Positions 1 to 64,000 of a stretch of DNA of 64,000 nucleotides are shown here, one piece after another. The notes below the pieces were generated by a model, which ran no database searches, was not told the origin of the DNA, and was given only the letters and a program-made list of their open reading frames with translations. This DNA is from a virus, in the IMG/VR virus record IMGVR_UViG_3300021963_005223, positions 1 to 64,000 of that record. One strand, written 5' to 3'. Positions within the stretch are counted from its first letter, which is position 1; the number at the start of each line of letters is the position of its first letter. The position numbers were made by a program, and so were the translations under genes.

Positions 1-4
1 TTAT

Positions 5-81
5 GTGGGTGTGCTGCTGAATGGTTAGGCGACGGATTGCAAATCCGTTTCATGCAGGTTCGAGTCCTGTCACCCACTCCA
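5..81 (+). tRNA. tRNA-Cys(GCA)
   Basis: Complete cloverleaf. The 7-bp acceptor stem GTGGGTG/CACCCAC is closed by discriminator T and an encoded CCA. The anticodon loop TTGCAAA sits on a 5-bp ACGGA/TCCGT stem and reads UGC/UGU. It is the first gene of the tRNA array in this window; the array may continue to the left. Confidence 0.95.
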
Positions 82-103
82 TGTTTTTGCAATAAAATAA
101 TAC

Positions 104-132
104 TTTACAAATAATATGTTGTAGTGTATAAT
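104..132 (+). promoter_or_regulatory. sigma70-type promoter for the tRNA cluster
   Basis: TTTACA, a 17-base spacer and a perfect TATAAT. The same box pair recurs at least eight times in the window. It lies 15 bases before tRNA-Glu and could drive the rest of the array. Confidence 0.75.
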
Positions 133-146
133 TATTATTCTTTAGT

Positions 147-221
147 GCTCGGTTCGTCTATCGGTTAGGACACTGCCCTTTCACGGCAGGAAGAGGGGTT
201 CGATTCCCCTACCGAGTACCA
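147..221 (+). tRNA. tRNA-Glu(TTC)
   Basis: Acceptor GCTCGGT/ACCGAGT, discriminator A and encoded CCA. The anticodon loop CTTTCAC gives UUC. Its last four bases (ACCA) also form the first base pairs of a long helix with positions 459-462. Confidence 0.95.
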
Positions 222-462
222 TATTTGATTATATTGGGTTACCAATACCAGTAGGATAACTTACACTTGGCTGCATCGACGGATGTGGGGTGATTAAGTT
301 ATCAGGAAAGATGGAAACGAAGCTGAAATCAGTAAGCGGATACGGTGGTCACGCTGGATAAAGTTGGAGCGTAATGTATGATGCGACCAGTCGTAGGACG
401 ACTACGTGGTTAACCATCGAGTGATGGTTGTTGCTGATTATCCCAGTGTAATCAAATATGGT
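218..462 (+). ncRNA. Structured insert A closed by a 21-bp helix
   Basis: Gene-free stretch between tRNA-Glu and tRNA-Tyr. Positions 218-238 pair with 442-462 along 21 consecutive positions with only two G-U wobbles. The 5' arm starts on the ACCA end of tRNA-Glu. Inside are further hairpins, for example a perfect 9-bp stem 255-263/295-303 and CCATC-GAGT-GATGG near 415-428. No convincing ORF is present. T4 also carries stable RNAs of unknown function (species 1 and 2, or C and D) in its tRNA cluster, so a comparable RNA is plausible; homology is not shown. Confidence 0.6.
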
Positions 463-582
463 ATTAGTTTAGCTGACGTAAGCCATTGAGTAAACGTCAA
501 CTCTCCGTAACCATATCAATAAACAGTAAACTCGAGTAAAGCTGTTGAGGTATGGCAAATAGTGCGTCAGCTAAACTAATAT
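461..582 (+). ncRNA. Structured insert B closed by an 18-bp helix
   Basis: Directly abuts insert A and shares its last two bases. Positions 461-478 pair with 565-582 over 18 positions, with one wobble at the end. The helix ends 3 bases before tRNA-Tyr. Its sequence is unrelated to the arms of insert A, so structure rather than sequence recurs. Function unknown. Confidence 0.6.
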
Positions 583-585
583 CAT

Positions 586-670
586 GGAGATGTAGGAAAA
601 TTGGTAACCCCAGCTGACTGTAAATCAGCCACCTCTGGTACTGCTTGTTCGACTCAAGCCATCTCCACCA
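586..670 (+). tRNA. tRNA-Tyr(GTA)
   Basis: Class II tRNA with a long variable arm. Acceptor GGAGATG/CATCTCC, discriminator A, encoded CCA. Anticodon loop CTGTAAA on GCTGA/TCAGC reads UAC/UAU. Confidence 0.95.
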
Positions 671-677
671 AATTTTA

Positions 678-754
678 GGTGCGTTAGTTCAGTTGGTTAG
701 AATACTTGCCTGTCACGCAAGTGGTCAGGGGTTCGAGTCCCCTACGCATCGCCA
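678..754 (+). tRNA. tRNA-Asp(GTC)
   Basis: Acceptor GGTGCGT/ACGCATC with one G-U pair, discriminator G (the usual Asp identity base) and encoded CCA. Anticodon loop CTGTCAC gives GUC. Confidence 0.95.
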
Positions 755-755
755 A

Positions 756-832
756 GTTGACGCAGGTAGGTCAAGTGACCCACATGGTCTCATAAGCCAT
801 AGTGAGAGTGGAGCGTTACCACTACCTGCAAC
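756..832 (+). ncRNA. Structured insert C between tRNA-Asp and tRNA-Leu
   Basis: A perfect 8-bp helix (762-769 with 822-829) is extended by 3 bp after a small bulge. A GGTC-AAGT-GACC hairpin and an ATGG/CCAT hairpin lie inside. It is shorter than the other inserts but follows the same plan of filling the gap between two tRNAs with a stem-closed domain. Function unknown. Confidence 0.4.
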
Positions 833-841
833 CAAATGTAT

Positions 842-924
842 GCCCTGATGGTGGAATTGGTAGACACGCTGGTCTTAGAAGCCAGTGCGCAAGCGTGAGA
901 GTTCGAGTCTCTCTTGGGGCACCA
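842..924 (+). tRNA. tRNA-Leu(TAG)
   Basis: Class II tRNA with variable stem. Acceptor GCCCTGA/TTGGGGC, discriminator A (Leu identity), encoded CCA. Anticodon loop CTTAGAA gives UAG, reading CUN codons. A U34 tRNA of the kind modified to cmo5U in bacteria. Confidence 0.95.
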
Positions 925-1139
925 TTGTTGAGAGTTTGTGCGAAAGAGTAAGCAATCCAAACTGTTATGGAAGATAACCATCCTTATCAAGTCAGCCCAA
1001 TATCTGGGAAATAGTAGAATGCTGATGCTACGTGAACGATACGATTAGGAGAGCGGTGGCAAAGTTCAGAAACTGAATGACCTTAAACGTCTAATTTGCA
1101 ACACGTGCTTAAACATGCAACAGTACTCTCAACAATGGT
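921..1139 (+). ncRNA. Structured insert D bridging tRNA-Leu and tRNA-Met
   Basis: Positions 921-935 pair perfectly with 1125-1139 (15 bp, no wobble). The 5' arm begins on the discriminator and CCA of tRNA-Leu; the 3' arm runs into the first three bases of tRNA-Met. The helix and the two mature tRNA ends are therefore mutually exclusive. The interior of about 190 bases has several local inverted repeats and no credible gene. Function unknown. Confidence 0.6.
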
Positions 1140-1212
1140 GATGTAGCTTAGTAGGTAGAGCAATTGCTTCATACGCATTAGGTCAGTGGTTCGATCCCAC
1201 TCATCACCACCA
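1137..1212 (+). tRNA. tRNA-Met(CAT)
   Basis: Acceptor GGTGATG/CATCACC, discriminator A, encoded CCA. Anticodon loop TTCATAC with one T-T mismatch in the stem. The paired first base rules out an initiator tRNA. An Ile tRNA with lysidine-modified CAU cannot be excluded from sequence alone. Confidence 0.88.
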
Positions 1213-1218
1213 GAATTA

Positions 1219-1295
<77 letters not shown>

Positions 1296-1311
1296 AGATA
1301 TATAAGAGTTA

Positions 1312-1385
1312 GCCCTATTAGTTAAATGGTAGAACATCGGTTTTGTAATCCGAGGATGGCAGTTCGATTCTGTCATGGGGCACCA
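1312..1385 (+). tRNA. tRNA-Thr(TGT)
   Basis: Acceptor GCCCTAT/ATGGGGC, discriminator A, encoded CCA. Anticodon loop TTTGTAA gives UGU. It is one of two Thr tRNAs here; the second has anticodon AGT. Confidence 0.92.
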
Positions 1386-1393
1386 AAGTTTAT

Positions 1394-1468
1394 TCCCTAG
1401 TAGCTCAGCGGTAGAGCAGCAGACTGTTAATCTGTTGGTCCGTGGTTCGATCCCACGCTGGGGAGCCA
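1394..1468 (+). tRNA. tRNA-Asn(GTT)
   Basis: Acceptor TCCCTAG/CTGGGGA, discriminator G, encoded CCA. Anticodon loop CTGTTAA gives GUU. Confidence 0.95.
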
Positions 1469-1488
1469 ATATAATATAGGAGATAGTT

Positions 1489-1617
1489 ATGGCAGGTAAA
1501 GGAAGTGTTAGTAAACATAATAGAGTAATTAAGAAAACTTGTCAGAATGGAAGTAAGACAAGTACATTAAATAAGTCTAAAAAGAATCATAAGAAGTATA
1601 GAGGACAAGGTAGATAA
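1489..1617 (+). CDS. Small basic protein inside the tRNA array (42 aa)
   Basis: A short reading frame with a good ribosome site (TAGGAGAT, 5 bases before ATG) between tRNA-Asn and tRNA-Ala. The product is rich in Lys, Arg, Asn and Gly and ends in KYRGQGR, a lysine-rich tail like that of an RNA-binding peptide. No hydrophobic segment. It is one of only three coding regions embedded among the tRNAs, which hints at an RNA-related role, but no function is known. Confidence 0.7.
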   Translation: MAGKGSVSKHNRVIKKTCQNGSKTSTLNKSKKNHKKYRGQGR

Positions 1618-1625
1618 AATAATTT

Positions 1626-1701
1626 GGGGGTATAGCTCAGCTGGGAGAGCAGTAGCTTTGCAAGCTAAAGGTCGTCGGTTCGATCCCGACTACTTCCACC
1701 A
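1626..1701 (+). tRNA. tRNA-Ala(TGC)
   Basis: Acceptor GGGGGTA/TACTTCC with two G-U pairs, discriminator A, encoded CCA. The anticodon loop TTTGCAA gives UGC. The outermost anticodon-stem pair is mismatched. The canonical Ala G3-U70 pair is present (position 1628 with 1695). Confidence 0.92.
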
Positions 1702-1706
1702 AAATT

Positions 1707-1782
1707 GCCCACATAGCTCAGCTGGTAGAGCAACTGATTAGTAATCAGTAGGTCACGTGTTCGAATCATGTTGTGGGCACCA
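1707..1782 (+). tRNA. tRNA-Thr(AGT)
   Basis: Acceptor GCCCACA/TGTGGGC, discriminator A, encoded CCA. The anticodon loop TTAGTAA on a perfect ACTGA/TCAGT stem gives AGU. G1-C72, C2-G71 and G35-U36 match Thr identity, so the charging assignment is sound. A34 is unusual: bacteria normally use GGU for ACC/ACU and keep A34 for Arg-ACG. The next gene starts 12 bases after the CCA. Confidence 0.9.
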
Positions 1783-1794
1783 AAAAATAATGAT

Positions 1795-3159
1795 ATGACA
1801 AAAAATATCGGAACATGTTTAAGTAGAAGTGACAGAGTTGCCATAATTGATCTAACCAAATCTCAAGAAAGTAAAATTACTCATAAACAGTTAGATGATT
1901 ATTCTAATGCTGTTTGTAATAAACTGCTTGAGATTGGAATCAATAAAGGTGATTCTGTAGCACTACATTCAAATAATAATACACAAGCAATCATTTACAT
2001 GTATGGTATAATGAAAGCTGGTGCTGTTTGTTTGTTGATGAATCCAAATTTTAAAGATAAACAATATATTTTAGATATCACTAAACCCAAGTTAATTGTA
2101 AATCAGAGCGATAATTATCTTGGTGAATTAAATGATTTTAGTGATAATTCTGTTGAAGTTAATGAAACTGATTTAGCATTCTGTATGTTTACTTCTGGTT
2201 CAACAGGAAAACCTAAAGCTGTTTTACATACTCATAAAAACAGATATTGGATTATTGAGAAGCATAAAGTCAAACACGATAAGCCAAGAAAATTTTTAGT
2301 TGCAACATCGATGCATTATGCAAGTGCTTTATCAAACATACATCAACAGATAAACTCAGAAAATACTTTGGTTTTGTTTGATAAAGTAGATCCTATTAAA
2401 ATTATATCTTCCATAGAGAAATATCAAATTACAGATATCTCTGCTCCTGCTGCAGTTATGAACATGTTATTGAAGCATGAAAATATGTTCGAGCGTGTAA
2501 ATTTATCATCTGTTAAATTCGTTACTCTCGGTTCTTCTATCGTTAGAGAAGCAACTATTAAAAAACTCAAATCAATTTTCCGAAATGCTTATGTAAAAAT
2601 CTATTATGGAACTTCTGAGTTAGGTCCAAATCTTTTTGCAGAACATCCGTCTTTACCAACTCCAGATATGAGTGTAGGATATGCTGCTGATGGTATAGAG
2701 TATAGAATTGTTGATGGTGTTTTGCAAATTAAAACACCATCGTTGTTTTATGGATATGTGAACAGTAACAAAAATTTAACTGAAGATGGGTTTTACAATA
2801 CAAACGATTATTTCACTGTAGATAAAAATGGTTTTTATTACTGTCACGGTAGAGCAGATGATTGCTTTAAATCTGGTGGTAACATGATCAATCCATATGA
2901 AATTGAAGCATTACTAGAACAGTTTCCAAATGTAATCACTGCAGTTGTAGTTCCAAAAGAAGATGATATTAAATTGTTTAAACCAGTTTGTTATGTCTCA
3001 ACCAAAGGTAAAATATCTATCGAGAATCTAAAACAATTTGCGCTAGATAAATTAGAAGCATATAAAGTTCCACGAGAATTTTATCTTTCTGAAATTCCAT
3101 TGACCAACAATGGAAAAATTGATAGAACTAAACTTAAGGAAATGACTAATGCGAAATAA
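1795..3159 (+). CDS. Acyl-CoA synthetase-like ANL ligase
   Basis: A 454-residue member of the adenylate-forming (ANL) superfamily. These enzymes activate a carboxylic acid with ATP to an acyl-adenylate and usually pass it to CoA or a carrier. The expected motifs are all present in order: the TSGSTGKPK phosphate loop (133-141), YGTSE (271-275), an NTND version of the aspartate motif (335-338), the hinge GRADDCFKSGG (352-362) and the catalytic lysine in NGKIDR (K441). It looks complete and active. An upstream in-frame ATG at 1768 lies inside tRNA-Thr, so the ATG just after the tRNA is chosen, although its ribosome site is weak. It overlaps the BKACE gene by 11 bases, implying coupled translation. 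The substrate cannot be read from sequence. An acyl-CoA ligase is very unusual in a phage. Confidence 0.88.
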   Translation: MTKNIGTCLSRSDRVAIIDLTKSQESKITHKQLDDYSNAVCNKLLEIGINKGDSVALHSNNNTQAIIYMYGIMKAGAVCLLMNPNFKDKQYILDITKPKLIVNQSDNYLGELNDFSDNSVEVNETDLAFCMFTSGSTGKPKAVLHTHKNRYWIIEKHKVKHDKPRKFLVATSMHYASALSNIHQQINSENTLVLFDKVDPIKIISSIEKYQITDISAPAAVMNMLLKHENMFERVNLSSVKFVTLGSSIVREATIKKLKSIFRNAYVKIYYGTSELGPNLFAEHPSLPTPDMSVGYAADGIEYRIVDGVLQIKTPSLFYGYVNSNKNLTEDGFYNTNDYFTVDKNGFYYCHGRADDCFKSGGNMINPYEIEALLEQFPNVITAVVVPKEDDIKLFKPVCYVSTKGKISIENLKQFALDKLEAYKVPREFYLSEIPLTNNGKIDRTKLKEMTNAK

Positions 3160-4027
3160 TAAAACAGTTTTAACTTGTGCAGTCACAGGTGCTGTAACTT
3201 CAAGAGAACAAACTCCACATCTACCTGTCACTCCAGAAGAAATCGCTACATCTGCACTAGAAGCAGCTGAAGCTGGCGCAGCTGTTGTTCATATTCATGT
3301 TAGAGATGTAATTACTGGTAGACCTAGCATGGAATTGGATCACTATCGTGATGTTGTTGATAGAATTAAGAAACAAAACAACGATGTTCTTATTAATTTG
3401 ACTACTGGTCCAGGTGGATTCTTTATTCCCGATTTACAAAGAATTGAAATTGCTGGTAAAGGTACTACTGTGTTTTCTGCAGAAAAACGTGTCAAACATA
3501 TTCAAATGATTAAACCTGATCTTTGCTCATTAGATTTTAATACAATGAATCAAGCTGGTGATGGTATTCGTCTAAATCATAAGAAGATTGTGAAACAAAT
3601 GCTGCATTTGATTCAAGAAGCAGGAACTAAACCTGAATTGGAGATTTTTGGTTCAGGCGATTTTATGCTGGCAAGAGAATATGTTAAAGAGGGATTGGTT
3701 AAAGGTAATCCTCTATGGCAATTTGCGTTAGGTGTTAAGTATGGATTTGAATGCACACACGAAGCAGTCAACTACTGTCAATCGATGTTGCCAGAAAATA
3801 GTTTATGGTCTGCGTTTGGTATCGGTAGAGAAGAAATGCCGATCGTAGCCAATACTTGGTTGTTGGGTGGTCATGTCCGTGTTGGATTGGAAGACAATAT
3901 ATATCTAGAGAAGGGTGTTTTAGCAAAAACCAATGCAGAGTTGGTCACTAAAGCAGTTAGAATAATCAAGGATCTTGGTGGTGAAATTGCCACTTATGAT
4001 GAAGCAAGAAAAATTTATTTGAGTTAA
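3149..4027 (+). CDS. Beta-keto acid cleavage enzyme (BKACE, DUF849 family)
   Basis: A 292-residue TIM-barrel enzyme of the BKACE/Kce family. Known members use acetyl-CoA to split a beta-keto acid into acetoacetate and a new CoA ester (3-keto-5-aminohexanoate and dehydrocarnitine are known substrates). The zinc-site motif HIH (48-50) and the GGHVRVGLEDN block (240-250), which carries the metal-ligand glutamate in Kce, are intact. The length is close to that of cellular enzymes. Placed between an acyl ligase and an SDR, it suggests a short path for a beta-hydroxy or beta-keto acid. The TAA is followed by tRNA-Trp one base later. The true substrate is unknown. Confidence 0.88.
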   Translation: MRNNKTVLTCAVTGAVTSREQTPHLPVTPEEIATSALEAAEAGAAVVHIHVRDVITGRPSMELDHYRDVVDRIKKQNNDVLINLTTGPGGFFIPDLQRIEIAGKGTTVFSAEKRVKHIQMIKPDLCSLDFNTMNQAGDGIRLNHKKIVKQMLHLIQEAGTKPELEIFGSGDFMLAREYVKEGLVKGNPLWQFALGVKYGFECTHEAVNYCQSMLPENSLWSAFGIGREEMPIVANTWLLGGHVRVGLEDNIYLEKGVLAKTNAELVTKAVRIIKDLGGEIATYDEARKIYLS

Positions 4028-4028
4028 T

Positions 4029-4102
4029 ATCTCGATGGTGTAATGGCAGCATAAGGATCTCCAAAATCCTTGGTTGGGGTTCGAGTCCCTATCGGGATGC
4101 CA
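4029..4102 (+). tRNA. tRNA-Trp(CCA)
   Basis: Acceptor ATCTCGA/TCGGGAT, discriminator G (Trp identity), encoded CCA. The anticodon loop CTCCAAA on AGGAT/ATCCT gives CCA. It begins one base after the BKACE stop codon, so it must be cut from the same transcript. Confidence 0.93.
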
Positions 4103-4104
4103 AT

Positions 4105-4178
4105 GCGGGGTTAGTTTAATGGTAAAACTACAGATTTCCAATCTGTTGTTGAGAGTTCGATTCTCTCACTCCGCTCCA
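4105..4178 (+). tRNA. tRNA-Gly(TCC)
   Basis: Acceptor GCGGGGT/ACTCCGC, discriminator T, encoded CCA. The anticodon loop TTTCCAA gives UCC. Last tRNA of the array. Confidence 0.94.
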
Positions 4179-4194
4179 TATTAAAGGAAGTAAA

Positions 4195-4935
4195 ATGGAA
4201 AATAAAGTTGTAGTTATAACAGGTGGTGCTGGTCAAGTTGGTTCAGCTACAGCAAAACGATTAGCCAGTAAAGGGTGTAGAATCGTTTTGATTGTTCGCA
4301 GCAAACCAGAACTAGCACAAAAACTATGTGATGAATTACCCAATTCAAATCTAGAACATTTCTATATTCAAGCATCAGTGACTAACAATGAAGAGATGCG
4401 CATAGCAGCTGCTCAAGTCAGGAATAAAGCTGGTAGATGCGATCTATTGGTCAATGCAGCTGGTGTTTCATATGGTAAATCAAATGATTCTCCTCTATCA
4501 ACAACTGAAGATACGTTACAAAAAACATTTGATGTAAATGTTAAAGGTATACTCAATACAGTTAATAATTTTTATCCTATGCTGAGAGAACGTACTGGTG
4601 TCGTTATCAATCTTTCCTCAATGGCTGGTTTTAAATCTAGATCAAATAGTTTAGCTTATTCTGCTTGTAAATCAGCAGTAAATATTATGACAGAATGCTA
4701 TGCTAAATCATTGGGACCAGTTAGATTTCTAGCTATTGCTCCTTCTACACTAGAAAACCCAACGAGTGGCAGGCAAAGAATGCCACCAAATATTGTAAAC
4801 ACATATAAAGAATCGATACCATTAAAAAGAATTCCTAATGGTAATGATGTAGCAGAAGTTATTGACAGTATTTTTAATGACATGAAATTTTTAAACGGCA
4901 ACATCATAAAATTAGACGGAGGGTTTAATTTGTGA
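4195..4935 (+). CDS. Short-chain dehydrogenase/reductase (FabG-like)
   Basis: A 246-residue classical SDR. The nucleotide-binding TGGAGQVG (9-16), NAAG (87-90), the catalytic serine region NLSS (139-142) and YSACK (155-159) are all present. Family members interconvert hydroxyl and keto groups with NAD(P)H. The ribosome site AAGGAAG precedes the ATG. It follows tRNA-Gly by 16 bases and probably belongs with the ligase and BKACE: an SDR could supply the beta-keto acid that a BKACE cleaves. The substrate and cofactor preference are not evident. The nucleotide motif has Q where G is common. Confidence 0.9.
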   Translation: MENKVVVITGGAGQVGSATAKRLASKGCRIVLIVRSKPELAQKLCDELPNSNLEHFYIQASVTNNEEMRIAAAQVRNKAGRCDLLVNAAGVSYGKSNDSPLSTTEDTLQKTFDVNVKGILNTVNNFYPMLRERTGVVINLSSMAGFKSRSNSLAYSACKSAVNIMTECYAKSLGPVRFLAIAPSTLENPTSGRQRMPPNIVNTYKESIPLKRIPNGNDVAEVIDSIFNDMKFLNGNIIKLDGGFNL

Positions 4936-4960
4936 TGGCATTTAAATAAAAAGGTATAAT

Positions 4961-5443
4961 ATGGGTGTAATCAACATTAATGAAGTTAAAGATTTTATCG
5001 AGTCACAGAGTCCTGAGACCAAAGTTTATATCGGTGGTGATTCTGAGCGATTTTTGATTGGAAAAGATTGGTACGCAGATTATACTTTAGTTATTGTTAT
5101 TCATATTAATGGTGACAATGGCTGTAAGATTTTTGGTGAAGTTCAACGTGAACGTGACTGGGATCAGAAACGTGATAGACCACGTATGCGATTAATGAAT
5201 GAGGTTTATAAAATCGCAGAACTATATAATAAATTACATGATGTTTTAGAGGATAGAGAAGTGCAGGTTCATTTGGACATTAACCCAGATGAAATGTATG
5301 GTTCATCGTGTGTAATAAATGAAGCTGTTGGTTATATCAAAGGTATGTGTAATGTTATTCCTATGGTTAAACCAAAAGCATTTGCTGCATCATACGCTGC
5401 AGACAGATATAAAAGTATCGCACCGAATAAAAGGGTTGCTTAA
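4961..5443 (+). CDS. YkuK-like (DUF458) RNase H-fold protein
   Basis: A 160-residue protein starting with a predicted strand and GGDS (25-28), then acidic positions HLDIN and NEAVGY typical of the YkuK/DUF458 group, which is predicted to have an RNase H-like fold. The biochemical role is not established. The stop overlaps the next ATG (TAATG). Confidence 0.7.
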   Translation: MGVININEVKDFIESQSPETKVYIGGDSERFLIGKDWYADYTLVIVIHINGDNGCKIFGEVQRERDWDQKRDRPRMRLMNEVYKIAELYNKLHDVLEDREVQVHLDINPDEMYGSSCVINEAVGYIKGMCNVIPMVKPKAFAASYAADRYKSIAPNKRVA

Positions 5444-6180
5444 TGATAAAATATAATGTTGATGTATATGATGATATTGTACCAGAAGACTTACGATGGT
5501 CTGTTTGGGAATACATTCAAAATCAAACATTCCACGGAACGAGGAAGGATATCTCTTATCCAAACCCTGGATCTGCTATCTACTACAAACCTATCGAAAA
5601 CAAAAAAGAATATCTTGATGATACAGTTCCATCAGTGAACAATCAATATATTTATCGTTGTGTGTTTGGCAATTCAGATAATGAAGTTGAGTTTCGTCAC
5701 CCAATTATTTGGAAACTCTGGAAAACTATTAACAAGCATTTGGATAACAGATTCTCTATTTCTGGCGATGAGGAAGGAATAGCAGATAAATCACTTAAAT
5801 ACCCATTCTCTCGTTGTTATGTGAATGCGCAACCAGAAGAAACCATTAAAAGATCTCATGGTGTTCATCGTGATACCATCGACATGAATGAGACCAAAAA
5901 CTTCACGTTACTTTATATTGCAAACCTACAGTGGTATCCTACTTGGATGGCAGAGAATGTATTTTTCTCTGATGATGAAACTACCAGTGATACCCAACAA
6001 TTTCAAAAAGGTTTGGGACAATCTCGTGGTTTCCCAGTTGGAGAACCATTTAAAATTGTAACACCAATGGCAGGTAGAGTTATTCTTTATGATGGTAGAA
6101 CGCTACATACAACAAAACCTTGCGCACCATGGGCAGAACACATGCGGTATGCTGTTGTCTTTAGGATTAGAGAAAAATAA
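5443..6180 (+). CDS. 2-oxoglutarate/Fe(II)-dependent oxygenase
   Basis: A 245-residue double-stranded beta-helix enzyme. The iron ligands HRD (H142, D144) and a distal histidine in TLHTTKP (H222) fit the HxD...H triad, and an arginine near the end (R235 or R241) could bind 2-oxoglutarate. Prolyl-4-hydroxylase-like oxygenases are common in T4-like phages, with unknown targets. It overlaps its neighbours on both sides by one base (TAATG), so translation is coupled. Confidence 0.8.
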   Translation: MIKYNVDVYDDIVPEDLRWSVWEYIQNQTFHGTRKDISYPNPGSAIYYKPIENKKEYLDDTVPSVNNQYIYRCVFGNSDNEVEFRHPIIWKLWKTINKHLDNRFSISGDEEGIADKSLKYPFSRCYVNAQPEETIKRSHGVHRDTIDMNETKNFTLLYIANLQWYPTWMAENVFFSDDETTSDTQQFQKGLGQSRGFPVGEPFKIVTPMAGRVILYDGRTLHTTKPCAPWAEHMRYAVVFRIREK

Positions 6181-7604
6181 TGTTTTTTGATGATTATAAT
6201 GAATTTGTCAATGATGATCCCAGAAAGGGAAGAGCAGCTGTTCCAGTTACAGTTGAATCTTTAAGTAAACGATCAGCTGTTCTATTGCCAAAATGGTTAA
6301 TCAAAGATAAAACCATTTTAGATCTTGGACACTGTGTTGGTGCATTTGGTCATTGGGCACTATCCAATGGTGCCAAACATTATACTGGCATCGATATACA
6401 CGAAGAATTTTGTGACACTTCTACCAAACTATTATCAAAGTATTGGTCTGATGATAAATTTGAAATTCATACTGCAGAGATTAATAACTTTTTATTAAAT
6501 TCTAAAAACAAATACGACATCGTCTTAGCTGCTGGAATCATCCATGGTTATTTCGATGTCGTTTCATTACTGCGAAACATATCCAATGGTTGCTCTGATG
6601 TGATTGTAATAGAAACTATAGACATCGATGACTCAATCATACCTCAAATTCAATTTCGATATCACAATATGGCAAGCCCAGATGTCAATCAACCATATAC
6701 AGGTTGGACATCTGCGATCGGATTAAATGCATTGAATCATGTAATGCACGAATTTGACTTTGCTCAGTTTGGTGAAAGAGTATATCCAGAAAAGATAATT
6801 AACTCTCATGACTCATATAATCAAATCTTTATAAACGAAAAGCGTAGACCGATGGACGGAATGCCCAATAGGTTTATGATTAGGTATAAGAGAAATAAAA
6901 CAGTTAAGCATTCACTTGAAAATAATATAAAGAATGGAATAACAAACGAAAAAGCTACTTTAGTTCAACCTAAAGCTGTAGAACAAAAGATTTGGGAGTT
7001 TGATGAAGGAGTTGCTTCTAGATTTCAACAAGAAGCACTGACAAATATTCCAGATTACGAGCGTGTCGTTGACTTATGTTTACAGATAGTAAATGAGAAA
7101 TTTAAAAAGGGTGCAACAGTAGTTGACGTTGGTAGTGCACTGGGATATACTTTAGATAAATTTGCCAATGCTGGATATAATGTAATTGGTATTGAATCCA
7201 GCGAACAAATGAAATCTAAATCAAAACATCATGACAAAGTTGTCATCTCCTCATCATTTCCAGAATTATCTTGTGATGTAGTCCTAGCTAATTGGACGCT
7301 ACACTTTGTCAATGAGAGAAAAGAGTATATACAAAATATATACAACAATTTGAATCGATCAGGAGTTTTAATTCTGACTGATAAAACAACACAGTCAGAA
7401 ACAATTAAAAAATTATACTATGACTTCAAGCGTTCCAATGGTATTACTGAAGAATATATAAAAATGAAAGAAGAAATGCTCAAAGGATATATGAGCACTT
7501 TACCTGCTCAATGGTATATTGAAACTTTGCAGGAAGTTGGATTTATTAATATTCAAATAATAAATAGCAGACTTGGGTTTGTATCATTTTATTGCGAAAA
7601 ATAA
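6180..7604 (+). CDS. Double SAM methyltransferase with CmoA-like C-terminal half
   Basis: A 474-residue protein with two Rossmann methyltransferase domains. The N-terminal one has ILDLGHCVGAFG (46-57) and YTGID (68-72). The C-terminal half, from about residue 270, follows CmoA nearly end to end: WEFDEGVA, the SAM loop VVDVGSALGY (314-323), the NWTLHFV segment, IYNNL and the hallmark DFKRSNG (415-421). CmoA makes carboxy-SAM from SAM and prephenate; CmoB then uses it to build cmo5U at position 34 of tRNAs. The N-terminal domain could be the CmoB counterpart, but this is a guess. Phage tRNAs for Leu, Pro, Thr and Ala in this window have U34. Confidence 0.75.
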   Translation: MFFDDYNEFVNDDPRKGRAAVPVTVESLSKRSAVLLPKWLIKDKTILDLGHCVGAFGHWALSNGAKHYTGIDIHEEFCDTSTKLLSKYWSDDKFEIHTAEINNFLLNSKNKYDIVLAAGIIHGYFDVVSLLRNISNGCSDVIVIETIDIDDSIIPQIQFRYHNMASPDVNQPYTGWTSAIGLNALNHVMHEFDFAQFGERVYPEKIINSHDSYNQIFINEKRRPMDGMPNRFMIRYKRNKTVKHSLENNIKNGITNEKATLVQPKAVEQKIWEFDEGVASRFQQEALTNIPDYERVVDLCLQIVNEKFKKGATVVDVGSALGYTLDKFANAGYNVIGIESSEQMKSKSKHHDKVVISSSFPELSCDVVLANWTLHFVNERKEYIQNIYNNLNRSGVLILTDKTTQSETIKKLYYDFKRSNGITEEYIKMKEEMLKGYMSTLPAQWYIETLQEVGFINIQIINSRLGFVSFYCEK

Positions 7605-7612
7605 AGGAAAAT

Positions 7613-7807
7613 ATGTTAACATTCAAGGAACAATGGGAAGCAAAAAAAGCATTGAAAAAGGCTAAGAAAAAAGCACGCAACAATGCAATAGAACAACATG
7701 GTATGGATAAAAAGACTGCCACTCGTGCTGTGAAAGATGCAGTTAAACGCATGACATCAGCACCGAAACAACAACCAATCACCAAAGCAGCTGGACGTGG
7801 TGGGTAA
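7613..7807 (+). CDS. Small Lys/Ala-rich basic protein (64 aa)
   Basis: The ATG preceded by AAAGGAAA is preferred over an upstream in-frame ATG inside the methyltransferase gene. A highly charged helical segment rich in Lys and Ala is followed by a Gly/Pro-containing tail. It may bind nucleic acid, but there is no diagnostic motif. It lies between the methyltransferase and the first binding-protein gene. Confidence 0.65.
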   Translation: MLTFKEQWEAKKALKKAKKKARNNAIEQHGMDKKTATRAVKDAVKRMTSAPKQQPITKAAGRGG

Positions 7808-7832
7808 TTATTATTTTTAACTTGGAGAAATT

Positions 7833-8747
7833 ATGAAAAAATTATTAGCAATTATTGCATGTGCACTTAGTATGAATGTCATGGCACGTGAGAACATTAC
7901 CATATATTATGGTTGGACAGCAAGCGATTCATTGGCAAATTACAGTCGTGCTCTGGCAATGGAAGCAAACAAAATTCAAAATAAGTATACGTTTCTATTT
8001 GATACCAAACCAGGAGCAGGTGGTGCACTTGCAGCACAGCATGTTCTAAGAGAACCAAACTCTATCGCTGCGCATTCAACTGCTTTCTTTATTAGACCTA
8101 TAGTATATCCAAATGAAAGTTACGATATTAGTCAGTTTTCTCCCTTGTGGAATCATTGCACCTCACCTATCTCTATTGCGTCATCTAAGTACAAATCTTG
8201 GAACGAAGTACCTAAGGATAAACCTTTGACTATTGGTGTATCTGGTTTAGGTGCCACGACGCACTTGGTGGCTATTACACTCCAAGAGAAATATACAAAC
8301 TTAACAATAGTTCCATTTAAATCATCGAACGATTCTATGCTCGCAATGGTTTCTGGTCAAATCGATATGCATTCTGGATTCATTAGCCAATCTGAACAGT
8401 GGACGAAAGATAATATTAATAGCGATCGTCGTGTGAATATTCTTGGAATTACTGGCAATAAACAAGTCAATACATATAAACCTCTAACAAGTCAAGGGTT
8501 CCAACCAGTATTTGGTCAAATGAATGCCAGCCAGATTTTAATAGTTGCAACAAGTAAATTTGATGAAGCCAAAAGAAAAGAGTTACATCAAATTTTTACC
8601 GAAGCAGCAAAATCAAAATCTGTTCTTGATTCGTATGCAGTTGATTACTGTGAGCCAATGAAAACAACTTATGAAGATATGCCTAAGTTTTTTAGTAATG
8701 GTATAGATTACTGGAAAAAGTTGGCAATAAAAGTTAAACTGGATTAA
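7833..8747 (+). CDS. Exported Bug/TctC-like solute-binding protein 1
   Basis: A 304-residue protein with a clear signal peptide (KK, hydrophobic core, cut after VMA near residue 18), so it goes to the periplasm. The KPGAGG motif near residue 50, the GxGATTH-type segment in the middle and the overall length match the tripartite tricarboxylate receptor (TctC/Bug) family, which binds carboxylates and is hugely expanded in Betaproteobacteria. The ribosome site is TTGGAGA. A second divergent copy lies just downstream. No membrane partner gene is visible, so it may feed a host transporter or act in another way. Confidence 0.85.
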   Translation: MKKLLAIIACALSMNVMARENITIYYGWTASDSLANYSRALAMEANKIQNKYTFLFDTKPGAGGALAAQHVLREPNSIAAHSTAFFIRPIVYPNESYDISQFSPLWNHCTSPISIASSKYKSWNEVPKDKPLTIGVSGLGATTHLVAITLQEKYTNLTIVPFKSSNDSMLAMVSGQIDMHSGFISQSEQWTKDNINSDRRVNILGITGNKQVNTYKPLTSQGFQPVFGQMNASQILIVATSKFDEAKRKELHQIFTEAAKSKSVLDSYAVDYCEPMKTTYEDMPKFFSNGIDYWKKLAIKVKLD

Positions 8748-8765
8748 ACCAAATAATATTGCAAT

Positions 8766-8794
8766 TTTACATTAATGTGATTTTCAAGTATAAT
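8766..8794 (+). promoter_or_regulatory. sigma70-type promoter
   Basis: TTTACA, 17 bases, TATAAT in the gap after the first binding-protein gene. It should drive the 79-residue gene and the second binding-protein gene. Confidence 0.75.
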
Positions 8795-8813
8795 TTAATT
8801 AAGTGAGAAATAA

Positions 8814-9053
8814 ATGTTGTGGTTTAAAACTGGTGGCGATGATCCGAAAAAAGACGACCTGCGTGTAATACGCAGGTTTGCTTGGATACCTACACGTATA
8901 AAAGGTAATTGGTTGTGGTGGAAACATTACCAAGTATTGCAAGAATATAAAACTGTAACGATTATCACACCTGAAATACCAAGTGGTCAAACAGCATTGA
9001 TGTGGTTAGATCTTGATACATATAATATAGAGGAAAAAGTTGAAATTAGCTAG
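8814..9053 (+). CDS. Hypothetical protein (79 aa)
   Basis: First gene after a strong promoter, with start at 20 bases from the TATAAT. Rich in Trp and charged residues, no signal or membrane segment. Its end overlaps the start of the second Bug/TctC gene by 14 bases. Not recognised. Confidence 0.6.
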   Translation: MLWFKTGGDDPKKDDLRVIRRFAWIPTRIKGNWLWWKHYQVLQEYKTVTIITPEIPSGQTALMWLDLDTYNIEEKVEIS

Positions 9054-9921
9054 TTTATTATTTGGTGCATTATTCAGTTTAAATGTATATGCACAAGAGA
9101 CAGTGAGAATCTACTCACCATACAGTCCAACGCATTCTGGTACGCCAGCAATGTTCAAGATTATTGATGAAGCCAATAAGTCTCAGAACATCTACAAATT
9201 TATCCTTGAATTCAAACCTGGAGGTAATCAGATTATTGCACTGAAATCCATGGATGAAAACAGTCTGGCCATTATGGCACCTGCATACGTTGAGAACGTA
9301 AACAAGGGTTTGATTAAGGAAGAAGATTACATTCCTATCCATACTATCGGTGACGCATGCTGGACTGTTATTACCAATGGACCAGTCAAAAGTATTAAGG
9401 AACTCACTGTCGGTGGTGTAGGGTTCGGAAACTCTGCTCACCTAACTGGACTAGCCATGGGTGAGAAGTTTGGTTTCCCAGTTCGCTATATCGTCTTTAA
9501 ATCCAATAATGATGCACTGGTCAATATGGCAGGAAATAATGGTATAAACATGGTCATCGATCGTTGGGAAGCATATGAGTCCATGAAGACCAAAAATCCA
9601 AATCTACAAGCATACGCAGCATCCTGTCCTGTTCGTCTACCACAAGATCCCAAGTTAAAGACACTGGGAGAAAATGGAATCAAAGCACCATACGTATTCA
9701 ATATCACAGTGGCACCAAAGTCCATGACTACAGCCAAGCGTAAGGTTATTGCAATCATTCTGAACGATGCTCAGAACAAGATTGGAGCGGATGAAATCTT
9801 CAGAGTATCAGGTATGAGAATACCAAAGGAATCAGCTGAGGAATTCTATGGTAAGTCAATCAATACAGTACGCAGTCTACAGACCAAGTATCGTAAAGAA
9901 ATCGAGGAAGCAAGCAAATGA
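9040..9921 (+). CDS. Exported Bug/TctC-like solute-binding protein 2
   Basis: A 293-residue protein read from a TTG codon with AGAGGAAA in front. Signal peptide with cleavage after VYA (near residue 18). It aligns in plan with binding protein 1: KPGG near 50, GVGFGNSAHL in the middle, an FKSNND segment and a helical C-terminus. It is divergent from copy 1, so this is an old duplication or separate gains. The gene is visibly less AT-rich than its neighbours. Its ATGA end overlaps the next gene. The ligand is probably a carboxylate. Confidence 0.82.
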   Translation: MKLASLLFGALFSLNVYAQETVRIYSPYSPTHSGTPAMFKIIDEANKSQNIYKFILEFKPGGNQIIALKSMDENSLAIMAPAYVENVNKGLIKEEDYIPIHTIGDACWTVITNGPVKSIKELTVGGVGFGNSAHLTGLAMGEKFGFPVRYIVFKSNNDALVNMAGNNGINMVIDRWEAYESMKTKNPNLQAYAASCPVRLPQDPKLKTLGENGIKAPYVFNITVAPKSMTTAKRKVIAIILNDAQNKIGADEIFRVSGMRIPKESAEEFYGKSINTVRSLQTKYRKEIEEASK

Positions 9922-10088
9922 AACCATTTCCAACCGATGGCATGGATCGCTGCAAAGTCTGTGGTCGTTACTATCAACCAGAATGTGAGTGGAATCAAGG
10001 TAGATGTCCCCATCATCCACCTCATTGGGAACGATTCCTAAATCTATTCCAATGGTTGAAGTCATTATTCACAAGAGGGAGAAAATGA
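9918..10088 (+). CDS. Small zinc-ribbon-like protein (56 aa)
   Basis: Starts at the ATG overlapping the previous stop (ATGA). CxxC near residues 12-15, then C23 and a CPHHPPH segment at 30-36 give a plausible zinc site. The C-terminus is basic. Function unknown. Confidence 0.6.
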   Translation: MKPFPTDGMDRCKVCGRYYQPECEWNQGRCPHHPPHWERFLNLFQWLKSLFTRGRK

Positions 10089-10225
10089 AAACATTGCAAG
10101 AACAAGAAACACAAGCCATCCTAGCCATGGCTGATAGAATCAAAGAACTCGAAGAGTTATTGAAACAAGCCAACGATCGAGTGAGACAGTTAGAGTCACA
10201 GGTCTATGGCGGATCTACTCAATAA
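10085..10225 (+). CDS. Short coiled-coil protein (46 aa)
   Basis: Starts at the ATG that overlaps the previous stop (ATGA), with GAGGGAGA in front; an upstream in-frame ATG is inside the preceding gene. The product is one heptad-repeating helix (IKELEELLKQ...VRQLESQV). Function unknown. Confidence 0.55.
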   Translation: MKTLQEQETQAILAMADRIKELEELLKQANDRVRQLESQVYGGSTQ

Positions 10226-10397
10226 ACCAGATTATCTGGAACGTCCACTTTGTAGACACAAGGGTTGTGATCGCTTTGCACAGCAGTTCGGTGCCAAAGG
10301 TAAAAATAAGAAGCCAATCTATTTAAAAACTTGCACTAAACACTTAAACGAAAGGATACAATATGTGGAAAGTAAAATACATTCCAGACACCAATGA
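10206..10397 (+). CDS. Small Cys/His protein (63 aa)
   Basis: Overlaps the preceding gene by 20 bases. Residues C16, C21, C43 and H46 could form a zinc site. Basic overall. Unknown function; part of a run of tiny overlapping early genes. Confidence 0.5.
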   Translation: MADLLNKPDYLERPLCRHKGCDRFAQQFGAKGKNKKPIYLKTCTKHLNERIQYVESKIHSRHQ

Positions 10398-10500
10398 ACG
10401 TCACACTGTGGCTCTGGTCAAGTTATTCAAAACTGAACAAGATGCGACCACTTTCGCCAATTCACTGGGTAAACGACTAATTTCAATCACTCCATGCTGA
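10363..10500 (+). CDS. Hypothetical protein (45 aa)
   Basis: ATG with AAAGGA eight bases upstream, overlapping both neighbours. No recognisable motif. Confidence 0.5.
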   Translation: MWKVKYIPDTNERHTVALVKLFKTEQDATTFANSLGKRLISITPC

Positions 10501-10712
10501 ATAATATCCTCACAGAAGTCGGTTCGTTATGGTCATGGGTCACTGGTGTAATCGCTGGTCTGGGTGTCACAGCCACAGTACTAATCCTTGGATTCATCAT
10601 GGTATACATCAAACTCAAGCGTATTCACGACAGACTGCAAATGATTCATAATATAACCATATCTGAAACCAGAGATCTATCCCTGAGAATTAACAAACTG
10701 GAAAGCAAATGA
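10494..10712 (+). CDS. Small single-span membrane protein (72 aa)
   Basis: One long hydrophobic segment (about residues 15-40), followed by a charged helical tail rich in Arg, Ile and Leu. The layout fits an inner-membrane protein with a cytoplasmic coiled coil. Overlaps both neighbours. Function unknown. Confidence 0.6.
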   Translation: MLNNILTEVGSLWSWVTGVIAGLGVTATVLILGFIMVYIKLKRIHDRLQMIHNITISETRDLSLRINKLESK

Positions 10713-10942
10713 ATCGAGCATGGCGAGAAGCGGAACATTCCAATCATTTCTACTATTCCATGGAAACTGGACTGATTCAAGCCCACGTATTTAAAATAGG
10801 ACAATCCTATACCATCTATAATGCAAAGGTTTATTTCGAAGGTTTGGACAGAATCATTGGATCTTACATCGAACTGGACTACGCCAAGAAAGCAGTTGAA
10901 ACTTGGTGGCTACAACAAGAAGTTACATTACTGGAAAATTAG
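10709..10942 (+). CDS. Hypothetical protein (77 aa)
   Basis: ATGA overlap with the membrane-protein gene. Aromatic-rich, soluble, no signal. Not recognised. Confidence 0.55.
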   Translation: MNRAWREAEHSNHFYYSMETGLIQAHVFKIGQSYTIYNAKVYFEGLDRIIGSYIELDYAKKAVETWWLQQEVTLLEN

Positions 10943-10967
10943 TTTTTCAAACGAAGCGAGGTGACCC

Positions 10968-11243
10968 ATGGACGAAGAAAGTAAACTGAAGCATTCCAAG
11001 CGACTACAACAGAAACATAACCATATTCTAAAAGAAACCAGAATAGCCAAACAGAACCATGTTCCTGTAGAAAATCCCCATAGACTTGCAAAGAAATCAC
11101 CAATGAACTGTGGTAATCCAAAGTGTCCCATGTGTTCCAATCCAAGGAAAGTATGGAAAGAACTAACCATACAGGAACAGAAATTATTCCAAGATTTAGA
11201 TGAACAACGTGATAGACATTCCAACGGACAAAACAATGACTAA
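10968..11243 (+). CDS. Conserved phage protein with CGNPKCPMC motif (91 aa)
   Basis: Preceded by GAGGTGA. The CGNPKCPMCSNPRK block (residues 48-61) with three cysteines, flanked by a basic helix and the TIQEQ segment, resembles a small family I recall from many myoviruses. It is probably a zinc-binding mini-protein. Function unknown. Confidence 0.7.
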   Translation: MDEESKLKHSKRLQQKHNHILKETRIAKQNHVPVENPHRLAKKSPMNCGNPKCPMCSNPRKVWKELTIQEQKLFQDLDEQRDRHSNGQNND

Positions 11244-11463
11244 TAATAGTTCTATTTCTCTAAGCGAAGCGGAGCTGTCCAAGGTTGCAGACTGGCATTC
11301 GGATAAAGGATATACCCTATCCACCCACGAGAAACAACAAGAGTTTGCAAAGAAACGTAATTATACCTATGAGTGGAATGGTGTAAGTCCCAGTGTTAAT
11401 TCACAGTGGAAAGTAGAGAAATGTCCATGGGATAATTGGAAAGCAAATAGAGATATTGTATAG
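11236..11463 (+). CDS. Hypothetical protein (75 aa)
   Basis: The ATG overlapping the end of the preceding gene is preferred over one further upstream. Trp-rich soluble protein. Not recognised. Confidence 0.5.
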   Translation: MTNNSSISLSEAELSKVADWHSDKGYTLSTHEKQQEFAKKRNYTYEWNGVSPSVNSQWKVEKCPWDNWKANRDIV

Positions 11464-11471
11464 GAAGAAAA

Positions 11472-11666
11472 ATGTTAAAAGATCGTAAATTACTTGTAGA
11501 AGCAGAAATAACCAAACTAACTGATGTAGCTGCACACATGTATCTGGATGCCATGATATCAGTGAGTACTCTTGACCCAGAATATGAAGCCATCCGTGAA
11601 AGAATTACAGATTTACAGCATGAGCGTAAGATGATACAATTATTGCTGGATAAAGGACATGAATGA
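11472..11666 (+). CDS. Hypothetical helical protein (64 aa)
   Basis: ATG preceded by AGGAAGAAA. Two predicted helices with a DPEYE turn. Not recognised. Confidence 0.55.
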   Translation: MLKDRKLLVEAEITKLTDVAAHMYLDAMISVSTLDPEYEAIRERITDLQHERKMIQLLLDKGHE

Positions 11667-11806
11667 CAGACGAAGAAGTACTGAAATTCTATAATGAACT
11701 GGAAGAACACTATGGAGATAAGCTGGTCAACTTCGAGCATCATCCAAGACAATTCCAGTGGCAAGTGATTACGTATAAGTATTACAAGGAACAAAATGGT
11801 TCTTGA
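11663..11806 (+). CDS. Hypothetical protein (47 aa)
   Basis: ATGA overlap with the preceding gene. Acidic N-terminus, aromatic-rich C-terminus. Not recognised. Confidence 0.5.
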   Translation: MTDEEVLKFYNELEEHYGDKLVNFEHHPRQFQWQVITYKYYKEQNGS

Positions 11807-11975
11807 ACATGGTAAGAATCCAGTGAAATATCGCTGGTGTGATAATGAGGATAAAGCAGTGTCAGAATGGTTCCATGAAATTAGAGAAGCATTGCAGTGG
11901 ATAATAAAGCATGATGAAGAGAAAATGAAAGAGACGAAAAGTAAATCTGGTGTTCTACTACCGCAATTATTATGA
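11796..11975 (+). CDS. Hypothetical protein (59 aa)
   Basis: Overlaps both neighbours. Charged helical protein with two Trp residues. Not recognised. Confidence 0.5.
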   Translation: MVLEHGKNPVKYRWCDNEDKAVSEWFHEIREALQWIIKHDEEKMKETKSKSGVLLPQLL

Positions 11976-12310
11976 CGTACAGACAAAAGACCTGCCCATA
12001 CTGTTCTACTCAGCATAAAAAGCGTGGACCCTACTGCTCAAAGTCCTGCTCTAATCGTGGTAGAACTATTACCGAGACACAGAAAGCCAATATGTCTCAT
12101 GCTCAAGCCAAGCAACACTCAGAAAGAGAACGATCTCCTGGTCAGTGGGAAGTTCTTACTCGAAATCAACTGACTGCACGTAACAAAAACCTCCCCAAGA
12201 CAGAAGAATTGGTCACTGATCCCAATGAACTCTACCTTCCACCCATGTCTCCCTCTCTGCCAGCCAATCAATTCGTGGCTTCTGGCGATCTCTGGACCGA
12301 AAAAGACTAA
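11972..12310 (+). CDS. Zinc-finger-like phage protein (112 aa)
   Basis: ATGA overlap with the preceding gene. CPYC and CSKSC near the N-terminus (residues 8-26) form a CxxC...CxxxC pair typical of a treble-clef or HNH-associated zinc finger. No HNH catalytic block follows, so a nuclease call is not supported. A proline-rich C-terminal half. Last gene of this operon before a promoter. Confidence 0.6.
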   Translation: MTYRQKTCPYCSTQHKKRGPYCSKSCSNRGRTITETQKANMSHAQAKQHSERERSPGQWEVLTRNQLTARNKNLPKTEELVTDPNELYLPPMSPSLPANQFVASGDLWTEKD

Positions 12311-12345
12311 TCGTTGTAAAAATGCAATTGCAAGAGTAATATTTC

Positions 12346-12374
12346 TTTACATTTATTTGACATTGTAGTAGAAT
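12346..12374 (+). promoter_or_regulatory. sigma70-type promoter
   Basis: TTTACA, 17 bases, TAGAAT. A second overlapping TTGACA at 12357 has a poor -10 partner. It stands in the gap before the 73-residue gene. Confidence 0.65.
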
Positions 12375-12408
12375 TACGGTGTTAGGGTTGATAAAGGAGA
12401 AAGTTATT

Positions 12409-12630
12409 ATGAAAAATGTGAATCCGTTTGAAATTTGTGTCGTTAAATTTACTGATGAGCTGACTGCTACCTATTCTTTTAATGTTTTCTTGACTGATTT
12501 ACCGAAATTTGTCCGTGAAGTCGTGAAATTCCTCGGTGAAACCCCTCTTGAATCGCTGAATGTTGAATTTGGGGTTGATCCTGTGAAAAATCGGGCTGGT
12601 GAAGTCGAGTTTTGGCGTAAATTTTATTAA
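12409..12630 (+). CDS. Hypothetical protein (73 aa)
   Basis: The ATG after AAAGGAGA is chosen over an in-frame ATG further upstream. It is a one-gene unit between a promoter and a terminator. It uses GTC, CTG, CGT and GGT codons more than neighbouring genes, like the ATPase gene downstream. Not recognised. Confidence 0.6.
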   Translation: MKNVNPFEICVVKFTDELTATYSFNVFLTDLPKFVREVVKFLGETPLESLNVEFGVDPVKNRAGEVEFWRKFY

Positions 12631-12661
12631 CCCTCTAGTCTGAAGGGTTATTTTGAGCTCT

Positions 12662-12687
12662 AAGTCGTTGATTTTAAACGACTTTTT
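12662..12687 (+). terminator. Rho-independent terminator
   Basis: An 8-bp stem AAGTCGTT/AACGACTT with a 7-base loop, then TTTTT. A second hairpin (AACCCT...AGGGTT) sits at 12629-12649. The same two-hairpin and promoter layout is repeated near 26950-27066. Confidence 0.8.
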
Positions 12688-12703
12688 GCTCTAAAAAAAG
12701 TCC

Positions 12704-12732
12704 TTTACAACAATTCAGATCTGCCGTATAAT
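12704..12732 (+). promoter_or_regulatory. sigma70-type promoter for the AAA+ ATPase
   Basis: TTTACA, 17 bases, TATAAT, then six bases and ATGATG. The next bases repeat at 27037. Transcription would be expected to begin at the ATG. Confidence 0.8.
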
Positions 12733-12762
12733 AGTCTTATGATGAAATGTGAAAGGAATCTC

Positions 12763-13695
12763 GTGAATACTCTGAAAATCTCCATTAAGACCGATCGTTC
12801 TGGCAAATCTGTCATTTTTCTCGGTGACAAGAAGGTTACCACTGGCAAAACTGGTCGTGGTCTTGAGGAAGTTGTCGAGTTTCACTATCGCAAAATCACT
12901 GGTGTGAAAGCTCCCTACTCTATGATTATGGGTGAAACCAAGATCGAAGAGTCCAAGTCTACCAAATTTGACATTAATCAGCGTTTCTCGTTCGTGGAGA
13001 AACTTGTGTCTATGGTTGCTGATGGTGTTCAGCCCTCTGCCATTATCACTGGTGAAGGTGGACTGGGTAAGACCTACACTGTGACCAAAACTCTTGAAAC
13101 TAAGGGTTACAAAGACATTAGCGATCTTGCAGACTTCCAAGTTGGTGCTGTGATTAACACTCGTAAATGTTTCACCATGGTTAAGGGTTACTCTACTCCT
13201 AAGGGTTTGTATCGTACCCTCTTTGAAAACAACAAATCCATCATCGTTTTTGATGACTGTGACTCTGTGTTAAAAGACCCAGTTGCACTGAATCTGTTGA
13301 AGTCGGCTCTTGATTCTTACGGTAAGCGTATCATCTCTTGGAATGCTGACATGAAAGACGAAGATCTTCCACGTAGCTTTAATTTCGAAGGTCGTGTGAT
13401 TTTCATCTCCAATATGGATGATGGTAAGATTGACCAAGCCATTCGTAGTCGTTCAATGATGATTGATTTGACCATGACCACTGAACAGAAAATCGAGCGT
13501 ATGGAAACGATCGCTATGATGGACGAGTTTCTCCCTGAGTACGATAAAAACATCGTTAAAGATGCGTTGGGTCTGATTCGTGATATCAGCAAAGACTGTA
13601 AGGAAATTTCCCTACGTACGCTGATCTCTGTATCCAAGGTACGTGCTGCAAACAGCGACTGGAAAGACCTTGCTACCTACATGTTGACTGCCTAA
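12763..13695 (+). CDS. AAA+ ATPase
   Basis: About 310 residues with a full ATPase core: Walker A GEGGLGKT (97-104), Walker B IIVFDD (about 160-165), a sensor-1 type FISN and an Arg-rich AIRSRS that could supply the arginine finger. Soluble. AAA+ proteins of this type occur in many T4-like phages without a known task. The start chosen is a GTG after AAAGGA, because the parallel leader at 27037-27066 has its AAAGGA-ATG at the matching place. An in-frame ATG at 12739 lies exactly where the mRNA should begin and could be a leaderless start, adding eight residues. Confidence 0.8.
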   Translation: MNTLKISIKTDRSGKSVIFLGDKKVTTGKTGRGLEEVVEFHYRKITGVKAPYSMIMGETKIEESKSTKFDINQRFSFVEKLVSMVADGVQPSAIITGEGGLGKTYTVTKTLETKGYKDISDLADFQVGAVINTRKCFTMVKGYSTPKGLYRTLFENNKSIIVFDDCDSVLKDPVALNLLKSALDSYGKRIISWNADMKDEDLPRSFNFEGRVIFISNMDDGKIDQAIRSRSMMIDLTMTTEQKIERMETIAMMDEFLPEYDKNIVKDALGLIRDISKDCKEISLRTLISVSKVRAANSDWKDLATYMLTA

Positions 13696-13709
13696 TGGGG
13701 GGGTATCTA

Positions 13710-13865
13710 ATGAGCACTAACACTGAACATACAATTACACTGACTGAAGATGAGATGATGACCATGGAGATGGCATTGATGGATGTATTGGAACGTGTAT
13801 ATGAATCTGGTGATACAGAGACATATGAGCAGGTGAAACAACTATTCGAGAAAGTTACAGCATGA
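13710..13865 (+). CDS. Small acidic protein (51 aa)
   Basis: Begins 14 bases after the ATPase stop, preceded by GGGGGG. Acidic, Met- and Glu-rich helical protein. It overlaps the next gene by ATGA. Not recognised. Confidence 0.55.
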   Translation: MSTNTEHTITLTEDEMMTMEMALMDVLERVYESGDTETYEQVKQLFEKVTA

Positions 13866-14086
13866 TTACTATTAGTGGACTTACAAAGAAACAAGTAGAA
13901 CTATTGGACACCATGTGGGAACTGAAGGACATGGAAGACTATGAAAATTGGCGAAATAGTCTAGACGAAAATACAATGAATGAAGTAGATACATTGGAAC
14001 AAATGGTCTTACTTGCGCAATCAGATGAAATTGAAGATTGCGATTGTGAAAAAGCATTGGCATATTTGGATAAATTTATGCTATAG
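13862..14086 (+). CDS. Small acidic protein (74 aa)
   Basis: ATGA overlap with the preceding gene. Strongly acidic with a CDC motif near the end. Short strongly acidic phage proteins are often inhibitors or DNA mimics, but nothing specific supports that here. Confidence 0.55.
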   Translation: MITISGLTKKQVELLDTMWELKDMEDYENWRNSLDENTMNEVDTLEQMVLLAQSDEIEDCDCEKALAYLDKFML

Positions 14087-14120
14087 GGGGTAGGGGTAAA
14101 AGTAAGTCGAAGGGATTCCA

Positions 14121-14261
14121 GGGACTCCTAGGTCTTTTGTATAGCTCAGTTAAACCCCGACCCTAATTTTAACTAAGGGACTCCTAGTATTCTCGGGACT
14201 CCTGTAATAACTAAGGGACTCCTGTAATAACTAAGGGACTCCTGGTAGAATCGGGACTCCT
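14121..14261 (+). repeat. Six copies of GGGACTCCT
   Basis: Exact 9-mers start at 14121, 14177, 14195, 14215, 14235 and 14253. The last five are spaced 18-20 bases apart, about two helical turns, and three are joined by the same linker GTAATAACTAA or its tail. The last copy runs into the TTTACA of the next promoter. Three more exact copies lie downstream at 14993, 15144 and 15729 inside genes. This 239-base gap holds no gene. It could be an operator array or iterons. Confidence 0.8.
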
Positions 14262-14289
14262 TTACAATAATTCAGTATTGTAGTATAAT
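14261..14289 (+). promoter_or_regulatory. sigma70-type promoter at the end of the repeat array
   Basis: TTTACA, 17 bases, TATAAT. Its -35 box starts on the last base of the final GGGACTCCT copy, so anything bound to the repeats would touch this promoter. Confidence 0.8.
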
Positions 14290-14325
14290 TATATTATTGA
14301 AGTTCTTTATTATGGAGAATACAGT

Positions 14326-14937
14326 ATGAAATCTTATATGGCAATCGTTTCTGACTATTTTTTCTCATCCAAGGAATTGGAAGAATATGGTAAAGATTAC
14401 CAGACCATTGAATTGGCCATTGACATTTTAACCACTCATGGAGTCGGTGGTAAATTTGTTGAGTCTTTGGTTCGGTATTATTTTGGCATAGAAGATGCTT
14501 ATAGTATACATGGATGGGATGGTTATAAGAATTCACAACCAGTGGAAATGAAAACCGAGACTATCAATAATTCTAAAAGATTGAATTGCGAGGGATCTTT
14601 TGCAGAACATCGAAGTGGAACTCTTCGAAAGAGTGATCTATTCAAGGCAGAACGACCATTGATTTATTCAATTGGAGTTGATAATGTCACTGGTAAATGT
14701 CTCTATGTAATGGAAACTAACACTAAACTTTGTCAGGATTCCTGTTTGCTCTTTGAAAGGTTGGATGCTAAATCACCGAGAATTTCCTTTGGTCATTGGC
14801 AAGATCAAAAGGATTCTTATAAGATTCTTTATCAGAATTATGGTTTGGTCAATTTGAAAAAATCTGAGTTTTCAGATAATCTTTTAAGTGTTCTCAATGA
14901 AAAGGATGTTCCTTCTACTTTGGAATTTTTTATATAA
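14326..14937 (+). CDS. Putative PD-(D/E)xK-type nuclease (203 aa)
   Basis: ATG after TGGAGA. The middle of the protein has GWDGYKN (about 64-70) followed by PVEMKTET (about 73-80), an order that fits D...ExK of restriction-like nucleases, with a helical N-terminal region containing a conserved-looking GVGGKFVE. The rest is not recognised. No cognate methyltransferase gene is next to it. The call rests on the short motif only. Confidence 0.4.
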   Translation: MKSYMAIVSDYFFSSKELEEYGKDYQTIELAIDILTTHGVGGKFVESLVRYYFGIEDAYSIHGWDGYKNSQPVEMKTETINNSKRLNCEGSFAEHRSGTLRKSDLFKAERPLIYSIGVDNVTGKCLYVMETNTKLCQDSCLLFERLDAKSPRISFGHWQDQKDSYKILYQNYGLVNLKKSEFSDNLLSVLNEKDVPSTLEFFI

Positions 14938-15044
14938 TGGAAAATCATTTGATTATTGTATTTTTGTATATTATTGGTCTAGGATTCCTTGCGGGACTCC
15001 TTGGCTGTATTCTCAATGCATTTGTAAAGAGTATATTTAAATGA
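14937..15044 (+). CDS. Tiny membrane protein (35 aa)
   Basis: Overlaps the nuclease-like gene's stop by one base and the next start by ATGA. Nearly the whole peptide is one hydrophobic span with Gly-Leu-Gly pattern and a Lys-rich C-terminal end. It contains a GGGACTCCT repeat. Function unknown. Confidence 0.5.
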   Translation: MENHLIIVFLYIIGLGFLAGLLGCILNAFVKSIFK

Positions 15045-15280
15045 ATACACTATACGCATTAATGATTGTAACTTCAGTTGGAGTTTCAGAGGGTTATACC
15101 TTCGCTTCGCTTGAAGATTGTAATAAAGCATCTAATCGAGTACGGGACTCCTTTTGTGTTGCCAAGATTCCAGTGAAAGTCAATGTGGATGTAGATATGG
15201 GTGTTGCAGGAACCATAACTGTGGATCGTATGTTTGACCTATTGCAACAAATGAAGACTCGCATGGAGAAATTACAGTAA
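15041..15280 (+). CDS. Small possibly exported protein (79 aa)
   Basis: A short hydrophobic N-terminus (LYALMIVTSVGV) could be a signal or anchor. Two cysteines, C27 and C39, flank a repeat-bearing RDSF segment; they could form a disulfide outside the cytoplasm. Its layout recalls the 57-residue protein at 22729. Function unknown. Confidence 0.5.
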   Translation: MNTLYALMIVTSVGVSEGYTFASLEDCNKASNRVRDSFCVAKIPVKVNVDVDMGVAGTITVDRMFDLLQQMKTRMEKLQ

Positions 15281-15290
15281 AATATAAACC

Positions 15291-15319
15291 TTTACTTTTA
15301 TAAGGTTTTGGCGTATAAT
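15291..15319 (+). promoter_or_regulatory. sigma70-type promoter
   Basis: TTTACT, 17 bases, TATAAT, followed by a 53-base leader with a possible hairpin before the next ATG. Confidence 0.72.
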
Positions 15320-15372
15320 TGGTTTTACAGTCGATTTTGGCTGTGGTTGGAAAGTGACAAAGGTGGTTTAAA

Positions 15373-15588
15373 ATGCATGATTATAATACTAAGTCAGTGA
15401 ATTTGAAGTTGTCCGTGGGTCAGGAACAAACTGTCGTGCTCGCTTCGCTTAAGAAACATTGTTCTAATTTAGAGCGTGAGCTGATGCAGCATGCTCTTGG
15501 CAATGATACTCTTTCGCAGGTTGATATATCGGATAACATCAAATTCATTGATTCTGCAATGTATGTAATGAGACACTACGGAGACTGA
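15373..15588 (+). CDS. Hypothetical protein (71 aa)
   Basis: ATG after AAAGGTGG, first gene of an early operon. Helical, no motif recognised. Confidence 0.55.
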   Translation: MHDYNTKSVNLKLSVGQEQTVVLASLKKHCSNLERELMQHALGNDTLSQVDISDNIKFIDSAMYVMRHYGD

Positions 15589-15589
15589 G

Positions 15590-15781
15590 ATGGGATTGAT
15601 TGGACGCTGGGAACCTGAGGATATGTATACCGAAGTCTGGGATTTATTCCAAGAAGGACTGCGTCCAATTTCAATTTGTGCAATACTGGGGTTAACACTT
15701 CAAGAAGTCTATGATATTTTAGATGATGGGGACTCCTACGAAGAATGGATGAATGAGCAATATGATGAGGATTTGATGTAA
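15590..15781 (+). CDS. Small acidic protein with possible HTH (63 aa)
   Basis: The stretch PISICAILGLTLQEVYDIL (about 26-44) could be a helix-turn-helix; the tail is very acidic. It contains a GGGACTCCT repeat in its coding strand. The stop overlaps the next start. Confidence 0.5.
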   Translation: MGLIGRWEPEDMYTEVWDLFQEGLRPISICAILGLTLQEVYDILDDGDSYEEWMNEQYDEDLM

Positions 15782-16092
15782 TGAGTTACGCACGTTGGAG
15801 TAATAGTAGTTGGTACGCATTTTATAATGTCAATGGTAAGTTGTCATTGTGGTATGACATGGATCACACCATTGATCTTGAGTATGAAGATCTGATGGAA
15901 TTTAAACAGTATGAAGACGAAGCACTGATCACTCAGTTGATTCTTATGTATGAGTGTAATCGAGAAGAAGCGATCGAAGCTATTCAGTATATTAACATGT
16001 ATTTGGAAGACTACGATCCAAAAGATGGTGAAGAGTATGAAAAAGAGTTGGCAGAATTTATGGATAAATTGGAGAAATTAGATGATAAGTGA
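15781..16092 (+). CDS. Acidic hypothetical protein (103 aa)
   Basis: TAATG coupling to the preceding gene. Highly acidic, aromatic-rich N-terminus and Glu-rich C-terminus. Not recognised. Confidence 0.55.
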   Translation: MSYARWSNSSWYAFYNVNGKLSLWYDMDHTIDLEYEDLMEFKQYEDEALITQLILMYECNREEAIEAIQYINMYLEDYDPKDGEEYEKELAEFMDKLEKLDDK

Positions 16093-16300
16093 TGAAAACC
16101 TAGAGAAGTTATCCCATGAGATCGATGATGTATTGGGCGATCTTGGGGTTCGATATGGAATTAATATGTTAAGTTTGACCAGCGTTGTTCTTGCAAGACT
16201 GGCACTGATGAATATGTTTATTGGCAATAAAGAAGACTTCAATCGTCTGATACACGAAGCAGTCCTCCCTGTCACCGAGAAAGAAATTTCTTTACATTAA
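16082..16300 (+). CDS. Hypothetical helical protein (72 aa)
   Basis: Overlaps the preceding gene by 11 bases; its end overlaps the next promoter. Helical, not recognised. Confidence 0.5.
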   Translation: MISDENLEKLSHEIDDVLGDLGVRYGINMLSLTSVVLARLALMNMFIGNKEDFNRLIHEAVLPVTEKEISLH

Positions 16301-16319
16301 TTCAATATTCAGGTATAAT
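16291..16319 (+). promoter_or_regulatory. sigma70-type promoter, leaderless layout
   Basis: TTTACA, 17 bases, TATAAT, then TATATT and ATG. The predicted transcription start is the A of the ATG. It is nearly identical to the promoter at 27277. Confidence 0.8.
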
Positions 16320-16325
16320 TATATT

Positions 16326-16583
16326 ATGAACATTAAAACCGAAAACGAAAATCTGTTTCCCACTGGAGGAATGACTATTCCCTATGAGGTAGCACATGGC
16401 GTCACTCTTGCAAGTTTGATTGATTCTCGAACTTACTTGCAAAGTGAATTGGATCAGTGGCATGCTAATCCTAAAGATGAGCTGAACCCAGATGGGTATT
16501 GGTTACATCCTGAGGATGTTGTTAATAATATGAAATATATTCGTGCAATGGATTTGTTAATAAAATATTTTGGTGGTGAATAA
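16326..16583 (+). CDS. Hypothetical protein (85 aa), probably leaderless
   Basis: Its ATG is exactly six bases after TATAAT, with no room for a ribosome binding site. Soluble, helical, with a GYWLHPEDV segment. TAATG coupling to the phosphoesterase gene downstream. Not recognised. Confidence 0.55.
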   Translation: MNIKTENENLFPTGGMTIPYEVAHGVTLASLIDSRTYLQSELDQWHANPKDELNPDGYWLHPEDVVNNMKYIRAMDLLIKYFGGE

Positions 16584-17503
16584 TGAAAATCGCAATTTGC
16601 TCAGATGTCCATTTAGAGTTTGGGCAGTTAAATTTGGAAAACACAGAAAATGCTGAGGTACTTGTTTTATCTGGTGATATTTGTACTGCTGTTGATCTTC
16701 GTGTCACCGATAGCATTCTTTCTTCTGCTAAAACTGATCGCTATCTTGAGTTTTTTACTGCTTGCAGTCGGAACTTCCCTCATGTTGTTTATATTATGGG
16801 GAATCACGAGCATTATCATGGTGACTATGCTACTTCTGCAAGTTATCTGAGAGATGCCATGAAACAATGTGGTGATAACATTCACTTTCTTGACAAAGAA
16901 GTCTGGGAACATAAAGACCACGTGTTTATCGGTGGCACTTTGTGGACTGATATGAATGGTGAAGATGAGATGACTATGAATCATGTGTCTCGTCGCATGA
17001 ATGACTTTCAAATATGTAAGAATAGTCTACGTGAGGTTACTTTCAAGACATTTGTACCTAAAGAAAAACCAGAAGGTATGAGTGATGAAGACTTTAATCT
17101 TCTTCCATACGAACAGCGTTACAAGAATGTGTTTAAAACTCGTGAAGCAACTTTGTCTCCACATGATGTAGTGCAAGACCACAAAGCCATGTTGAAGTTT
17201 ATTGAAGACACATACAATAATACTCCTTTATCGAAGACTGTTGTTGTTTGTACGCATCATGCACCAAGCAAAGGTTCTGAGCATCCTCGCTATAAACACG
17301 ATTCACTGATGAATGGTGCATACAACTCACAGTTGGATAAGTTTATCATGGATCGTCCAGGAATCAAATTGTGGACTCATGGTCATACTCATGAAGACTT
17401 TGACTACATGATTAAGCATTGTCGTGTTGTTTGTAATCCACGTGGTTATATTGACTACGAAGAACGTGCAGATCGTTTTCAACTTAAATTTGTGGAGGTT
17501 TAG
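16583..17503 (+). CDS. Calcineurin-like metallophosphoesterase
   Basis: A 306-residue protein with all the family's metal motifs in order: SDVHLE (7-12), SGDIC (32-36), GNHEHY (73-78), THHAPS and GHTHED near the end. Such enzymes cleave phosphoesters of nucleotides, nucleic acids or lipids; the substrate cannot be predicted. Translationally coupled to the upstream gene. Confidence 0.85.
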   Translation: MKIAICSDVHLEFGQLNLENTENAEVLVLSGDICTAVDLRVTDSILSSAKTDRYLEFFTACSRNFPHVVYIMGNHEHYHGDYATSASYLRDAMKQCGDNIHFLDKEVWEHKDHVFIGGTLWTDMNGEDEMTMNHVSRRMNDFQICKNSLREVTFKTFVPKEKPEGMSDEDFNLLPYEQRYKNVFKTREATLSPHDVVQDHKAMLKFIEDTYNNTPLSKTVVVCTHHAPSKGSEHPRYKHDSLMNGAYNSQLDKFIMDRPGIKLWTHGHTHEDFDYMIKHCRVVCNPRGYIDYEERADRFQLKFVEV

Positions 17504-17504
17504 T

Positions 17505-17840
17505 ATGAGCCAATATTTTCCTGACAAGTGGGTCGTTGTAAAAATCTCTGGATCTGATACTCCACCTATACATAAAGTATTTGCTAGTTGGTATGGTGGA
17601 TATGCAGGTTCAGATTCTTGGAAACTTAATAGTGGAATTACTAGAGCCATGTTAGATGGTACTGTATATTCATTTGATGGTTCGTCAGGATCAATCTATT
17701 ATTGTAATAGAGAATCCTATGGACTTAGTAGTTATGGTAATAGTGTTCTTTCGAGGATGATCAATAACGCTGCAGAGAATAATGTGTTGATTGAGATTCT
17801 TCCCGAGGAAACTAATTGGTTGGAGATACATTATGAGTAA
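17505..17840 (+). CDS. Hypothetical protein (111 aa)
   Basis: ATG after TGGAGG, just past the phosphoesterase stop; longer in-frame starts would lie within that gene. Gly-, Ser- and Tyr-rich in the middle. Not recognised. Confidence 0.55.
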   Translation: MSQYFPDKWVVVKISGSDTPPIHKVFASWYGGYAGSDSWKLNSGITRAMLDGTVYSFDGSSGSIYYCNRESYGLSSYGNSVLSRMINNAAENNVLIEILPEETNWLEIHYE

Positions 17841-18012
17841 GTGGACAATTATTGTAGAAGAAGATCCAGAAACAAAAGAACTAATGCTTCCTTTCTCTGA
17901 TGATATGCTTGCTGAGGTTGGATGGAAAGAGGGTGATGTCCTCGAATGGATTGATAATAAAAATGGAAGCTGGACTTTGAGGAAGAAAGATGAAATCACA
18001 AAAACAGATTGA
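17833..18012 (+). CDS. AbrB/SpoVT-like small protein (59 aa)
   Basis: ATG after TTGGAGA. The segment LPFSDDMLAEVGWKEGDVLEW followed by a WTLRKK strand fits the swapped-hairpin AbrB fold found in transcription factors and antitoxins. A shorter relative with GWKEGD occurs at 24277. Probably DNA-binding. Confidence 0.6.
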   Translation: MSKWTIIVEEDPETKELMLPFSDDMLAEVGWKEGDVLEWIDNKNGSWTLRKKDEITKTD

Positions 18013-18160
18013 ACAACACATCGAGGATATTCATAACAAGATTTGTCCTAATGAGATCGAGGAAGCAGTTGCATTTCTTTATGCGCAAGTTCTAAGACTC
18101 AAAGATGAAAATCAAGAACTTAAAGATAAAATCAAATTGATGGAGCAAGATTATGCCTAA
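17990..18160 (+). CDS. Short helical protein (56 aa)
   Basis: Overlaps both neighbours. Charged coiled-coil-like helix (VLRLKDENQELKDKI). Not recognised. Confidence 0.5.
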   Translation: MKSQKQIEQHIEDIHNKICPNEIEEAVAFLYAQVLRLKDENQELKDKIKLMEQDYA

Positions 18161-18458
18161 GTTTACACTAATTGCAGAACATACGGATCTTTATGGTAAG
18201 CCAGATGGCACCAAAGTGAATTACGAATTTTTTGTTGACACTTTAGACAATGTTCTAGAGCATGTTGATTTGTTTATTCGTGGTTGTGGGTATAACCCAA
18301 CTGGCAATTTAGATTATGTTCCTGATGAAGAATATTATGGAACAGGTCCAGAATGGTATAACGAAGAATTCGAAACACCTACGGACACTAAATACAACCC
18401 CGATCAAAAAGAAGTAGGTCATTCAGCTTATTTTTATGATACGGAGAGAAACAGATGA
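18153..18458 (+). CDS. Hypothetical protein (101 aa)
   Basis: ATGA-type overlaps on both sides. An acidic alpha/beta protein with FFVDTLDNVLEHVDLFIRG, resembling a small protein family I recall from T4-like phages. Function unknown. Confidence 0.6.
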   Translation: MPKFTLIAEHTDLYGKPDGTKVNYEFFVDTLDNVLEHVDLFIRGCGYNPTGNLDYVPDEEYYGTGPEWYNEEFETPTDTKYNPDQKEVGHSAYFYDTERNR

Positions 18459-18829
18459 GTAAAGTATTTACTGATGTGCAAGTTTTTATGCGTTCCGCTG
18501 GGCAAAAAATCGGAGAAGATAATTACGATCAAGCAGATCTTTACTCTAGTTTAATTGACGAAGAGTATCGTGAATACATTGATGCACTTCGTGACCACGA
18601 CGACGCAGAAACGATCGATGCTTGCTTCGATATGATTTGGGTTATTGTTGGCTACATGCACTCACGTGGCTGGGATTGTGAAAATATCTGGGACGAGGGT
18701 GCAGCATCTAATCTTGCCAAGATTGATAGACTAACTGGTAAAGTTATTCGAAGAGAAGATGGTAAGATCTTAAAACCCGAAGGTTGGAAACCACCCAACT
18801 TTCATCAATTTGTAAAAGTAAAAAAATAA
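18455..18829 (+). CDS. MazG-like nucleotide pyrophosphohydrolase
   Basis: A 124-residue all-helical protein with EEYREY (35-40) and CFDMIWV (57-63), the metal-binding pattern of the MazG/all-alpha NTP pyrophosphatase fold. Phage MazG-like enzymes hydrolyse nucleotides such as dNTPs or (p)ppGpp-related compounds; which one here is unknown. Next to a deoxyribonucleotidase, it suggests control of nucleotide pools. Confidence 0.75.
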   Translation: MSKVFTDVQVFMRSAGQKIGEDNYDQADLYSSLIDEEYREYIDALRDHDDAETIDACFDMIWVIVGYMHSRGWDCENIWDEGAASNLAKIDRLTGKVIRREDGKILKPEGWKPPNFHQFVKVKK

Positions 18830-18842
18830 AAAAGGTAGTACC

Positions 18843-19364
18843 ATGAATATTAAACTTTATTTAGATATGGATGGCGTGATAGCAGATTTTGACACAGCGT
18901 ATACTGCGATTCAATCTATGTCAGCTGATGGAAGAAAGTTTCGCAAAGCTGTAATGGATTATAAAATCTTTAACGATCTTGATTTTATGCCAGACGCAGA
19001 ACAACTGCTGAACCATGTTAAAACACTCAAAGATGTTGATATTGAAATTTTGACATCGATGGGAACATTTGATCCATTCGTTGGACAAGAAGTTCGTAAA
19101 CAAAAAAGTCATTGGTTGAAAGAAAGAAACATCAACTATAAACCAAATTTCGTTCGTATGAAAGCAGAAAAAGCAAAGTATGCAACAAACCCTTATGGGG
19201 TTGCGGTTCCAAACATTTTAGTTGATGATTCAGTAGGATGTGTAGAACCATTTGATAAAGCAGGTGGTCGCGGAATTTTGCACACTAGTGCAGCAACAAC
19301 AATTCCATTACTTGATTCAACAATTTTACAAGTCAGAGCACTTAACGGATTAAGACTAGGATGA
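18843..19364 (+). CDS. 5'(3')-deoxyribonucleotidase-like HAD phosphatase
   Basis: A 173-residue HAD-fold enzyme. The nucleophile motif DMDGVIADFD (8-17), the threonine/serine motif LTS (about 69-71) and LVDDSVG (about 125-131) match 5' nucleotidase, C-type. It would remove phosphate from deoxynucleotide monophosphates. It overlaps the membrane-protein gene downstream. Confidence 0.8.
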   Translation: MNIKLYLDMDGVIADFDTAYTAIQSMSADGRKFRKAVMDYKIFNDLDFMPDAEQLLNHVKTLKDVDIEILTSMGTFDPFVGQEVRKQKSHWLKERNINYKPNFVRMKAEKAKYATNPYGVAVPNILVDDSVGCVEPFDKAGGRGILHTSAATTIPLLDSTILQVRALNGLRLG

Positions 19365-19648
19365 ATGATTTATTTGCAACCACTTTCAGATGGATAAAAG
19401 ATGACTGGAACTCTAACCCATTTCGTTTCTTTATTGAAATCCTCGCTTGGGCTATCAGTATCGGCTGTAGTATCACTATGGCTCTCACTGTTCCAACTCC
19501 GCCATTACTTATACTTTATCCTATCTGGATTGCTGGTTGCGCTATGTATGCTTGGGCTGCTTATACTAGGAAATCGTTTGGGATGTTGGCTAACTACATG
19601 TTACTGGTGACGATTGACTTTATTGGATTGATTAGGATGTTAACATGA
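19361..19648 (+). CDS. Membrane protein (95 aa)
   Basis: ATGA overlap. Two to three hydrophobic spans (about 23-43, 45-65 and 73-93). A small integral inner-membrane protein of unknown role. Confidence 0.65.
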   Translation: MNDLFATTFRWIKDDWNSNPFRFFIEILAWAISIGCSITMALTVPTPPLLILYPIWIAGCAMYAWAAYTRKSFGMLANYMLLVTIDFIGLIRMLT

Positions 19649-19803
19649 ACTTTAGATTCTGGTTACAAGAAATGTGGATGAAACATAAAGATGAATATGT
19701 TGAACTTGGAATTTCTATTCCAGAATCTAATGCGCAAGAATATTTCCGTAAATACAAGTATTGGTTGAAACGTGAATACAAACATCAAATGAGGAACAAG
19801 TGA
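19645..19803 (+). CDS. Hypothetical protein (52 aa)
   Basis: ATGA overlap with the membrane-protein gene. Basic, Tyr/Trp/Lys-rich. Not recognised. Confidence 0.5.
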   Translation: MNFRFWLQEMWMKHKDEYVELGISIPESNAQEYFRKYKYWLKREYKHQMRNK

Positions 19804-20336
19804 ATATATTTTATCTACATCATGATACAAAAATTTGTGCAGAAATGCACGTTGATAAACATTGCGTAAAGATGATTCTCGAATATGCTCAACTACTATC
19901 TACTGCTCATCGTGTCCTTGATGGTCACGAGTCCATTACTACTTCGGTTTCTGGGCGTAAGAAAAAAACTTGGACTATTAGCGATCATCGCAACGATGTC
20001 CTTTACAGTGCTACCCATATTAATCATCCTTCGGCTATTTGGGTAAGACAATCGCTTGAAAATTATCAATGGTTATACAATATGTTCCGTGATTTAATTA
20101 AGGAATATAATTATCGTTATGGTAAAGTGCATAAGTGTTCTATGTTGCTTGGCGACTTACAGTATCCACCAAACAATATTCCTAAAGATAAACCATTTAC
20201 TGAACCGACTCCAGCTATGCCAGATCATTACAAGGTAGCAGGAGATTCGGTTTCGTCATATAAAAATTATTATCTGGGCGATAAACAAAGAATGTTTTCT
20301 TGGAAAAATCGTCCAACTCCGTCTTGGATTTGCTAA
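19800..20336 (+). CDS. Conserved phage protein with CDKH-like motif (178 aa)
   Basis: Read from GTG overlapping the previous stop. The N-terminus (MNIFYLHHD, then HVDKHCVKMILEYAQLL) resembles a protein I recall from many T4-like phages, with conserved Cys, His and Lys that could form an active site. It reads as an intact protein. Function unknown. Confidence 0.65.
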   Translation: MNIFYLHHDTKICAEMHVDKHCVKMILEYAQLLSTAHRVLDGHESITTSVSGRKKKTWTISDHRNDVLYSATHINHPSAIWVRQSLENYQWLYNMFRDLIKEYNYRYGKVHKCSMLLGDLQYPPNNIPKDKPFTEPTPAMPDHYKVAGDSVSSYKNYYLGDKQRMFSWKNRPTPSWIC

Positions 20337-20339
20337 ATA
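20333..20339 (+). promoter_or_regulatory. Possible late promoter box CTAAATA
   Basis: CTAAATA, related to the T4 late box TATAAATA, exactly five bases before an ATG. In T4 the late transcript starts about five bases after the box, so the mRNA would begin at the ATG. Confidence 0.5.
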
Positions 20340-20344
20340 CAATT

Positions 20345-20584
20345 ATGCCTACATATACTTTTATTGATAATAATACTAACGAGAAGTTTGATAAATTTCT
20401 GAAAATTGCGGATCGTGAGCAATTCCTCAACGACAATCCCCATATTCAATCAGTTATAACTGCACCAGCAATTACAGGCGATCATGTATCTGTTAAAAAG
20501 GATACAGGGTTCAAGGAGGTACTGCAAAAAATTAACGAAAGAAATCCACACAACGATTTAGGTAAAACTTCCTCACAATTATAA
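20345..20584 (+). CDS. FmdB-like small protein (79 aa)
   Basis: The start MPTYTF followed by KFDKFLKIADREQFL matches the N-terminal region of FmdB-type putative regulatory proteins of T4-like phages, but the zinc-binding CxxC of the family is missing here. A longer in-frame start lies inside the preceding gene. Possibly leaderless. Confidence 0.55.
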   Translation: MPTYTFIDNNTNEKFDKFLKIADREQFLNDNPHIQSVITAPAITGDHVSVKKDTGFKEVLQKINERNPHNDLGKTSSQL

Positions 20585-20599
20585 CCACAAGGATTTTTA

Positions 20600-21367
20600 A
20601 TGGCTCGCACATCAGCTGCAAAGAAAGTGGTAGACATTCATTATGACGAGCGTGAAACAAAACCTACTGCCAATAATCAGTTAAAGTTACGTTTAGATAA
20701 TTTAAAAACTTTTCAACCACTTACTGATAATCAGAAATTATTTTTTGATGCATATAAAACTGGCGATTATTTTATAGCATTACACGGAGTAGCAGGTACT
20801 GGTAAAACTTTTATTGCTCTCTATAAAGCAATTGAAGAAGTTCTTGATAAATCAAATCCCTTCAATAAAATTATTGTAGTTCGTTCTGCGGTTCAATCTC
20901 GAGAAATTGGTCATCTTCCAGGCGACGTTAACGAGAAGATGGATATTTACGAACAACCGTATCGTCAAATTTGTCATCAGTTGTTTGATCGTAAAGATGC
21001 ATGGGATCGTTTAGAGGAACAGGGATATATTCAGTTTATTTCAACGTCTTTTATTCGTGGTATGTCTTTCGATAATGCAATTATTATTGTTGATGAGATG
21101 CAAAACTTGACATATGAAGAAATTGATACAGTTATGACACGTGTTGGTCATATGTCTAAGATTATTTGGTGTGGTGACTATCGTCAGACTGATCTAAATA
21201 AACGAAAGAACGATGTTACTGGTATTTTGAAATTTTTTGATATTGCACAGCACATGAAATCATTTACACGCATTGAGTTTACTGTAGATGATATCGTTCG
21301 TTCATCATTAGTTAAAGATTATATTTTGGCTAAATTAAAGTACGAAGATCACGAGGACAAAAAATGA
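20600..21367 (+). CDS. phoH: PhoH-like P-loop ATPase
   Basis: A 255-residue PhoH-family protein: Walker A GVAGTGKT (63-70), VRSAVQSREIG, Walker B IIIVDEMQN and a GDYRQTD motif in the order typical of the family. PhoH is an RNA helicase/ATPase relative common in aquatic T4-like phages; its phage role is not settled. ATGA-type overlap with the endolysin gene. Confidence 0.93.
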   Translation: MARTSAAKKVVDIHYDERETKPTANNQLKLRLDNLKTFQPLTDNQKLFFDAYKTGDYFIALHGVAGTGKTFIALYKAIEEVLDKSNPFNKIIVVRSAVQSREIGHLPGDVNEKMDIYEQPYRQICHQLFDRKDAWDRLEEQGYIQFISTSFIRGMSFDNAIIIVDEMQNLTYEEIDTVMTRVGHMSKIIWCGDYRQTDLNKRKNDVTGILKFFDIAQHMKSFTRIEFTVDDIVRSSLVKDYILAKLKYEDHEDKK

Positions 21368-21984
21368 TAACAGCAGAACAATTTAAACACTTATTCCCAC
21401 GTGCTCAAGATCCAGCATCGTGGGCTGAGTCGATGAATAACGTATTCCCAACTTATGACATTAATACACCACATCGTGTAGCAGCATTCCTTGCTCAGTG
21501 TGGACATGAGTCTGGTGGTTGGACAGTATTCGAAGAAAACTTAAATTACTCAGCACAAGGTTTATGCAGTATTTTTAAGAAGTATTTTCCTACACTTGAA
21601 TCAGCAACACCATATGCACGCAAGCCAGAAATGATTGCTAATAAAGTTTATGGTGGACGTATGGGTAATGGACCAGAAGAATCTGGCGATGGCTGGAAAT
21701 ATCGTGGACGTGGTCCAATTCAGTTAACAGGAAAATCTAACTATATGCAGTTTGCCAAGGATATGTTTGAAGATTGGGAAAATCTTTTCGCAAATCCAGA
21801 TTGGGTTACTGCAGATCGTGATTTTGCATTAATGTCAGCTATTTGGTTCTGGAATAAAAACGGATTAAATAAAGAAGCAGACGCAGGTGATATCAAGACA
21901 ATGACAAGAAAGATTAATGGTGGATTTATTGGTCTTGATGATAGAATTAAACATTACAACGAAGCTATTCATTTGTTAACATAA
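21364..21984 (+). CDS. GH19-family endolysin
   Basis: A 206-residue glycoside hydrolase family 19 (chitinase/lysozyme-like) protein with the catalytic glutamate in CGHESGG (H48, E49) and the substrate-groove block YRGRGPIQLTG (about 117-127). It should cut the glycan strands of peptidoglycan at lysis. There is no signal peptide, so a holin or other helper is needed. A related domain sits inside the baseplate hub protein at 38240. TAATG coupling to the next gene. Confidence 0.9.
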   Translation: MITAEQFKHLFPRAQDPASWAESMNNVFPTYDINTPHRVAAFLAQCGHESGGWTVFEENLNYSAQGLCSIFKKYFPTLESATPYARKPEMIANKVYGGRMGNGPEESGDGWKYRGRGPIQLTGKSNYMQFAKDMFEDWENLFANPDWVTADRDFALMSAIWFWNKNGLNKEADAGDIKTMTRKINGGFIGLDDRIKHYNEAIHLLT

Positions 21985-22775
21985 TGAAATACAAAACGAT
22001 ATTCATAAGTGATGTCCACTTAGGTACTCGTGATTGTCAAGCAAATAAATTAAATAATTTTCTTAAACATAATACTTGCGAAACTTTATATCTTGTAGGA
22101 GATATAATTGATGCTTGGAAAATACAGCAAAATAAGTGGAGATGGAAACAACCACACACTAATGTTGTAAGAAGAATACTTGGTCATGCTAAACGTGGGA
22201 CAAGAGTTGTATATGTAGCAGGAAATCATGATGAATTCTTAAGACCGATGATTCCATATGGATTTTCTTTTGGTCTGATTGAAATAATAAATCAAACAGA
22301 ACATATTGGTATAGATGGAAAACGCTATCTTGTAACTCATGGTGATTTGTTTGATGGCATTACTCGTCTCGCTCCTTGGCTAGCGTTTCTTGGAGATAAA
22401 CTTTATGACTTCGTACTTGAATGGAATTCAAGATTTAATTGGGTTCGTCATAAACTGGGATTTGGTTATTGGAGTCTGAGTAAATATCTAAAACATAAAG
22501 TTAAGAAAGCATCTGACTTTATGTTTCAGTTTGAAAAGAATCTTGCTGGGTATTGCAAGAAACGTGGCTTTGATGGTGTTATATGTGGGCATATCCACCA
22601 CGCAGAAATAAAAGAAATTGATGGCGTCGTTTATATGAACGATGGTGATTGGGTTGAATCTTGTACTGCACTCGTTGAGCATTATGATGGTCGCTGGGAA
22701 ATAGTAACTTGGACCAAGGAGAATGACAATGTGGTTAATGATGTTGATAGCAGTGCACATAAACAACCCGAATGA
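21984..22775 (+). CDS. LpxH-like metallophosphoesterase
   Basis: A 263-residue calcineurin-like enzyme close in plan to the UDP-2,3-diacylglucosamine pyrophosphohydrolase group: SDVHLGTRD (9-17), GDIIDAW (39-45), GNHDEF (75-80), THGDLFD and GHIHHAEI in order. LpxH acts in lipid A synthesis at the inner membrane. Related enzymes exist that cleave other substrates, so the exact reaction is open. Its neighbour is a glycosyltransferase, which hints at a cell-envelope role. Confidence 0.8.
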   Translation: MKYKTIFISDVHLGTRDCQANKLNNFLKHNTCETLYLVGDIIDAWKIQQNKWRWKQPHTNVVRRILGHAKRGTRVVYVAGNHDEFLRPMIPYGFSFGLIEIINQTEHIGIDGKRYLVTHGDLFDGITRLAPWLAFLGDKLYDFVLEWNSRFNWVRHKLGFGYWSLSKYLKHKVKKASDFMFQFEKNLAGYCKKRGFDGVICGHIHHAEIKEIDGVVYMNDGDWVESCTALVEHYDGRWEIVTWTKENDNVVNDVDSSAHKQPE

Positions 22776-22902
22776 CATTCCAGGAAGAATAAATTTACAA
22801 TTTCAAACTCAACAACAGTGTGAACAAACTCTACAAACAATGACTTATTGGTTAAAGTTTGAACAATTTAAGATTGAAGGTAAATGTCAAAAATTAAGTT
22901 AG
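22729..22902 (+). CDS. Small possibly exported protein (57 aa)
   Basis: Starts inside the end of the LpxH-like gene with AAGGAG nine bases upstream. Hydrophobic start (MWLMMLIAV), then a Gln-rich part with two cysteines, a layout similar to the 79-residue protein at 15041. It overlaps the glycosyltransferase gene. Confidence 0.5.
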   Translation: MWLMMLIAVHINNPNDIPGRINLQFQTQQQCEQTLQTMTYWLKFEQFKIEGKCQKLS

Positions 22903-23603
22903 AAGAAAAGATAACAATAGTTGTTCCATGTAAGAATGAAGAAAATTATATTTCTCACTTACTTGACCATCTAAAGAAACAAAACATTGGTAATACTCGC
23001 ATTATTATTGCAGATGCTTCTACGGATAATACAAGAGAAGTTATTGCTAATAATAAAGGTAATTTGAATGTTGAGATTATCGATGGCGGACCAGTTTCTA
23101 TTGCAAAAAATAATGGGGCGAAACTTGCAACTACACCATATATTCTATTCATTGATAGTGATGTAAGATTTTTTAAAGATACAGTTATATTTGACACTAT
23201 TAAAGAATTAGAGTATAATAATCTTGACATGATTGGATTATATGCAAAATGTTACGATGGTGACATTAGAGCACAAATTGGGTTTATGATATTTAATGCT
23301 ATCAATGATATGATGAAACATTGGGTACCATTTGCGGTTGGTGCTTATATGTTAACACGAAGAGATAAATTTGAAGAGTATGGTGGATTCCCTGCTAAAT
23401 ATGGCACTAGCGAAGATTTCTTTTTATCAAAAAAGTATGATGTAAAGAAATTCAAATTAGTCAACCATTATTTTGGACAGGATAGTAGAAGGTTTCATAA
23501 AATGGGATACTTTGGCATGGCTTGGTATCTAATTAAAAACTTTTTTAATAGAAATAATGAAAATTATTGGAATGAAATAGATTATACGAAATATTGGAAA
23601 TGA
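22884..23603 (+). CDS. Family 2 glycosyltransferase
   Basis: A 239-residue GT-A fold enzyme: the N-terminal strand TIVVPCKNEE (11-20), ADASTDNT (43-50), the metal-binding DSD (91-93) and a C-terminal EDFFLSKK region, with a short hydrophobic stretch before the end. It would transfer a sugar from a nucleotide sugar to a lipid, glycan or protein. Together with the LpxH-like gene it may alter the host surface. Its stop overlaps the next ATG. Confidence 0.85.
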   Translation: MSKIKLEEKITIVVPCKNEENYISHLLDHLKKQNIGNTRIIIADASTDNTREVIANNKGNLNVEIIDGGPVSIAKNNGAKLATTPYILFIDSDVRFFKDTVIFDTIKELEYNNLDMIGLYAKCYDGDIRAQIGFMIFNAINDMMKHWVPFAVGAYMLTRRDKFEEYGGFPAKYGTSEDFFLSKKYDVKKFKLVNHYFGQDSRRFHKMGYFGMAWYLIKNFFNRNNENYWNEIDYTKYWK

Positions 23604-24253
23604 AAACATTTATACATCATGAATTTCCCAAACTTGAACGTGATACAAAACCCGATGGTACGAGAGTATATAAAACACCATCGGGTCGAGCCTATCCCTC
23701 CGTCACCACAGTTACGGGACTGCACTCAAAACAATCAATCATGGAGTGGAGAAAGAAAGTCGGAGAAGAAGCAGCAAACAAAATCTCCAACAGAGCAGCC
23801 ACTCGAGGAACAAGAATACATACCCTCTGCGAATCCTATTTGCGTGGAGAGTCTACTGAACCAGATATATTCGATCAAGAAATATATAAAGGGTTAGTTC
23901 CGTATCTCGATAAAATAAATAACATACATGCATTAGAAGATCCACTTTATTCTGACCATTTAGAAGTTGCAGGAACAGTTGATTGTATTGCAGAATATGA
24001 TGGTAAACTTGCAGTTATAGATTTTAAAACTTCTTCGAAAGTTAAACAGCGTGACTGGATTACTGGTTATTTTATGCAAACATCTGCGTATGCTGTTGCA
24101 TTCGAAGAGAGAACTGGGATACCAGTTGGACGTATGGTTATTATAATGGGTGTTGATGACCACGAACCACTTATTTTTGAAGAAAAGAGAGATGATTGGA
24201 TCGGCGAGTTTGTAAAATTGCGACAAGAATACAAACAAATTAAAAATATTTGA
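23600..24253 (+). CDS. PD-(D/E)xK exonuclease (RecB/Cas4-like)
   Basis: A 217-residue nuclease with PSVTTVTG near the N-terminus, GTRIHTLCE, GTVDCIAEYDG and VIDFKTS: the GxxD...DxK arrangement of RecB-family exonucleases, with the later QTSAYAVAFEE that carries the usual QxxxY. A TTG six bases upstream is possible, but the ATG overlapping the previous stop (ATGA) is preferred. It probably acts in DNA repair or recombination. Confidence 0.82.
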   Translation: MKTFIHHEFPKLERDTKPDGTRVYKTPSGRAYPSVTTVTGLHSKQSIMEWRKKVGEEAANKISNRAATRGTRIHTLCESYLRGESTEPDIFDQEIYKGLVPYLDKINNIHALEDPLYSDHLEVAGTVDCIAEYDGKLAVIDFKTSSKVKQRDWITGYFMQTSAYAVAFEERTGIPVGRMVIIMGVDDHEPLIFEEKRDDWIGEFVKLRQEYKQIKNI

Positions 24254-24278
24254 CAAATATGAGAAAGTAGGGTATAAT
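24250..24278 (+). promoter_or_regulatory. Consensus sigma70 promoter upstream of the tmRNA
   Basis: A perfect TTGACA, 17 bases, TATAAT. Transcription would start near 24285 and run into the permuted tmRNA. The -10 box overlaps the ATG of the small gene at 24277. Confidence 0.82.
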
Positions 24279-24429
24279 GTTATTAAATGCTGAAATCGCA
24301 CCTAATATAATTATATTAGAAGAACGTAAACTTCCTGAAGGTTGGAAAGAAGGAGATATGTTTAAAGTTATTATTGGTGCGAATGGACAAGTTACACTAA
24401 TCAAGTCAACGCAAGATGGTGTAATGTAA
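24277..24429 (+). CDS. Small AbrB-like peptide (50 aa), doubtful
   Basis: An open frame whose ATG overlaps the TATAAT, so it could not be translated in full from that promoter. An internal ATG at 24358 has AGGAG only two bases away. The segment LPEGWKEGDMF with a following strand resembles the AbrB-like protein at 17833. It may be a real small gene read from upstream or part of the tmRNA leader. Confidence 0.4.
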   Translation: MLLNAEIAPNIIILEERKLPEGWKEGDMFKVIIGANGQVTLIKSTQDGVM

Positions 24430-24492
24430 GAATTGCTGTATGAAGCAATGAGAAAGGTGTTCTGGACGTGGGTTCGACTCCCACCACCTCCA
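24430..24492 (+). ncRNA. ssrA: Permuted tmRNA, acceptor piece
   Basis: The T arm GTGGG-TTCGACT-CCCAC (24468-24484) is followed by CACCTCC and discriminator A. CACCTCC pairs over 7 bp with GGGGGTG at 24553-24559, which lies downstream, so the tRNA-like domain is made of two pieces in swapped order. The conserved GGACG-GGGTTCGACTCCC signature fits tmRNA. CCA is only half encoded (CC, then T), so CCA must be completed after processing. The exact 5' end is uncertain. Confidence 0.85.
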
Positions 24493-24552
24493 CCTGAACA
24501 TATTCCGAACCGAGTTATCGGTAGCAAAGCGAAACGCTGAGTATGTTCAGGT
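24493..24552 (+). other. tmRNA intervening segment, removed in maturation
   Basis: Loop between the two tmRNA pieces, closed by CACCTGAACATA (24491-24502) with TATGTTCAGGTG (24542-24553), a perfect 12-bp inverted repeat. In permuted tmRNAs this segment is cut out to leave a two-piece RNA. Confidence 0.75.
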
Positions 24553-24810
24553 GGGGGTGCCATGGTTTCGACAGGGCAATGAGTAACAGAGTGGACAGCA
24601 CGACACAGAGAGTCGTAAAAAGTAAAAAACGTAAACGCAAACGACGCACAGTTCGCATTAGCAGCCTAAACACTGCTTAGGGTTTCGGTAGGTTTCCTCG
24701 TAACAGAATAACCTACCACGAATTAGTGAAGTCTTTGCTCATAATTGGCAACCGATATCCTTGATATCTTGTACCAAGAAAAGTGACGACATTAATGTGC
24801 AGTAAATCAT
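24553..24810 (+). ncRNA. ssrA: Permuted tmRNA, coding piece (tag ANDAQFALAA)
   Basis: Begins with the acceptor strand GGGGGTG and the tRNA-like block ATGGTTTCGACAGGG, as in tmRNA 5' ends. The tag frame runs 24637-24669 and encodes ANDAQFALAA then TAA, with the resume codon GCA in the usual GCAAACGAC setting. The LAA ending is the degradation signal read by ClpXP. Downstream inverted repeats can form pseudoknots. tmRNA rescues stalled ribosomes and tags the unfinished protein. The 3' boundary is approximate. Confidence 0.88.
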
Positions 24811-24832
24811 TAACTTTTATTAAGGAACTATC

Positions 24833-25045
24833 ATGAAATCAATTATCGCATTAGTAATGTTGGCATTTGCAACTGTTTCGTTTGCAGCTGAACCTGCAAA
24901 GAAGCCAGAAGCAAAGAAAGAAGAAACAAACTGCGTAACTAAGGACAAACAAGGTAAATGTCCTCCAGCACCTAAGTCTGAGAAACCTACTCCTAAGAAA
25001 GTAGAGAAGAAAGACGACAAGACAGCTGATGCAGCAAAAAAGTAA
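24833..25045 (+). CDS. Exported Lys/Pro-rich protein (70 aa)
   Basis: ATG after TAAGGA. A clear signal peptide (cut after FAA or SFA near residue 18-19), then a low-complexity tail of Lys, Glu, Pro and Ala with two cysteines (near 34 and 43). It would be a small charged periplasmic protein. No lipobox is seen. It lies 20-30 bases past the tmRNA. Function unknown. Confidence 0.65.
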   Translation: MKSIIALVMLAFATVSFAAEPAKKPEAKKEETNCVTKDKQGKCPPAPKSEKPTPKKVEKKDDKTADAAKK

Positions 25046-25048
25046 TAC

Positions 25049-25055
25049 CTAAATA
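25049..25055 (+). promoter_or_regulatory. Possible late promoter box CTAAATA
   Basis: CTAAATA in the gap 74 bases before the 89-residue gene; the leader has AAAGGAG before that ATG. Short enough to occur by chance. Confidence 0.4.
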
Positions 25056-25128
25056 ATAGACAGTGGGTTGATGGATCCCAATAAAACCATCATTACACAC
25101 AACTCATAAACACACAAAGGAGTAAAAC

Positions 25129-25398
25129 ATGAGTAATATGACCCCGTTCGAGATTCGCCTAGAACTTTTAAAAATGGCGAAAGACATGCTTAATGACGAA
25201 TATTATGGTAAGCGTGAACAAATTAGCAACGACTGGCATGTAAAAGTCGACTCTGCTAAAATCAATGGTGGAACTATTCCAGAACATCCTGGGTTTCCAT
25301 CTTATCCAAGTGAAGCCGATATTATTGCGAAAGCAACTGCTCTCAATGGTTTCGTTTCAAACATCCCAGTAGATACAAAGACTAAGAAGTCCACCTGA
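25129..25398 (+). CDS. Conserved T4-like phage protein (89 aa)
   Basis: ATG after AAAGGAG. The start MTPFEIRLELLKMAKDML and the middle segment with HPGFPSYPSEADIIAKA resemble a family I recall from aquatic T4-like phages. Helical N-terminus. Function unknown. Confidence 0.65.
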   Translation: MSNMTPFEIRLELLKMAKDMLNDEYYGKREQISNDWHVKVDSAKINGGTIPEHPGFPSYPSEADIIAKATALNGFVSNIPVDTKTKKST

Positions 25399-25452
25399 TA
25401 GGGATTGGAGTGTGCAGTCACATGCACACTCTTTAACTTACTAAGGAGATTT

Positions 25453-25953
25453 ATGAAATTAATCCGAGTAACATTCATTTCAATAGCAGTAATGATAGCT
25501 GTTACAGCAGCTGTTACGTTTTATGATAAGGGTTATACAATACTCGATATCAAATATGGTCAGTTGACCAGTGATGCCAGAAAACAGGTAGACTGTTTGG
25601 CTGAAAACATTTATTATGAAGCAGGATATGAGCCACGTGATGGCCAAGTTGCTGTTGCCATGGTCACATTAAATCGTGTACAGGATCCAAGATTCCCAAA
25701 AGACATTTGCGGAGTTGTAAAACAAAAAACACAAAGTACTTGTCAGTTCTCTTGGTTTTGTGAGCCAAGAAAATACATAAACCAAAATGTTTATAAAGAT
25801 AATTTAGAAGTTGCGTTGTATGTATACGCAAACTATGAAAATTTGCCAGACAACACTAATGGCGCAAAGTTTTACCATGCCGACTACGTTAACCCTAAAT
25901 GGAAGTTGGAGAAAACTACTAAAATCGGTAGACACATTTTTTACAGGGATTAA
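25453..25953 (+). CDS. SleB/CwlJ-type cell wall hydrolase
   Basis: A 166-residue protein. The ATG after AAGGAGA is chosen over an upstream in-frame start. One N-terminal hydrophobic span (about 7-25) acts as signal anchor. The hydrolase-2 core follows: CLAENIYYEAGYEP with the catalytic glutamate, QVAVAMVTLNRV, and a CQFSWFC segment near the middle. It probably cuts peptidoglycan from the periplasmic side, adding to the GH19 endolysin. Confidence 0.82.
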   Translation: MKLIRVTFISIAVMIAVTAAVTFYDKGYTILDIKYGQLTSDARKQVDCLAENIYYEAGYEPRDGQVAVAMVTLNRVQDPRFPKDICGVVKQKTQSTCQFSWFCEPRKYINQNVYKDNLEVALYVYANYENLPDNTNGAKFYHADYVNPKWKLEKTTKIGRHIFYRD

Positions 25954-25964
25954 AGGTGATTGAT

Positions 25965-26522
25965 ATGATGCAAAAATTAAATTTACAGGTAAAAGAAGAA
26001 CATTCACGCCATTCGTTTTTCTTGCTGATGGAAGAAGTTACATTGGCAACTTGTAAACAAGCAGTTGAGTGGATATTTGAAAATAATTTCCAAGAAGATC
26101 GTGCCGATTTATTGAACATGGTTATCACTTCTCCAGGTGGTGACTTGAATGCAGCTTTTGCATTAGTTGATACTATGCGTGGTTCAGCTATCCCAATTAG
26201 AACAATCGGACTTGGTCAGATTGCTTCAGCTGGACTAATGATTTTTATTGCTGGTGAAAAAGGAAACCGAATCCTTACACCAAATACATCTATTCTTTCG
26301 CATCAATATTCGTGGGGTGCGTTTGGTAAAGAACATGAGTTATTTGCGACAGTGAAAGAATTTGATTTGACCACGAAACGTATGATTAGTCATTATAAAA
26401 AATGTACTGGATTATCTGAGAAAAAGATTCGTGAGGTTCTATTACCACCACAAGATATGTGGTTATCAGCAACCGAAGCAAAAGAGTTAGGATTGTGCGA
26501 TGCAGTTAAAGACATTAATTAA
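25965..26522 (+). CDS. ClpP-like serine protease
   Basis: About 185 residues with the ClpP/crotonase fold. The catalytic serine is in IASAGLM (S88) and the histidine in LSHQYS (H113), with the substrate-strand loop SPGGDLNAAF before them. The ATG eight bases after AAAGG is preferred over an in-frame GTG. Phage ClpP-like proteases often act in head maturation or protein turnover; no prohead core gene is adjacent, so the target is unknown. Its end overlaps the next gene. Confidence 0.82.
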   Translation: MMQKLNLQVKEEHSRHSFFLLMEEVTLATCKQAVEWIFENNFQEDRADLLNMVITSPGGDLNAAFALVDTMRGSAIPIRTIGLGQIASAGLMIFIAGEKGNRILTPNTSILSHQYSWGAFGKEHELFATVKEFDLTTKRMISHYKKCTGLSEKKIREVLLPPQDMWLSATEAKELGLCDAVKDIN

Positions 26523-26691
26523 CTATTTAAAATACTCAGGAGTATGGGTTAACTTTGCTCTAAATCCATGTCATTGGTCATTTAGATCAGAGTTCATGCA
26601 CCCTGATGATTTAAATCCAAAAATGAAAGGTATATACTTGGTTTGTGGGTTTATTTCTGTCAGGATTATTATTGATGATGGAAGTTGGTAA
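26500..26691 (+). CDS. Hypothetical protein (63 aa)
   Basis: Overlaps the ClpP-like gene by 23 bases. The segment GVWVNFALNPCHWSF is hydrophobic and Trp-rich, and the C-terminus ends IIIDDGSW. It may be membrane-associated. Function unknown. Confidence 0.55.
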   Translation: MQLKTLINYLKYSGVWVNFALNPCHWSFRSEFMHPDDLNPKMKGIYLVCGFISVRIIIDDGSW

Positions 26692-26702
26692 AGGGAGAAA
26701 AT

Positions 26703-26951
26703 ATGCCAGAATTAACTAACAACAAAGACAAACTTGGATTTATTATTGGTGCAACGCTAATTATAATTACAGGAATTATTTGTTTAACGTTTTACAATTA
26801 TTATCAAACATTGGCGATTAAGTCGAACATCGAATCTGCTATCGTTAAAGGAATTGACCCTGTAGCAGTAAAATGCGCATATTCCAGTGGCGACGTTATG
26901 TGCGTAGCCTATGCAGTGGCTCACGGACAGGGAAATACTCCTAAAAAATAA
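26703..26951 (+). CDS. Small membrane protein (82 aa)
   Basis: ATG after AGGGAGA. A single hydrophobic span (about 15-36), then a soluble C-terminal part with two cysteines (CAYSSGDVMC) that could form a disulfide in the periplasm. Last gene before a terminator. Confidence 0.6.
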   Translation: MPELTNNKDKLGFIIGATLIIITGIICLTFYNYYQTLAIKSNIESAIVKGIDPVAVKCAYSSGDVMCVAYAVAHGQGNTPKK

Positions 26952-26974
26952 CCCTACAGGTTAAGGGGTTATCT

Positions 26975-27001
26975 AACTCGTTGATTTTATACGAGTTTTT
27001 T
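26975..27001 (+). terminator. Rho-independent terminator
   Basis: A 7-bp stem AACTCGT/ACGAGTT with a 9-base loop, then TTTTT. Its loop and layout match the terminator at 12662. Confidence 0.78.
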
Positions 27002-27007
27002 AGGGGG

Positions 27008-27036
27008 TTTACAATAAATCAGTTTCGGTGTATAAT
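27008..27036 (+). promoter_or_regulatory. sigma70-type promoter
   Basis: TTTACA, 17 bases, TATAAT, then AGTCTT and ATGATG as at 12733. A short frame MMIEKELL starts at the expected mRNA 5' end and stops in an ATGA overlap with the next gene. Confidence 0.8.
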
Positions 27037-27065
27037 AGTCTTATGATGATTGAAAAGGAACTGTT

Positions 27066-27275
27066 ATGAAATATCGTGTTATTGTAAATGGTGTATCTTT
27101 TTATACTACTGGTGCTGCTATCAAACGTGGTGTTGGTGATAATGTTTCAGTGAATACTGTTGTGAGACAATTGTTCGAAAATATGTTCAACGCAATTGGC
27201 ATCGCTTCTACAATGACAGTATACGACCATAAAATGGACCGAGTGAAGTATGACGTCCAAATATCTAAAGTTTAA
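27066..27275 (+). CDS. Hypothetical protein (69 aa)
   Basis: ATG after AAAAGGA. The start is coupled by ATGA to the eight-codon leader frame above. Beta-rich small protein, not recognised. Confidence 0.55.
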   Translation: MKYRVIVNGVSFYTTGAAIKRGVGDNVSVNTVVRQLFENMFNAIGIASTMTVYDHKMDRVKYDVQISKV

Positions 27276-27276
27276 C

Positions 27277-27305
27277 TTTACATTAATTCAATACTCGGGT
27301 ATAAT
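27277..27305 (+). promoter_or_regulatory. sigma70-type promoter, leaderless layout
   Basis: TTTACA, 17 bases, TATAAT, then TATATT and ATG, almost identical to the promoter at 16291. Confidence 0.8.
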
Positions 27306-27311
27306 TATATT

Positions 27312-27662
27312 ATGATTCTTATTCACACTGGTCTTGGTCGATCCAAGAAACGTAAGCCAAATGCAAAGCAACGTGAGTTGCAAGCATCATGGGAAGCCAT
27401 GATAAAGAAGTATGCCACAAAGAAGGTTGCTCCAAGAAAAGAGCAATCACTCAGTGACGTATACTCACTCGGTACACCTGCTTGTCGTGAGACACCTAAG
27501 ATTCCGAGTCTTCCATTTACTGCTGGTCCATGCACCAAAGCACCTGACAAGGTGTATACTGGTACTGCGATCAAAGGTATTGGTACTATGCATAAGTCAA
27601 ATGCTGTTCCTATCTTTTCAGATCAGGAAGCGATTGACATTGCTAAAATGAGGAGAGGTTGA
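27312..27662 (+). CDS. Conserved phage protein (116 aa), probably leaderless
   Basis: The ATG is six bases after TATAAT. The C-terminal part with YTGTAIKGIGTMHKSNAVPIF and ending EAIDIAKMRRG resembles a protein I recall from many T4-like and other phages. Basic N-terminus. Function unknown. Confidence 0.7.
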   Translation: MILIHTGLGRSKKRKPNAKQRELQASWEAMIKKYATKKVAPRKEQSLSDVYSLGTPACRETPKIPSLPFTAGPCTKAPDKVYTGTAIKGIGTMHKSNAVPIFSDQEAIDIAKMRRG

Positions 27663-27898
27663 TGGACAAAAAGATCTTAATGAAGATTCGTTTAAAGCAA
27701 GATGGAACGTGGGAACATGTTTATAACGATGGTTCTACGGATCAAGAGTTTTATGAATTGAACATTGTAGAACTTGCTCGCATTCAACGTGAAAAACTCT
27801 TTAATCAATCGCAAGACTATCTAGAACAAGCAGTAGAGTTGTCTGGATATAAAGATGCGAAAGAAGTTATTGCTCATATACAACGAAAGACTAAATAA
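27662..27898 (+). CDS. Hypothetical protein (78 aa)
   Basis: ATG preceded by GAGAGG; a TTG three bases earlier is possible. Helical, charged, no motif. Overlaps the next ATG by one base (TAATG). Confidence 0.55.
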   Translation: MDKKILMKIRLKQDGTWEHVYNDGSTDQEFYELNIVELARIQREKLFNQSQDYLEQAVELSGYKDAKEVIAHIQRKTK

Positions 27899-28170
27899 TG
27901 AACGCTAAATTGAATAAAATTGTATCCGCAAGTCATGCAGGTGATGTTAAGGATGTTCAAGATCTTTACATTAGCCTATTGAATGACAAAATGAAACTTG
28001 ACAAATTTTTTAGTATGTATCTGGATAAATTCGGTAACAAAATGGATCCCGAAAAAACTGATACTAATATCTGGAAACTTTATAATCTTAAATCGAAAGA
28101 ATATTCGGAACTTAATCATGCTATTAGAACAGCCAGTTATTACCTCAATAAACACGCTAAGAATGTTTAA
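27898..28170 (+). CDS. Hypothetical protein upstream of gp33 (90 aa)
   Basis: All-helical, basic. It lies where T4 has dsbA, upstream of the 33-59-32 block, but no clear sequence similarity supports that name. Confidence 0.55.
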   Translation: MNAKLNKIVSASHAGDVKDVQDLYISLLNDKMKLDKFFSMYLDKFGNKMDPEKTDTNIWKLYNLKSKEYSELNHAIRTASYYLNKHAKNV

Positions 28171-28378
28171 AACTTCAAACGAATTTTCTCTTTACATTGA
28201 ACAAGTTGTCAATGAAAAACGCATCACGCACATGGATGCTATTCTTGAATATTGTAAAGAGAACTATCTTGAGCCACAGGATATTGCTAAGTTAGTCAAT
28301 AAATCCTTAAAAGAAAAGGTGGCTCTTAATATGCAAGAGTTAAATTATCTCCCTAAGAAAGCACAACTGGATGTTTAA
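28163..28378 (+). CDS. gp33: gp33-like late transcription coactivator
   Basis: A 71-residue protein. EFSLYIEQVVNEKRITHMDAILEYC and the LVNKSLKEKV...LNYLP part match gp33 of T4-like phages, which links the sliding clamp to host RNA polymerase at late promoters. A longer frame exists, but this ATG overlaps the previous stop in the usual way. The order 33-59-32 matches T4. Confidence 0.75.
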   Translation: MFKTSNEFSLYIEQVVNEKRITHMDAILEYCKENYLEPQDIAKLVNKSLKEKVALNMQELNYLPKKAQLDV

Positions 28379-28559
28379 GTATTTCTGGTTAGTTATACCA
28401 GCAGTTGCATATGTAATTATGATAGGGTCGCTTTTTTATGTTCTCGCAAAACAAGAAAACAGAACTATTCGATATGATTGTACTTGGGTAGAGATCTCTC
28501 CAGATATTCCACCTAAAGTAAAAGAAGAATGTAGGAAGAAACTAAGTGGACGGATTTAA
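28371..28559 (+). CDS. Small membrane protein (62 aa)
   Basis: Inserted between 33 and 59. One hydrophobic span (about 5-27) and a short periplasmic-type tail with two cysteines. Overlaps both neighbours. Function unknown. Confidence 0.55.
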   Translation: MFKYFWLVIPAVAYVIMIGSLFYVLAKQENRTIRYDCTWVEISPDIPPKVKEECRKKLSGRI

Positions 28560-29160
28560 AGCGTATAAGTATTACATAGCTGTCAAACTCCATTTCACCA
28601 AAGACAATTTCGATGTATTTAAAAATCGTGGTAACCTAAAGGGAACACGTGATGCATTTAATGCAAGGAACGATCGTTTAATGTTCGAGAAACTTGCAAG
28701 GAAATATCCTGTTGATAAGGATTTGATACAATATTATGTGGCTACCTTTGCTTATGGTAGTGATACAGCAGTTTATTCTATGGAAGAAGCAGAAAGTAAT
28801 TTGATTGAGTGGAATCGCAGAAAGCAAAGTATCACTAAAATTTTCTCTGATGATTGCAATAAAATTTTATTGGATGCTTGCAAGAATAAATTTAAAGAAG
28901 ATTTTATTTTTAACTTGACAAATAAAGGTTATTGTAGTATACTTAAATTATTCCTTGGTAATCAGATAACACTTGAAACAGTCAGAATTATTGATGACTT
29001 TCATCCTATGATTGATACTTGGAAAACTAACTCGTCAATGATATTACTTTGGGAAAACGATATACGTAGAATTGAAAAATCTAAAGGTTTCGTGAAATAC
29101 GATAAGATTAAAATTCAAAAAGTTTTTAATAGTTTCTTGGAAGAAGTTAAAGAGTTATAA
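28546..29160 (+). CDS. gp59: gp59-like helicase loader
   Basis: A 204-residue all-helical protein read from GTG. The N-terminal FKAYKYYIAVKLHFT and YDVFKNRG-type segment matches gp59, which loads the gp41 helicase on gp32-coated forks. It lies directly upstream of gp32, as in T4. Confidence 0.82.
   Translation: MDGFKAYKYYIAVKLHFTKDNFDVFKNRGNLKGTRDAFNARNDRLMFEKLARKYPVDKDLIQYYVATFAYGSDTAVYSMEEAESNLIEWNRRKQSITKIFSDDCNKILLDACKNKFKEDFIFNLTNKGYCSILKLFLGNQITLETVRIIDDFHPMIDTWKTNSSMILLWENDIRRIEKSKGFVKYDKIKIQKVFNSFLEEVKEL
28915..28943 (+). promoter_or_regulatory. sigma70-type promoter inside gp59
   Basis: TTGACA, 17 bases, TATACT, within the gp59 coding region. It could give extra early transcription of gp32, a protein needed in large amounts. 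Confidence 0.6.
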
Positions 29161-29161
29161 A

Positions 29162-29386
29162 ATGGGCAAGACTTGGAATAATCATTCGAAGAAATTCGAT
29201 GATGAGCAAGCCAGTAAGCGATCTGGTAAACATGCTAAACATTCTAATAATAAAAAGAGTGGAGGTATGAAAACGCTAAATAGTTATGTTGAAGAAGATT
29301 ATGATGATCCTTTCGAGGATACACTTGAAATTCATGATGAGATTTTTATACAACATAATACTAATACAAACGACGATACTCCGTAA
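29162..29386 (+). CDS. Hypothetical protein between gp59 and gp32 (74 aa)
   Basis: A Lys/Asn/His-rich N-terminal half and an acidic C-terminal half. A CTAAATA box lies inside the gene at 29276. Not recognised. Confidence 0.55.
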   Translation: MGKTWNNHSKKFDDEQASKRSGKHAKHSNNKKSGGMKTLNSYVEEDYDDPFEDTLEIHDEIFIQHNTNTNDDTP

Positions 29387-29403
29387 ATACGAAAGGAAAT
29401 ACT

Positions 29404-30312
29404 ATGGACATTCAAGCACTTCGCAAAATGCGCAATTCTGACTTCGGCAAAATCGCTGGAGAGTTCGAGAAAATCGCAAATCCCCAAACCCAAACTAAGT
29501 CATATGCTGATGATCGCTTCTGGAAACTAGAAGGTGATAAAGCAGGTAATGGTACAGCCACACTTCGCTTTCTACCACGTGTAGAGGGTGATGAGTTGCC
29601 ATGGGTTCGTATATTTTCTCATGGATTCCAAGGTCCGACTGGGAAATGGTATATTGAAAATTCCCTCACTACTCTTAATGAGAACGATCCAGTCGGTGAG
29701 TTGAACACCAAACTTTGGAACTCTGGTTCTGAAGCCAACAAGAAAATTGCTCAAGCACAAAAGCGTAAACTAAGTTTTATCGCTAACGTGTTGATCGTTT
29801 CTGATCCTAAGCACCCAGAGAACGAAGGTAAAGTATTCCTATTTAAATTTGGTAAGAAAATCTTTGATAAGATTATGGACAAAGCACGTCCTACTTTCGA
29901 AGATGAAAAGCCAGTGAACGTGTTCGACTTCTGGGAAGGTGCCAACTTCAAACTGCGTATGCGTAAGAAGGATGGTTATACCAATTATGATGAATCTGCT
30001 TTCGCTGAGCCATCTGCAATTTCATCTGACGATGAAGCAATTCTTAAGGTTGCTAATGCTCAATATAAATTGGCAGAGTTCCTCGATCGTAAGAACTTCA
30101 AGTCTTATGATGAGTTGAAAAAGAAACTGGAAGAAGTATTGTCTGGTGATTCTTTTGCAGGTAAATCTGCAGCTGAACTTTCTGAGGAAGAAGATCGTCC
30201 AGTTGCTTCTGCACCAAAGATCGCAAGTAAACCTGCACCATCCATTGCGTCAGCTAGTGACGACGATGAAGATGTAATGTCTTATTTCGAGAAGATTGCT
30301 AAAGAAGATTAA
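29404..30312 (+). CDS. gp32: gp32 single-stranded DNA-binding protein
   Basis: A 302-residue protein with the gp32 layout: a basic N-terminal cooperativity region (ALRKMRNSDFGKI), the OB-fold core with RFLP near residue 56 and FWEGANFKLRMRKK, and a Ser/Ala-rich acidic tail ending DDDEDVMSYFEKIAKED. It coats single-stranded DNA in replication and repair. AAAGGAAA precedes the ATG. A strong terminator follows. Confidence 0.93.
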   Translation: MDIQALRKMRNSDFGKIAGEFEKIANPQTQTKSYADDRFWKLEGDKAGNGTATLRFLPRVEGDELPWVRIFSHGFQGPTGKWYIENSLTTLNENDPVGELNTKLWNSGSEANKKIAQAQKRKLSFIANVLIVSDPKHPENEGKVFLFKFGKKIFDKIMDKARPTFEDEKPVNVFDFWEGANFKLRMRKKDGYTNYDESAFAEPSAISSDDEAILKVANAQYKLAEFLDRKNFKSYDELKKKLEEVLSGDSFAGKSAAELSEEEDRPVASAPKIASKPAPSIASASDDDEDVMSYFEKIAKED

Positions 30313-30330
30313 TCTTTAGAGTAGAAAAGA

Positions 30331-30355
30331 AAAGGGAGCTTCGGCTCCCTTTTTT
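30331..30355. terminator. Bidirectional terminator between gp32 and gp29
   Basis: A 9-bp GC-rich stem AAAGGGAGC/GCTCCCTTT with TTCG tetraloop and a T-run on the plus strand, with A-run on the other side. It separates two convergent operons. Confidence 0.9.
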
Positions 30356-30356
30356 A

Positions 30357-32150
30357 TTATGTTGCGAATCGTGACCTAACGTATCGACTCATTGTTTGTT
30401 CTTGATTGCGAACAGGTAATTGAACCACTGAATTATTAGTTGTCTTATTATTTGTTACTGGAGCGACAACAGTATTACCACCACTACCACCACCTGCTAC
30501 TGCAGCAGTTCTGGCTCCATCATTGGCAGCTGATTGATTGGAAACGAAGTTTGCTTGTCCCATCGCTGCACCCATAGCAACAATTTTATCAGTAGGTAAT
30601 GCAGCAATGGCTTTAATATTTTCTGGTTTAATATCAGAGAACATCTTAAGTCCAGCACCAAGTTTCTCAACACCAATACCTGCTTTCTCAATATTTTGTC
30701 CATGTTCACCTAAAGCAATAATCTGATCCACTGGAGATTTTTGTCCAGAAACTTTAGATAGTAGACCACCAACTAAGTTGCCTATACCACCTACTACGTT
30801 GGCTGCAGCAAAAGCAGCCATACCACCAGAAACTGCCAGTAAACCTGCGCCAACCATCATAAGATTGTTTCCATCTACAGCAGCTAATCTTTCAATGGAA
30901 GAGGTGATAGCATTTATGGTTGCAATAATTGCTTCAGATATGGCTCCGATAACACCCATAACAACATTACCGACAGCACTAATAATTTCAGGAATTTTTT
31001 CAATAGCTGCCACGAATACGTTTTGAACAACGTCTGCCACTTTAATTAAAACTGGAGCGAATGCTTCCATAAATGGCGCAGCGTATTCAAGTGCTTTACC
31101 TATTCCCATAAACGCTAAAACTGCTGCACCAAGACCTAGAAGAACTTTTGGATTTGCTAAAGCAGAAACACCTTGCGCAATTCCTATTAGCAGTGCTTTA
31201 ATACCTGCACCTGCGCCAGCACCGATTGATTTTAAACCAGCTCCAAGTGCTTTAAATCCTGCACCTAGTGCTCCTAGTATTCCAGCACCCATCCCACTAC
31301 CATCACTGGGAGCAGCTGCTTTCATTTTATCACCACCCATTGCAGATGTGTTCTTTGATATTTCTTGTAGTAGTTTAGTTTGTGCTTCTTCACGACGAGC
31401 AGATTCCATTTCTTCTTCAGAAACATTCATCGCATCGTTTTGTTCTTTATTTGTTAATTCAGTTCCAGCTGCTTGTGGTTTTGCTATTAAATTCGCACGT
31501 AAGTCTGTTTTAGCAAATGCATCAGATAGTGATTCACGTTTAGATAATAAACGCTGTCCTTCTTTCGTACCAGCCATTTGTTTATCATTTAAGCCAGTTT
31601 CTTTTTTAAACTTTTCTAAATCAGCTTCATTTGATTTAATACTCTTTGCTGTCTTATTTCTTTCTTCAAAATCTTGACCAAGTTCTTTATATGACTTTTC
31701 GCTTCCTAGTTTCTTTTGCTGATCAGCGAATTCTCTTGAAGCAATTTTCTTATCAAACATACCACCTACATTAATTGCTTTGAGTGCAGTTGTCCCTGTT
31801 GCTCTGGCTGATCCAAATTTATCCCCAAAACTTTTCCCAAGATTTGCAAATTTATCTCTAATCGAGTCGAAGGTTTTTACAGTTGACGCTATATTTGCAA
31901 TTGCTTCAGATTCTTCACCTTTGATTCTTTTTAATTCGTCCGCAGAAACTTTACTAACTTGAACAAGTTCTTCTTGTTGTTCTAGCTGTTTCTTTTGGAC
32001 TTTAAGTATTTCTTCTTCACGTTTAGCTGGCGCACCAGATTCAGCCAATGTTCTAATTGTTTGAATGTGTTCTAGCGATAACTGTTGAACTTCCAACAGT
32101 TTCTTAAAATCGCTCGATTGAACATGAATCGTCATCGGTGGTTTAGCCAT
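30357..32150 (-). CDS. gp29: gp29-like tail tape-measure/hub protein
   Basis: A 597-residue protein, close to T4 gp29 in length (590). A long charged coiled-coil N-terminal half is followed by Gly/Ala-rich hydrophobic segments (about residues 285-430) and a C-terminal part ending in RYVRSRFAT. These features are typical of tape measures, which set tail length and can reach the host membrane. It is last in a minus-strand operon of tail and packaging genes. Confidence 0.78.
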   Translation of the reverse strand: MAKPPMTIHVQSSDFKKLLEVQQLSLEHIQTIRTLAESGAPAKREEEILKVQKKQLEQQEELVQVSKVSADELKRIKGEESEAIANIASTVKTFDSIRDKFANLGKSFGDKFGSARATGTTALKAINVGGMFDKKIASREFADQQKKLGSEKSYKELGQDFEERNKTAKSIKSNEADLEKFKKETGLNDKQMAGTKEGQRLLSKRESLSDAFAKTDLRANLIAKPQAAGTELTNKEQNDAMNVSEEEMESARREEAQTKLLQEISKNTSAMGGDKMKAAAPSDGSGMGAGILGALGAGFKALGAGLKSIGAGAGAGIKALLIGIAQGVSALANPKVLLGLGAAVLAFMGIGKALEYAAPFMEAFAPVLIKVADVVQNVFVAAIEKIPEIISAVGNVVMGVIGAISEAIIATINAITSSIERLAAVDGNNLMMVGAGLLAVSGGMAAFAAANVVGGIGNLVGGLLSKVSGQKSPVDQIIALGEHGQNIEKAGIGVEKLGAGLKMFSDIKPENIKAIAALPTDKIVAMGAAMGQANFVSNQSAANDGARTAAVAGGGSGGNTVVAPVTNNKTTNNSVVQLPVRNQEQTMSRYVRSRFAT

Positions 32151-32153
32151 ACT

Positions 32154-32300
32154 TTACCTTTTTTTCTGTGCTTCTAATCTCTGTTTTTCTTCTTCTAAAT
32201 GCTTAATTAACATGGCAACATACACTTCTCTTTCAAACGGAATCATATTCTCAAGTTCCGTTAGCGAGTATTTGTGGTACTGCATCAAAGCAAAATTCAT
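32154..32300 (-). CDS. Small protein in the gp51 position (48 aa)
   Basis: The frame starts with MNFALMQYHKYS and ends three bases before gp29. LTELENMIPFEREVYVAML and a charged helical tail look like a small assembly factor. T4 gp51, a hub-assembly helper, is encoded next to hub genes, so the position is suggestive only. Confidence 0.5.
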   Translation of the reverse strand: MNFALMQYHKYSLTELENMIPFEREVYVAMLIKHLEEEKQRLEAQKKR

Positions 32301-32338
32301 TTTATAATAATTGAACAAACTATCATGACAAAGGTTTA

Positions 32339-33058
32339 TTAAAAAAAACTTTGGAGTCCCTCCAAAACTTTATGGTGAGCACGATTACAAACAGGGCAGT
32401 TATAATTAACTTCTTGTTTTAATCTCGGCATAGTTTCAAAGAACTTTTGCACTTTGGCAAATTGCTCAGAAGTTAAGTTGTTAATAAAATCTAACAGTTC
32501 TTCTTGAGTCTGTTCTTTTCCATAAAATAGTTCGTCACCTTGATAAATGTAATCAATACATTCAGCAACAATTTTGAATAAATCATCAAGATTGTTTACA
32601 TCAAGGTTCTGTAATTTCTTTAACACTTGCATTGTAGGGTATTTCATCACAACACCAACGTCGCCGAATAAGTGAACCTTATTATTGTGGTCTGGTGATT
32701 TTTCTACCTGCAGTTTCGTAATATCAAAAGAGATTTGAACTCTGGCTTTTTCATCTTCGCAAACATCACATGGGAAAATTAAATCTACAGTTTCCCCAAC
32801 AGACTTTGCACGCAATTGAGTGAAAATATATTCTAAATCAAATGTTGCTATTTCATCAGCATTAAAATCTCCAACTACACACGTCTTAATAACATCTTTA
32901 AGCGTATTAACCATAACGATTGGGTCTTCGCTTTGTTGTGCCATCATTAATGCTTTTTCTTCACGAACCAAAAATGGTCTATATTTTACTTCTTTCCCAG
33001 TAGATGGGATCGTCAACGTATACGTTGGCGTGCTACTCATTGGTAATGCCATATTCAA
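32339..33058 (-). CDS. gp26: gp26-like baseplate hub protein
   Basis: A 239-residue protein. VKYRPFLVREEKALMMAQQ near the N-terminus, an internal CDVCED and a C-terminal CPVCNRAHH zinc site match gp26 of T4-like phages. It would be part of the central hub. Its start overlaps the end of the gp16-like gene. Confidence 0.8.
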   Translation of the reverse strand: MNMALPMSSTPTYTLTIPSTGKEVKYRPFLVREEKALMMAQQSEDPIVMVNTLKDVIKTCVVGDFNADEIATFDLEYIFTQLRAKSVGETVDLIFPCDVCEDEKARVQISFDITKLQVEKSPDHNNKVHLFGDVGVVMKYPTMQVLKKLQNLDVNNLDDLFKIVAECIDYIYQGDELFYGKEQTQEELLDFINNLTSEQFAKVQKFFETMPRLKQEVNYNCPVCNRAHHKVLEGLQSFF

Positions 33059-33480
33059 TCTCCTTTAGTCATATTCTTAATAAGTTTATTCAACTCAGTC
33101 GTGCTACCAACAAAGATAGCGTTATTATTAGTTACCTGTTTTGCTGCTTCAGCTTTACTAGGTGCATCAAGTTTTTGTTTTTGCTGATGTAAGTCCATCA
33201 ATTGTTGGTTTACGTCAGCTAATTGTTTCATCAAATTGCCCACAACTTCGAAAGCACGTGGGTGCTCAGATTGTTTTGCAACTTCCAATGCATCTGTTAA
33301 TGCCAATTGTCCTTGTTGCAATAATACACGAAGATTGTTTCTGGCGACTGTATAGTCGTCTTCAATCTTTTCATTTACTGGAGTTATAGTATTTCCTGTA
33401 GAATCCAATACTTCAACTTCAGTTTTCTTTTCAATCTTAACTGTATCAAAAACTTCTGACAATTTATCATCAATTTTCAT
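33055..33480 (-). CDS. gp16: gp16-like small terminase subunit
   Basis: A 141-residue helical protein. DDYTVARNNLR, SEHPRAFEVVGNLMKQLADVN and the ending NNAIFVGSTTELNKLIK correspond to the matching blocks of T4 gp16 (which has DDYGVVRRN, SPRHMEVF and FMGSPTEL). It recognises DNA for packaging and stimulates the large terminase. Gene 17 is not in this window. Confidence 0.82.
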   Translation of the reverse strand: MKIDDKLSEVFDTVKIEKKTEVEVLDSTGNTITPVNEKIEDDYTVARNNLRVLLQQGQLALTDALEVAKQSEHPRAFEVVGNLMKQLADVNQQLMDLHQQKQKLDAPSKAEAAKQVTNNNAIFVGSTTELNKLIKNMTKGD

Positions 33481-33493
33481 AATAATCCTTTAT

Positions 33494-34195
33494 TTATTCT
33501 CTACCACTAAAGTTCATAGTGTTGTAATCTTGTTGAAATCCAGTAAAGTTAGAAGCATATTGTTCTGGTACACTTGCATAGCTAGACAGTTCTCTATCAT
33601 TAAGTGTTGGTAGTTTTGTCCAACGTGCCCAAGGAGATTCTTTAGTTTCCATCGGAGCAGAAAACGATCTAGAAGTCCAATATTTGTAATTCATAGAAAT
33701 TTGTAATTTCATAACTTCTTTTTGGTCATATCCAACTTGAATCTGTCCAACATTTTTTGGATAGCATTCATTCATTTCAATTTCGTAGCGTTTTCTATTT
33801 TTAGTGTCTTCTACTTCAATTTTAATTTCTGATGTATAGTCATCATAATAGTTAAAATTTCTAGAAAATGGATCTTGAATTGACTCCATCCACTGATCAA
33901 AAAACTTTTTAACTTCCATGTTGTTATCTACATAAAAAGATAAATTGGCATTATCAAACATTTTTTCGTTTGGTGCTTCACGAACTTCACCATGAATTCT
34001 AATCTGATTGGTTGCCATAGTTACACCTGGGATAGTTATATCAGAACAGAATAAAAGAATTTTTCTCATGTTTGGTGCATACGACATACTCTTAGGGACT
34101 CTAATTGATACAGTATATCTTGATGTTCTCATCAACCCTTCGGTTTTAACCAGAGAGATAAAATTCTTTAAAACTCCATTTTTTGGTTCAGACAT
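33494..34195 (-). CDS. Tail-tube-fold protein (gp54- or gp19-like)
   Basis: A 233-residue protein with a tail-tube type pattern: FCSDITIPGVTMATNQ, then ANLSFYVDNNMEVKKFFDQWM. In T4 both gp19 (tube) and gp54 (tube initiator) have this fold. A gp48-like cap gene nearby makes gp54 more likely, but the choice cannot be made from this sequence. Confidence 0.7.
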   Translation of the reverse strand: MSEPKNGVLKNFISLVKTEGLMRTSRYTVSIRVPKSMSYAPNMRKILLFCSDITIPGVTMATNQIRIHGEVREAPNEKMFDNANLSFYVDNNMEVKKFFDQWMESIQDPFSRNFNYYDDYTSEIKIEVEDTKNRKRYEIEMNECYPKNVGQIQVGYDQKEVMKLQISMNYKYWTSRSFSAPMETKESPWARWTKLPTLNDRELSSYASVPEQYASNFTGFQQDYNTMNFSGRE

Positions 34196-34198
34196 TTT

Positions 34199-34798
34199 TT
34201 AACCCATTTTTCTAAGTGAATCTGCCCAGATTGCATCTTTAGATGAACCCACAAATCTTTCAACTGGAAGCAACATTGCAGTAGCCCAATCATTTGCAGG
34301 AATTTCCCTAAAGGGTGATCTTACATGATTTAACAGATAATGTTTAACGCATGGAATCGCTCCATTATAACGAGATACTCCATCTATAAGTGCCCAAGAA
34401 TATTTGATTCTTGTCGTTTCGTTCATTTTATCGTTACTCTTAAAAATCATTAAACGATCTAGTAAACGAACACGTAATTGGTATGGTAAATAATGCATAT
34501 TTAAACCCAAGAATCCACCTTCTACTTTTCTAAACGGGAAAACTAGAGGGAACCTATCATAATACGGTAGAGTATCTTTTAGTTTTGGGTCATAAAAATA
34601 CATATAAAGTTTCCCAGGAGTGATACTGGTCTTTAGTTGTGTCGTATCGCCCTGTAATACTTTAGGTGGTGTTATTCTCTGTTTGTTTAACAGTAGAACT
34701 TGTTGTTCAAACCAGCCACGAGACTTTTTAGCTGCAGTCTTGAGGTCGTATTGGTTTTTCTCAAATACGTCTTGTAATGTTGTTGGATTTTTAGCCAT
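34199..34798 (-). CDS. Conserved myovirus protein of unknown function (199 aa)
   Basis: Lies between gp4 and the tube-fold gene. The block LYMYFYDPKLKDTLPYYDRF with FLGLNMHYLPYQLR resembles a protein I recall in this position in T4-like phages of aquatic origin. Probably a virion or assembly protein. A CTAAATA box stands five bases before its ATG. Confidence 0.6.
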   Translation of the reverse strand: MAKNPTTLQDVFEKNQYDLKTAAKKSRGWFEQQVLLLNKQRITPPKVLQGDTTQLKTSITPGKLYMYFYDPKLKDTLPYYDRFPLVFPFRKVEGGFLGLNMHYLPYQLRVRLLDRLMIFKSNDKMNETTRIKYSWALIDGVSRYNGAIPCVKHYLLNHVRSPFREIPANDWATAMLLPVERFVGSSKDAIWADSLRKMG

Positions 34799-34803
34799 AT
34801 TAT

Positions 34804-34810
34804 TATTTAG
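34804..34810 (-). promoter_or_regulatory. Possible late promoter box CTAAATA
   Basis: On the minus strand, exactly five bases before the ATG of the 199-residue gene, the same spacing as at 20333 and 41926. Confidence 0.45.
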
Positions 34811-34813
34811 GCA

Positions 34814-35248
34814 TTATAAGCCAAGTTCGTTTTCTGTAATGATTTTAAATTCCCACCCACGATCTTTGGCGTATTCTGTAGCTGCTTGCCATTTAGCCTG
34901 ATTTTTAATAAAAGTCATAGATTCAGTTATGTATTTCTGTGTTTGGCGACCTGGATATTCAGGTGGTTGAGTTTGTTTAAAAGGTTTAACCTCGATAAGA
35001 TAGGTCTTTAATATACCATCTTTTTGTTTAACTTGTATCTGAAAATCAACAAAATAACGATGTAATTTATTGTCTGTGGGACATCTATATGGAACTATAG
35101 TTTCCTCGGATCTCCATTTTATAACTGAGGGGTTTTTGTCACACCAAGAAGCGAATCTGGTCTCCCAGGAGCTGCGCATAATTATGTTTGTTGGATCCCC
35201 AGCATATTTTTCTGGAAATATTGGTTTGAATAATCTTTTGTGAAACAT
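34814..35248 (-). CDS. gp4: gp4-like head completion protein
   Basis: A 144-residue protein of the gp4 (50) family with a nuclease-like core: SSWETRFASWCDKNP, VDFQI and LIEVKP, an E...D...ExK arrangement as in TnsA-type endonucleases. gp4 finishes heads before tail joining. First gene of the minus-strand operon. Confidence 0.82.
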   Translation of the reverse strand: MFHKRLFKPIFPEKYAGDPTNIIMRSSWETRFASWCDKNPSVIKWRSEETIVPYRCPTDNKLHRYFVDFQIQVKQKDGILKTYLIEVKPFKQTQPPEYPGRQTQKYITESMTFIKNQAKWQAATEYAKDRGWEFKIITENELGL

Positions 35249-35250
35249 GC

Positions 35251-35281
35251 CTAAATAATATGATATCGATCAACTATTTAG
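35251..35281. promoter_or_regulatory. Divergent late promoter pair
   Basis: CTAAATA on the plus strand (35251-35257) and on the minus strand (35275-35281) face away from each other between gp4 and the gp48-like gene. They overlap in a 48-base gap and would drive both structural operons. Confidence 0.6.
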
Positions 35282-35296
35282 CTTCAGGATACAAAT

Positions 35297-36472
35297 ATGG
35301 CATTTCAAGACGAAATGGGTAATTATTACGGTGATGGTTCGAGCCAAAACGCTGAGCCAAAAAACTCATCACAGCCAGCTGTTCCACCAAAAGTATTAAC
35401 TGGTCCTTTATATACTTCTAGAGAAAGAACTACGTTTGATAGCAAAACTTACAATATAGAACAACATTCATACCCTCAAGATATTATGAGTTTTGAATAT
35501 GGTGGAAACTATGTATTGTTTTATATTAATGTTGCTGTTGAATCTAAACTATTCAATGATGCTAAAGTTGAGACAGTTGCTGACGTCCCAACCAGAGATA
35601 GAGGTTCAACTATTGCTATGAATGAAAAGTTATATGACGACCCTACTAGCGGAAAATCTAAAGCTGCTTTTGTTGGATTAAATGCAGCAGGACAAGTAAT
35701 TGAAGGTGCTGCAGCTGGTGGTTTATTTGCAGGTAGAAAGGGTGCTGTTGTTGGAGCAACTTTAAATGCTGCTCCAGCTGCTATTGGTATCGGTGCTGCA
35801 GCGACTCAAGCTGCTTCTGTAACTCGTGCGCAGAAAAGATTAAAAACTGCTATTGCATTGCATATTCCAAACCAATTAAATATTCGTTATGGTGTTTCTT
35901 ATGGCGAGGAAGATACATTTTCATATCAAGCTGCAGCTGCTGGCGCAGAAGCAATACTTAAAGCATTAGAAGGTGGTGGAGCAAAAAATTTAGGTAATGA
36001 TGCAGCTGCGATTGTTGGCGCGATGGGATTAAAAAGTGATAAACAAGGTGCAGCTGCCAGCGCAGCATTTGGTTTGGCATCAAACCCAAAGAAAGAACAA
36101 GTATTTAAGAATGTCGACTTTAGAACATTCCAGTTTGACTATCAGTTCTTTCCAAGAAATAAAGATGAAGCAGCCAATGTTATAGAAATTATTAATACAT
36201 TCAAATATCACATGCATCCAGAATTTAAAGATGCGAATGAATTTTTATATGTTTATCCTTCTGAGTTTGATATAACATATTATCAAAACGGACAAGAGAA
36301 TCAAAATTTACATCGTCATACTTCTTGCGTACTAACAGAAATGAATGTGAACTATACACCTAACGGACAGTTTAACAGTTTTGATAATGGTATGCCAACG
36401 CAAATTAATATAACATTAAGTTTCCGTGAACTTTCACTTCTTACTAAAGATAAGATTAAGGATGGTCTATAA
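35297..36472 (+). CDS. gp48: gp48-like baseplate tail-tube cap
   Basis: A 391-residue protein. The N-terminal SYPQDIMSFEYGGNYVLFYINV, an Ala/Gly-rich hydrophobic middle (about 130-180) and the C-terminal FRTFQFDYQFFPRNKDEA...FHMHPEF-like part match the tube cap of T4-like phages. It closes the baseplate and starts the tail tube. Overlaps the gp53 gene by one base (TAATG). Confidence 0.75.
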   Translation: MAFQDEMGNYYGDGSSQNAEPKNSSQPAVPPKVLTGPLYTSRERTTFDSKTYNIEQHSYPQDIMSFEYGGNYVLFYINVAVESKLFNDAKVETVADVPTRDRGSTIAMNEKLYDDPTSGKSKAAFVGLNAAGQVIEGAAAGGLFAGRKGAVVGATLNAAPAAIGIGAAATQAASVTRAQKRLKTAIALHIPNQLNIRYGVSYGEEDTFSYQAAAAGAEAILKALEGGGAKNLGNDAAAIVGAMGLKSDKQGAAASAAFGLASNPKKEQVFKNVDFRTFQFDYQFFPRNKDEAANVIEIINTFKYHMHPEFKDANEFLYVYPSEFDITYYQNGQENQNLHRHTSCVLTEMNVNYTPNGQFNSFDNGMPTQINITLSFRELSLLTKDKIKDGL

Positions 36473-36963
36473 TGTACTTCGAAGATTTCCCAAAATTTTT
36501 ATATGACTTCGAAATTAAAGGTGAACGTAGATCATTCGTTGTCACCGATATAACAAGAAACATTCGTTTCCGCAGAGACGTTCTTGCAAATATAACAGTA
36601 TATGATGAGTATGATGTTGTTGATGGTGAAACACCAGAAATTGTAGCGGAGAAAATATATGGCGACGCACAATTTCACTGGGTAGTCATGTTAGCAAATG
36701 AAAGATTTGATTACAGATCTGATTGGGTAATGGATTATCCAAGACTTTCTGCGTTTATTGAAGATAAGTATGGCAATCAAGCTGATCAACCGCATCATTA
36801 TGAAGATGCTAAAGGTAATATCGTTCATTCCTCAGCTCCAGGTGCAGCATCGGTTTCTAATCGTCAATATGAAGAAGATTTAAATGAAAAGAAAAGAAGA
36901 ATTAAAATAGTTTCCCCACAAATATTAAATACAATATTAACTAACTTCGATAATTTATTATAA
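36472..36963 (+). CDS. gp53: gp53-like baseplate wedge protein
   Basis: A 163-residue protein. YDEYDVVDGETPEIVAEKIYGDAQFHWVVMLAN with a LysM-like region is typical of gp53, which joins wedge units around the hub. TAATG coupling on both sides. Confidence 0.85.
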   Translation: MYFEDFPKFLYDFEIKGERRSFVVTDITRNIRFRRDVLANITVYDEYDVVDGETPEIVAEKIYGDAQFHWVVMLANERFDYRSDWVMDYPRLSAFIEDKYGNQADQPHHYEDAKGNIVHSSAPGAASVSNRQYEEDLNEKKRRIKIVSPQILNTILTNFDNLL

Positions 36964-38240
36964 TGCAGCCACAACAAACATTAAGATTTGCTGGTGATGT
37001 ATCAGTAGGTAAAGTTAGAGTAATATCACAAAGCGGATTTTATCAAGACATTGCCAATCAAATTATAGGTATACAAGTTTTTGAAGACTTGTTATCGCCT
37101 TTCATCACAGGTACTTTAATTATTAAAGACTCTTTAGATTTAATTAATCTATTTCCATTCGTAGGTGAAGAATATGTTGAACTTGATATTAAAACACCAA
37201 CATTAAAAACAGGAAATATATCTGGTAAGTTTTACATCTATAAGATGACAGACAGAGAAATGCTTAAAGATAAACAAGTAGTTTATCAATTACACTTCAC
37301 TTCTCAAGACGCACTAATTGATTTAAATAAAAGTATTAGTAAAACTTTTACAGGTAAAGTATCTGATATTGCAAATACATTATTGACGGATAAGACTAAT
37401 GGTATACAATCAACTAAGAAAAATATTGTAGAAGAGACATCCAATTCAACCAAATATACTTCTAATTTCTGGTCTCCGATTAAAAACTTATTATATTTAA
37501 CTGACAACGCTGTAAGTAAAAATGCTTCACCGAGTTATGTGTTTTTTGAAAACAGAGACGGATATAATTTCGTTTCTTTAGATTTTTTATATAAACAACC
37601 AATTATAGCCAACTTCACATTTGACAATTATGTTCGTGATGATAGACCAATGGGTGGAAGTATTAAAAATTTAGAAGAAGATTATAAAAGAATTATTGGA
37701 ATTAAAATTCCAACAGGAATAGATTATATTGATAGAATCTCTTCTGGTGTTTATGGTTCCAGAATGTATACACATGATATTGCTTCTAAGAAAATATCAA
37801 GTAATAATTTTGATATGTTAAAAAATGCCAAAAAGCAAAGTCGTTTAAACGAGTTCCCTCCTGCTTCCAAGAAAGTTATATATCGTTACGGTTCAACTAT
37901 TATGTTTAAACCAAAATATTATAATAACTTTTCTAATTTTGGTGATGTGACTAATGCTGGAATAATCCAAGAAAGAACGTCATTAATGAAACAAGCAGAA
38001 TCAACTAAAATACAAATTGTAGTTCCTGGACGTTGTGATTATACGGTAGGTAGAAAAGTTTATGTAAAACTTAATAAGATTGAACCAGTCAGTAAGAACG
38101 ATAAGAATACTATTGACAACATGTTCTCTGGGAATTATATTATATCTGCAATAAATCATTTTATCACTAAAGAAAAACATGAAAGTACTTTAGAGTTGAT
38201 AAAAGATTCTTTATTAATTAATCTGGATAAGGCGAAATAA
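36963..38240 (+). CDS. gp27-position baseplate hub protein
   Basis: A 425-residue beta-rich protein between gp53 and gp5. The opening GKVRVISQSGFYQDIANQI, the LFPFVGEEYVELDIKTP strand and the ASKKVIYRYGS segment are typical of the hub protein next to gp5 in aquatic T4-like phages. gp27 in T4 forms the hub ring on which gp5 sits. The assignment rests mainly on position. Confidence 0.65.
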   Translation: MQPQQTLRFAGDVSVGKVRVISQSGFYQDIANQIIGIQVFEDLLSPFITGTLIIKDSLDLINLFPFVGEEYVELDIKTPTLKTGNISGKFYIYKMTDREMLKDKQVVYQLHFTSQDALIDLNKSISKTFTGKVSDIANTLLTDKTNGIQSTKKNIVEETSNSTKYTSNFWSPIKNLLYLTDNAVSKNASPSYVFFENRDGYNFVSLDFLYKQPIIANFTFDNYVRDDRPMGGSIKNLEEDYKRIIGIKIPTGIDYIDRISSGVYGSRMYTHDIASKKISSNNFDMLKNAKKQSRLNEFPPASKKVIYRYGSTIMFKPKYYNNFSNFGDVTNAGIIQERTSLMKQAESTKIQIVVPGRCDYTVGRKVYVKLNKIEPVSKNDKNTIDNMFSGNYIISAINHFITKEKHESTLELIKDSLLINLDKAK

Positions 38241-41122
38241 TGGAGTTGTATACTGGTGTAGTTGAGAATAGACAAGACCCACTAAAACTTGGTCGTTGTC
38301 AAGTTCGTGTGGTTGGTATCCACACAGATGATAAAACATTATTACCAACAGAAGATTTACCATGGGCATATCCGATGCAACCTGTTACATCTGCTGCTAT
38401 TAGTGGATTGGGTTACTCACCTACAGGTCCAGTTCCTGGCACATGGGTTATTGTTATGTTCCGTGACTCAGATCAACAACAGCCAATTATTTTAGGTACT
38501 GTTGGTGGTATACCTCAAACTAAAGCTGGCTCAAGAGCATCGGATGATTCTAATGATTCAATTCTACCAACTGAAGGTGGAATTTTAACAGACAGTAGTG
38601 GTAATCCTGTTACTGATAGCTCAGGACAACCAATTACAACTGGAACAGATGCAGCAAACAACTCTGCGCCAGTACCAGTAGCGTCAACTGCACCAGTTGT
38701 TACACCAAGTACAGACATTCCAACTACTCCTCCGCCAAAATCTGGTGCCGCAAATAAAGCGTCTGATGGTATCAAAGCACTCATCGCTGCTTGTGACAAA
38801 GTTGGTTTGACTACAAAATATGCAAAGTGCGCATTACTTGGTATTGCTGGTGGTGAGTCAAAGTGGGTTCCACAAAAAGAAGATTATCAATATAACCCAA
38901 CAAGACTTAAACAAATTTTCTCTGGAGCTACGCCAGAAGTTATAGATCAATATTCATATGCAAGAAAGAAAGGTATGTCTCGTCAAGAGTTCTTTTCTTT
39001 CTTCTATGGTCCATCTTTCCGTGGAAAAAATTTCTTGGGAAATAAAAATAATGACGATGGTGGTAAATATTATGGTCGTGGTTTTATTCAGTTGACTGGA
39101 CGTGCAAATTATGAAAGATATCAAAAACTTGGATTAGCTGCTGGCTTAAATATTGACATTGTAAATAACCCAGATTCACTTGATGATGATTTAAATACTT
39201 CTGCTCTTATTGCTGCTCTTTACATTAAGGATAGAGTTAAGGGTTGGGAAAAACTGATGTATCAAGAAGGATTCTTTGAAGCAGCGAAGACTTCAGTTGG
39301 TGTTAACTCTCCCGATATTGCATTAGTTAAAAAACAATACTATGAATATTTCTTGGGCGGACAAACTGGTCCAGAGCCAACTAATAAAGATGCAACTGCA
39401 GTTGAACCAAATTTAACACCTGCAGAAATAAAAGCTGCACCTCCAGAAAAACAAGAAGCATACAAAGAAGATCGTTCTGGTAATGCTACTCAATATGGTT
39501 TCACAGATCCATCTGGTAAATATCCATTACGTGATCATATGAATGAGTCTGATACTAATAGACTTGCACGTGGTGTTATTGAAGGTACTTGTTTCCAATT
39601 TAAAGATTTAATGCGTCAGAGAGATGTGCCAACTGCAAAAGGTTTAAAGTGGTCACAACCTCTTTCACCATATAATACCATTTATCCTTACAATAAGGTA
39701 TTTGAATCTGAATCTGGTCACTTAATGGAATTTGATGATTCTCCTGCAGGTGAGCGTATTCATTTATATCACCGCAAGGGAACATATCTTGAGATTGACC
39801 CAAATGGATCTCAATTAAATTTTATCGTTGGTGATAGTTATCAAATAGTATTGCGAAACAATAACCTTTATGTTAAAGGTTCGGGTAATATAACTGTCGG
39901 TGGCAATCTTCGTGTTTTGGTGCAAGGGGATGCTAATATTGAAGTGGAAGGTAACAGTAGTATTCTGATGAAAGGTGACGCAGAATTAGGTGTTGCTGGT
40001 AATCTAGACATGACTGTTGGTGAAGATTTCAATTTAAAAGTTAATGGCGATTATAATGTTATGGCAACAAACATTAGAAATTATGCAGAAGAAAAACACC
40101 AGACGTATGCGTCTTCCAATGTTGAAGTTAAATCTGATATGATTATTTTACAAAAGGCACAAGAAATTAACATCAATTCAGATGGTGAGATGAATATTCT
40201 CTCAGGTGCAACAATGCATGTAGATTATTCAGAAGGACAATTTGGTAATGGTGCAGCTGGCGCAGAACCAGATGCGGTAGAAGCAGTCGATTTAACTGCT
40301 CCAGAATTAATACAAGCAGTTGTTCCAAGTTTTGACAATTTACCACCACCAGAAAGATCTTTCGAAGATATTGCTAAATTTGAAACTCCTGATGAGTGGG
40401 AAACGCCAGCTGGACAGAAAGAAAAAGAAAAGCAGTATAACACTCCTGAATTTAAAGCACCTGAGAATAAAATTCCAGAAGCACAGGAAGTTCCACCTCC
40501 TACTGCACCAAATACAGTTAAAGGTAAACCAGTTGATACTGCTCCAGTATATAACACAACTGAATATGGTCCATCATTTAAACTTTCGAAGAATTTCACG
40601 ATTGCTCAATTGGTTGAACCATCAGTTATCCTTAGAGATATTGCAGTTGGTGGTAGTGTAATAACTAAACAAGATATTGTTGCTAATCTTGTTGCTCTTG
40701 CAGAAAATGTTTGCGAACCATTATATTCAACTTATGGTCCAACCAGTGGCAAGTTCGCACCGCAATCTCCAAAAGGTGCTTGGTGCATTAACTCTTGCTT
40801 AAGAAATGGTACTGGAAGATCACAACATGATATTGGCCAAGCAATAGATTTGCGTTACAATCCTAAACGTTCTTTCGAAGAAATGTGGAAATTTGCTCTT
40901 GAGTTAGAAAAGACATTACCATATGATCAAATTATTCTTGAGTATAGAAGACCAGGAGCTAAGTTTAATCCAGGTCCAGGTTGGATGAATTGGATTCATA
41001 TTTCTTATAATCCAAAAGGTTTACGTAAACAAAACTTTACTATGATTGATGACGTTTCAGTAAATGCACAAGGACAAGTGCAAGCTGGAAGTAGAGGACT
41101 ATTCTTGTTTGGAACATCATAA
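38240..41122 (+). CDS. gp5: gp5-like hub spike with GH19 and M15 peptidase domains
   Basis: A 960-residue multi-domain spike. Residues 1-95 are the gp5 OB domain (LYTGVVENRQDPLKLGRCQVRVVG). A Pro/Thr linker leads to a GH19-like lysozyme domain (about 170-380) with catalytic E206 in GGESKW and YGRGFIQLTGRANY. Residues 530-660 are the triple beta-helix repeats (GNITVGGNLRV...). The C-terminal part (about 780-935) is an M15/VanX-type peptidase: SQHDIGQAID gives H863 and D870, and WIHIS gives H920. T4 gp5 has only the lysozyme and helix. This spike could cut both glycan and peptide during entry. Confidence 0.85.
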   Translation: MELYTGVVENRQDPLKLGRCQVRVVGIHTDDKTLLPTEDLPWAYPMQPVTSAAISGLGYSPTGPVPGTWVIVMFRDSDQQQPIILGTVGGIPQTKAGSRASDDSNDSILPTEGGILTDSSGNPVTDSSGQPITTGTDAANNSAPVPVASTAPVVTPSTDIPTTPPPKSGAANKASDGIKALIAACDKVGLTTKYAKCALLGIAGGESKWVPQKEDYQYNPTRLKQIFSGATPEVIDQYSYARKKGMSRQEFFSFFYGPSFRGKNFLGNKNNDDGGKYYGRGFIQLTGRANYERYQKLGLAAGLNIDIVNNPDSLDDDLNTSALIAALYIKDRVKGWEKLMYQEGFFEAAKTSVGVNSPDIALVKKQYYEYFLGGQTGPEPTNKDATAVEPNLTPAEIKAAPPEKQEAYKEDRSGNATQYGFTDPSGKYPLRDHMNESDTNRLARGVIEGTCFQFKDLMRQRDVPTAKGLKWSQPLSPYNTIYPYNKVFESESGHLMEFDDSPAGERIHLYHRKGTYLEIDPNGSQLNFIVGDSYQIVLRNNNLYVKGSGNITVGGNLRVLVQGDANIEVEGNSSILMKGDAELGVAGNLDMTVGEDFNLKVNGDYNVMATNIRNYAEEKHQTYASSNVEVKSDMIILQKAQEININSDGEMNILSGATMHVDYSEGQFGNGAAGAEPDAVEAVDLTAPELIQAVVPSFDNLPPPERSFEDIAKFETPDEWETPAGQKEKEKQYNTPEFKAPENKIPEAQEVPPPTAPNTVKGKPVDTAPVYNTTEYGPSFKLSKNFTIAQLVEPSVILRDIAVGGSVITKQDIVANLVALAENVCEPLYSTYGPTSGKFAPQSPKGAWCINSCLRNGTGRSQHDIGQAIDLRYNPKRSFEEMWKFALELEKTLPYDQIILEYRRPGAKFNPGPGWMNWIHISYNPKGLRKQNFTMIDDVSVNAQGQVQAGSRGLFLFGTS

Positions 41123-41637
41123 TGTGGGAACCTGTTAATGCTTTATTGGGTACTTATGCGGAGTTAGCTTCGTTCAGTCATACAATACAATATTATACAG
41201 AAACTGCAGGAGACCCAACTGCAACACCTCCAACTACTGGTGGTAGAACTTATTACTCAGTTAGAATTATACCGCAAGAAATTAATCCAAATAGTGTGAG
41301 TATTTCTGGCGCAACTTTATCTGGGTTTTACAAAGGTATATTTAATGATGGTTTGACGACTAGAGACCGTAAAGGAAATATAACTACAATTACAACATTG
41401 GGTTCAAATGCCAGCGTCTGGGACGCAGTTAATAGATCCAATGTTCATGAAGTTATTGGGTTTGACCCAGATATGACTCGTAGTAGAACATTTTCTTATG
41501 TTGCACAAGCGTATGACCCATTAACCCCAAATACTATAATTGAGAGTCAGACATATAATGTTCTTTGTGAAGATAAAAACTGGACTCCAGGAATGATGTC
41601 TTTAAAGGAATTGGTTTCATATGCCAGCAATAACTAG
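41122..41637 (+). CDS. Baseplate-region protein of unknown function (171 aa)
   Basis: Lies between the gp5-like spike and the PAAR gene, overlapping both. Beta-rich, soluble. Probably a hub or spike accessory. Not recognised. Confidence 0.6.
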   Translation: MWEPVNALLGTYAELASFSHTIQYYTETAGDPTATPPTTGGRTYYSVRIIPQEINPNSVSISGATLSGFYKGIFNDGLTTRDRKGNITTITTLGSNASVWDAVNRSNVHEVIGFDPDMTRSRTFSYVAQAYDPLTPNTIIESQTYNVLCEDKNWTPGMMSLKELVSYASNN

Positions 41638-41923
41638 AATTGGAGATAAGTCAACAGGACATGGGTGTTTTCCACCAACTGTTATGATAACCACACCTGT
41701 AGCAAAAACCTATTTTAATGGGAAATTTCCAGGTGTTGTGAGTCCAAACTGTAAATGGGCAGCTCATACTTGTGGAAGACAAACTCATAACTCAGATCAA
41801 AGGTATCCAACCTCTGGTGCAAGTAAAACGTATATTGAAGGTAATAAAGTAGCAAGAATAGCCGACCCAATCGCCTGTGGTGATGCAATTGGTCAAGGAT
41901 CTTCGAATTCTTTTGTAGAATAG
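41621..41923 (+). CDS. PAAR-type spike tip protein
   Basis: A 100-residue protein with the PAAR layout: MPAITRIGDKSTGHGCFPP at the start, then CKWAAHTC and the NKVARIADPIACGD block, with Cys and His residues for a zinc site. It caps the spike, like T4 gp5.4. Confidence 0.85.
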   Translation: MPAITRIGDKSTGHGCFPPTVMITTPVAKTYFNGKFPGVVSPNCKWAAHTCGRQTHNSDQRYPTSGASKTYIEGNKVARIADPIACGDAIGQGSSNSFVE

Positions 41924-41925
41924 GA

Positions 41926-41932
41926 CTAAATA
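41926..41932 (+). promoter_or_regulatory. Possible late promoter box CTAAATA
   Basis: Exactly five bases before the gp25 ATG, the same spacing as at 20333 and 34804. Confidence 0.45.
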
Positions 41933-41937
41933 ATTAG

Positions 41938-42330
41938 ATGGCACGCAATACAAGAAACTTTTCGGATTTAGACTTAAATTTCACTGCTCATCCAGTGACG
42001 AAAGATATCGTCCTGAGATATGATGAAAATGCTATAAAAACCAGTCTAAAAAACCTAATCTTAACATCAAATTTTGAGAGACCTTTCCATAGTGAAATAG
42101 GATCTCCAATTAAGCGTTTGTTGTTCGAACCAGCCACACCAATGTTGGCTGTTGTTATGAAACGTGCAATCGTAGATACTGTTAATAATTTTGAGCCACG
42201 TGTTCAATTATTAAATGTTGATGTTGATGTATCAATAGATAGTAACGCTATTAGAGTTACGATAGAATTTAAAATAGTAAATACCGAAAGACCTTTAACT
42301 CTTGACCTCGTATTAGAGAGAACCCGATAA
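41938..42330 (+). CDS. gp25: gp25-like baseplate wedge protein
   Basis: A 130-residue protein of the gp25/lysozyme-like wedge family: FTAHPVTKDIVLRYDENAIKTSL, then NFERPFHSEIGSPIKRLLFEP. It belongs to the wedge core and starts sheath assembly. TAATG coupling to gp6. Confidence 0.92.
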   Translation: MARNTRNFSDLDLNFTAHPVTKDIVLRYDENAIKTSLKNLILTSNFERPFHSEIGSPIKRLLFEPATPMLAVVMKRAIVDTVNNFEPRVQLLNVDVDVSIDSNAIRVTIEFKIVNTERPLTLDLVLERTR

Positions 42331-44180
42331 TGGCAAATAAAAAGATAAACGTAACAGAGTTAGATTTTGATGCGATAAAATCTAACCTTAAGAATTTCCT
42401 AAAAGGACAAGAACAATTTCAAGATTATGATTTTGAGGGTTCTGGTCTTTCAATTCTTTTAGATGTTCTGGCTTATAACACACATTATAATGCTCTTTAT
42501 AATAACTTAACAATTAATGAGATGTTTTTGGATTCAGCCAGCAAAAGAAACAGCGTTGTTTCTTTGGCAAAAATGCTCGGTTACGTTCCACGTTCTTGCT
42601 CTTGCGCAACTTCCACAGTTCGTTTAACTGTAAATAGTGGAATTGCTGGACCAAGTGCTTTAACCCTACCAGCTTATAGCACGTTTTTAACTTCTGTTGA
42701 TGGAGTCCAGTATACATTCTATACAACTTCTTCTTATACAATTACTGGTACAGGAACATCTTATACATTCGATAATATTAAAATTGTTGAAGGAACTCCA
42801 CTTAATTTCATTTGGGAATACTCCAACGCAAACAATTATATTATTCCAAACGCAAACATAGATCTATCAACATTAAAAGTTAAAGTTCAAGAATCAGCTA
42901 ATTCTGATTTTTATGAAACTTTCACAAACTCATCTTCGATCACTACAGCCGATGCAACAACTAAAGTTTATTTTGTGAAAGAGATTGATGATGGATTATA
43001 TCAATTAACTTTTGGCGATGGTGTTATTGGTAGAGAATTGTCTGCTGGCAATATTATTCATATTGAATATATGGCATCTTCATTGGCTGCACCAAATGGA
43101 GCAAGATTGTTCCAATACACTGGACAAACATTAATATCTAATGCATCAAACGTAGTAACATGTTTGGCACCTGCTTCTGGTGGTTCTGTAGCAGAAGATA
43201 TTGAAAGAATTCGTTTTAATGCACCAAGAACTTATGCATCACAAAATCGTTGTGTAACACCAGACGATTATAAAGCATTAATTTATTCCGCACTACCATC
43301 AGCTAAAGCAGTTTCTGTTTGGGGTGGTGAAGACAATAATCCTCCAGTTTATGGAAAAATTTTCGTTTGTGTTAAACCTGTTGACTCATCTAAATTAACA
43401 CAACTTCAAAAGTCTGAGTTGGTTAATACAATACTACAAAGTAAAAACGTAGTTTCTGTTATCCCAGAAATAGTAGACCCAGAATATTTAAATATATCAC
43501 TTAATGTTGATGTAAAATATAACCCAAGAGAGACTACTAGATCTGCTCCAGAAATTCAAACTATTGTAACTAATACAATTTTTGATTATGATGATAATGA
43601 GTTAGAAAGTTTTGATGGTGTATTCCGTTTCTCAAAATTATCTGCAGCCATTGATGCTTCAGAAAAATCAATTACAAACAATACAATGACTGTATTGTTA
43701 AGAAGAAATATTGCACCTCGTTATAATGTTTCTGCGCAGTATCTATTGAATATTATTAATCCAATATATTACTCAGAAGCTCCTGGTGGTTCATTGGGTA
43801 CAACAGGATTTTATATTTACGGTAGTGATGATATTCACTATCTCGATGATAATGGATCCAACATTCGCTTATTTAAATATGGATCCAATGCTCAAAAGTT
43901 TATTGTTAATGAACAAATTGGAACTATTGATCACGCTAAGGGTATTTTAGATATTCGCAATTTACATATTGTAGCGTTGGCAGATATTGATTGGGAAATT
44001 ACACTTAAACCAAAATCAAATGACGTAGTTTCTGCATTAACGCAAATTGCTAAAATAGCCAGAGATCATTTATACGTAACTGCAACACCAGATCAAACTG
44101 CTATTGGAGATCTACGTGCTGGATTTAATTATACATTTAGCTCCTCAAATGCAACAGTTACAGGCGATAGAGTAATTTAA
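42330..44180 (+). CDS. gp6: gp6-like baseplate wedge protein
   Basis: A 616-residue protein. The N-terminal LDVLAYNTHYNALYNNLTINEMFLDSA, the middle NAPRTYASQNRCVTPDDYKALI block and the C-terminal beta part are those of gp6, the wedge protein that clamps gp53 and gp25 and forms the inner ring. Length is close to T4 gp6 (660). Confidence 0.92.
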   Translation: MANKKINVTELDFDAIKSNLKNFLKGQEQFQDYDFEGSGLSILLDVLAYNTHYNALYNNLTINEMFLDSASKRNSVVSLAKMLGYVPRSCSCATSTVRLTVNSGIAGPSALTLPAYSTFLTSVDGVQYTFYTTSSYTITGTGTSYTFDNIKIVEGTPLNFIWEYSNANNYIIPNANIDLSTLKVKVQESANSDFYETFTNSSSITTADATTKVYFVKEIDDGLYQLTFGDGVIGRELSAGNIIHIEYMASSLAAPNGARLFQYTGQTLISNASNVVTCLAPASGGSVAEDIERIRFNAPRTYASQNRCVTPDDYKALIYSALPSAKAVSVWGGEDNNPPVYGKIFVCVKPVDSSKLTQLQKSELVNTILQSKNVVSVIPEIVDPEYLNISLNVDVKYNPRETTRSAPEIQTIVTNTIFDYDDNELESFDGVFRFSKLSAAIDASEKSITNNTMTVLLRRNIAPRYNVSAQYLLNIINPIYYSEAPGGSLGTTGFYIYGSDDIHYLDDNGSNIRLFKYGSNAQKFIVNEQIGTIDHAKGILDIRNLHIVALADIDWEITLKPKSNDVVSALTQIAKIARDHLYVTATPDQTAIGDLRAGFNYTFSSSNATVTGDRVI

Positions 44181-46007
44181 ATGACAACCGAATTAAGAAG
44201 AAGTAAGTTATCTTCATTAATTTCAGGACAACTCCCAGAGTTTGTCCGTGAAGATCATCAAACTTTCGTCGCATTCTTAAAAGCATATTACACTTATCTG
44301 GATAATACTTCTCCAGATATTAAAGACTTAAGAGATTTAGACAAAACATTAAATTCTTTTATAGACCATTTTAGGAATGAGGTTGGTTTAAATTTACCAA
44401 CACAGATTAATGCAAATCCTAGATTTTTATTACAACATATTAAAGATCAATACTTAGCTAAAGGTTCTGAGTCATCCTATAAGTTATTATTCAGACTTTT
44501 GTTTGATAAAGAAGTTTCTATTGATTATCCATCTAAACAAATATTTCGTGTTTCAGATGGTAAATGGAATCAAGACGTTTCTATTATTGCAAAAGTTACT
44601 TCAGGTCATCCAGATCAAGTTGTTGGAAAACTTATTGATGTTATTACACCAACCAAAATTATTCGTGTTCAAATTGATAGAAGACAATATATTGAGATTG
44701 AAGTTGAACGTGTAGTACAAATTGCAGATGATATCTATGAATTTTACGTAGACCGAAGATTTTTCGGTGATGTTGGAATCGGCGATAGATTACGTTATAA
44801 AACTGGAGATATCTATTTTACCGCAGATATTCTTGCCACTACATCTAAATTAAAAGTATTAGTACCAGGAACTGGTTTCAAAATAGGGCAGCTTTACCCG
44901 ATTAGAAATAGTAAGGGTACTGGTTCTATTATGAAGATAACTAGAACTAATACGGAAGGTGGAATTTTAGACGCAGAGTTTATTAAGTTCGGTACTGGCT
45001 ATACAACAGATTTTACATCAACCATTTATGCTGACTTAGGACAGTCAGCAGCTGGAACTGGTGGAAGTTCTTTGCAGATAATCGGTGGTAATATTAGTAT
45101 TACTGAAGCTACCGATGGATTCACTGAATCTGGATCAATCAATAAATCAGATTATGCTGTAGCCAATGCTATCGATGGAACTTATGCTGGTGACATTCTA
45201 CGTGAATTTGGATCTGCTGGTGGAGGAAATGAATTTTCTAGCCCTTACGATCCTGCAGTTATTAAAGTTACTCTTGGTGCATTGGCAAAATACCCAGGAT
45301 ACTATATTACCAACGATAGTTTCTTGAATGATGCAATTTTTATTCAAGACAGTCGCTTTTACCAACCATTTTCTTATGTTTTAAAGATAGATGAAAGTTT
45401 AGATTCATACAAATCTATCGTTAAAACATTACTGCACCCTGCAGGTATGGCTGTATTTGGTGAATATGAAATTAAAAACGAGTTTGACATCGCCCTCACT
45501 CTTGAGGCGATGATTAAAAATCTATCAGTAACTATTCAAGATACTCAAAATATTGTAGATTTAGCTCCTAATGTATTTTTAACCAAAGGGTTTACTGACG
45601 ACTCGGTTTCTATTTCTGATCCTACAGTTTCTTTATTGACATGGAAACCTCTGGAAGATACACTGTCAGCACCAACAGATAGTCAGACTTTGTTATTCGG
45701 AAAAGGTTTAACCGATACGCAATTTTTATCTGATAGTACAACCAATGACATTGGTAAATCGTTATTAGATTTGCCAATACTTATCGACTCTGCACCTACC
45801 TTTGCTATAACCAAAGGACTTATAGATACACCAGTAATAACTGAACTACCTTACTTTTCGGTGACTAAATATATTAATAACACTGGTTCTGGAGATGATA
45901 TAACAACGCCAGTTGATTCTGGTGGTTTTATGATTTTAAACCCATATGCTGAAGCTGGTTGGTTTTTAGAACAGTATGTTGGAATCCCAATTAACTTCTC
46001 AGGCTAA
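44181..46007 (+). CDS. Large baseplate protein in the gp7 position
   Basis: A 608-residue protein after gp6. LPEFVREDHQTFVAFLKAYY and FLLQHIKDQYLAKGSESSYKLLFRLLF are typical of a virion protein seen after gp6 in aquatic T4-like phages. The C-terminal 150 residues carry repeated short segments of the type FLTKGFTDDSVSISDP, which look like fibre or adhesin repeats. The gp7 name is by position only. Confidence 0.6.
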   Translation: MTTELRRSKLSSLISGQLPEFVREDHQTFVAFLKAYYTYLDNTSPDIKDLRDLDKTLNSFIDHFRNEVGLNLPTQINANPRFLLQHIKDQYLAKGSESSYKLLFRLLFDKEVSIDYPSKQIFRVSDGKWNQDVSIIAKVTSGHPDQVVGKLIDVITPTKIIRVQIDRRQYIEIEVERVVQIADDIYEFYVDRRFFGDVGIGDRLRYKTGDIYFTADILATTSKLKVLVPGTGFKIGQLYPIRNSKGTGSIMKITRTNTEGGILDAEFIKFGTGYTTDFTSTIYADLGQSAAGTGGSSLQIIGGNISITEATDGFTESGSINKSDYAVANAIDGTYAGDILREFGSAGGGNEFSSPYDPAVIKVTLGALAKYPGYYITNDSFLNDAIFIQDSRFYQPFSYVLKIDESLDSYKSIVKTLLHPAGMAVFGEYEIKNEFDIALTLEAMIKNLSVTIQDTQNIVDLAPNVFLTKGFTDDSVSISDPTVSLLTWKPLEDTLSAPTDSQTLLFGKGLTDTQFLSDSTTNDIGKSLLDLPILIDSAPTFAITKGLIDTPVITELPYFSVTKYINNTGSGDDITTPVDSGGFMILNPYAEAGWFLEQYVGIPINFSG

Positions 46008-46028
46008 TAAATTTTATAGGAGATACAA

Positions 46029-46472
46029 ATGGACTTAAATGAAAATCTAAAAATGAAGGGTGAACTTACTATCGTTCACAAAAATGCTGAAGGACAAATT
46101 AAAGATGTAATTAGCATTCCTAACTTGGTAGTTACAGCTGGTAAACAATACATTGCTTCACGCATGGTTGGTGCTTCTGCTACTGTTATGACTCACATGG
46201 CTATCGGTACTGGTACTACAACTCCAGCAGTTGGAGATAGTACATTAGGAACTGAAGCTGGACGTGTTTCTTTAGCATCTTTTTCCGCTAGTGGAACAAG
46301 CGTAACTGCAACTGCAACTTTCCCAGCAGGTACTGGTACTGGTGCTATTACTGAAGCAGGTATTTTAAATGCAGCTTCTGCTGGTACTATGCTTTGCCGT
46401 ACTACATTCCCAGTTGTAAACAAAGCAGCTGGTGATAGCATTGCTATTACTTGGGTTATTACTGTAAGCTAA
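46029..46472 (+). CDS. Small virion protein between wedge genes (147 aa)
   Basis: ATG after [33 protein letters not shown] and MTHMAIGTG resemble a phage structural protein group with an Ala/Thr/Gly-rich C-terminal beta domain. Likely attached to the baseplate or a fibre. Confidence 0.6.
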
Positions 46473-46485
46473 TAAAACTAAAACC

Positions 46486-49053
46486 ATGCCATCTTCTTCT
46501 GCGCTACTAAAGTCGTCTTTACACAATTCAATTGCTAAAGGTCTCTATAATGAGATACAGAATCGCACAGCCAAATATTATTATTTTTTAGGTAAGACTC
46601 TGCAGTGGCCACAGGAATTATCGCCACCAACCCCAATTGATTCTCGTAAATATGATTTAGAATCACGTAATGAAATTATTACAATGAAAGAAATTCGTTC
46701 AACAGATGTAGCGTTTATTGTTGATCGAATTAACTGGCAATCTAATACCGTATATGATATGTATGATGATCATTATTGTGATGAATTAGATGGTATTAAT
46801 TTAATTTCTGGTGGTTATGGATATGCTGATCCTCCAACTGTTAATATTACAGGTGGTGGTGGAACAGGTGCTACTGCTGTTTCATACATATCAAATGGTG
46901 TTGTAATAGCAATAGAATTAACAAACGCTGGTCGTGGATATGTAAGCACACCAACTGTTACATTAACTGGTGGTGGTGGCGAGGGATCACTTGCTACTGC
47001 TGTTCTTCCTATTTCTTTCTCTGGTAAGCAGAGAATGGAAGACTGCAATTTTTATGTTGTGACTGATGAATTCAACGTATACAAATGTTTAGATAACAAT
47101 AACAACGCTGCTTCTACATACAAGCCAGTTGGTACTACTGTTGATCCAGTTACACTGCCAGATGGATATATGTGGAAATACATGTATAGTATTCCTATTG
47201 CTTTACGTAATAAGTTTCTGACAGAAGCATATATGCCAGTTGTCACTGCTATTCGCCCACAATTTTATTCTAGTGGAGCAATACAAACAGTTAAAGTAGA
47301 CAAACGTGGTCAGAACTACACATATGCAAATATCTCTGTTTCTGGAGACGGATATAGAGAACTTGATCCATTGTTTATTATTGGAAGTAATGTATCCAAT
47401 CAAGGTTCTGGTTATATATCAGCAACAGTAGATATTACTCCACCATTTACTTCTTCAACATGGACAGCTAGTATTAATGTTCTACTTGGCCAAAAATATA
47501 AGTATGGTAATAATATCTATGAAGTAGTTTTACCTGGAACAACTGCAGCACCAGCACCAACACATGGTTCTGGAATAATATCAAATGGTACTGCTGCTTT
47601 AAAATATATCGGTACAGTTGCAAGAGCAACAGCAACGGTATCAGCAAATAAAGTGACTGCAATTAACCTTATCGGCGCAGTTAGAGAAGTTGCACTTACA
47701 GATGGTGGTGTTGGTTATATAAATGCACCAGCTGTTTCTTTCTCTGGTGGAGCAGGATCTGGTGCAACTGCTTCTGTTATAATGACTGGCACTTCAGTAA
47801 GAACTGTAGTTATTTCCAATTCTGGAGATAATTATACTTCTACTCCATCAGTAACCCTTGGAACTTCTTGGACTGCAGCAACAGCACTTACTTTACAGCA
47901 ACAAGTTTATGTTGCTAATAGGCTATATACAGTAACAACTGCAGGAACAACAGGAGGTGTTGCTCCTACTCATACAAGTGGTTCTGCTTCTAGCGGAACT
48001 GCAACACTAGCATATGCTGGTCGCCCTGCAACTGGTTCAGTTGTGTTAAGATATGGTACTGGTTACTCTAGTTTACCAACTGTTACTATTAGTTCAACAA
48101 GTGGAACTGGAGCAACTGCTTATCTTTCTGGTATAAAGTCAGAAGCAAAATTAATACCACTATTAAATAGTGGAGAATTAATTGGAGTTGAAATTGAAGA
48201 TGGTGGTATTGGTTATACATACGCCAACTTAACAGTTACTGGTGATGGAACTAATGCAGAACTTTCTGCAGATTTATCTCCAGGCGATGTAAGTACACTT
48301 CAGGCTAACACTGAGTTATTAACTGTTGATGGACGTATTATGTCTATTAAAGTTATATCAGGTGGATATGGTTATGCTGGTGCCACTATAACTATTACTG
48401 GCGATGGTACTGGCGCAGCTGCTGAAGCTATTACTGAAAATGGTAAAATTAAAAAAATCCGTATGACTAATTATGGTCAAGGTTATCGCTGGGCACAAGT
48501 TACAATCAGTGGTTCTGGTTTTGGTGCAACTGCAAGAGCTATTATGACTGACTTTGGTGGTCACGGGAAAGATTCTATCAATGGTTTATATGCTAGATCT
48601 TTAATGTTCTATTCAAATGTGTCTAGAGATAAAAATCAAGGATTTGACGTTAACAATGACTTCCGTCAAATTGGAATTATTAAAAACCCAAGAAAATATG
48701 GATCAACATATTCATTAGATTCTATTTTGGCATCAGCTTGTTTCGTTGTCAATGGGTCTATTAATACTAACAATTTTGTAAAAGACCAGACCATTTACTT
48801 GTCGAATAATGGAGCTAGATTTAGAATAGTCAATTTAACTAGCAATTCTGCCTTAGTGCAAAGTTTAGACAATGCAATACCAGTGGTTGGGTCAGTATTA
48901 ACCAACGACGCATCACAAAATTTCACAGTTTCTGGATTGACTCTACCAACAGTAGATAAATATTCTGGTGATCTGCTTTTCGTGGACAATAAACAAGCGT
49001 TTACTCCAACCGCAGACCAAACAGTAACTCTTAGAACTGTTATAAAATTCTAA
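46486..49053 (+). CDS. gp8: gp8-like baseplate wedge protein with repeat insertions
   Basis: An 855-residue protein. The gp8 core is recognisable at [49 protein letters not shown] and [11 protein letters not shown]. It is much longer than T4 gp8 (334). The extra length comes from at least eight copies of a Gly-rich beta unit of the type [22 protein letters not shown] placed through the protein. These may decorate the wedge surface. Confidence 0.8.
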
Positions 49054-49081
49054 CAATAGTAATTAACTAGAAGAGTAAAAG

Positions 49082-52000
49082 ATGATCGATTTCAATACCG
49101 AACCATATAATGACGATTACGACGAGAACAGTAAATTCTATAGAATTTTGTTCCGTCCAAGTTTCGCTCTACAGGCTCGTGAATTAACACAATTACAATC
49201 TATCCTTCAGAAACAAATCCAGCGTCATGGAGATAATATCTTCAAACAAGGTTCAATGGTTCTGCCTGGACAAATATCGATTGATACTAATGCACAATAT
49301 GTTAAATTGCAGCCATTATATAATGGCGTAGCTGTAGAAACATTTTTATCTAATCTTAAAGATAAAGTTATTGTTGGTTCAAATAGCAGCCTGACAGCAG
49401 AAGTTATCAAAGTTCAAAGTGCTGAGCAAACTGAGCCATCAACAATTTATGTTCGTTATAAAAATTCTGGAAGCAACAATACAACTAAAGTATTTGCTGC
49501 AGGAGAAGTAATTACAACAGAAGATACTCAATATTCTTTCCAAGCTATAGCAGATACCCCAACTGGAATGGGTTCAATTGTTTCCATTGAACGTGGTGTT
49601 TATTACGTTAATGGTTTCTTTGTTCTAGTTGGCGCACATTCTATTATTCTTGACAAATATAGCAACACACCATCATATCGTGTTGGATTGAATGTAGAAG
49701 AAAAAATTGTTACTCCTGAAGAAGATGCAACTTTATTGGATAATGCCCAAAATAGTTTCAACTATGCTGCTCCAGGTTCTCATCGTTATTATATCGATTT
49801 AACTCTAAAGAAAGTTTCTTTAGAGTCAGCTTCTGACGCCAACTTTATTGAATTGCTACGTGTTGAAAATGGTGTCAATAAAAAGATTACTACTAAGACA
49901 GAATATTCTGTTTTAGAACAAACACTGGCTCGTCGCACTTATGATGAGTCTGGTGATTATACTGTAAGAAACTTCAATATTGATATTCGTGAACATCGCA
50001 CAAATAATCGTGGCGCATGGATACAAAATACTGCATTCTTAATCGGCGACGTTGTCACTAATGCTGGTAAAACATATGTAGCTAAAAATAGTGGAACTTC
50101 TGTTACAACTGCTCCAGTACATACTACTGGTACCGCATATGATGGTCCAGGATCTACTGGTATTCAATGGGAATATACAACAACACCAGTTTACAATCGT
50201 GGCATCTACAAAAATGGTGATGAGTCTAAACTTGCTATCGGTTTAGAGCCAGGAAAAGCATATGTTCGTGGATATGAGATTGAAAAGATCGCCACAGAAT
50301 ATGTTGCTATTAACAAATCTCGTGAATATTCTCAGGCAGATAATGCTTTTATTTCTGCAGAAATAGGTAATTATGTTGTAGTCAACAATCTATGTAAGAT
50401 TCCTCCAATCGGAACTAATGCTGTAGTTAATCTGAGAGATCAATTAACTGCAACACGTGGAACTGAAGCAGGATCTATCATTGGTACTGCACGTGTTCGT
50501 GGTATAGAATGGGACAATGGATCAATTGGATCTACTACAGCATCATATAAGTTATTTTTGTATGATATCAATATGGCCAGTGGTAAACAGTTCTCTAGAA
50601 ACGTTAAATCGTTTGGATTGACTTCAACAGGATTTACTGCTGATGTTAACCCAATCACTACACCATTAATTGGTTCTGTTACTGCTGCTGGAACAACTGT
50701 TACTGGTAATGGAACTTCTTTTTTAACAGATTTAATTGTTGGTGACTATATTTACGTTAACAACGCATCATATAGAATTACTGCAATCGCTTCTCAAGTT
50801 TCATTAACAATATCTGCTTCTCTAACTGCAACAAACGCAGCATATAGTTTAGTCAAAACTAACGTGTTAGCAACTAATCTAGAGAAGTCTTTATTCAGTT
50901 TACCATATAGCACAGTTCGTTCTTTAAGAAGTGCATTATCAACGAATGATACTTCTTACACAGTTTCAGCATTATACAGCGAAACTGTAGCTTCAGGTAA
51001 TATTAACTTGAATGCTGCAGCAGGAACTTTTGCTTCTGGTTCTGTCACTGGAAACTTTATTGTGACTAGAAATGATAATGGTGATATTATTCCTATTAAC
51101 AGTGTAACAGTAACAGGAAGTTCTGCCACTATTAACGTTGGCACATTATATAATGGTGTTACTTGTACTATTGTTGGAACATTAAACAAAACTGGTTCTA
51201 GTTCTACAGAGAAAACTAAAACACACGTTACTGGTGCGACTAAAACATTTACAACTTTAACAACAGTTTCTCCAACAACATTATCTTTAGGTAAAGCTGA
51301 CTGCTGGAAGATTAACAGCGTTAAAATGGATTCTGGTTCTTTTGCATCCCCAACAGGTTCTTATACTATCGATATTTCTGATCGTTATGAATTTGATAAT
51401 GGTCAAAGATCAACCCATTATGATCTTGGTAGAATTGTATTAAAAGATACATACGCTCCACCATCTGCACCTATACAAGTAACTTTTGAATATTTTACTC
51501 ATTCAGTTGGAGATTATTGCAGCGTTAATTCATATCCTGCAACTATTTCATATTCAGAAATTCCAGCAGAATTAAGAGATGGTTTAGACTTCCGTCCAAG
51601 AATTGATGACGATGGCATTAACTTCAGCACGGTAACTCAATTACCAAGACGTGGTTCTAACATAACTACAGACTTTACTTATTATTTGTCCAGAAAAGAA
51701 AAAATTGCTGTTGACATAAATGGTAATTTCTTTAATATTTCTGGAACATCATCTATTAATCCAGGTGATGCTGAAGATTCTTCAACAGGAATGATTCTTT
51801 ACAAACTAACTCTTTCTCCTTATACTTTTGATACTACAAGCAACAATATTAAAATTGAATCTGTTGATAATAGACGTTATACAATGCGCGACATCGGTAA
51901 ATTAGAAAAGCGTATTGATAACTTAGAATATTACACTTCACTTTCGTTACTAGAACAACAAACTGAGTCTTTAAAAATAACAGACTCTACTGGTCTAGAC

Positions 52001-55000
52001 AGAATGAAGAATGGATTTATAGTTGATAACTTTACAGGTCACGGTATCGGCGCAGCTGATTCTGTAGACTATCGTTGTTCAGTTGATATGAACAAAGGTG
52101 AGCTACGCCCATTCTATACAATGAAAAACGTCAATTTAATTGAAAAGGCATCTACTAATGCTGCTCGTTCAGCAGCAAAATATTCACAATATGGAGATGT
52201 TATAACTCTTCCAATCTTAGAGAATGTTCCGTTAATTAAACAACAGTTTGCTTCTCGTTTAGAAAACATCAATCCATTTGCAGTATTCACTTTCCTTGGT
52301 GATGTTAAACTAAATCCTCAAACTGATGACTGGTTTGAAACTGAACGTCGTCCAGATATTATCAATAATATAGAAGGTAATTTTACAACAATCAATACTC
52401 TTGCTGAAAAAGCTGGAGCATTGGGTACTGTTTGGAATGCTTGGCAAACTCAATGGACTGGTCAACAAGTTAGTGGAACATTTGGTTTTGCAAACGCAAA
52501 TTCTGGTTCAGTTAATTTCGGTGGAGTATTTGGAACTGTTAGCGCAAACTTTGGTAGCAGAGGTGGTGGTGCACGTCGTTGGGTTACGGCAGAACTAACA
52601 GCCACTCAAGTTGGTCAAACACGATCAGGTATCAAAACTGATATTGTAGCAAAAATTGATAAACAAATTGTTGCCGATCGTGTATTATCAACAGCTGTTA
52701 TTCCATATATTCGTTCTAGAAATGTTTTAGTTCAAGTTCGTGGTTTAAAACCATTAACACGTTTCTACCCATATTTTGATGATGTAGATATGTCTGCGTA
52801 TTGCACGCCAGCATCCAAAATTACTTATACATCAACTAGCGGAACATTTGATGCTACAACAAACGTAGGTGGTATCGCTACTGAAGAAGCACGACGCATT
52901 AATGGCGATTCTCAAGTTTGTTTGAATCGTGGTGATTATATTAGAGGTGTTACAAGTAATGCTACTGCTGTTGTAATTGGAACTGAAACGGATTATGACA
53001 CTAATACTAAATCTTTATTTGTTGTAAACATAAAGGGAACATTCCAGAATAATGAACAAATTACTGGTTCTGTTTCTAATGCAGTTGGAGTTATTAACTC
53101 CATCACTGTAAATGCAACAGGTGGAAATCTTGTAACTAATAAGAGTGGCGATGTTAATCTACTATTCTTTATTCCAAATACAGACTCAGTTCGTTTCCGC
53201 ACTGGCTCACGTGAGTTTAAACTTGTAGATAGCTCTACTGCAAATGGCGCATTTACTTCTCGTGGTCGTGCTCAATATAGAGCAGAGGGTATCGTTGAAA
53301 CTAAACAAGCAACTGTAAATGCAGTACGTAATGCTGAGTTGGTTCAGAACGTAGTCGAAGATAGCAGAACTATTATTGAGACATCTTCACGTGTTCTATC
53401 AGACACAGGTTGGTATGACCCTCTTGCACAAACATTCTTGATCGACAACAAAGGTGGTGCATTTTTAACTAAGGTCGACATTTTCTTTGCAAGTAAAGAT
53501 ACTGCTATTCCTGTCACTTTGGAAATTCGTGAAGTTATAAACGGATATCCAGGTAAGCGTGTTTTACCATTCTCACGTGTAACTCTACGTCCAGAGCAAG
53601 TAAACATTTCAACTAACACAGTTGATTTAGATGGAGTAGCAACTCCTACATTTGATACTCCAACATCGTTTGTGTTTCAATCTCCTGTTTATGTTCAGGA
53701 TGCATCTGAATATTGTATCGTTTTAATTTCAGATTCTAACAAATATAAATGTTGGATTTCTCAGTTGGGTGATACTGTCCCAGGAACAAGCAGAACTATT
53801 TCTGAACAACCATATCTTGGATCGCTATTTAAATCTCAGAATGCTTCAACATGGACAGCAGATCAAACTCAAGATTTAATGTTTACAATATACAAAGCTA
53901 AATTTGATATATCTGGAGTTGGAACAGTTCAGTTTGTTAATGATGTTCTTCCTTATACCACATTAGATACAGATCCATTCCAAATGACTGCTGGATCTAA
54001 TATTATTCGTGTATGGCAAAATAATCATGGTTTAACAGATGGTTCTAAAGTAACTATCTCTGGTGTTTCTGGAACATTAAATGGTATACCTGCTGCAGAA
54101 TTAAATGGAACATGGTTTATAAGTAATATTGACGTTGATTCTTATACAATTACTACAACAACCACAGCAACTAAGACTGGCTATTATGGTGGAACTACAG
54201 TAAGAGCTACTGGACAGGTTCAATATGATTCAGTTATGCCAGTTGCTCAAGTTCAAAATTTCTCAGAAACTTCTACAACATATTCATTGAAAACTACATC
54301 TGGAAGATCAGTTGATGGTTCTGAAACTCCATATGTTCAGGATATTTCTTTCGGTGCTTGTTTAGTTAATGAGAATAACTATTTTTATAGCCCACGTTTA
54401 GTTTCTTCTGAAATAAACGAAAATACATTTACTGGTGGCAATAAATCAGTGACTTTTGCTATAAACTTATCTTCAACTAATAATTCTTTATCGCCAGTTT
54501 TAGATACACAGCGTATGAGTTTGATTGCTATTTCCAATAGAATTAACTCTCCTTCTCATACCAATACCAATGTAACTCCAACTGACTATACTCAGTTATT
54601 TACTGGCGCAACGGGAGCATTTAGCTTCTCTGGCTCTACAATAACTTCCACTGTTTCTGCAGTTAGAAATTTAATGCAGACTATCGGTATTGGTCAATTT
54701 ATTAGAGTAGAGGGAACTACAACTGCTGGAAACGCTGGAACTTATCTTGTAACTGATGTCATCGACAATGGAAGTAATTGCACGATTACTGTTTCTGGAG
54801 TAACATTTACTTCTGAAAATGCGGTTACTGGAACTATAGTTTCTACAGTTAACCTGTTTACAGACGAGATTGCTCCAGTAGGATCTTCAACGATTTCCAA
54901 GTATGTTTCCAAGACTATTAAATTGGCTCTTCCATCTACATTCATGAAGATCAGGTATTCAGCCAATATTCCAAACCAGTCTGACGTTTTAGTTTATTAT

Positions 55001-55231
55001 AAGACTATTTTGGGGTCTTCGGGTAATATAGATAAGACTAAATATACTTTAGCAACCCCTATTTCAACACCAACTAAAGTTGAAAATGGAAATGAAAGAT
55101 TCTATGATGTGGACTACTCTTTAAATAATTTGAATCCATTCGATACTGTTCAGGTCAAGTTAGTTATGAAGTCTACTAATACATCTGCAGTTCCAAGAAT
55201 TAAAGATTTAAGAATTATTGCATGCGCATAA
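49082..55231 (+). CDS. Giant DUF4815-type baseplate/fibre protein (2049 aa)
   Basis: The N-terminus FRPSFALQARELTQLQSILQKQIQRHGDNIFKQGS is the DUF4815 signature of large virion proteins of T4-like phages. It continues with many beta-rich segments and a late region with DPLAQTFLIDNKGGAFLTKVDIFF. Largest gene in the window. It probably forms a fibre or wedge appendage. Confidence 0.75.
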   Translation: MIDFNTEPYNDDYDENSKFYRILFRPSFALQARELTQLQSILQKQIQRHGDNIFKQGSMVLPGQISIDTNAQYVKLQPLYNGVAVETFLSNLKDKVIVGSNSSLTAEVIKVQSAEQTEPSTIYVRYKNSGSNNTTKVFAAGEVITTEDTQYSFQAIADTPTGMGSIVSIERGVYYVNGFFVLVGAHSIILDKYSNTPSYRVGLNVEEKIVTPEEDATLLDNAQNSFNYAAPGSHRYYIDLTLKKVSLESASDANFIELLRVENGVNKKITTKTEYSVLEQTLARRTYDESGDYTVRNFNIDIREHRTNNRGAWIQNTAFLIGDVVTNAGKTYVAKNSGTSVTTAPVHTTGTAYDGPGSTGIQWEYTTTPVYNRGIYKNGDESKLAIGLEPGKAYVRGYEIEKIATEYVAINKSREYSQADNAFISAEIGNYVVVNNLCKIPPIGTNAVVNLRDQLTATRGTEAGSIIGTARVRGIEWDNGSIGSTTASYKLFLYDINMASGKQFSRNVKSFGLTSTGFTADVNPITTPLIGSVTAAGTTVTGNGTSFLTDLIVGDYIYVNNASYRITAIASQVSLTISASLTATNAAYSLVKTNVLATNLEKSLFSLPYSTVRSLRSALSTNDTSYTVSALYSETVASGNINLNAAAGTFASGSVTGNFIVTRNDNGDIIPINSVTVTGSSATINVGTLYNGVTCTIVGTLNKTGSSSTEKTKTHVTGATKTFTTLTTVSPTTLSLGKADCWKINSVKMDSGSFASPTGSYTIDISDRYEFDNGQRSTHYDLGRIVLKDTYAPPSAPIQVTFEYFTHSVGDYCSVNSYPATISYSEIPAELRDGLDFRPRIDDDGINFSTVTQLPRRGSNITTDFTYYLSRKEKIAVDINGNFFNISGTSSINPGDAEDSSTGMILYKLTLSPYTFDTTSNNIKIESVDNRRYTMRDIGKLEKRIDNLEYYTSLSLLEQQTESLKITDSTGLDRMKNGFIVDNFTGHGIGAADSVDYRCSVDMNKGELRPFYTMKNVNLIEKASTNAARSAAKYSQYGDVITLPILENVPLIKQQFASRLENINPFAVFTFLGDVKLNPQTDDWFETERRPDIINNIEGNFTTINTLAEKAGALGTVWNAWQTQWTGQQVSGTFGFANANSGSVNFGGVFGTVSANFGSRGGGARRWVTAELTATQVGQTRSGIKTDIVAKIDKQIVADRVLSTAVIPYIRSRNVLVQVRGLKPLTRFYPYFDDVDMSAYCTPASKITYTSTSGTFDATTNVGGIATEEARRINGDSQVCLNRGDYIRGVTSNATAVVIGTETDYDTNTKSLFVVNIKGTFQNNEQITGSVSNAVGVINSITVNATGGNLVTNKSGDVNLLFFIPNTDSVRFRTGSREFKLVDSSTANGAFTSRGRAQYRAEGIVETKQATVNAVRNAELVQNVVEDSRTIIETSSRVLSDTGWYDPLAQTFLIDNKGGAFLTKVDIFFASKDTAIPVTLEIREVINGYPGKRVLPFSRVTLRPEQVNISTNTVDLDGVATPTFDTPTSFVFQSPVYVQDASEYCIVLISDSNKYKCWISQLGDTVPGTSRTISEQPYLGSLFKSQNASTWTADQTQDLMFTIYKAKFDISGVGTVQFVNDVLPYTTLDTDPFQMTAGSNIIRVWQNNHGLTDGSKVTISGVSGTLNGIPAAELNGTWFISNIDVDSYTITTTTTATKTGYYGGTTVRATGQVQYDSVMPVAQVQNFSETSTTYSLKTTSGRSVDGSETPYVQDISFGACLVNENNYFYSPRLVSSEINENTFTGGNKSVTFAINLSSTNNSLSPVLDTQRMSLIAISNRINSPSHTNTNVTPTDYTQLFTGATGAFSFSGSTITSTVSAVRNLMQTIGIGQFIRVEGTTTAGNAGTYLVTDVIDNGSNCTITVSGVTFTSENAVTGTIVSTVNLFTDEIAPVGSSTISKYVSKTIKLALPSTFMKIRYSANIPNQSDVLVYYKTILGSSGNIDKTKYTLATPISTPTKVENGNERFYDVDYSLNNLNPFDTVQVKLVMKSTNTSAVPRIKDLRIIACA

Positions 55232-55232
55232 A

Positions 55233-55460
55233 ATGGAACAATATCTAAAGGTATCTGGTCACGACAATCTAGTCAGAGACATGTCTTCCAAGGCAGTCAT
55301 AAATACTAGTATGTCCGAATATGAAGAATATATGGCACTTCGTAAAGCAAAAGAACAAGAACAACAACTTATTGCAAACCAGACTGAAGAAATAAATAAT
55401 CTAAAGTCAGATATATCTGAGATTAAGCAGATGTTACAAATGCTTATTAAAGATCGCTGA
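55233..55460 (+). CDS. Coiled-coil protein in the fibre region (75 aa)
   Basis: ATG just after the giant gene's stop. A KAINTSM-like loop with SEYEEYMALRKAKEQEQQ leads into a long heptad helix. It may connect or trimerise a fibre. Function unknown. Confidence 0.6.
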   Translation: MEQYLKVSGHDNLVRDMSSKAVINTSMSEYEEYMALRKAKEQEQQLIANQTEEINNLKSDISEIKQMLQMLIKDR

Positions 55461-55476
55461 AAAATAAGGGAAAATA

Positions 55477-56649
55477 ATGGCGACACTCGTTTTAAGACAA
55501 ACTAAGGGACTACCCCTTACCAACGCTGAAGTTGATGGGAACTTTACCAACTTAAATGATGAGTTGGCGACCAAACTTCCTTCCACCTCATACACTGCAG
55601 CTGACGTTTTAACAAAAATTAAGACTGTAGATGGAACAGGTTCTGGTTTAGACGCAGACCTTTTAGATGGTCTAAGCACTAGTTCAACCTTACCAGGAAT
55701 TGTGGATAAAAGTTCTGTTGTGACTCGAGACACATCTGGTAATACTGCCCTAAACCAATTATCGCTTACTGGTGCATTATCTGGTACAACTGCTACATTT
55801 AGTGGTGGTGTTTCAGTTGGCTCAATCACTATAGCAGGTGGATCCATTCCAGTTTCTGCTGGTGGTACAGGAGCTACAACTGCTCAGAATGCAAGAATAA
55901 ATTTAGGTTTGGTTTTAGATACAGACGTTCAAGCGTATAATTCAAATTTACAAGCATTATCTGCTGCTTCACCAGCAGCAGATAGATTACCATATTATAC
56001 TGGTGCTTCCACTGCAGCTTTAGCAACTTTCACTTCTTTCGGAAGAACTTTAGTTGCTTCTACTGACGTTTTTGCTGCAAGAACTAATCTTGGTTTAGTT
56101 TTGGGTACTGACGTACAACCTTTCTCAGCTGAACTTTCTTCTGTAGCTGGTTTGTCGACTACTGGTATAATTATCAGAACTGGTGCTGGAACCAAAGCAA
56201 CAAGAACTATTACAGGAACAGCTGGAGAAGTTGTTGTAAGTAATGGTGATGGTGTAGCTGGAAACCCAACATTAAGTCTTGGTACAGGTATTGCAAAATT
56301 ATCTGCAAATAACACCTTCGCTGGAACTAACACTTTCCAAGTAATTTATGCAACTGAAGTTAATACAACCTCAGACGAAAGACTGAAAGAGAACATCCAA
56401 ACGCTAAATAATGCTGTGGATATTGTTAATAGTTTGCGTGGCGTAGCCTATATTAAGGGTGGCAAAGCAGAACTTGGTTTGATAGCTCAAGAAGTTGAAC
56501 AGGTTATCCCTCAAGTTGTTGGGACAGATATGTCTGGTTATAAAACCATCGCCTATGGAAATATGGTTAGTATATTGGTCGAAGCTATCAAAGAACAACA
56601 AAAAACAATTAGAGAATTAACTACTCGTTTAGAGAAACTGGAGAAATAA
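55477..56649 (+). CDS. Tail fibre with S74 intramolecular chaperone
   Basis: A 390-residue fibre. Repetitive beta segments (such as RINLGLVLDTDVQAY and RTNLGLVLGTDVQPF) precede a C-terminal S74 chaperone of the endosialidase type (SDERLKENIQ... then AELGLIAQEVEQVIPQV) and a closing coiled coil. This domain trimerises the fibre and is usually cut off. Confidence 0.85.
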   Translation: MATLVLRQTKGLPLTNAEVDGNFTNLNDELATKLPSTSYTAADVLTKIKTVDGTGSGLDADLLDGLSTSSTLPGIVDKSSVVTRDTSGNTALNQLSLTGALSGTTATFSGGVSVGSITIAGGSIPVSAGGTGATTAQNARINLGLVLDTDVQAYNSNLQALSAASPAADRLPYYTGASTAALATFTSFGRTLVASTDVFAARTNLGLVLGTDVQPFSAELSSVAGLSTTGIIIRTGAGTKATRTITGTAGEVVVSNGDGVAGNPTLSLGTGIAKLSANNTFAGTNTFQVIYATEVNTTSDERLKENIQTLNNAVDIVNSLRGVAYIKGGKAELGLIAQEVEQVIPQVVGTDMSGYKTIAYGNMVSILVEAIKEQQKTIRELTTRLEKLEK

Positions 56650-56650
56650 T

Positions 56651-57031
56651 ATGGCAATTCATGCAGCAACTGGATTTAAAAGATCTGATGGAACAGATGT
56701 AGTAAACCTGTTCTGGAACTACTATGATGCAGGTAACAGAAACTATACTGAAGGTAATGGTAACTGCGGATGGAACTGTGCATGTAATAACTGTAATTCC
56801 AACTGTAACTGTAACTGCGGTAACTGCGACGCTGGAGATATTTCTATTAACGTAGCTACTACCGATAGACGTATTAACATGTTCCGCAACACTGCTTATG
56901 CAGACGGTATCCGTCACGACAATCAAGATAACACTTTAGGTGGTTTCCAATGGTTCCGCACAAACTGTAACTGTAACTGTGCATGTAACTGTAATTGCGC
57001 TTGCGACTGTGCTTGTGCTTGTGCATGTTAA
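56651..57031 (+). CDS. Cysteine-repeat protein, likely radical SAM substrate
   Basis: A 126-residue protein with 19 cysteines. An ordinary N-terminal part (1-36) is followed by block 1 with eight Cys at 39-59, a Cys-free middle (60-104) and block 2 with eleven Cys at every second residue from 106 to the very last residue, 126. The spacers are Asn, Ala or Asp only (NCNC, ACAC). The coding DNA is a TGTAAC-type repeat. No signal peptide. It starts one base after the fibre stop and is two genes upstream of a SPASM radical SAM enzyme. It could be a modified peptide or metal-binding virion protein; no family is recognised. Confidence 0.75.
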   Translation: MAIHAATGFKRSDGTDVVNLFWNYYDAGNRNYTEGNGNCGWNCACNNCNSNCNCNCGNCDAGDISINVATTDRRINMFRNTAYADGIRHDNQDNTLGGFQWFRTNCNCNCACNCNCACDCACACAC

Positions 57032-57045
57032 TGGAGACAGAATAA

Positions 57046-57975
57046 ATGTTTAAAATTATTAAAACTCAAATTACAGCATCTTTAAAAGAAGGTTCTGAGA
57101 TTGGTATAAATGCCAATTATAGAACAACAATGGGCTATAATTCTGAAGACAAAACAATTTCAGTAAAAGTAGAAAAATTAAACAGACCAGATTTGACTCG
57201 TGAAGAAAATTTGGAAGTAACATACACAGAAGTAGCTTCTAGAATATTTGGTTTAGAAGATTTTCCACAAAATACTGATAACATAACTTGGTTCACTGAG
57301 TATGATGTTGAAGCAAATAAAATTTCAGATCCGATTGAGATTTGGGATTGGGTTGCTACATTACAACAAAAGACTCCTCCTGCTCCAAATGTTCCATATA
57401 CTATCGGTTCTTTACAAACAGACTTCGCAGCTCACTTTACGCCAAAAATACTTCCATTATTTCATTTAGGTTCTTTCAATAAATCAGTTGAAAATTTTGA
57501 AGGTTCATTGTTACAATTTTACGTAACAAATGCAGACCAAACTACATTGGCTCCACATGATACAATTTTAACAGATCCAAATCTAGAAGTTAAAACTTCA
57601 TTAGAAAAATCTCAGTGGAGTAGTATCAATATTTTACCTATGCTTTCATACAATTTACTAGACGCTAATGGAGATGTAGTTGAAGTTGAACAGACTAAGA
57701 TGGTAACACCTCGTCACCAAAAAGTAACTTTACCTAAAGCTGATGAATATTCTGTTAGAATTAACTTCACTAAACCTGCATTTAAAAATATTTCCAATAC
57801 ATATAATGTTTCAGTGGTTAATGGCGGAATTAATAAAAATAGGATTGTAATTTCAGAAGGATCTTCTGTTGTTCTAGTTAATGCACGTGGACTAAATTCT
57901 GGAGACTTCGTTAAAGTTAAGCTAAATATTGGAAAGTATAATAGTTTCGGTGAATTCTGGATTAATATTCAGTAA
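57046..57975 (+). CDS. Hypothetical protein of the Cys-repeat locus (309 aa)
   Basis: ATG after TGGAGA. Beta-rich, no membrane segment. A VRINFTKPAFKNISNTYNVSVVNGG region near the C-terminus looks like an Ig-type fold. It lies between the Cys-repeat protein and the radical SAM gene and may be a virion partner. Not recognised. Confidence 0.6.
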   Translation: MFKIIKTQITASLKEGSEIGINANYRTTMGYNSEDKTISVKVEKLNRPDLTREENLEVTYTEVASRIFGLEDFPQNTDNITWFTEYDVEANKISDPIEIWDWVATLQQKTPPAPNVPYTIGSLQTDFAAHFTPKILPLFHLGSFNKSVENFEGSLLQFYVTNADQTTLAPHDTILTDPNLEVKTSLEKSQWSSINILPMLSYNLLDANGDVVEVEQTKMVTPRHQKVTLPKADEYSVRINFTKPAFKNISNTYNVSVVNGGINKNRIVISEGSSVVLVNARGLNSGDFVKVKLNIGKYNSFGEFWINIQ

Positions 57976-57996
57976 ATTTGAACTAATAATTTTGAA

Positions 57997-58026
57997 ATAA
58001 ATACTCGATATCTTGTCGAGTATTTT
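57997..58026 (+). promoter_or_regulatory. ATAAATA box overlapping a 10-bp hairpin
   Basis: ATAAATA (57997-58003) resembles a late promoter. It overlaps AAATACTCGA (57999-58008), which pairs with TCGAGTATTT (58016-58025) to form a hairpin followed by a short T-run. The element lies between the 309-residue gene and the radical SAM gene and could act as a terminator or a promoter leader. Confidence 0.5.
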
Positions 58027-58045
58027 AAATAATTTAAAGGTGAAT

Positions 58046-59521
58046 ATGAGTAAATATAGATTAATTCTACAGGGTTCTAATGATGTAAAAGAAGTTTTGG
58101 TTTATGATCCAATAACTTCTGAAATGGTTTGGGAAGAATCTGGGGAAAGACCATCCTTGCAGCATTTGGGTCAAGATATCGAATATAAAGTTACAGCATC
58201 AAAACAGTGGAAACCATTTAAGGTTACCAATCCACACGACCCAGATCTGCATGGTCGTAAATCCAAAAAGCCAACAACATTAAAAATTACCATGGGTCTT
58301 AAGTGCAATTTTAAGTGCACTTATTGTAACCAAGCTCATCAGCCACACGATCCAGTTGGTGGTCCAGAAGATGCGGATGATTTAATCCAAAAAATCAAAA
58401 CAAACTTTGAACTTGGAACTTATGACCCAGTAAGAATCGAATACTGGGGTGGAGAACCATTTGTTTATTGGAAAACTTTAAAACCACTATCTGAGAAATT
58501 GCGTAAAGTGTATCCAAAAGCACAGTTTACTATTGTTACCAATGGTTCTATGTTAGATCGAGAAAAAGTCGACTGGCTAAACCAGATGGGATTCTCAGTA
58601 GGTATGTCTCATGATGGTCCATTGCATGCTCAAAATCGTGGACCAGATCCATTGGATGATCCAAAGATGCGTTTCGGTATCGCTTACGCATTAAAAACTA
58701 TGGGTCAAATGCGTTTTTCTTTTAACGCAGTTTTAACAAGAGAAAATGTTTCTTTAGCTGCAGTAAGAAACTTTATTCTTGATAAAATTAACCAAAGACA
58801 TCCAGATTACCCTGATCAACCTGGTATTGATCAGCGAGAAATTCATGTTACCACTGAAGAATTGCTGTTACCGTATGACGATGATGGAATGAAACATTCA
58901 TTGGTTACTCCAGATGAAAAGAAGATGATTCTTCATAACCTTTTCTGGGAAACAATTAATCAAAGAAATGAGTTTAGTTGGACTGTGCATAGTAAAATTA
59001 AAAACTTTTTTGACAGTTTGATTAATCAAAGACCTGCTGAGGCTCTTGGTCAAAAATGCGGTATGGATAGAGAAGACAATATTGCGATTGACATGAAAGG
59101 TAATGTAACCACTTGCCAAAATACTTCTTCTTTGACTAAACACCATATTGGTAACATTGAAGATTTTGATAATATTCGTTTAACTACTTCATACCACTGG
59201 AGTACTAGAAGTGAGTGTCCAAGTTGCCCAGTAGTTCAATTATGTCAAGGTGCTTGTTTATTCTTAGAAGACAAGTATTGGGAACAAGCGTGTGAAAACT
59301 TGTTCTATTATAACTTGGCGATGCTGGCTTCTTCTCTGTTTATACTTACAGGAGGTCTTGTACTAGTAGAAGTACAAGGAGAAAAGATAAGAAACGAAGG
59401 AATCACTTCGATACCAGTTATTGATATTAATTTTGTCAAATCTGATGGTAAAGAAACTTCCTGGAAAGTTCGTAAACCAATCGGTATTCCAGTTGTAACA
59501 GTTCCAGTTGGCTTGCAGTAA
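58046..59521 (+). CDS. Radical SAM/SPASM maturase
   Basis: A 491-residue enzyme. The CNFKCTYC motif (C87, C91, C94) binds the radical SAM [4Fe-4S] cluster, and YWGGEP is at 133-138. The SPASM domain is canonical: C338, then 13 residues, G, 4 residues, C357; then C391-x2-C394-x5-C400-x3-C404 and C416. Family members (for example PqqE, AlbA, anSME) make C-C, C-S or formylglycine changes in a peptide or protein substrate. A hydrophobic tail of 60 residues follows. The ATG after AAAGGTG is chosen over an upstream TTG. The likely substrate is the Cys-repeat protein, by position. Confidence 0.9.
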   Translation: MSKYRLILQGSNDVKEVLVYDPITSEMVWEESGERPSLQHLGQDIEYKVTASKQWKPFKVTNPHDPDLHGRKSKKPTTLKITMGLKCNFKCTYCNQAHQPHDPVGGPEDADDLIQKIKTNFELGTYDPVRIEYWGGEPFVYWKTLKPLSEKLRKVYPKAQFTIVTNGSMLDREKVDWLNQMGFSVGMSHDGPLHAQNRGPDPLDDPKMRFGIAYALKTMGQMRFSFNAVLTRENVSLAAVRNFILDKINQRHPDYPDQPGIDQREIHVTTEELLLPYDDDGMKHSLVTPDEKKMILHNLFWETINQRNEFSWTVHSKIKNFFDSLINQRPAEALGQKCGMDREDNIAIDMKGNVTTCQNTSSLTKHHIGNIEDFDNIRLTTSYHWSTRSECPSCPVVQLCQGACLFLEDKYWEQACENLFYYNLAMLASSLFILTGGLVLVEVQGEKIRNEGITSIPVIDINFVKSDGKETSWKVRKPIGIPVVTVPVGLQ

Positions 59522-59522
59522 T

Positions 59523-59861
59523 ATGTCTTTTTTGAAGTGCAAAATCTGGCTGGTTGAGCAATATCCAAGATATGGGTCTAATTATAATTTGTTCCCAATA
59601 TCTGATATTATAGATTATGATTCTGATAATACATTTTATGACTATAAAGAAGATAAATCCCAGCATTTTATAAATATGATGGTTCCAGAATTTGAAATTT
59701 ATGCAACAGAAGAACAGATTGAAATTTTAAATAAATATACTGAAGAGATTATCAGTAAAAAGATTCCGATACTTAGAAATGTGCAAAAGGGTGATGTGGA
59801 GTATTGGATGATAGATACTACATTTTTAGACTATCATCTTAAAACAAAAAATATCCAATAG
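59523..59861 (+). CDS. Hypothetical protein of the Cys-repeat locus (112 aa)
   Basis: ATG one base after the radical SAM stop; an upstream in-frame ATG overlaps that gene. Acidic, aromatic-rich. It could be a substrate-binding helper for the maturase, but has no clear RRE-type signature by eye. Not recognised. Confidence 0.6.
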   Translation: MSFLKCKIWLVEQYPRYGSNYNLFPISDIIDYDSDNTFYDYKEDKSQHFINMMVPEFEIYATEEQIEILNKYTEEIISKKIPILRNVQKGDVEYWMIDTTFLDYHLKTKNIQ

Positions 59862-59870
59862 GAGAAAAAA

Positions 59871-60818
59871 ATGAATGCAAAACATGTTAAATGGGTCATT
59901 GCACATGAACCTATCGGCTTGTTTCTTAAAGTAGCGGATCGTTTCGCTACAGAAGTAAACGAGAAGACTGGTGGAATGTTCAATATTGAAGTTTTATCAT
60001 TGTCAGATTATTCTGCAAAATATAACGATGGCAAAAAGATCACTAAAAATGAGTTAATGACTTTAGTTGATTCTGGTGCTATTGAAATGAGCCACATCTA
60101 TACTACTTGGTTAGCTGATTATAATAAAGATCTACATGCTTTAGATCTACCTTTCTTATTCCGTGACCACGATCACGCTGATGCAGTTCTAGAAGGTGAA
60201 ATTGGTACTGAGTTGTTAGCTGGTGTATCTAAGAATTCTAATATTCACGCTATGTCTTTCACTTACTCTGGTGGTTATCGTGTTGTTCCAGCTAACTTCC
60301 GTGCTGATACTGTAGAAGCATGGAGAGGTCAAGCTGTTCGCACTTCACGTTCTCCAGTAGCTGTTGAGACATTTAAGTTACTAGGTGCTGAGCCAAAAGA
60401 GCACATCGCTCTAGAAGAAATGAATGAATATGCAGATAAAGGTGAAATTGCTGCTGGTGAATCAACTTACGTTCGCATTTTCCCACTAGATCAGTATAAA
60501 TCTTTTAAAGTTGTTAATGACACTGCTCATAGCTTGTTCTTAACTTCTATTATTGTTAACAAAGACTTTATGGCTCAGTTTGACGAAGAAACTCGAGAGA
60601 TTCTAGCTACTGCTGCATTTAATGCTGCTCGTGTAGAGCGTCGTGAATCTGTAGCTGACATTCCTAACATCTTGGCTGAATGTCAAGAAAAAGGTGTTGA
60701 AGTTGTTCGTATGTCTACTGAAGAACAGAAGAAGTTCCAAGAAGTTACTTCTGCTGTTTATGAAAAGTTTGCAGACTATTTCACTCCAGGATTAGTGCAG
60801 AAAATTAAGTTACAATAA
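59871..60818 (+). CDS. DctP-like TRAP solute-binding protein without signal peptide
   Basis: A 315-residue protein with the TRAP receptor pattern: KVADRFATEVNEKTGGMF, LDLPFLFRDHDHADAVL, GGYRVVPANFR and the conserved WRGQAVRTSRSPVAVETFKLLGAEP with its carboxylate-clamping arginine. Cellular versions carry a signal peptide; here the start (MNAKHVKWVIAHEP, after GGAGAAA) has none. It would stay in the cytoplasm or be built into the virion. No TRAP membrane genes are nearby. The gene uses host-like codons more than its neighbours. Confidence 0.85.
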   Translation: MNAKHVKWVIAHEPIGLFLKVADRFATEVNEKTGGMFNIEVLSLSDYSAKYNDGKKITKNELMTLVDSGAIEMSHIYTTWLADYNKDLHALDLPFLFRDHDHADAVLEGEIGTELLAGVSKNSNIHAMSFTYSGGYRVVPANFRADTVEAWRGQAVRTSRSPVAVETFKLLGAEPKEHIALEEMNEYADKGEIAAGESTYVRIFPLDQYKSFKVVNDTAHSLFLTSIIVNKDFMAQFDEETREILATAAFNAARVERRESVADIPNILAECQEKGVEVVRMSTEEQKKFQEVTSAVYEKFADYFTPGLVQKIKLQ

Positions 60819-60835
60819 GCGTTTTGACAAATGAT

Positions 60836-60853
60836 GGGGAGCTTCGGCTCCCC
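60836..60853 (+). terminator. UUCG hairpin after the DctP-like gene
   Basis: A 7-bp stem GGGGAGC/GCTCCCC with TTCG loop but no T-run after it. It may end or protect the transcript. Confidence 0.5.
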
Positions 60854-60884
60854 AAAATAATTATTCCTTTTAATCAATTTTACA

Positions 60885-61937
60885 ATGACTATGAATAAAG
60901 AATGTTTATATTATAATTGCTATAATGTTCCAGAAGTAATACAAGCTGGAGATAAAAGTATTGAACCTTATCTATCACCAGATTATTCAGATAAAGTTTT
61001 CCAGTTTTATAGAAAATATAAAATGGATTTGACTAATGTAGTATGTGATAGAATGGATATCCTTCCACATTATATTAACATAAAAAAGAATCAATTTCCA
61101 CTACCAAAAATTGAGCCAGATTTTAATATGTCTTTTGCTGAGTGCGTTGAAAAACGAGCAAAAGAAATTTTGGCACTCAATAAACCAATAACGGTAGTTT
61201 GGAGCGGTGGTATTGATAGTACACTTGTAATATTTTCACTGCTTCAATTTTGCAATGACCCATCACAAATTACTGTTTATGGAACTTATAACTCTATTGT
61301 AGAGTCTGGTGATGTATTTGAAAAATATATCCTGCCAAGGGGTGTCAAATATCAGTTTGCAGTATCATCTAGAAAATACTTTAAAGATGATACACAAATC
61401 TATATCTCTGGTTTTATGGGTAATCAATTATTTGGACCAGTTGATGATTTTTCATATTCAAAAGCTACATTGTTTCATCACCATCTTAGAGGTAATGGTG
61501 ATATTGAAGATTCTTACGAAACTGTGTTGACTGAAGAGATGCACGAGTTTTTATTACCTGCACTTAAAGCCAGTCCAAAGAAAATAGAAACTGTTAGAGA
61601 TTTACGCTGGTTTGGTATTTTTATGTTAGATTGGCACCAGTCATATTATGATATTTTAATCAAAACAAAAAATTATGATAAAGTTTATCATTTTTTTGAT
61701 GATGCTGATATGCAAAAATATTCTATGACAACAAAAGAGCCATACACAAAAGTAAAGGGAAACCCTCTGACCCATCGCTGGGTCATGAGGGAATTAATTG
61801 AAGAGTGGGGGAAGTGCTCTCACTATGCTTGGAACAAACCAAAGAGTATATCAAACTTGGCCAATAGAGCTGCTGACTGGTATTTTATAATGCCAGATCA
61901 TAGTTTGATTACTCCAAACAATATTAAATTTAATTAG
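60885..61937 (+). CDS. Asparagine-synthetase-like PP-loop enzyme
   Basis: A 350-residue ATP-pyrophosphatase with SGGIDST (107-113). The plan resembles the synthetase half of class B asparagine synthetase without the glutaminase domain. Related enzymes form amide bonds, including macrolactam-forming enzymes of lasso peptides. ATG at 60885 or 60891. It sits three genes after the radical SAM enzyme, so it could be part of the same peptide-modifying locus. Substrate unknown. Confidence 0.7.
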   Translation: MTMNKECLYYNCYNVPEVIQAGDKSIEPYLSPDYSDKVFQFYRKYKMDLTNVVCDRMDILPHYINIKKNQFPLPKIEPDFNMSFAECVEKRAKEILALNKPITVVWSGGIDSTLVIFSLLQFCNDPSQITVYGTYNSIVESGDVFEKYILPRGVKYQFAVSSRKYFKDDTQIYISGFMGNQLFGPVDDFSYSKATLFHHHLRGNGDIEDSYETVLTEEMHEFLLPALKASPKKIETVRDLRWFGIFMLDWHQSYYDILIKTKNYDKVYHFFDDADMQKYSMTTKEPYTKVKGNPLTHRWVMRELIEEWGKCSHYAWNKPKSISNLANRAADWYFIMPDHSLITPNNIKFN

Positions 61938-62563
61938 TAATTAACAAACCCAACATAAACATTTAAGAATACTTGTGCTTGGTCTGATAAATTAGTTTCA
62001 ACGTAGCGTTGCAAATATCCTGGAGTGACAACAATTTCACCAACACGAGCACGAATTCCATAGTTTGTTGCAACTAAACCATTAGAAACCAGTTGGCGAA
62101 TTGTTTGGACTCCACCTCTTGTATCAGCGAAATATGTGTTTGGTGGGAACTGTCCTGTATGCAAAACGAATGTTAAAATTAGAGGAACGTGTTCATAGCA
62201 ATGTAATGGTACATGCTCTTGTGGCTGTTGGAAAAATACGCTAGAACCAAGGATCTCGGGCAATCTCTTTAGATCTTGATTTTCTTTATCTTCAAATTCT
62301 TCTAATTGCTTGCAAGTACTATATACGAACCCTCTAAATTTTTCTACTAGTGGGTTGTCAATACCCATAATATTTACATTCCCAGTTTCATTATTATGCT
62401 GGTTGTAAATAGCTAAAAATTCATTGAGTTCTTCTTCATTTAAATTAAAAGAAAAACAGCGCAAAGGTGTTGGGAAAAGTGATTTTTCGAATGTTTTTGT
62501 CACTTCAATAGAAGTTTCTTGACTTGTAGAAACTTCAGTCTGGGGTTGTTGATTTTCTTGCAT
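61934..62563 (-). CDS. Hypothetical protein, possible 2OG-oxygenase-like fold (209 aa)
   Basis: A Gln/Thr/Glu-rich N-terminal tail precedes a beta-rich domain with HVPLHCYEHVPL, FVLHTGQF and VTPGYLQRYVETN. The spacing recalls the putative 2OG-Fe(II) oxygenase family of T4-like phages, but the metal triad is not clear. Its stop overlaps the end of the PP-loop gene from the opposite side. Confidence 0.5.
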   Translation of the reverse strand: MQENQQPQTEVSTSQETSIEVTKTFEKSLFPTPLRCFSFNLNEEELNEFLAIYNQHNNETGNVNIMGIDNPLVEKFRGFVYSTCKQLEEFEDKENQDLKRLPEILGSSVFFQQPQEHVPLHCYEHVPLILTFVLHTGQFPPNTYFADTRGGVQTIRQLVSNGLVATNYGIRARVGEIVVTPGYLQRYVETNLSDQAQVFLNVYVGFVNY

Positions 62564-62606
62564 TTTATCTCCATAAGTTAATTAAATTTCAGCTTTCGCT
62601 CAAAGG

Positions 62607-62614
62607 TATTTATA
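62607..62614 (-). promoter_or_regulatory. T4-type late promoter TATAAATA
   Basis: A perfect T4 late consensus on the minus strand, 44 bases before the ATG of the 209-residue gene. A CTAAATA on the same strand (62626-62632) and an AATAAATA on the plus strand (62646-62653) before the fibre genes are nearby. Confidence 0.6.
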
Positions 62615-62679
62615 CACCCGTCTTGTATTTAGCGTTTTCAAATAGAATAAATAAACATGTATATTGGGAGAAAAATTAA

Positions 62680-63015
62680 GTGGCTACAGTTACAAACTTA
62701 TACGTAGATCAGGGTTCGTTTTACAGAACTCACGTCACAGTTGCTAATTCCGATGGGAATGCTCTGGACTTAACTGGTTTTACTGTTGCTTCTCAGATGA
62801 GAAAGTCATATCAGTCTTCGACTGGATTTAACTTCACAACTTCTATAAGTAATCCGACTCAAGGTAGGGTTAGACTTGAACTAACTTCTGAACAATCAAG
62901 AGTCATCCCTGCAGGTAAATATCTTTATGATGTTGAAATTCTATCTCCAACAGGGGAGAGAACTAGAGTCGTTGAAGGTATAGTTTTAATAAACCCAGAA
63001 ATCACGAAGATCTAA
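62680..63015 (+). CDS. Fibre-region structural protein (111 aa)
   Basis: Read from GTG after GGGAGAAA. Beta-rich with GNALDLTGFTVASQMRKSYQS and a RVIPAGKYLYDVEI segment, like small upstream-fibre proteins of aquatic T4-like phages and BppU-type N-terminal domains. Likely a fibre base or attachment protein. Confidence 0.6.
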   Translation: MATVTNLYVDQGSFYRTHVTVANSDGNALDLTGFTVASQMRKSYQSSTGFNFTTSISNPTQGRVRLELTSEQSRVIPAGKYLYDVEILSPTGERTRVVEGIVLINPEITKI

Positions 63016-63016
63016 A

Positions 63017-63247
63017 ATGGCAGATATTATCGCTACAGTAGACGATCCGTATGGATCATCATTAGACTCTGGAACAACAGTTACAGCATCATCTACATCG
63101 GTACCACCAAATACAATCGAAAATATGTTAGATGTAGATTTGCAGACGTTGACTGATGGGGCATTACTAATTTACAAAAATACCACCTCCAAATGGACTG
63201 CTTCCACGATGTTGGATAAGCAGAACATGGAAGGTGGAGAATTTTAA
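63017..63247 (+). CDS. Small fibre-region protein (76 aa)
   Basis: ATG one base after the previous stop. Thr/Ser-rich with a DGALLIYKNTTSKWTA segment also found at the start of many fibre proteins. Likely structural. Confidence 0.55.
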   Translation: MADIIATVDDPYGSSLDSGTTVTASSTSVPPNTIENMLDVDLQTLTDGALLIYKNTTSKWTASTMLDKQNMEGGEF

Positions 63248-63262
63248 TCGGAGACATAAAAG

Positions 63263-64000
63263 ATGGCATCTATAATCAGAATTAAACGCTCGTCTACAAA
63301 CGGAAATCCAGCAACGCTGGGTGCTGGTGAACTAGCATACTCTGCCTTAGCAGGAACAGTATCGAATGGTGGTGATCGCCTATACATAGGTATGGGTACA
63401 GAAACCTCAGGTAATGCTGCGAACCACGTAATTATCGGTGGTAAGTATTTTACCGATATGATGGATCATACTCCAGGAACTTTAACTGCAAGTTCTGCAC
63501 TTATTACTGATTCCAGCAATAAAATTGATGTAATTAACGTAGGAAATTTAACTCTTACTGGTAGTACAAATACTATTAGTTCCACTGATACTAATGGTAA
63601 TATTTTATTAGACCCAGCTGGCACTGGCTATGTTCAGGTCGTTGGTACTAATGGTTTTATCCTTCCTGTTGGTACGACTGCTCAAGCAGGTCCAGCAATC
63701 CAAGGTACTGTTCGTTACAATACTGATAAATCTTCTTTCGAAGGTTACAACGGAACTAACTGGGGTTCACTTGGTGGTGTTAAATCTGTTGATGGTTTAA
63801 CATATATTATCGCTGAAACTTCTCCAGGTGCTTCTGACGATACATTAAGATTCTACGCAAGTAATAACGTCACTGCTGTTCAAGTAGCTACATTAGATCA
63901 AACTAAATTAGCAGTTCTACAAACTACTGCTTCAACTAGCACTACTACTGGTGCGTTGACCGTAGCTGGTGGCGTTGGTATCGCAGGTAATTTATATGTT
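63263..64000 (+). CDS. Tail fibre protein, cut by the window end
   Basis: An open frame of 246 codons with no stop before the end, so the 3' part is missing. SIIRIKRSSTNGNPATLGAGELAYS is the usual start of large fibre proteins in this phage group. It goes on with repeat motifs such as GTVRYNTDKSSFEGYNGTNWGS and TGALTVAGGVGIAGNLYV, which recur many times in such fibres. ATG after CGGAGA. Confidence 0.85.
   Translation, partial: MASIIRIKRSSTNGNPATLGAGELAYSALAGTVSNGGDRLYIGMGTETSGNAANHVIIGGKYFTDMMDHTPGTLTASSALITDSSNKIDVINVGNLTLTGSTNTISSTDTNGNILLDPAGTGYVQVVGTNGFILPVGTTAQAGPAIQGTVRYNTDKSSFEGYNGTNWGSLGGVKSVDGLTYIIAETSPGASDDTLRFYASNNVTAVQVATLDQTKLAVLQTTASTSTTTGALTVAGGVGIAGNLYV

Follow-up and report, generated by a model that had tools for sequence, protein, structure and literature searches.

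Phage-encoded TctC/Bug-type binding proteins and their possible part in organic acid uptake

The 64,000-nucleotide stretch analyzed here (the window) is part of an 81,272-base virus record and carries two genes, SBP A and SBP B, whose products are predicted to be TTT-type (TctC/Bug; PF03401) binding proteins (SBPs). We favor, with moderate confidence, the interpretation that both are phage-made periplasmic TTT SBPs that make the infected cell, probably a betaproteobacterium, import particular organic acids. That these genes belong to a real phage genome is shown by the T4-like baseplate, tail and SSB genes of the same record. Also on the record are 13 tRNA genes and a tmRNA, assigned by Rfam to the betaproteobacterial type, which makes a betaproteobacterial host likely. 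TctA is present in freshwater Burkholderiaceae, e.g., Polynucleobacter. Table 1 lists the features discussed.

Table 1. Positions of the features in the window and the basis of each assignment
Feature	Position	Strand	Basis
AMP-forming acyl-CoA ligase	1768..3159	+	Pfam AMP-binding, 159.9 bits
BKACE (beta-keto acid cleavage enzyme)	3149..4027	+	Pfam PF05853, 318.8 bits
Short-chain dehydrogenase/reductase (SDR)	4195..4935	+	Pfam adh_short, 134 bits
2OG-Fe(II) oxygenase-like protein, recurs in SBP clusters	5443..6180	+	Homologues in L217, L220, L222, L223, L225
Small conserved ORF, likely start ATG 7613	7592..7807	+	Synteny in relatives
SBP A, exported TctC/Bug-fold protein, 304 aa, ATG start	7833..8747	+	Pfam TctC, 41.2 bits (cut-off 27)
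Putative phage promoter TTTACA-N17-TATAAT, before small ORF and SBP B	8766..8794	+	Exact repeat
Small ORF between SBP A and SBP B, 79 aa, 14-base overlap with SBP B start	8814..9053	+	Sequence
SBP B, exported TctC/Bug-fold protein, 293 aa, TTG start	9040..9921	+	Pfam TctC, 26.9 bits
Phage tmRNA, betaproteobacterial type, tag ANDAQFALAA	24383..24741 or 24383-24760	+	Rfam RF01850, 133.2 bits
DctP-family protein (TRAP SBP fold family, PF03480)	59871..60818	+	Pfam DctP, 138 bits
PP-loop (SGGIDST) ATPase-like protein, recurs beside DctP	60885..61937	+	Sequence; L218, L224, L225

Family, export and ligand pocket of SBP A and SBP B

The sequence-only reading of this DNA had proposed two exported Bug/TctC-type binding proteins on a phage, and the open reading frames, Pfam matches, signal peptides and predicted folds agree with that proposal. 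The SBP B score is 0.1 bit below the Pfam cut-off, and several of its relatives score above it. Sec signals cover approximately residues 1-18 of SBP A (7833-7886) and of SBP B (9040-9093). They are clear in both proteins, as had been claimed, and a home-made heuristic (not SignalP) detected a Sec-signal-like N-terminus in all 41 B-type and all 18 A-type viral relatives. From these signals we infer a periplasmic location. AF2 models made from viral alignments only reached pLDDT values of 92.2 (SBP A) and 91.9 (SBP B). The best 17 Foldseek rows for each model were all TTT SBP chains, comprising BugD, BugE (2dvz), Bug27, TphC, the Ideonella terephthalate binder, AdpC, MatC and Polaromonas TctC. 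In VIA-align comparisons with Bug27 (2qpq), SBP A gave a Z of 32.4 (rmsd 2.3 over 277 residues) and SBP B a Z of 24.1 (rmsd 2.9 over 270 residues). The Z values against TTT SBPs were 27-32 and 22-24, respectively, and those of the best non-TTT families were 17.1 and 15.6. The models thus place both proteins in the TTT SBP family.

SBP A and SBP B share fold, size and predicted Sec export with the known TTT SBPs (TctC, BugD, Bug27, TphC, AdpC, MatC), as well as the conserved HL motif and the second pincer loop region. Unlike those proteins, they are encoded by a virus, have a conserved Cys pair and are only 14-23% identical to the solved members. TTT SBPs grip one carboxylate between two loops, the first of which has the motif P-F-x-A-G-G-x-x-D (PMC5812351). 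This signature is almost ubiquitous but not absolute, and some Bug proteins have hydroxyl residues instead (PMC5812351). It is absent from both phage proteins, where loop 1 was found replaced by segments with hydroxyl residues, YYGWTASDS in SBP A (Y-Y-G-W-T-A-S-D) and SPYSPTHS in SBP B (S-P-Y-S-P-T-H-S). The two were therefore filed as a divergent variant rather than as typical TTT SBPs.

Proof that the proteins are general virion proteins with no ligand pocket would have counted against the sequence-only reading. The pocket loops are instead their best conserved part. The loops of SBP B (27-33, 79-82, 127-134 and 153-157), picked by homology to TphC and mapped via a HMMER alignment, take up 24 of 275 positions and hold 11 of the 39 invariant residues (p = 8e-5). 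Of the 38 members in the alignment of the B viral family, 36 have Arg or Lys at the site that matches TphC N197. TphC T155 is a direct carboxylate contact (PMC8556258); its equivalent in SBP A is T142, and 15 of the 18 A-type proteins retain it. The pattern of conservation indicates that the pocket is under constraint, and both proteins are likely to bind an anion. Cys107 and Cys196 of SBP B are invariant (38/38), and Cys109 and Cys273 of SBP A are nearly invariant in the A family. These pairs are as would be expected for a periplasmic disulfide.

The earlier claim that one of the two genes has its own promoter holds for SBP B together with the small ORF upstream of it (8814-9053), which has a weak match to PHROG 11031, a PHROG of unknown function. 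The window has TTTACA-N17-TATAAT seven times as an exact match, always on the + strand (104, 8766, 12704, 14261, 16291, 27008 and 27277), versus 0.05 expected in shuffles. A generic promoter scan found 13 sites versus 10.3 expected, and the site at 8766 is convincing only as an exact repeat. The seven copies are probably a family of early phage promoters. Several of them are extended (TTTACAnTAATTCA...GTATAAT). A homologue of the ORF at 7592-7807 lies directly before the B gene in the relatives L005-L010; in the window, SBP A and the small ORF separate it from SBP B. The neighboring ORF 6180-7604 has two methyltransferase domains, which are encoded by two separate ORFs in the relative L008 (7027-7761 and 7748-8365).

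Viral relatives and linkage to TctB and TctA

No match to SBP A or SBP B was found in 50,697 phage records, and no PHROG family corresponds to either. A profile search of IMG/VR recovered 57 B-type and 18 A-type loci; the two families are thus not absent from all relatives; such an absence was what the sequence-only reading had named as fatal to its proposal. Most related IMG/VR records have one to three TctC-type genes each. That reading had suggested a search for the pair in relatives; both families recur, but the A-B pair is not a fixed unit, and the genes are adjacent in L004, L056 (with a 4-base overlap), L068 and L070. At this locus it is B that is conserved, with A as an accessory gene. 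B is present in three near-full-length relatives (G006, G013 and G030; 162-171 kb), which have a T4-like capsid protein. The dN/dS values, with synonymous sites partly saturated, were 0.065-0.14 for B pairs and 0.05-0.07 for pairs from the A family, so that both families are under strong purifying selection.

In a phylogeny of 108 TctC proteins, built by a quick method with long branches and limited cellular sampling, three viral groups were resolved: B (42 rows; SH-aLRT 100), A (15 rows; 98) and a third one with 10 rows (99). All three lie apart from cellular TctCs sited beside the nearest cellular TctAs. In the IMG/VR records L013, L041 and L048, TctC-type genes form arrays of three that differ strongly from one another and span about 6 kb, including the third viral group. 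A scan of 84,980 species genomes with the B alignment pattern, which distant cellular relatives could escape, returned 83 stretches and no relative. The plasmid collection had only remote matches for SBP A (20-29% identity; Cupriavidus and Variovorax). Within the searches made here, the A and B families appear to occur only in viruses, and were not found in cells.

The sequence-only reading noted that there is no transporter gene, and this was confirmed for the window and for the whole 81-kb record, a fragment, in which neither TctA nor DctM was found. TctA was also missing from G006, G013 and G030, so B is an orphan there. A complete TctCBA set, absent from the window's phage, was found in other relatives. 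In the contig G026 (L071), which has a phage DNA polymerase, a B-type SBP (1803-2744), TctB (2741-3166) and TctA (3178-4629) are consecutive, with Pfam scores of 27.7, 48.5 and 502 bits, respectively. Besides G026/L117, the linkage was seen in G059 (L118), with the same order and a TctA 91% identical; in L119/L120, with the order TctB-TctA-SBP; and in G044/G057, with the order SBP-B, DctP, 2OG oxygenase, PP-loop, TctB, TctA, on contigs that have T4-like UvsX or capsid genes. The TctAs adjoining B-type SBPs, together with L121, group in a single clade (SH-aLRT 96) that excludes the 80 cellular TctAs closest to them. The linkage and the separate TctA clade indicate that B-type proteins serve, or once served, as the binding component of a virus-encoded TTT transporter. 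In a tree that is unrooted, the orphan B of the window's sublineage looks like a case of TctBA loss or of host TctBA use; in the near-full-length relatives, it probably feeds a host TctBA.

Not all viral TctA records were of this kind. The TctAs in the phage collection were discarded as evidence, since they came only from large Salmonella records or from short, unannotated ones that lack a clear phage setting. Those on L125, L127 and L128 were also set aside as probable host flanks, because they are at a contig edge and group with alphaproteobacterial TctAs. The viral TctAs of L122-L124 group with Comamonadaceae-type TctAs, a separate acquisition. TctB-TctA pairs of L122-L124, L129 and L133 lie near homologues of window genes 27312-27662 and 16583-17503. 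Judged by their grouping, the Comamonadaceae-type pairs are a second, independent viral acquisition of TctBA.

The DctP-family protein and the metabolic genes

DctP proteins are periplasmic by definition. The DctP-family protein of the window begins at its own first strand, with only three in-frame codons upstream, and has no signal peptide. Five phage homologues are likewise leaderless, so that none of the six phage copies examined has the export signal of a TRAP SBP. Leaderless copies are located at L217:7296-8243, L218:12540-13520, L224:7118-8065 and L225:12695-13636 and 5689-6645. Since it has no leader, the protein is probably cytosolic. Of the three carboxylate-binding-type proteins that the sequence-only reading had counted, this one is a real DctP-family member, but only the other two are exported. 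A phage TRAP transporter was ruled out by the lack of DctM in 32 related records. The DctP gene adjoins that of an exported SBP-B in several relatives, and our guess is that its product carries or senses the imported acid in the cytosol.

The ligase-BKACE-SDR cassette described earlier is real, with Pfam matches for all three genes (1768-4935). BKACE converts a beta-keto acid and acetyl-CoA to acetoacetate and an acyl-CoA. As predicted from these genes, the route would convert a hydroxy or keto acid to CoA esters. BKACE was found in 5 of 32 related viral records. The proposal that cassette and SBPs belong together is supported by their clustering in relatives. SDR-BKACE adjoins DctP-SBP-B, within 4 kb, in G019. 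The cluster of G031 has another TctC, BKACE, SDR and ligase, followed by PP-loop, DctP and SBP-B, within 9 kb. In G013 and G030, ligase-SDR-BKACE is 15-20 kb from B. The oxygenase-like and PP-loop (SGGxDS) proteins both reappear in related phages, within their SBP clusters (L217, L218 and L225). One homologue of the oxygenase-like protein scored 26.3 bits with PF13640, just below the cut-off.

Proposed role and alternatives

The events that may take place during infection can be outlined as follows. SBP B would be expressed from the sigma70-like, phage-specific promoter, whose repeats were observed and whose timing is presumed, and both proteins would reach the periplasm by the Sec route. To judge by the fold and the conserved loops, each would hold a small anion between its two domains, with a di- or tricarboxylate as the likeliest ligand. 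The loaded protein may then dock onto TctBA, the phage's own in relatives with the linked genes, and putatively that of the host for this phage and the near-full-length relatives. Betaproteobacteria have many orphan TctCs per TctBA (PMC5812351, PMC5994714), and in its orphan state the phage pair resembles them. Once imported, the acid would enter the CoA-ligase/SDR/BKACE route suggested by the clustered genes, yielding acyl-CoA and acetoacetate as energy and building blocks, which would be the presumed benefit of SBP A and SBP B for the phage. The earlier suggestion that the proteins load a transporter with a substrate is strongly supported by the relatives with B-type SBP, TctB and TctA, and by the neighboring DctP, BKACE, SDR and ligase genes. 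Against the import interpretation stand the replaced loop-1 signature of both proteins, the SBP B score just under the Pfam cut-off and the leaderless DctP neighbor, which simple import does not explain. In addition, all contigs are metagenomic, and because the near-full-length relatives have no TctA, transport in that sublineage depends on a putative host partner.

A broader and more tentative hypothesis, to which we give somewhat less than even credence, is that a T4-like phage lineage owns a pathway for organic acid uptake and breakdown. The virus-specific SBP families (A, B and the third group), diversified inside viruses, would deliver to viral or host TctBA, and a cytosolic DctP-derived binder and the CoA ligase, SDR and BKACE would complete the pathway.

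Other functions were weighed against import. The secreted SBPs could act as decoys or in superinfection exclusion, blocking a host membrane or periplasmic protein (e.g., TctA or a receptor SBP), with transport not being the aim. They are indeed orphan secreted proteins with no membrane partner in the record or the near-full-length relatives, and there are several divergent copies per phage. However, the invariant residues cluster in the ligand-pocket loops, and relatives encode B-type SBPs with intact TctB and TctA, which a pure blocker does not need; we regard this function as unlikely. Slightly less likely still is a role in sensing, in which the SBPs would hand a ligand to a two-component sensor of the host (TctE/BctE type), as Bordetella BctC does, and so switch host uptake or catabolic genes. 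BctC is required for transport and for BctDE signaling (PMC5812351), and orphan SBPs are candidates for sensing (PMC5994714), but the clusters examined have no sensor gene and the linkage is to TctB/TctA and enzymes. Blocking of other phages and changed sensing had both been raised by the sequence-only reading, and neither gained positive evidence here.

It is very improbable that SBP A and SBP B are virion or tail-associated proteins that bind a small molecule or a cell-surface ligand. Nothing positive speaks for this function except the place of the genes on a myovirus genome, and against it are the predicted cleavable Sec signals of all relatives, the lack of a PHROG structural family matching A or B, the location of B 25 kb from the baseplate genes and its operon, in which small early-type ORFs follow one of the repeated promoters. 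That they are passenger genes recently taken from the host, with no selected phage function, is close to refuted: Betaproteobacteria are extremely rich in TctC genes (PMC5812351), but A and B form clades of viral proteins distinct from the cellular TctC rows that were compared, B is at a syntenic locus and has 57 loci, and dN/dS is 0.05-0.14.

Import as the favored function can be compared with known systems. The relatives of B resemble the TctCBA operon (Salmonella citrate; Bordetella BctCBA) in having TctB (PF07331) and TctA (PF01970), in phage contigs. Unlike that operon, the window's phage has neither TctA nor TctB in its 81 kb, and the viral TctA beside B is a clade of its own. Cyanophage PstS, a phage-encoded periplasmic phosphate SBP, is thought to feed the host importer during infection (PMC6359870, PMC3429862). 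It is an orphan phage-encoded SBP like A and B, which differ in belonging to another SBP family, in having a putative secondary transporter rather than an ABC partner, carbon acids instead of phosphate as predicted ligands, and a linked catabolic cassette. A tctA domain hit was reported on SUP05 viral contigs (PMC4164917). Like the viral TctA described here, it concerns a TTT component from a contig that is putatively viral; unlike the viral tctCBA, it is only a domain hit, the contig was assigned to a virus by non-reference methods, and no SBP family or operon was described. Apart from that hit, no phage TctC or TctCBA was found in the literature covered, a search that subscription journals and preprints lay outside. 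Phage SBPs such as cyanophage PstS and cellular TTT SBPs were known, but the literature searched had no description of virus-specific TTT SBP families with a viral TctCBA and a linked CoA cassette.

If the favored interpretation is true, a virus-specific family of organic acid SBPs, together with TctBA and a CoA cassette, would mean that some phages steer the carbon uptake of infected cells. The two SBPs, the viral TctCBA operon and the leaderless DctP form a testable set for asking which substrate a phage would have its host consume. The same set could show if viral SBPs dock on transporters of the host, which is relevant as well to the so far unexplained orphan Bug proteins that Betaproteobacteria carry.
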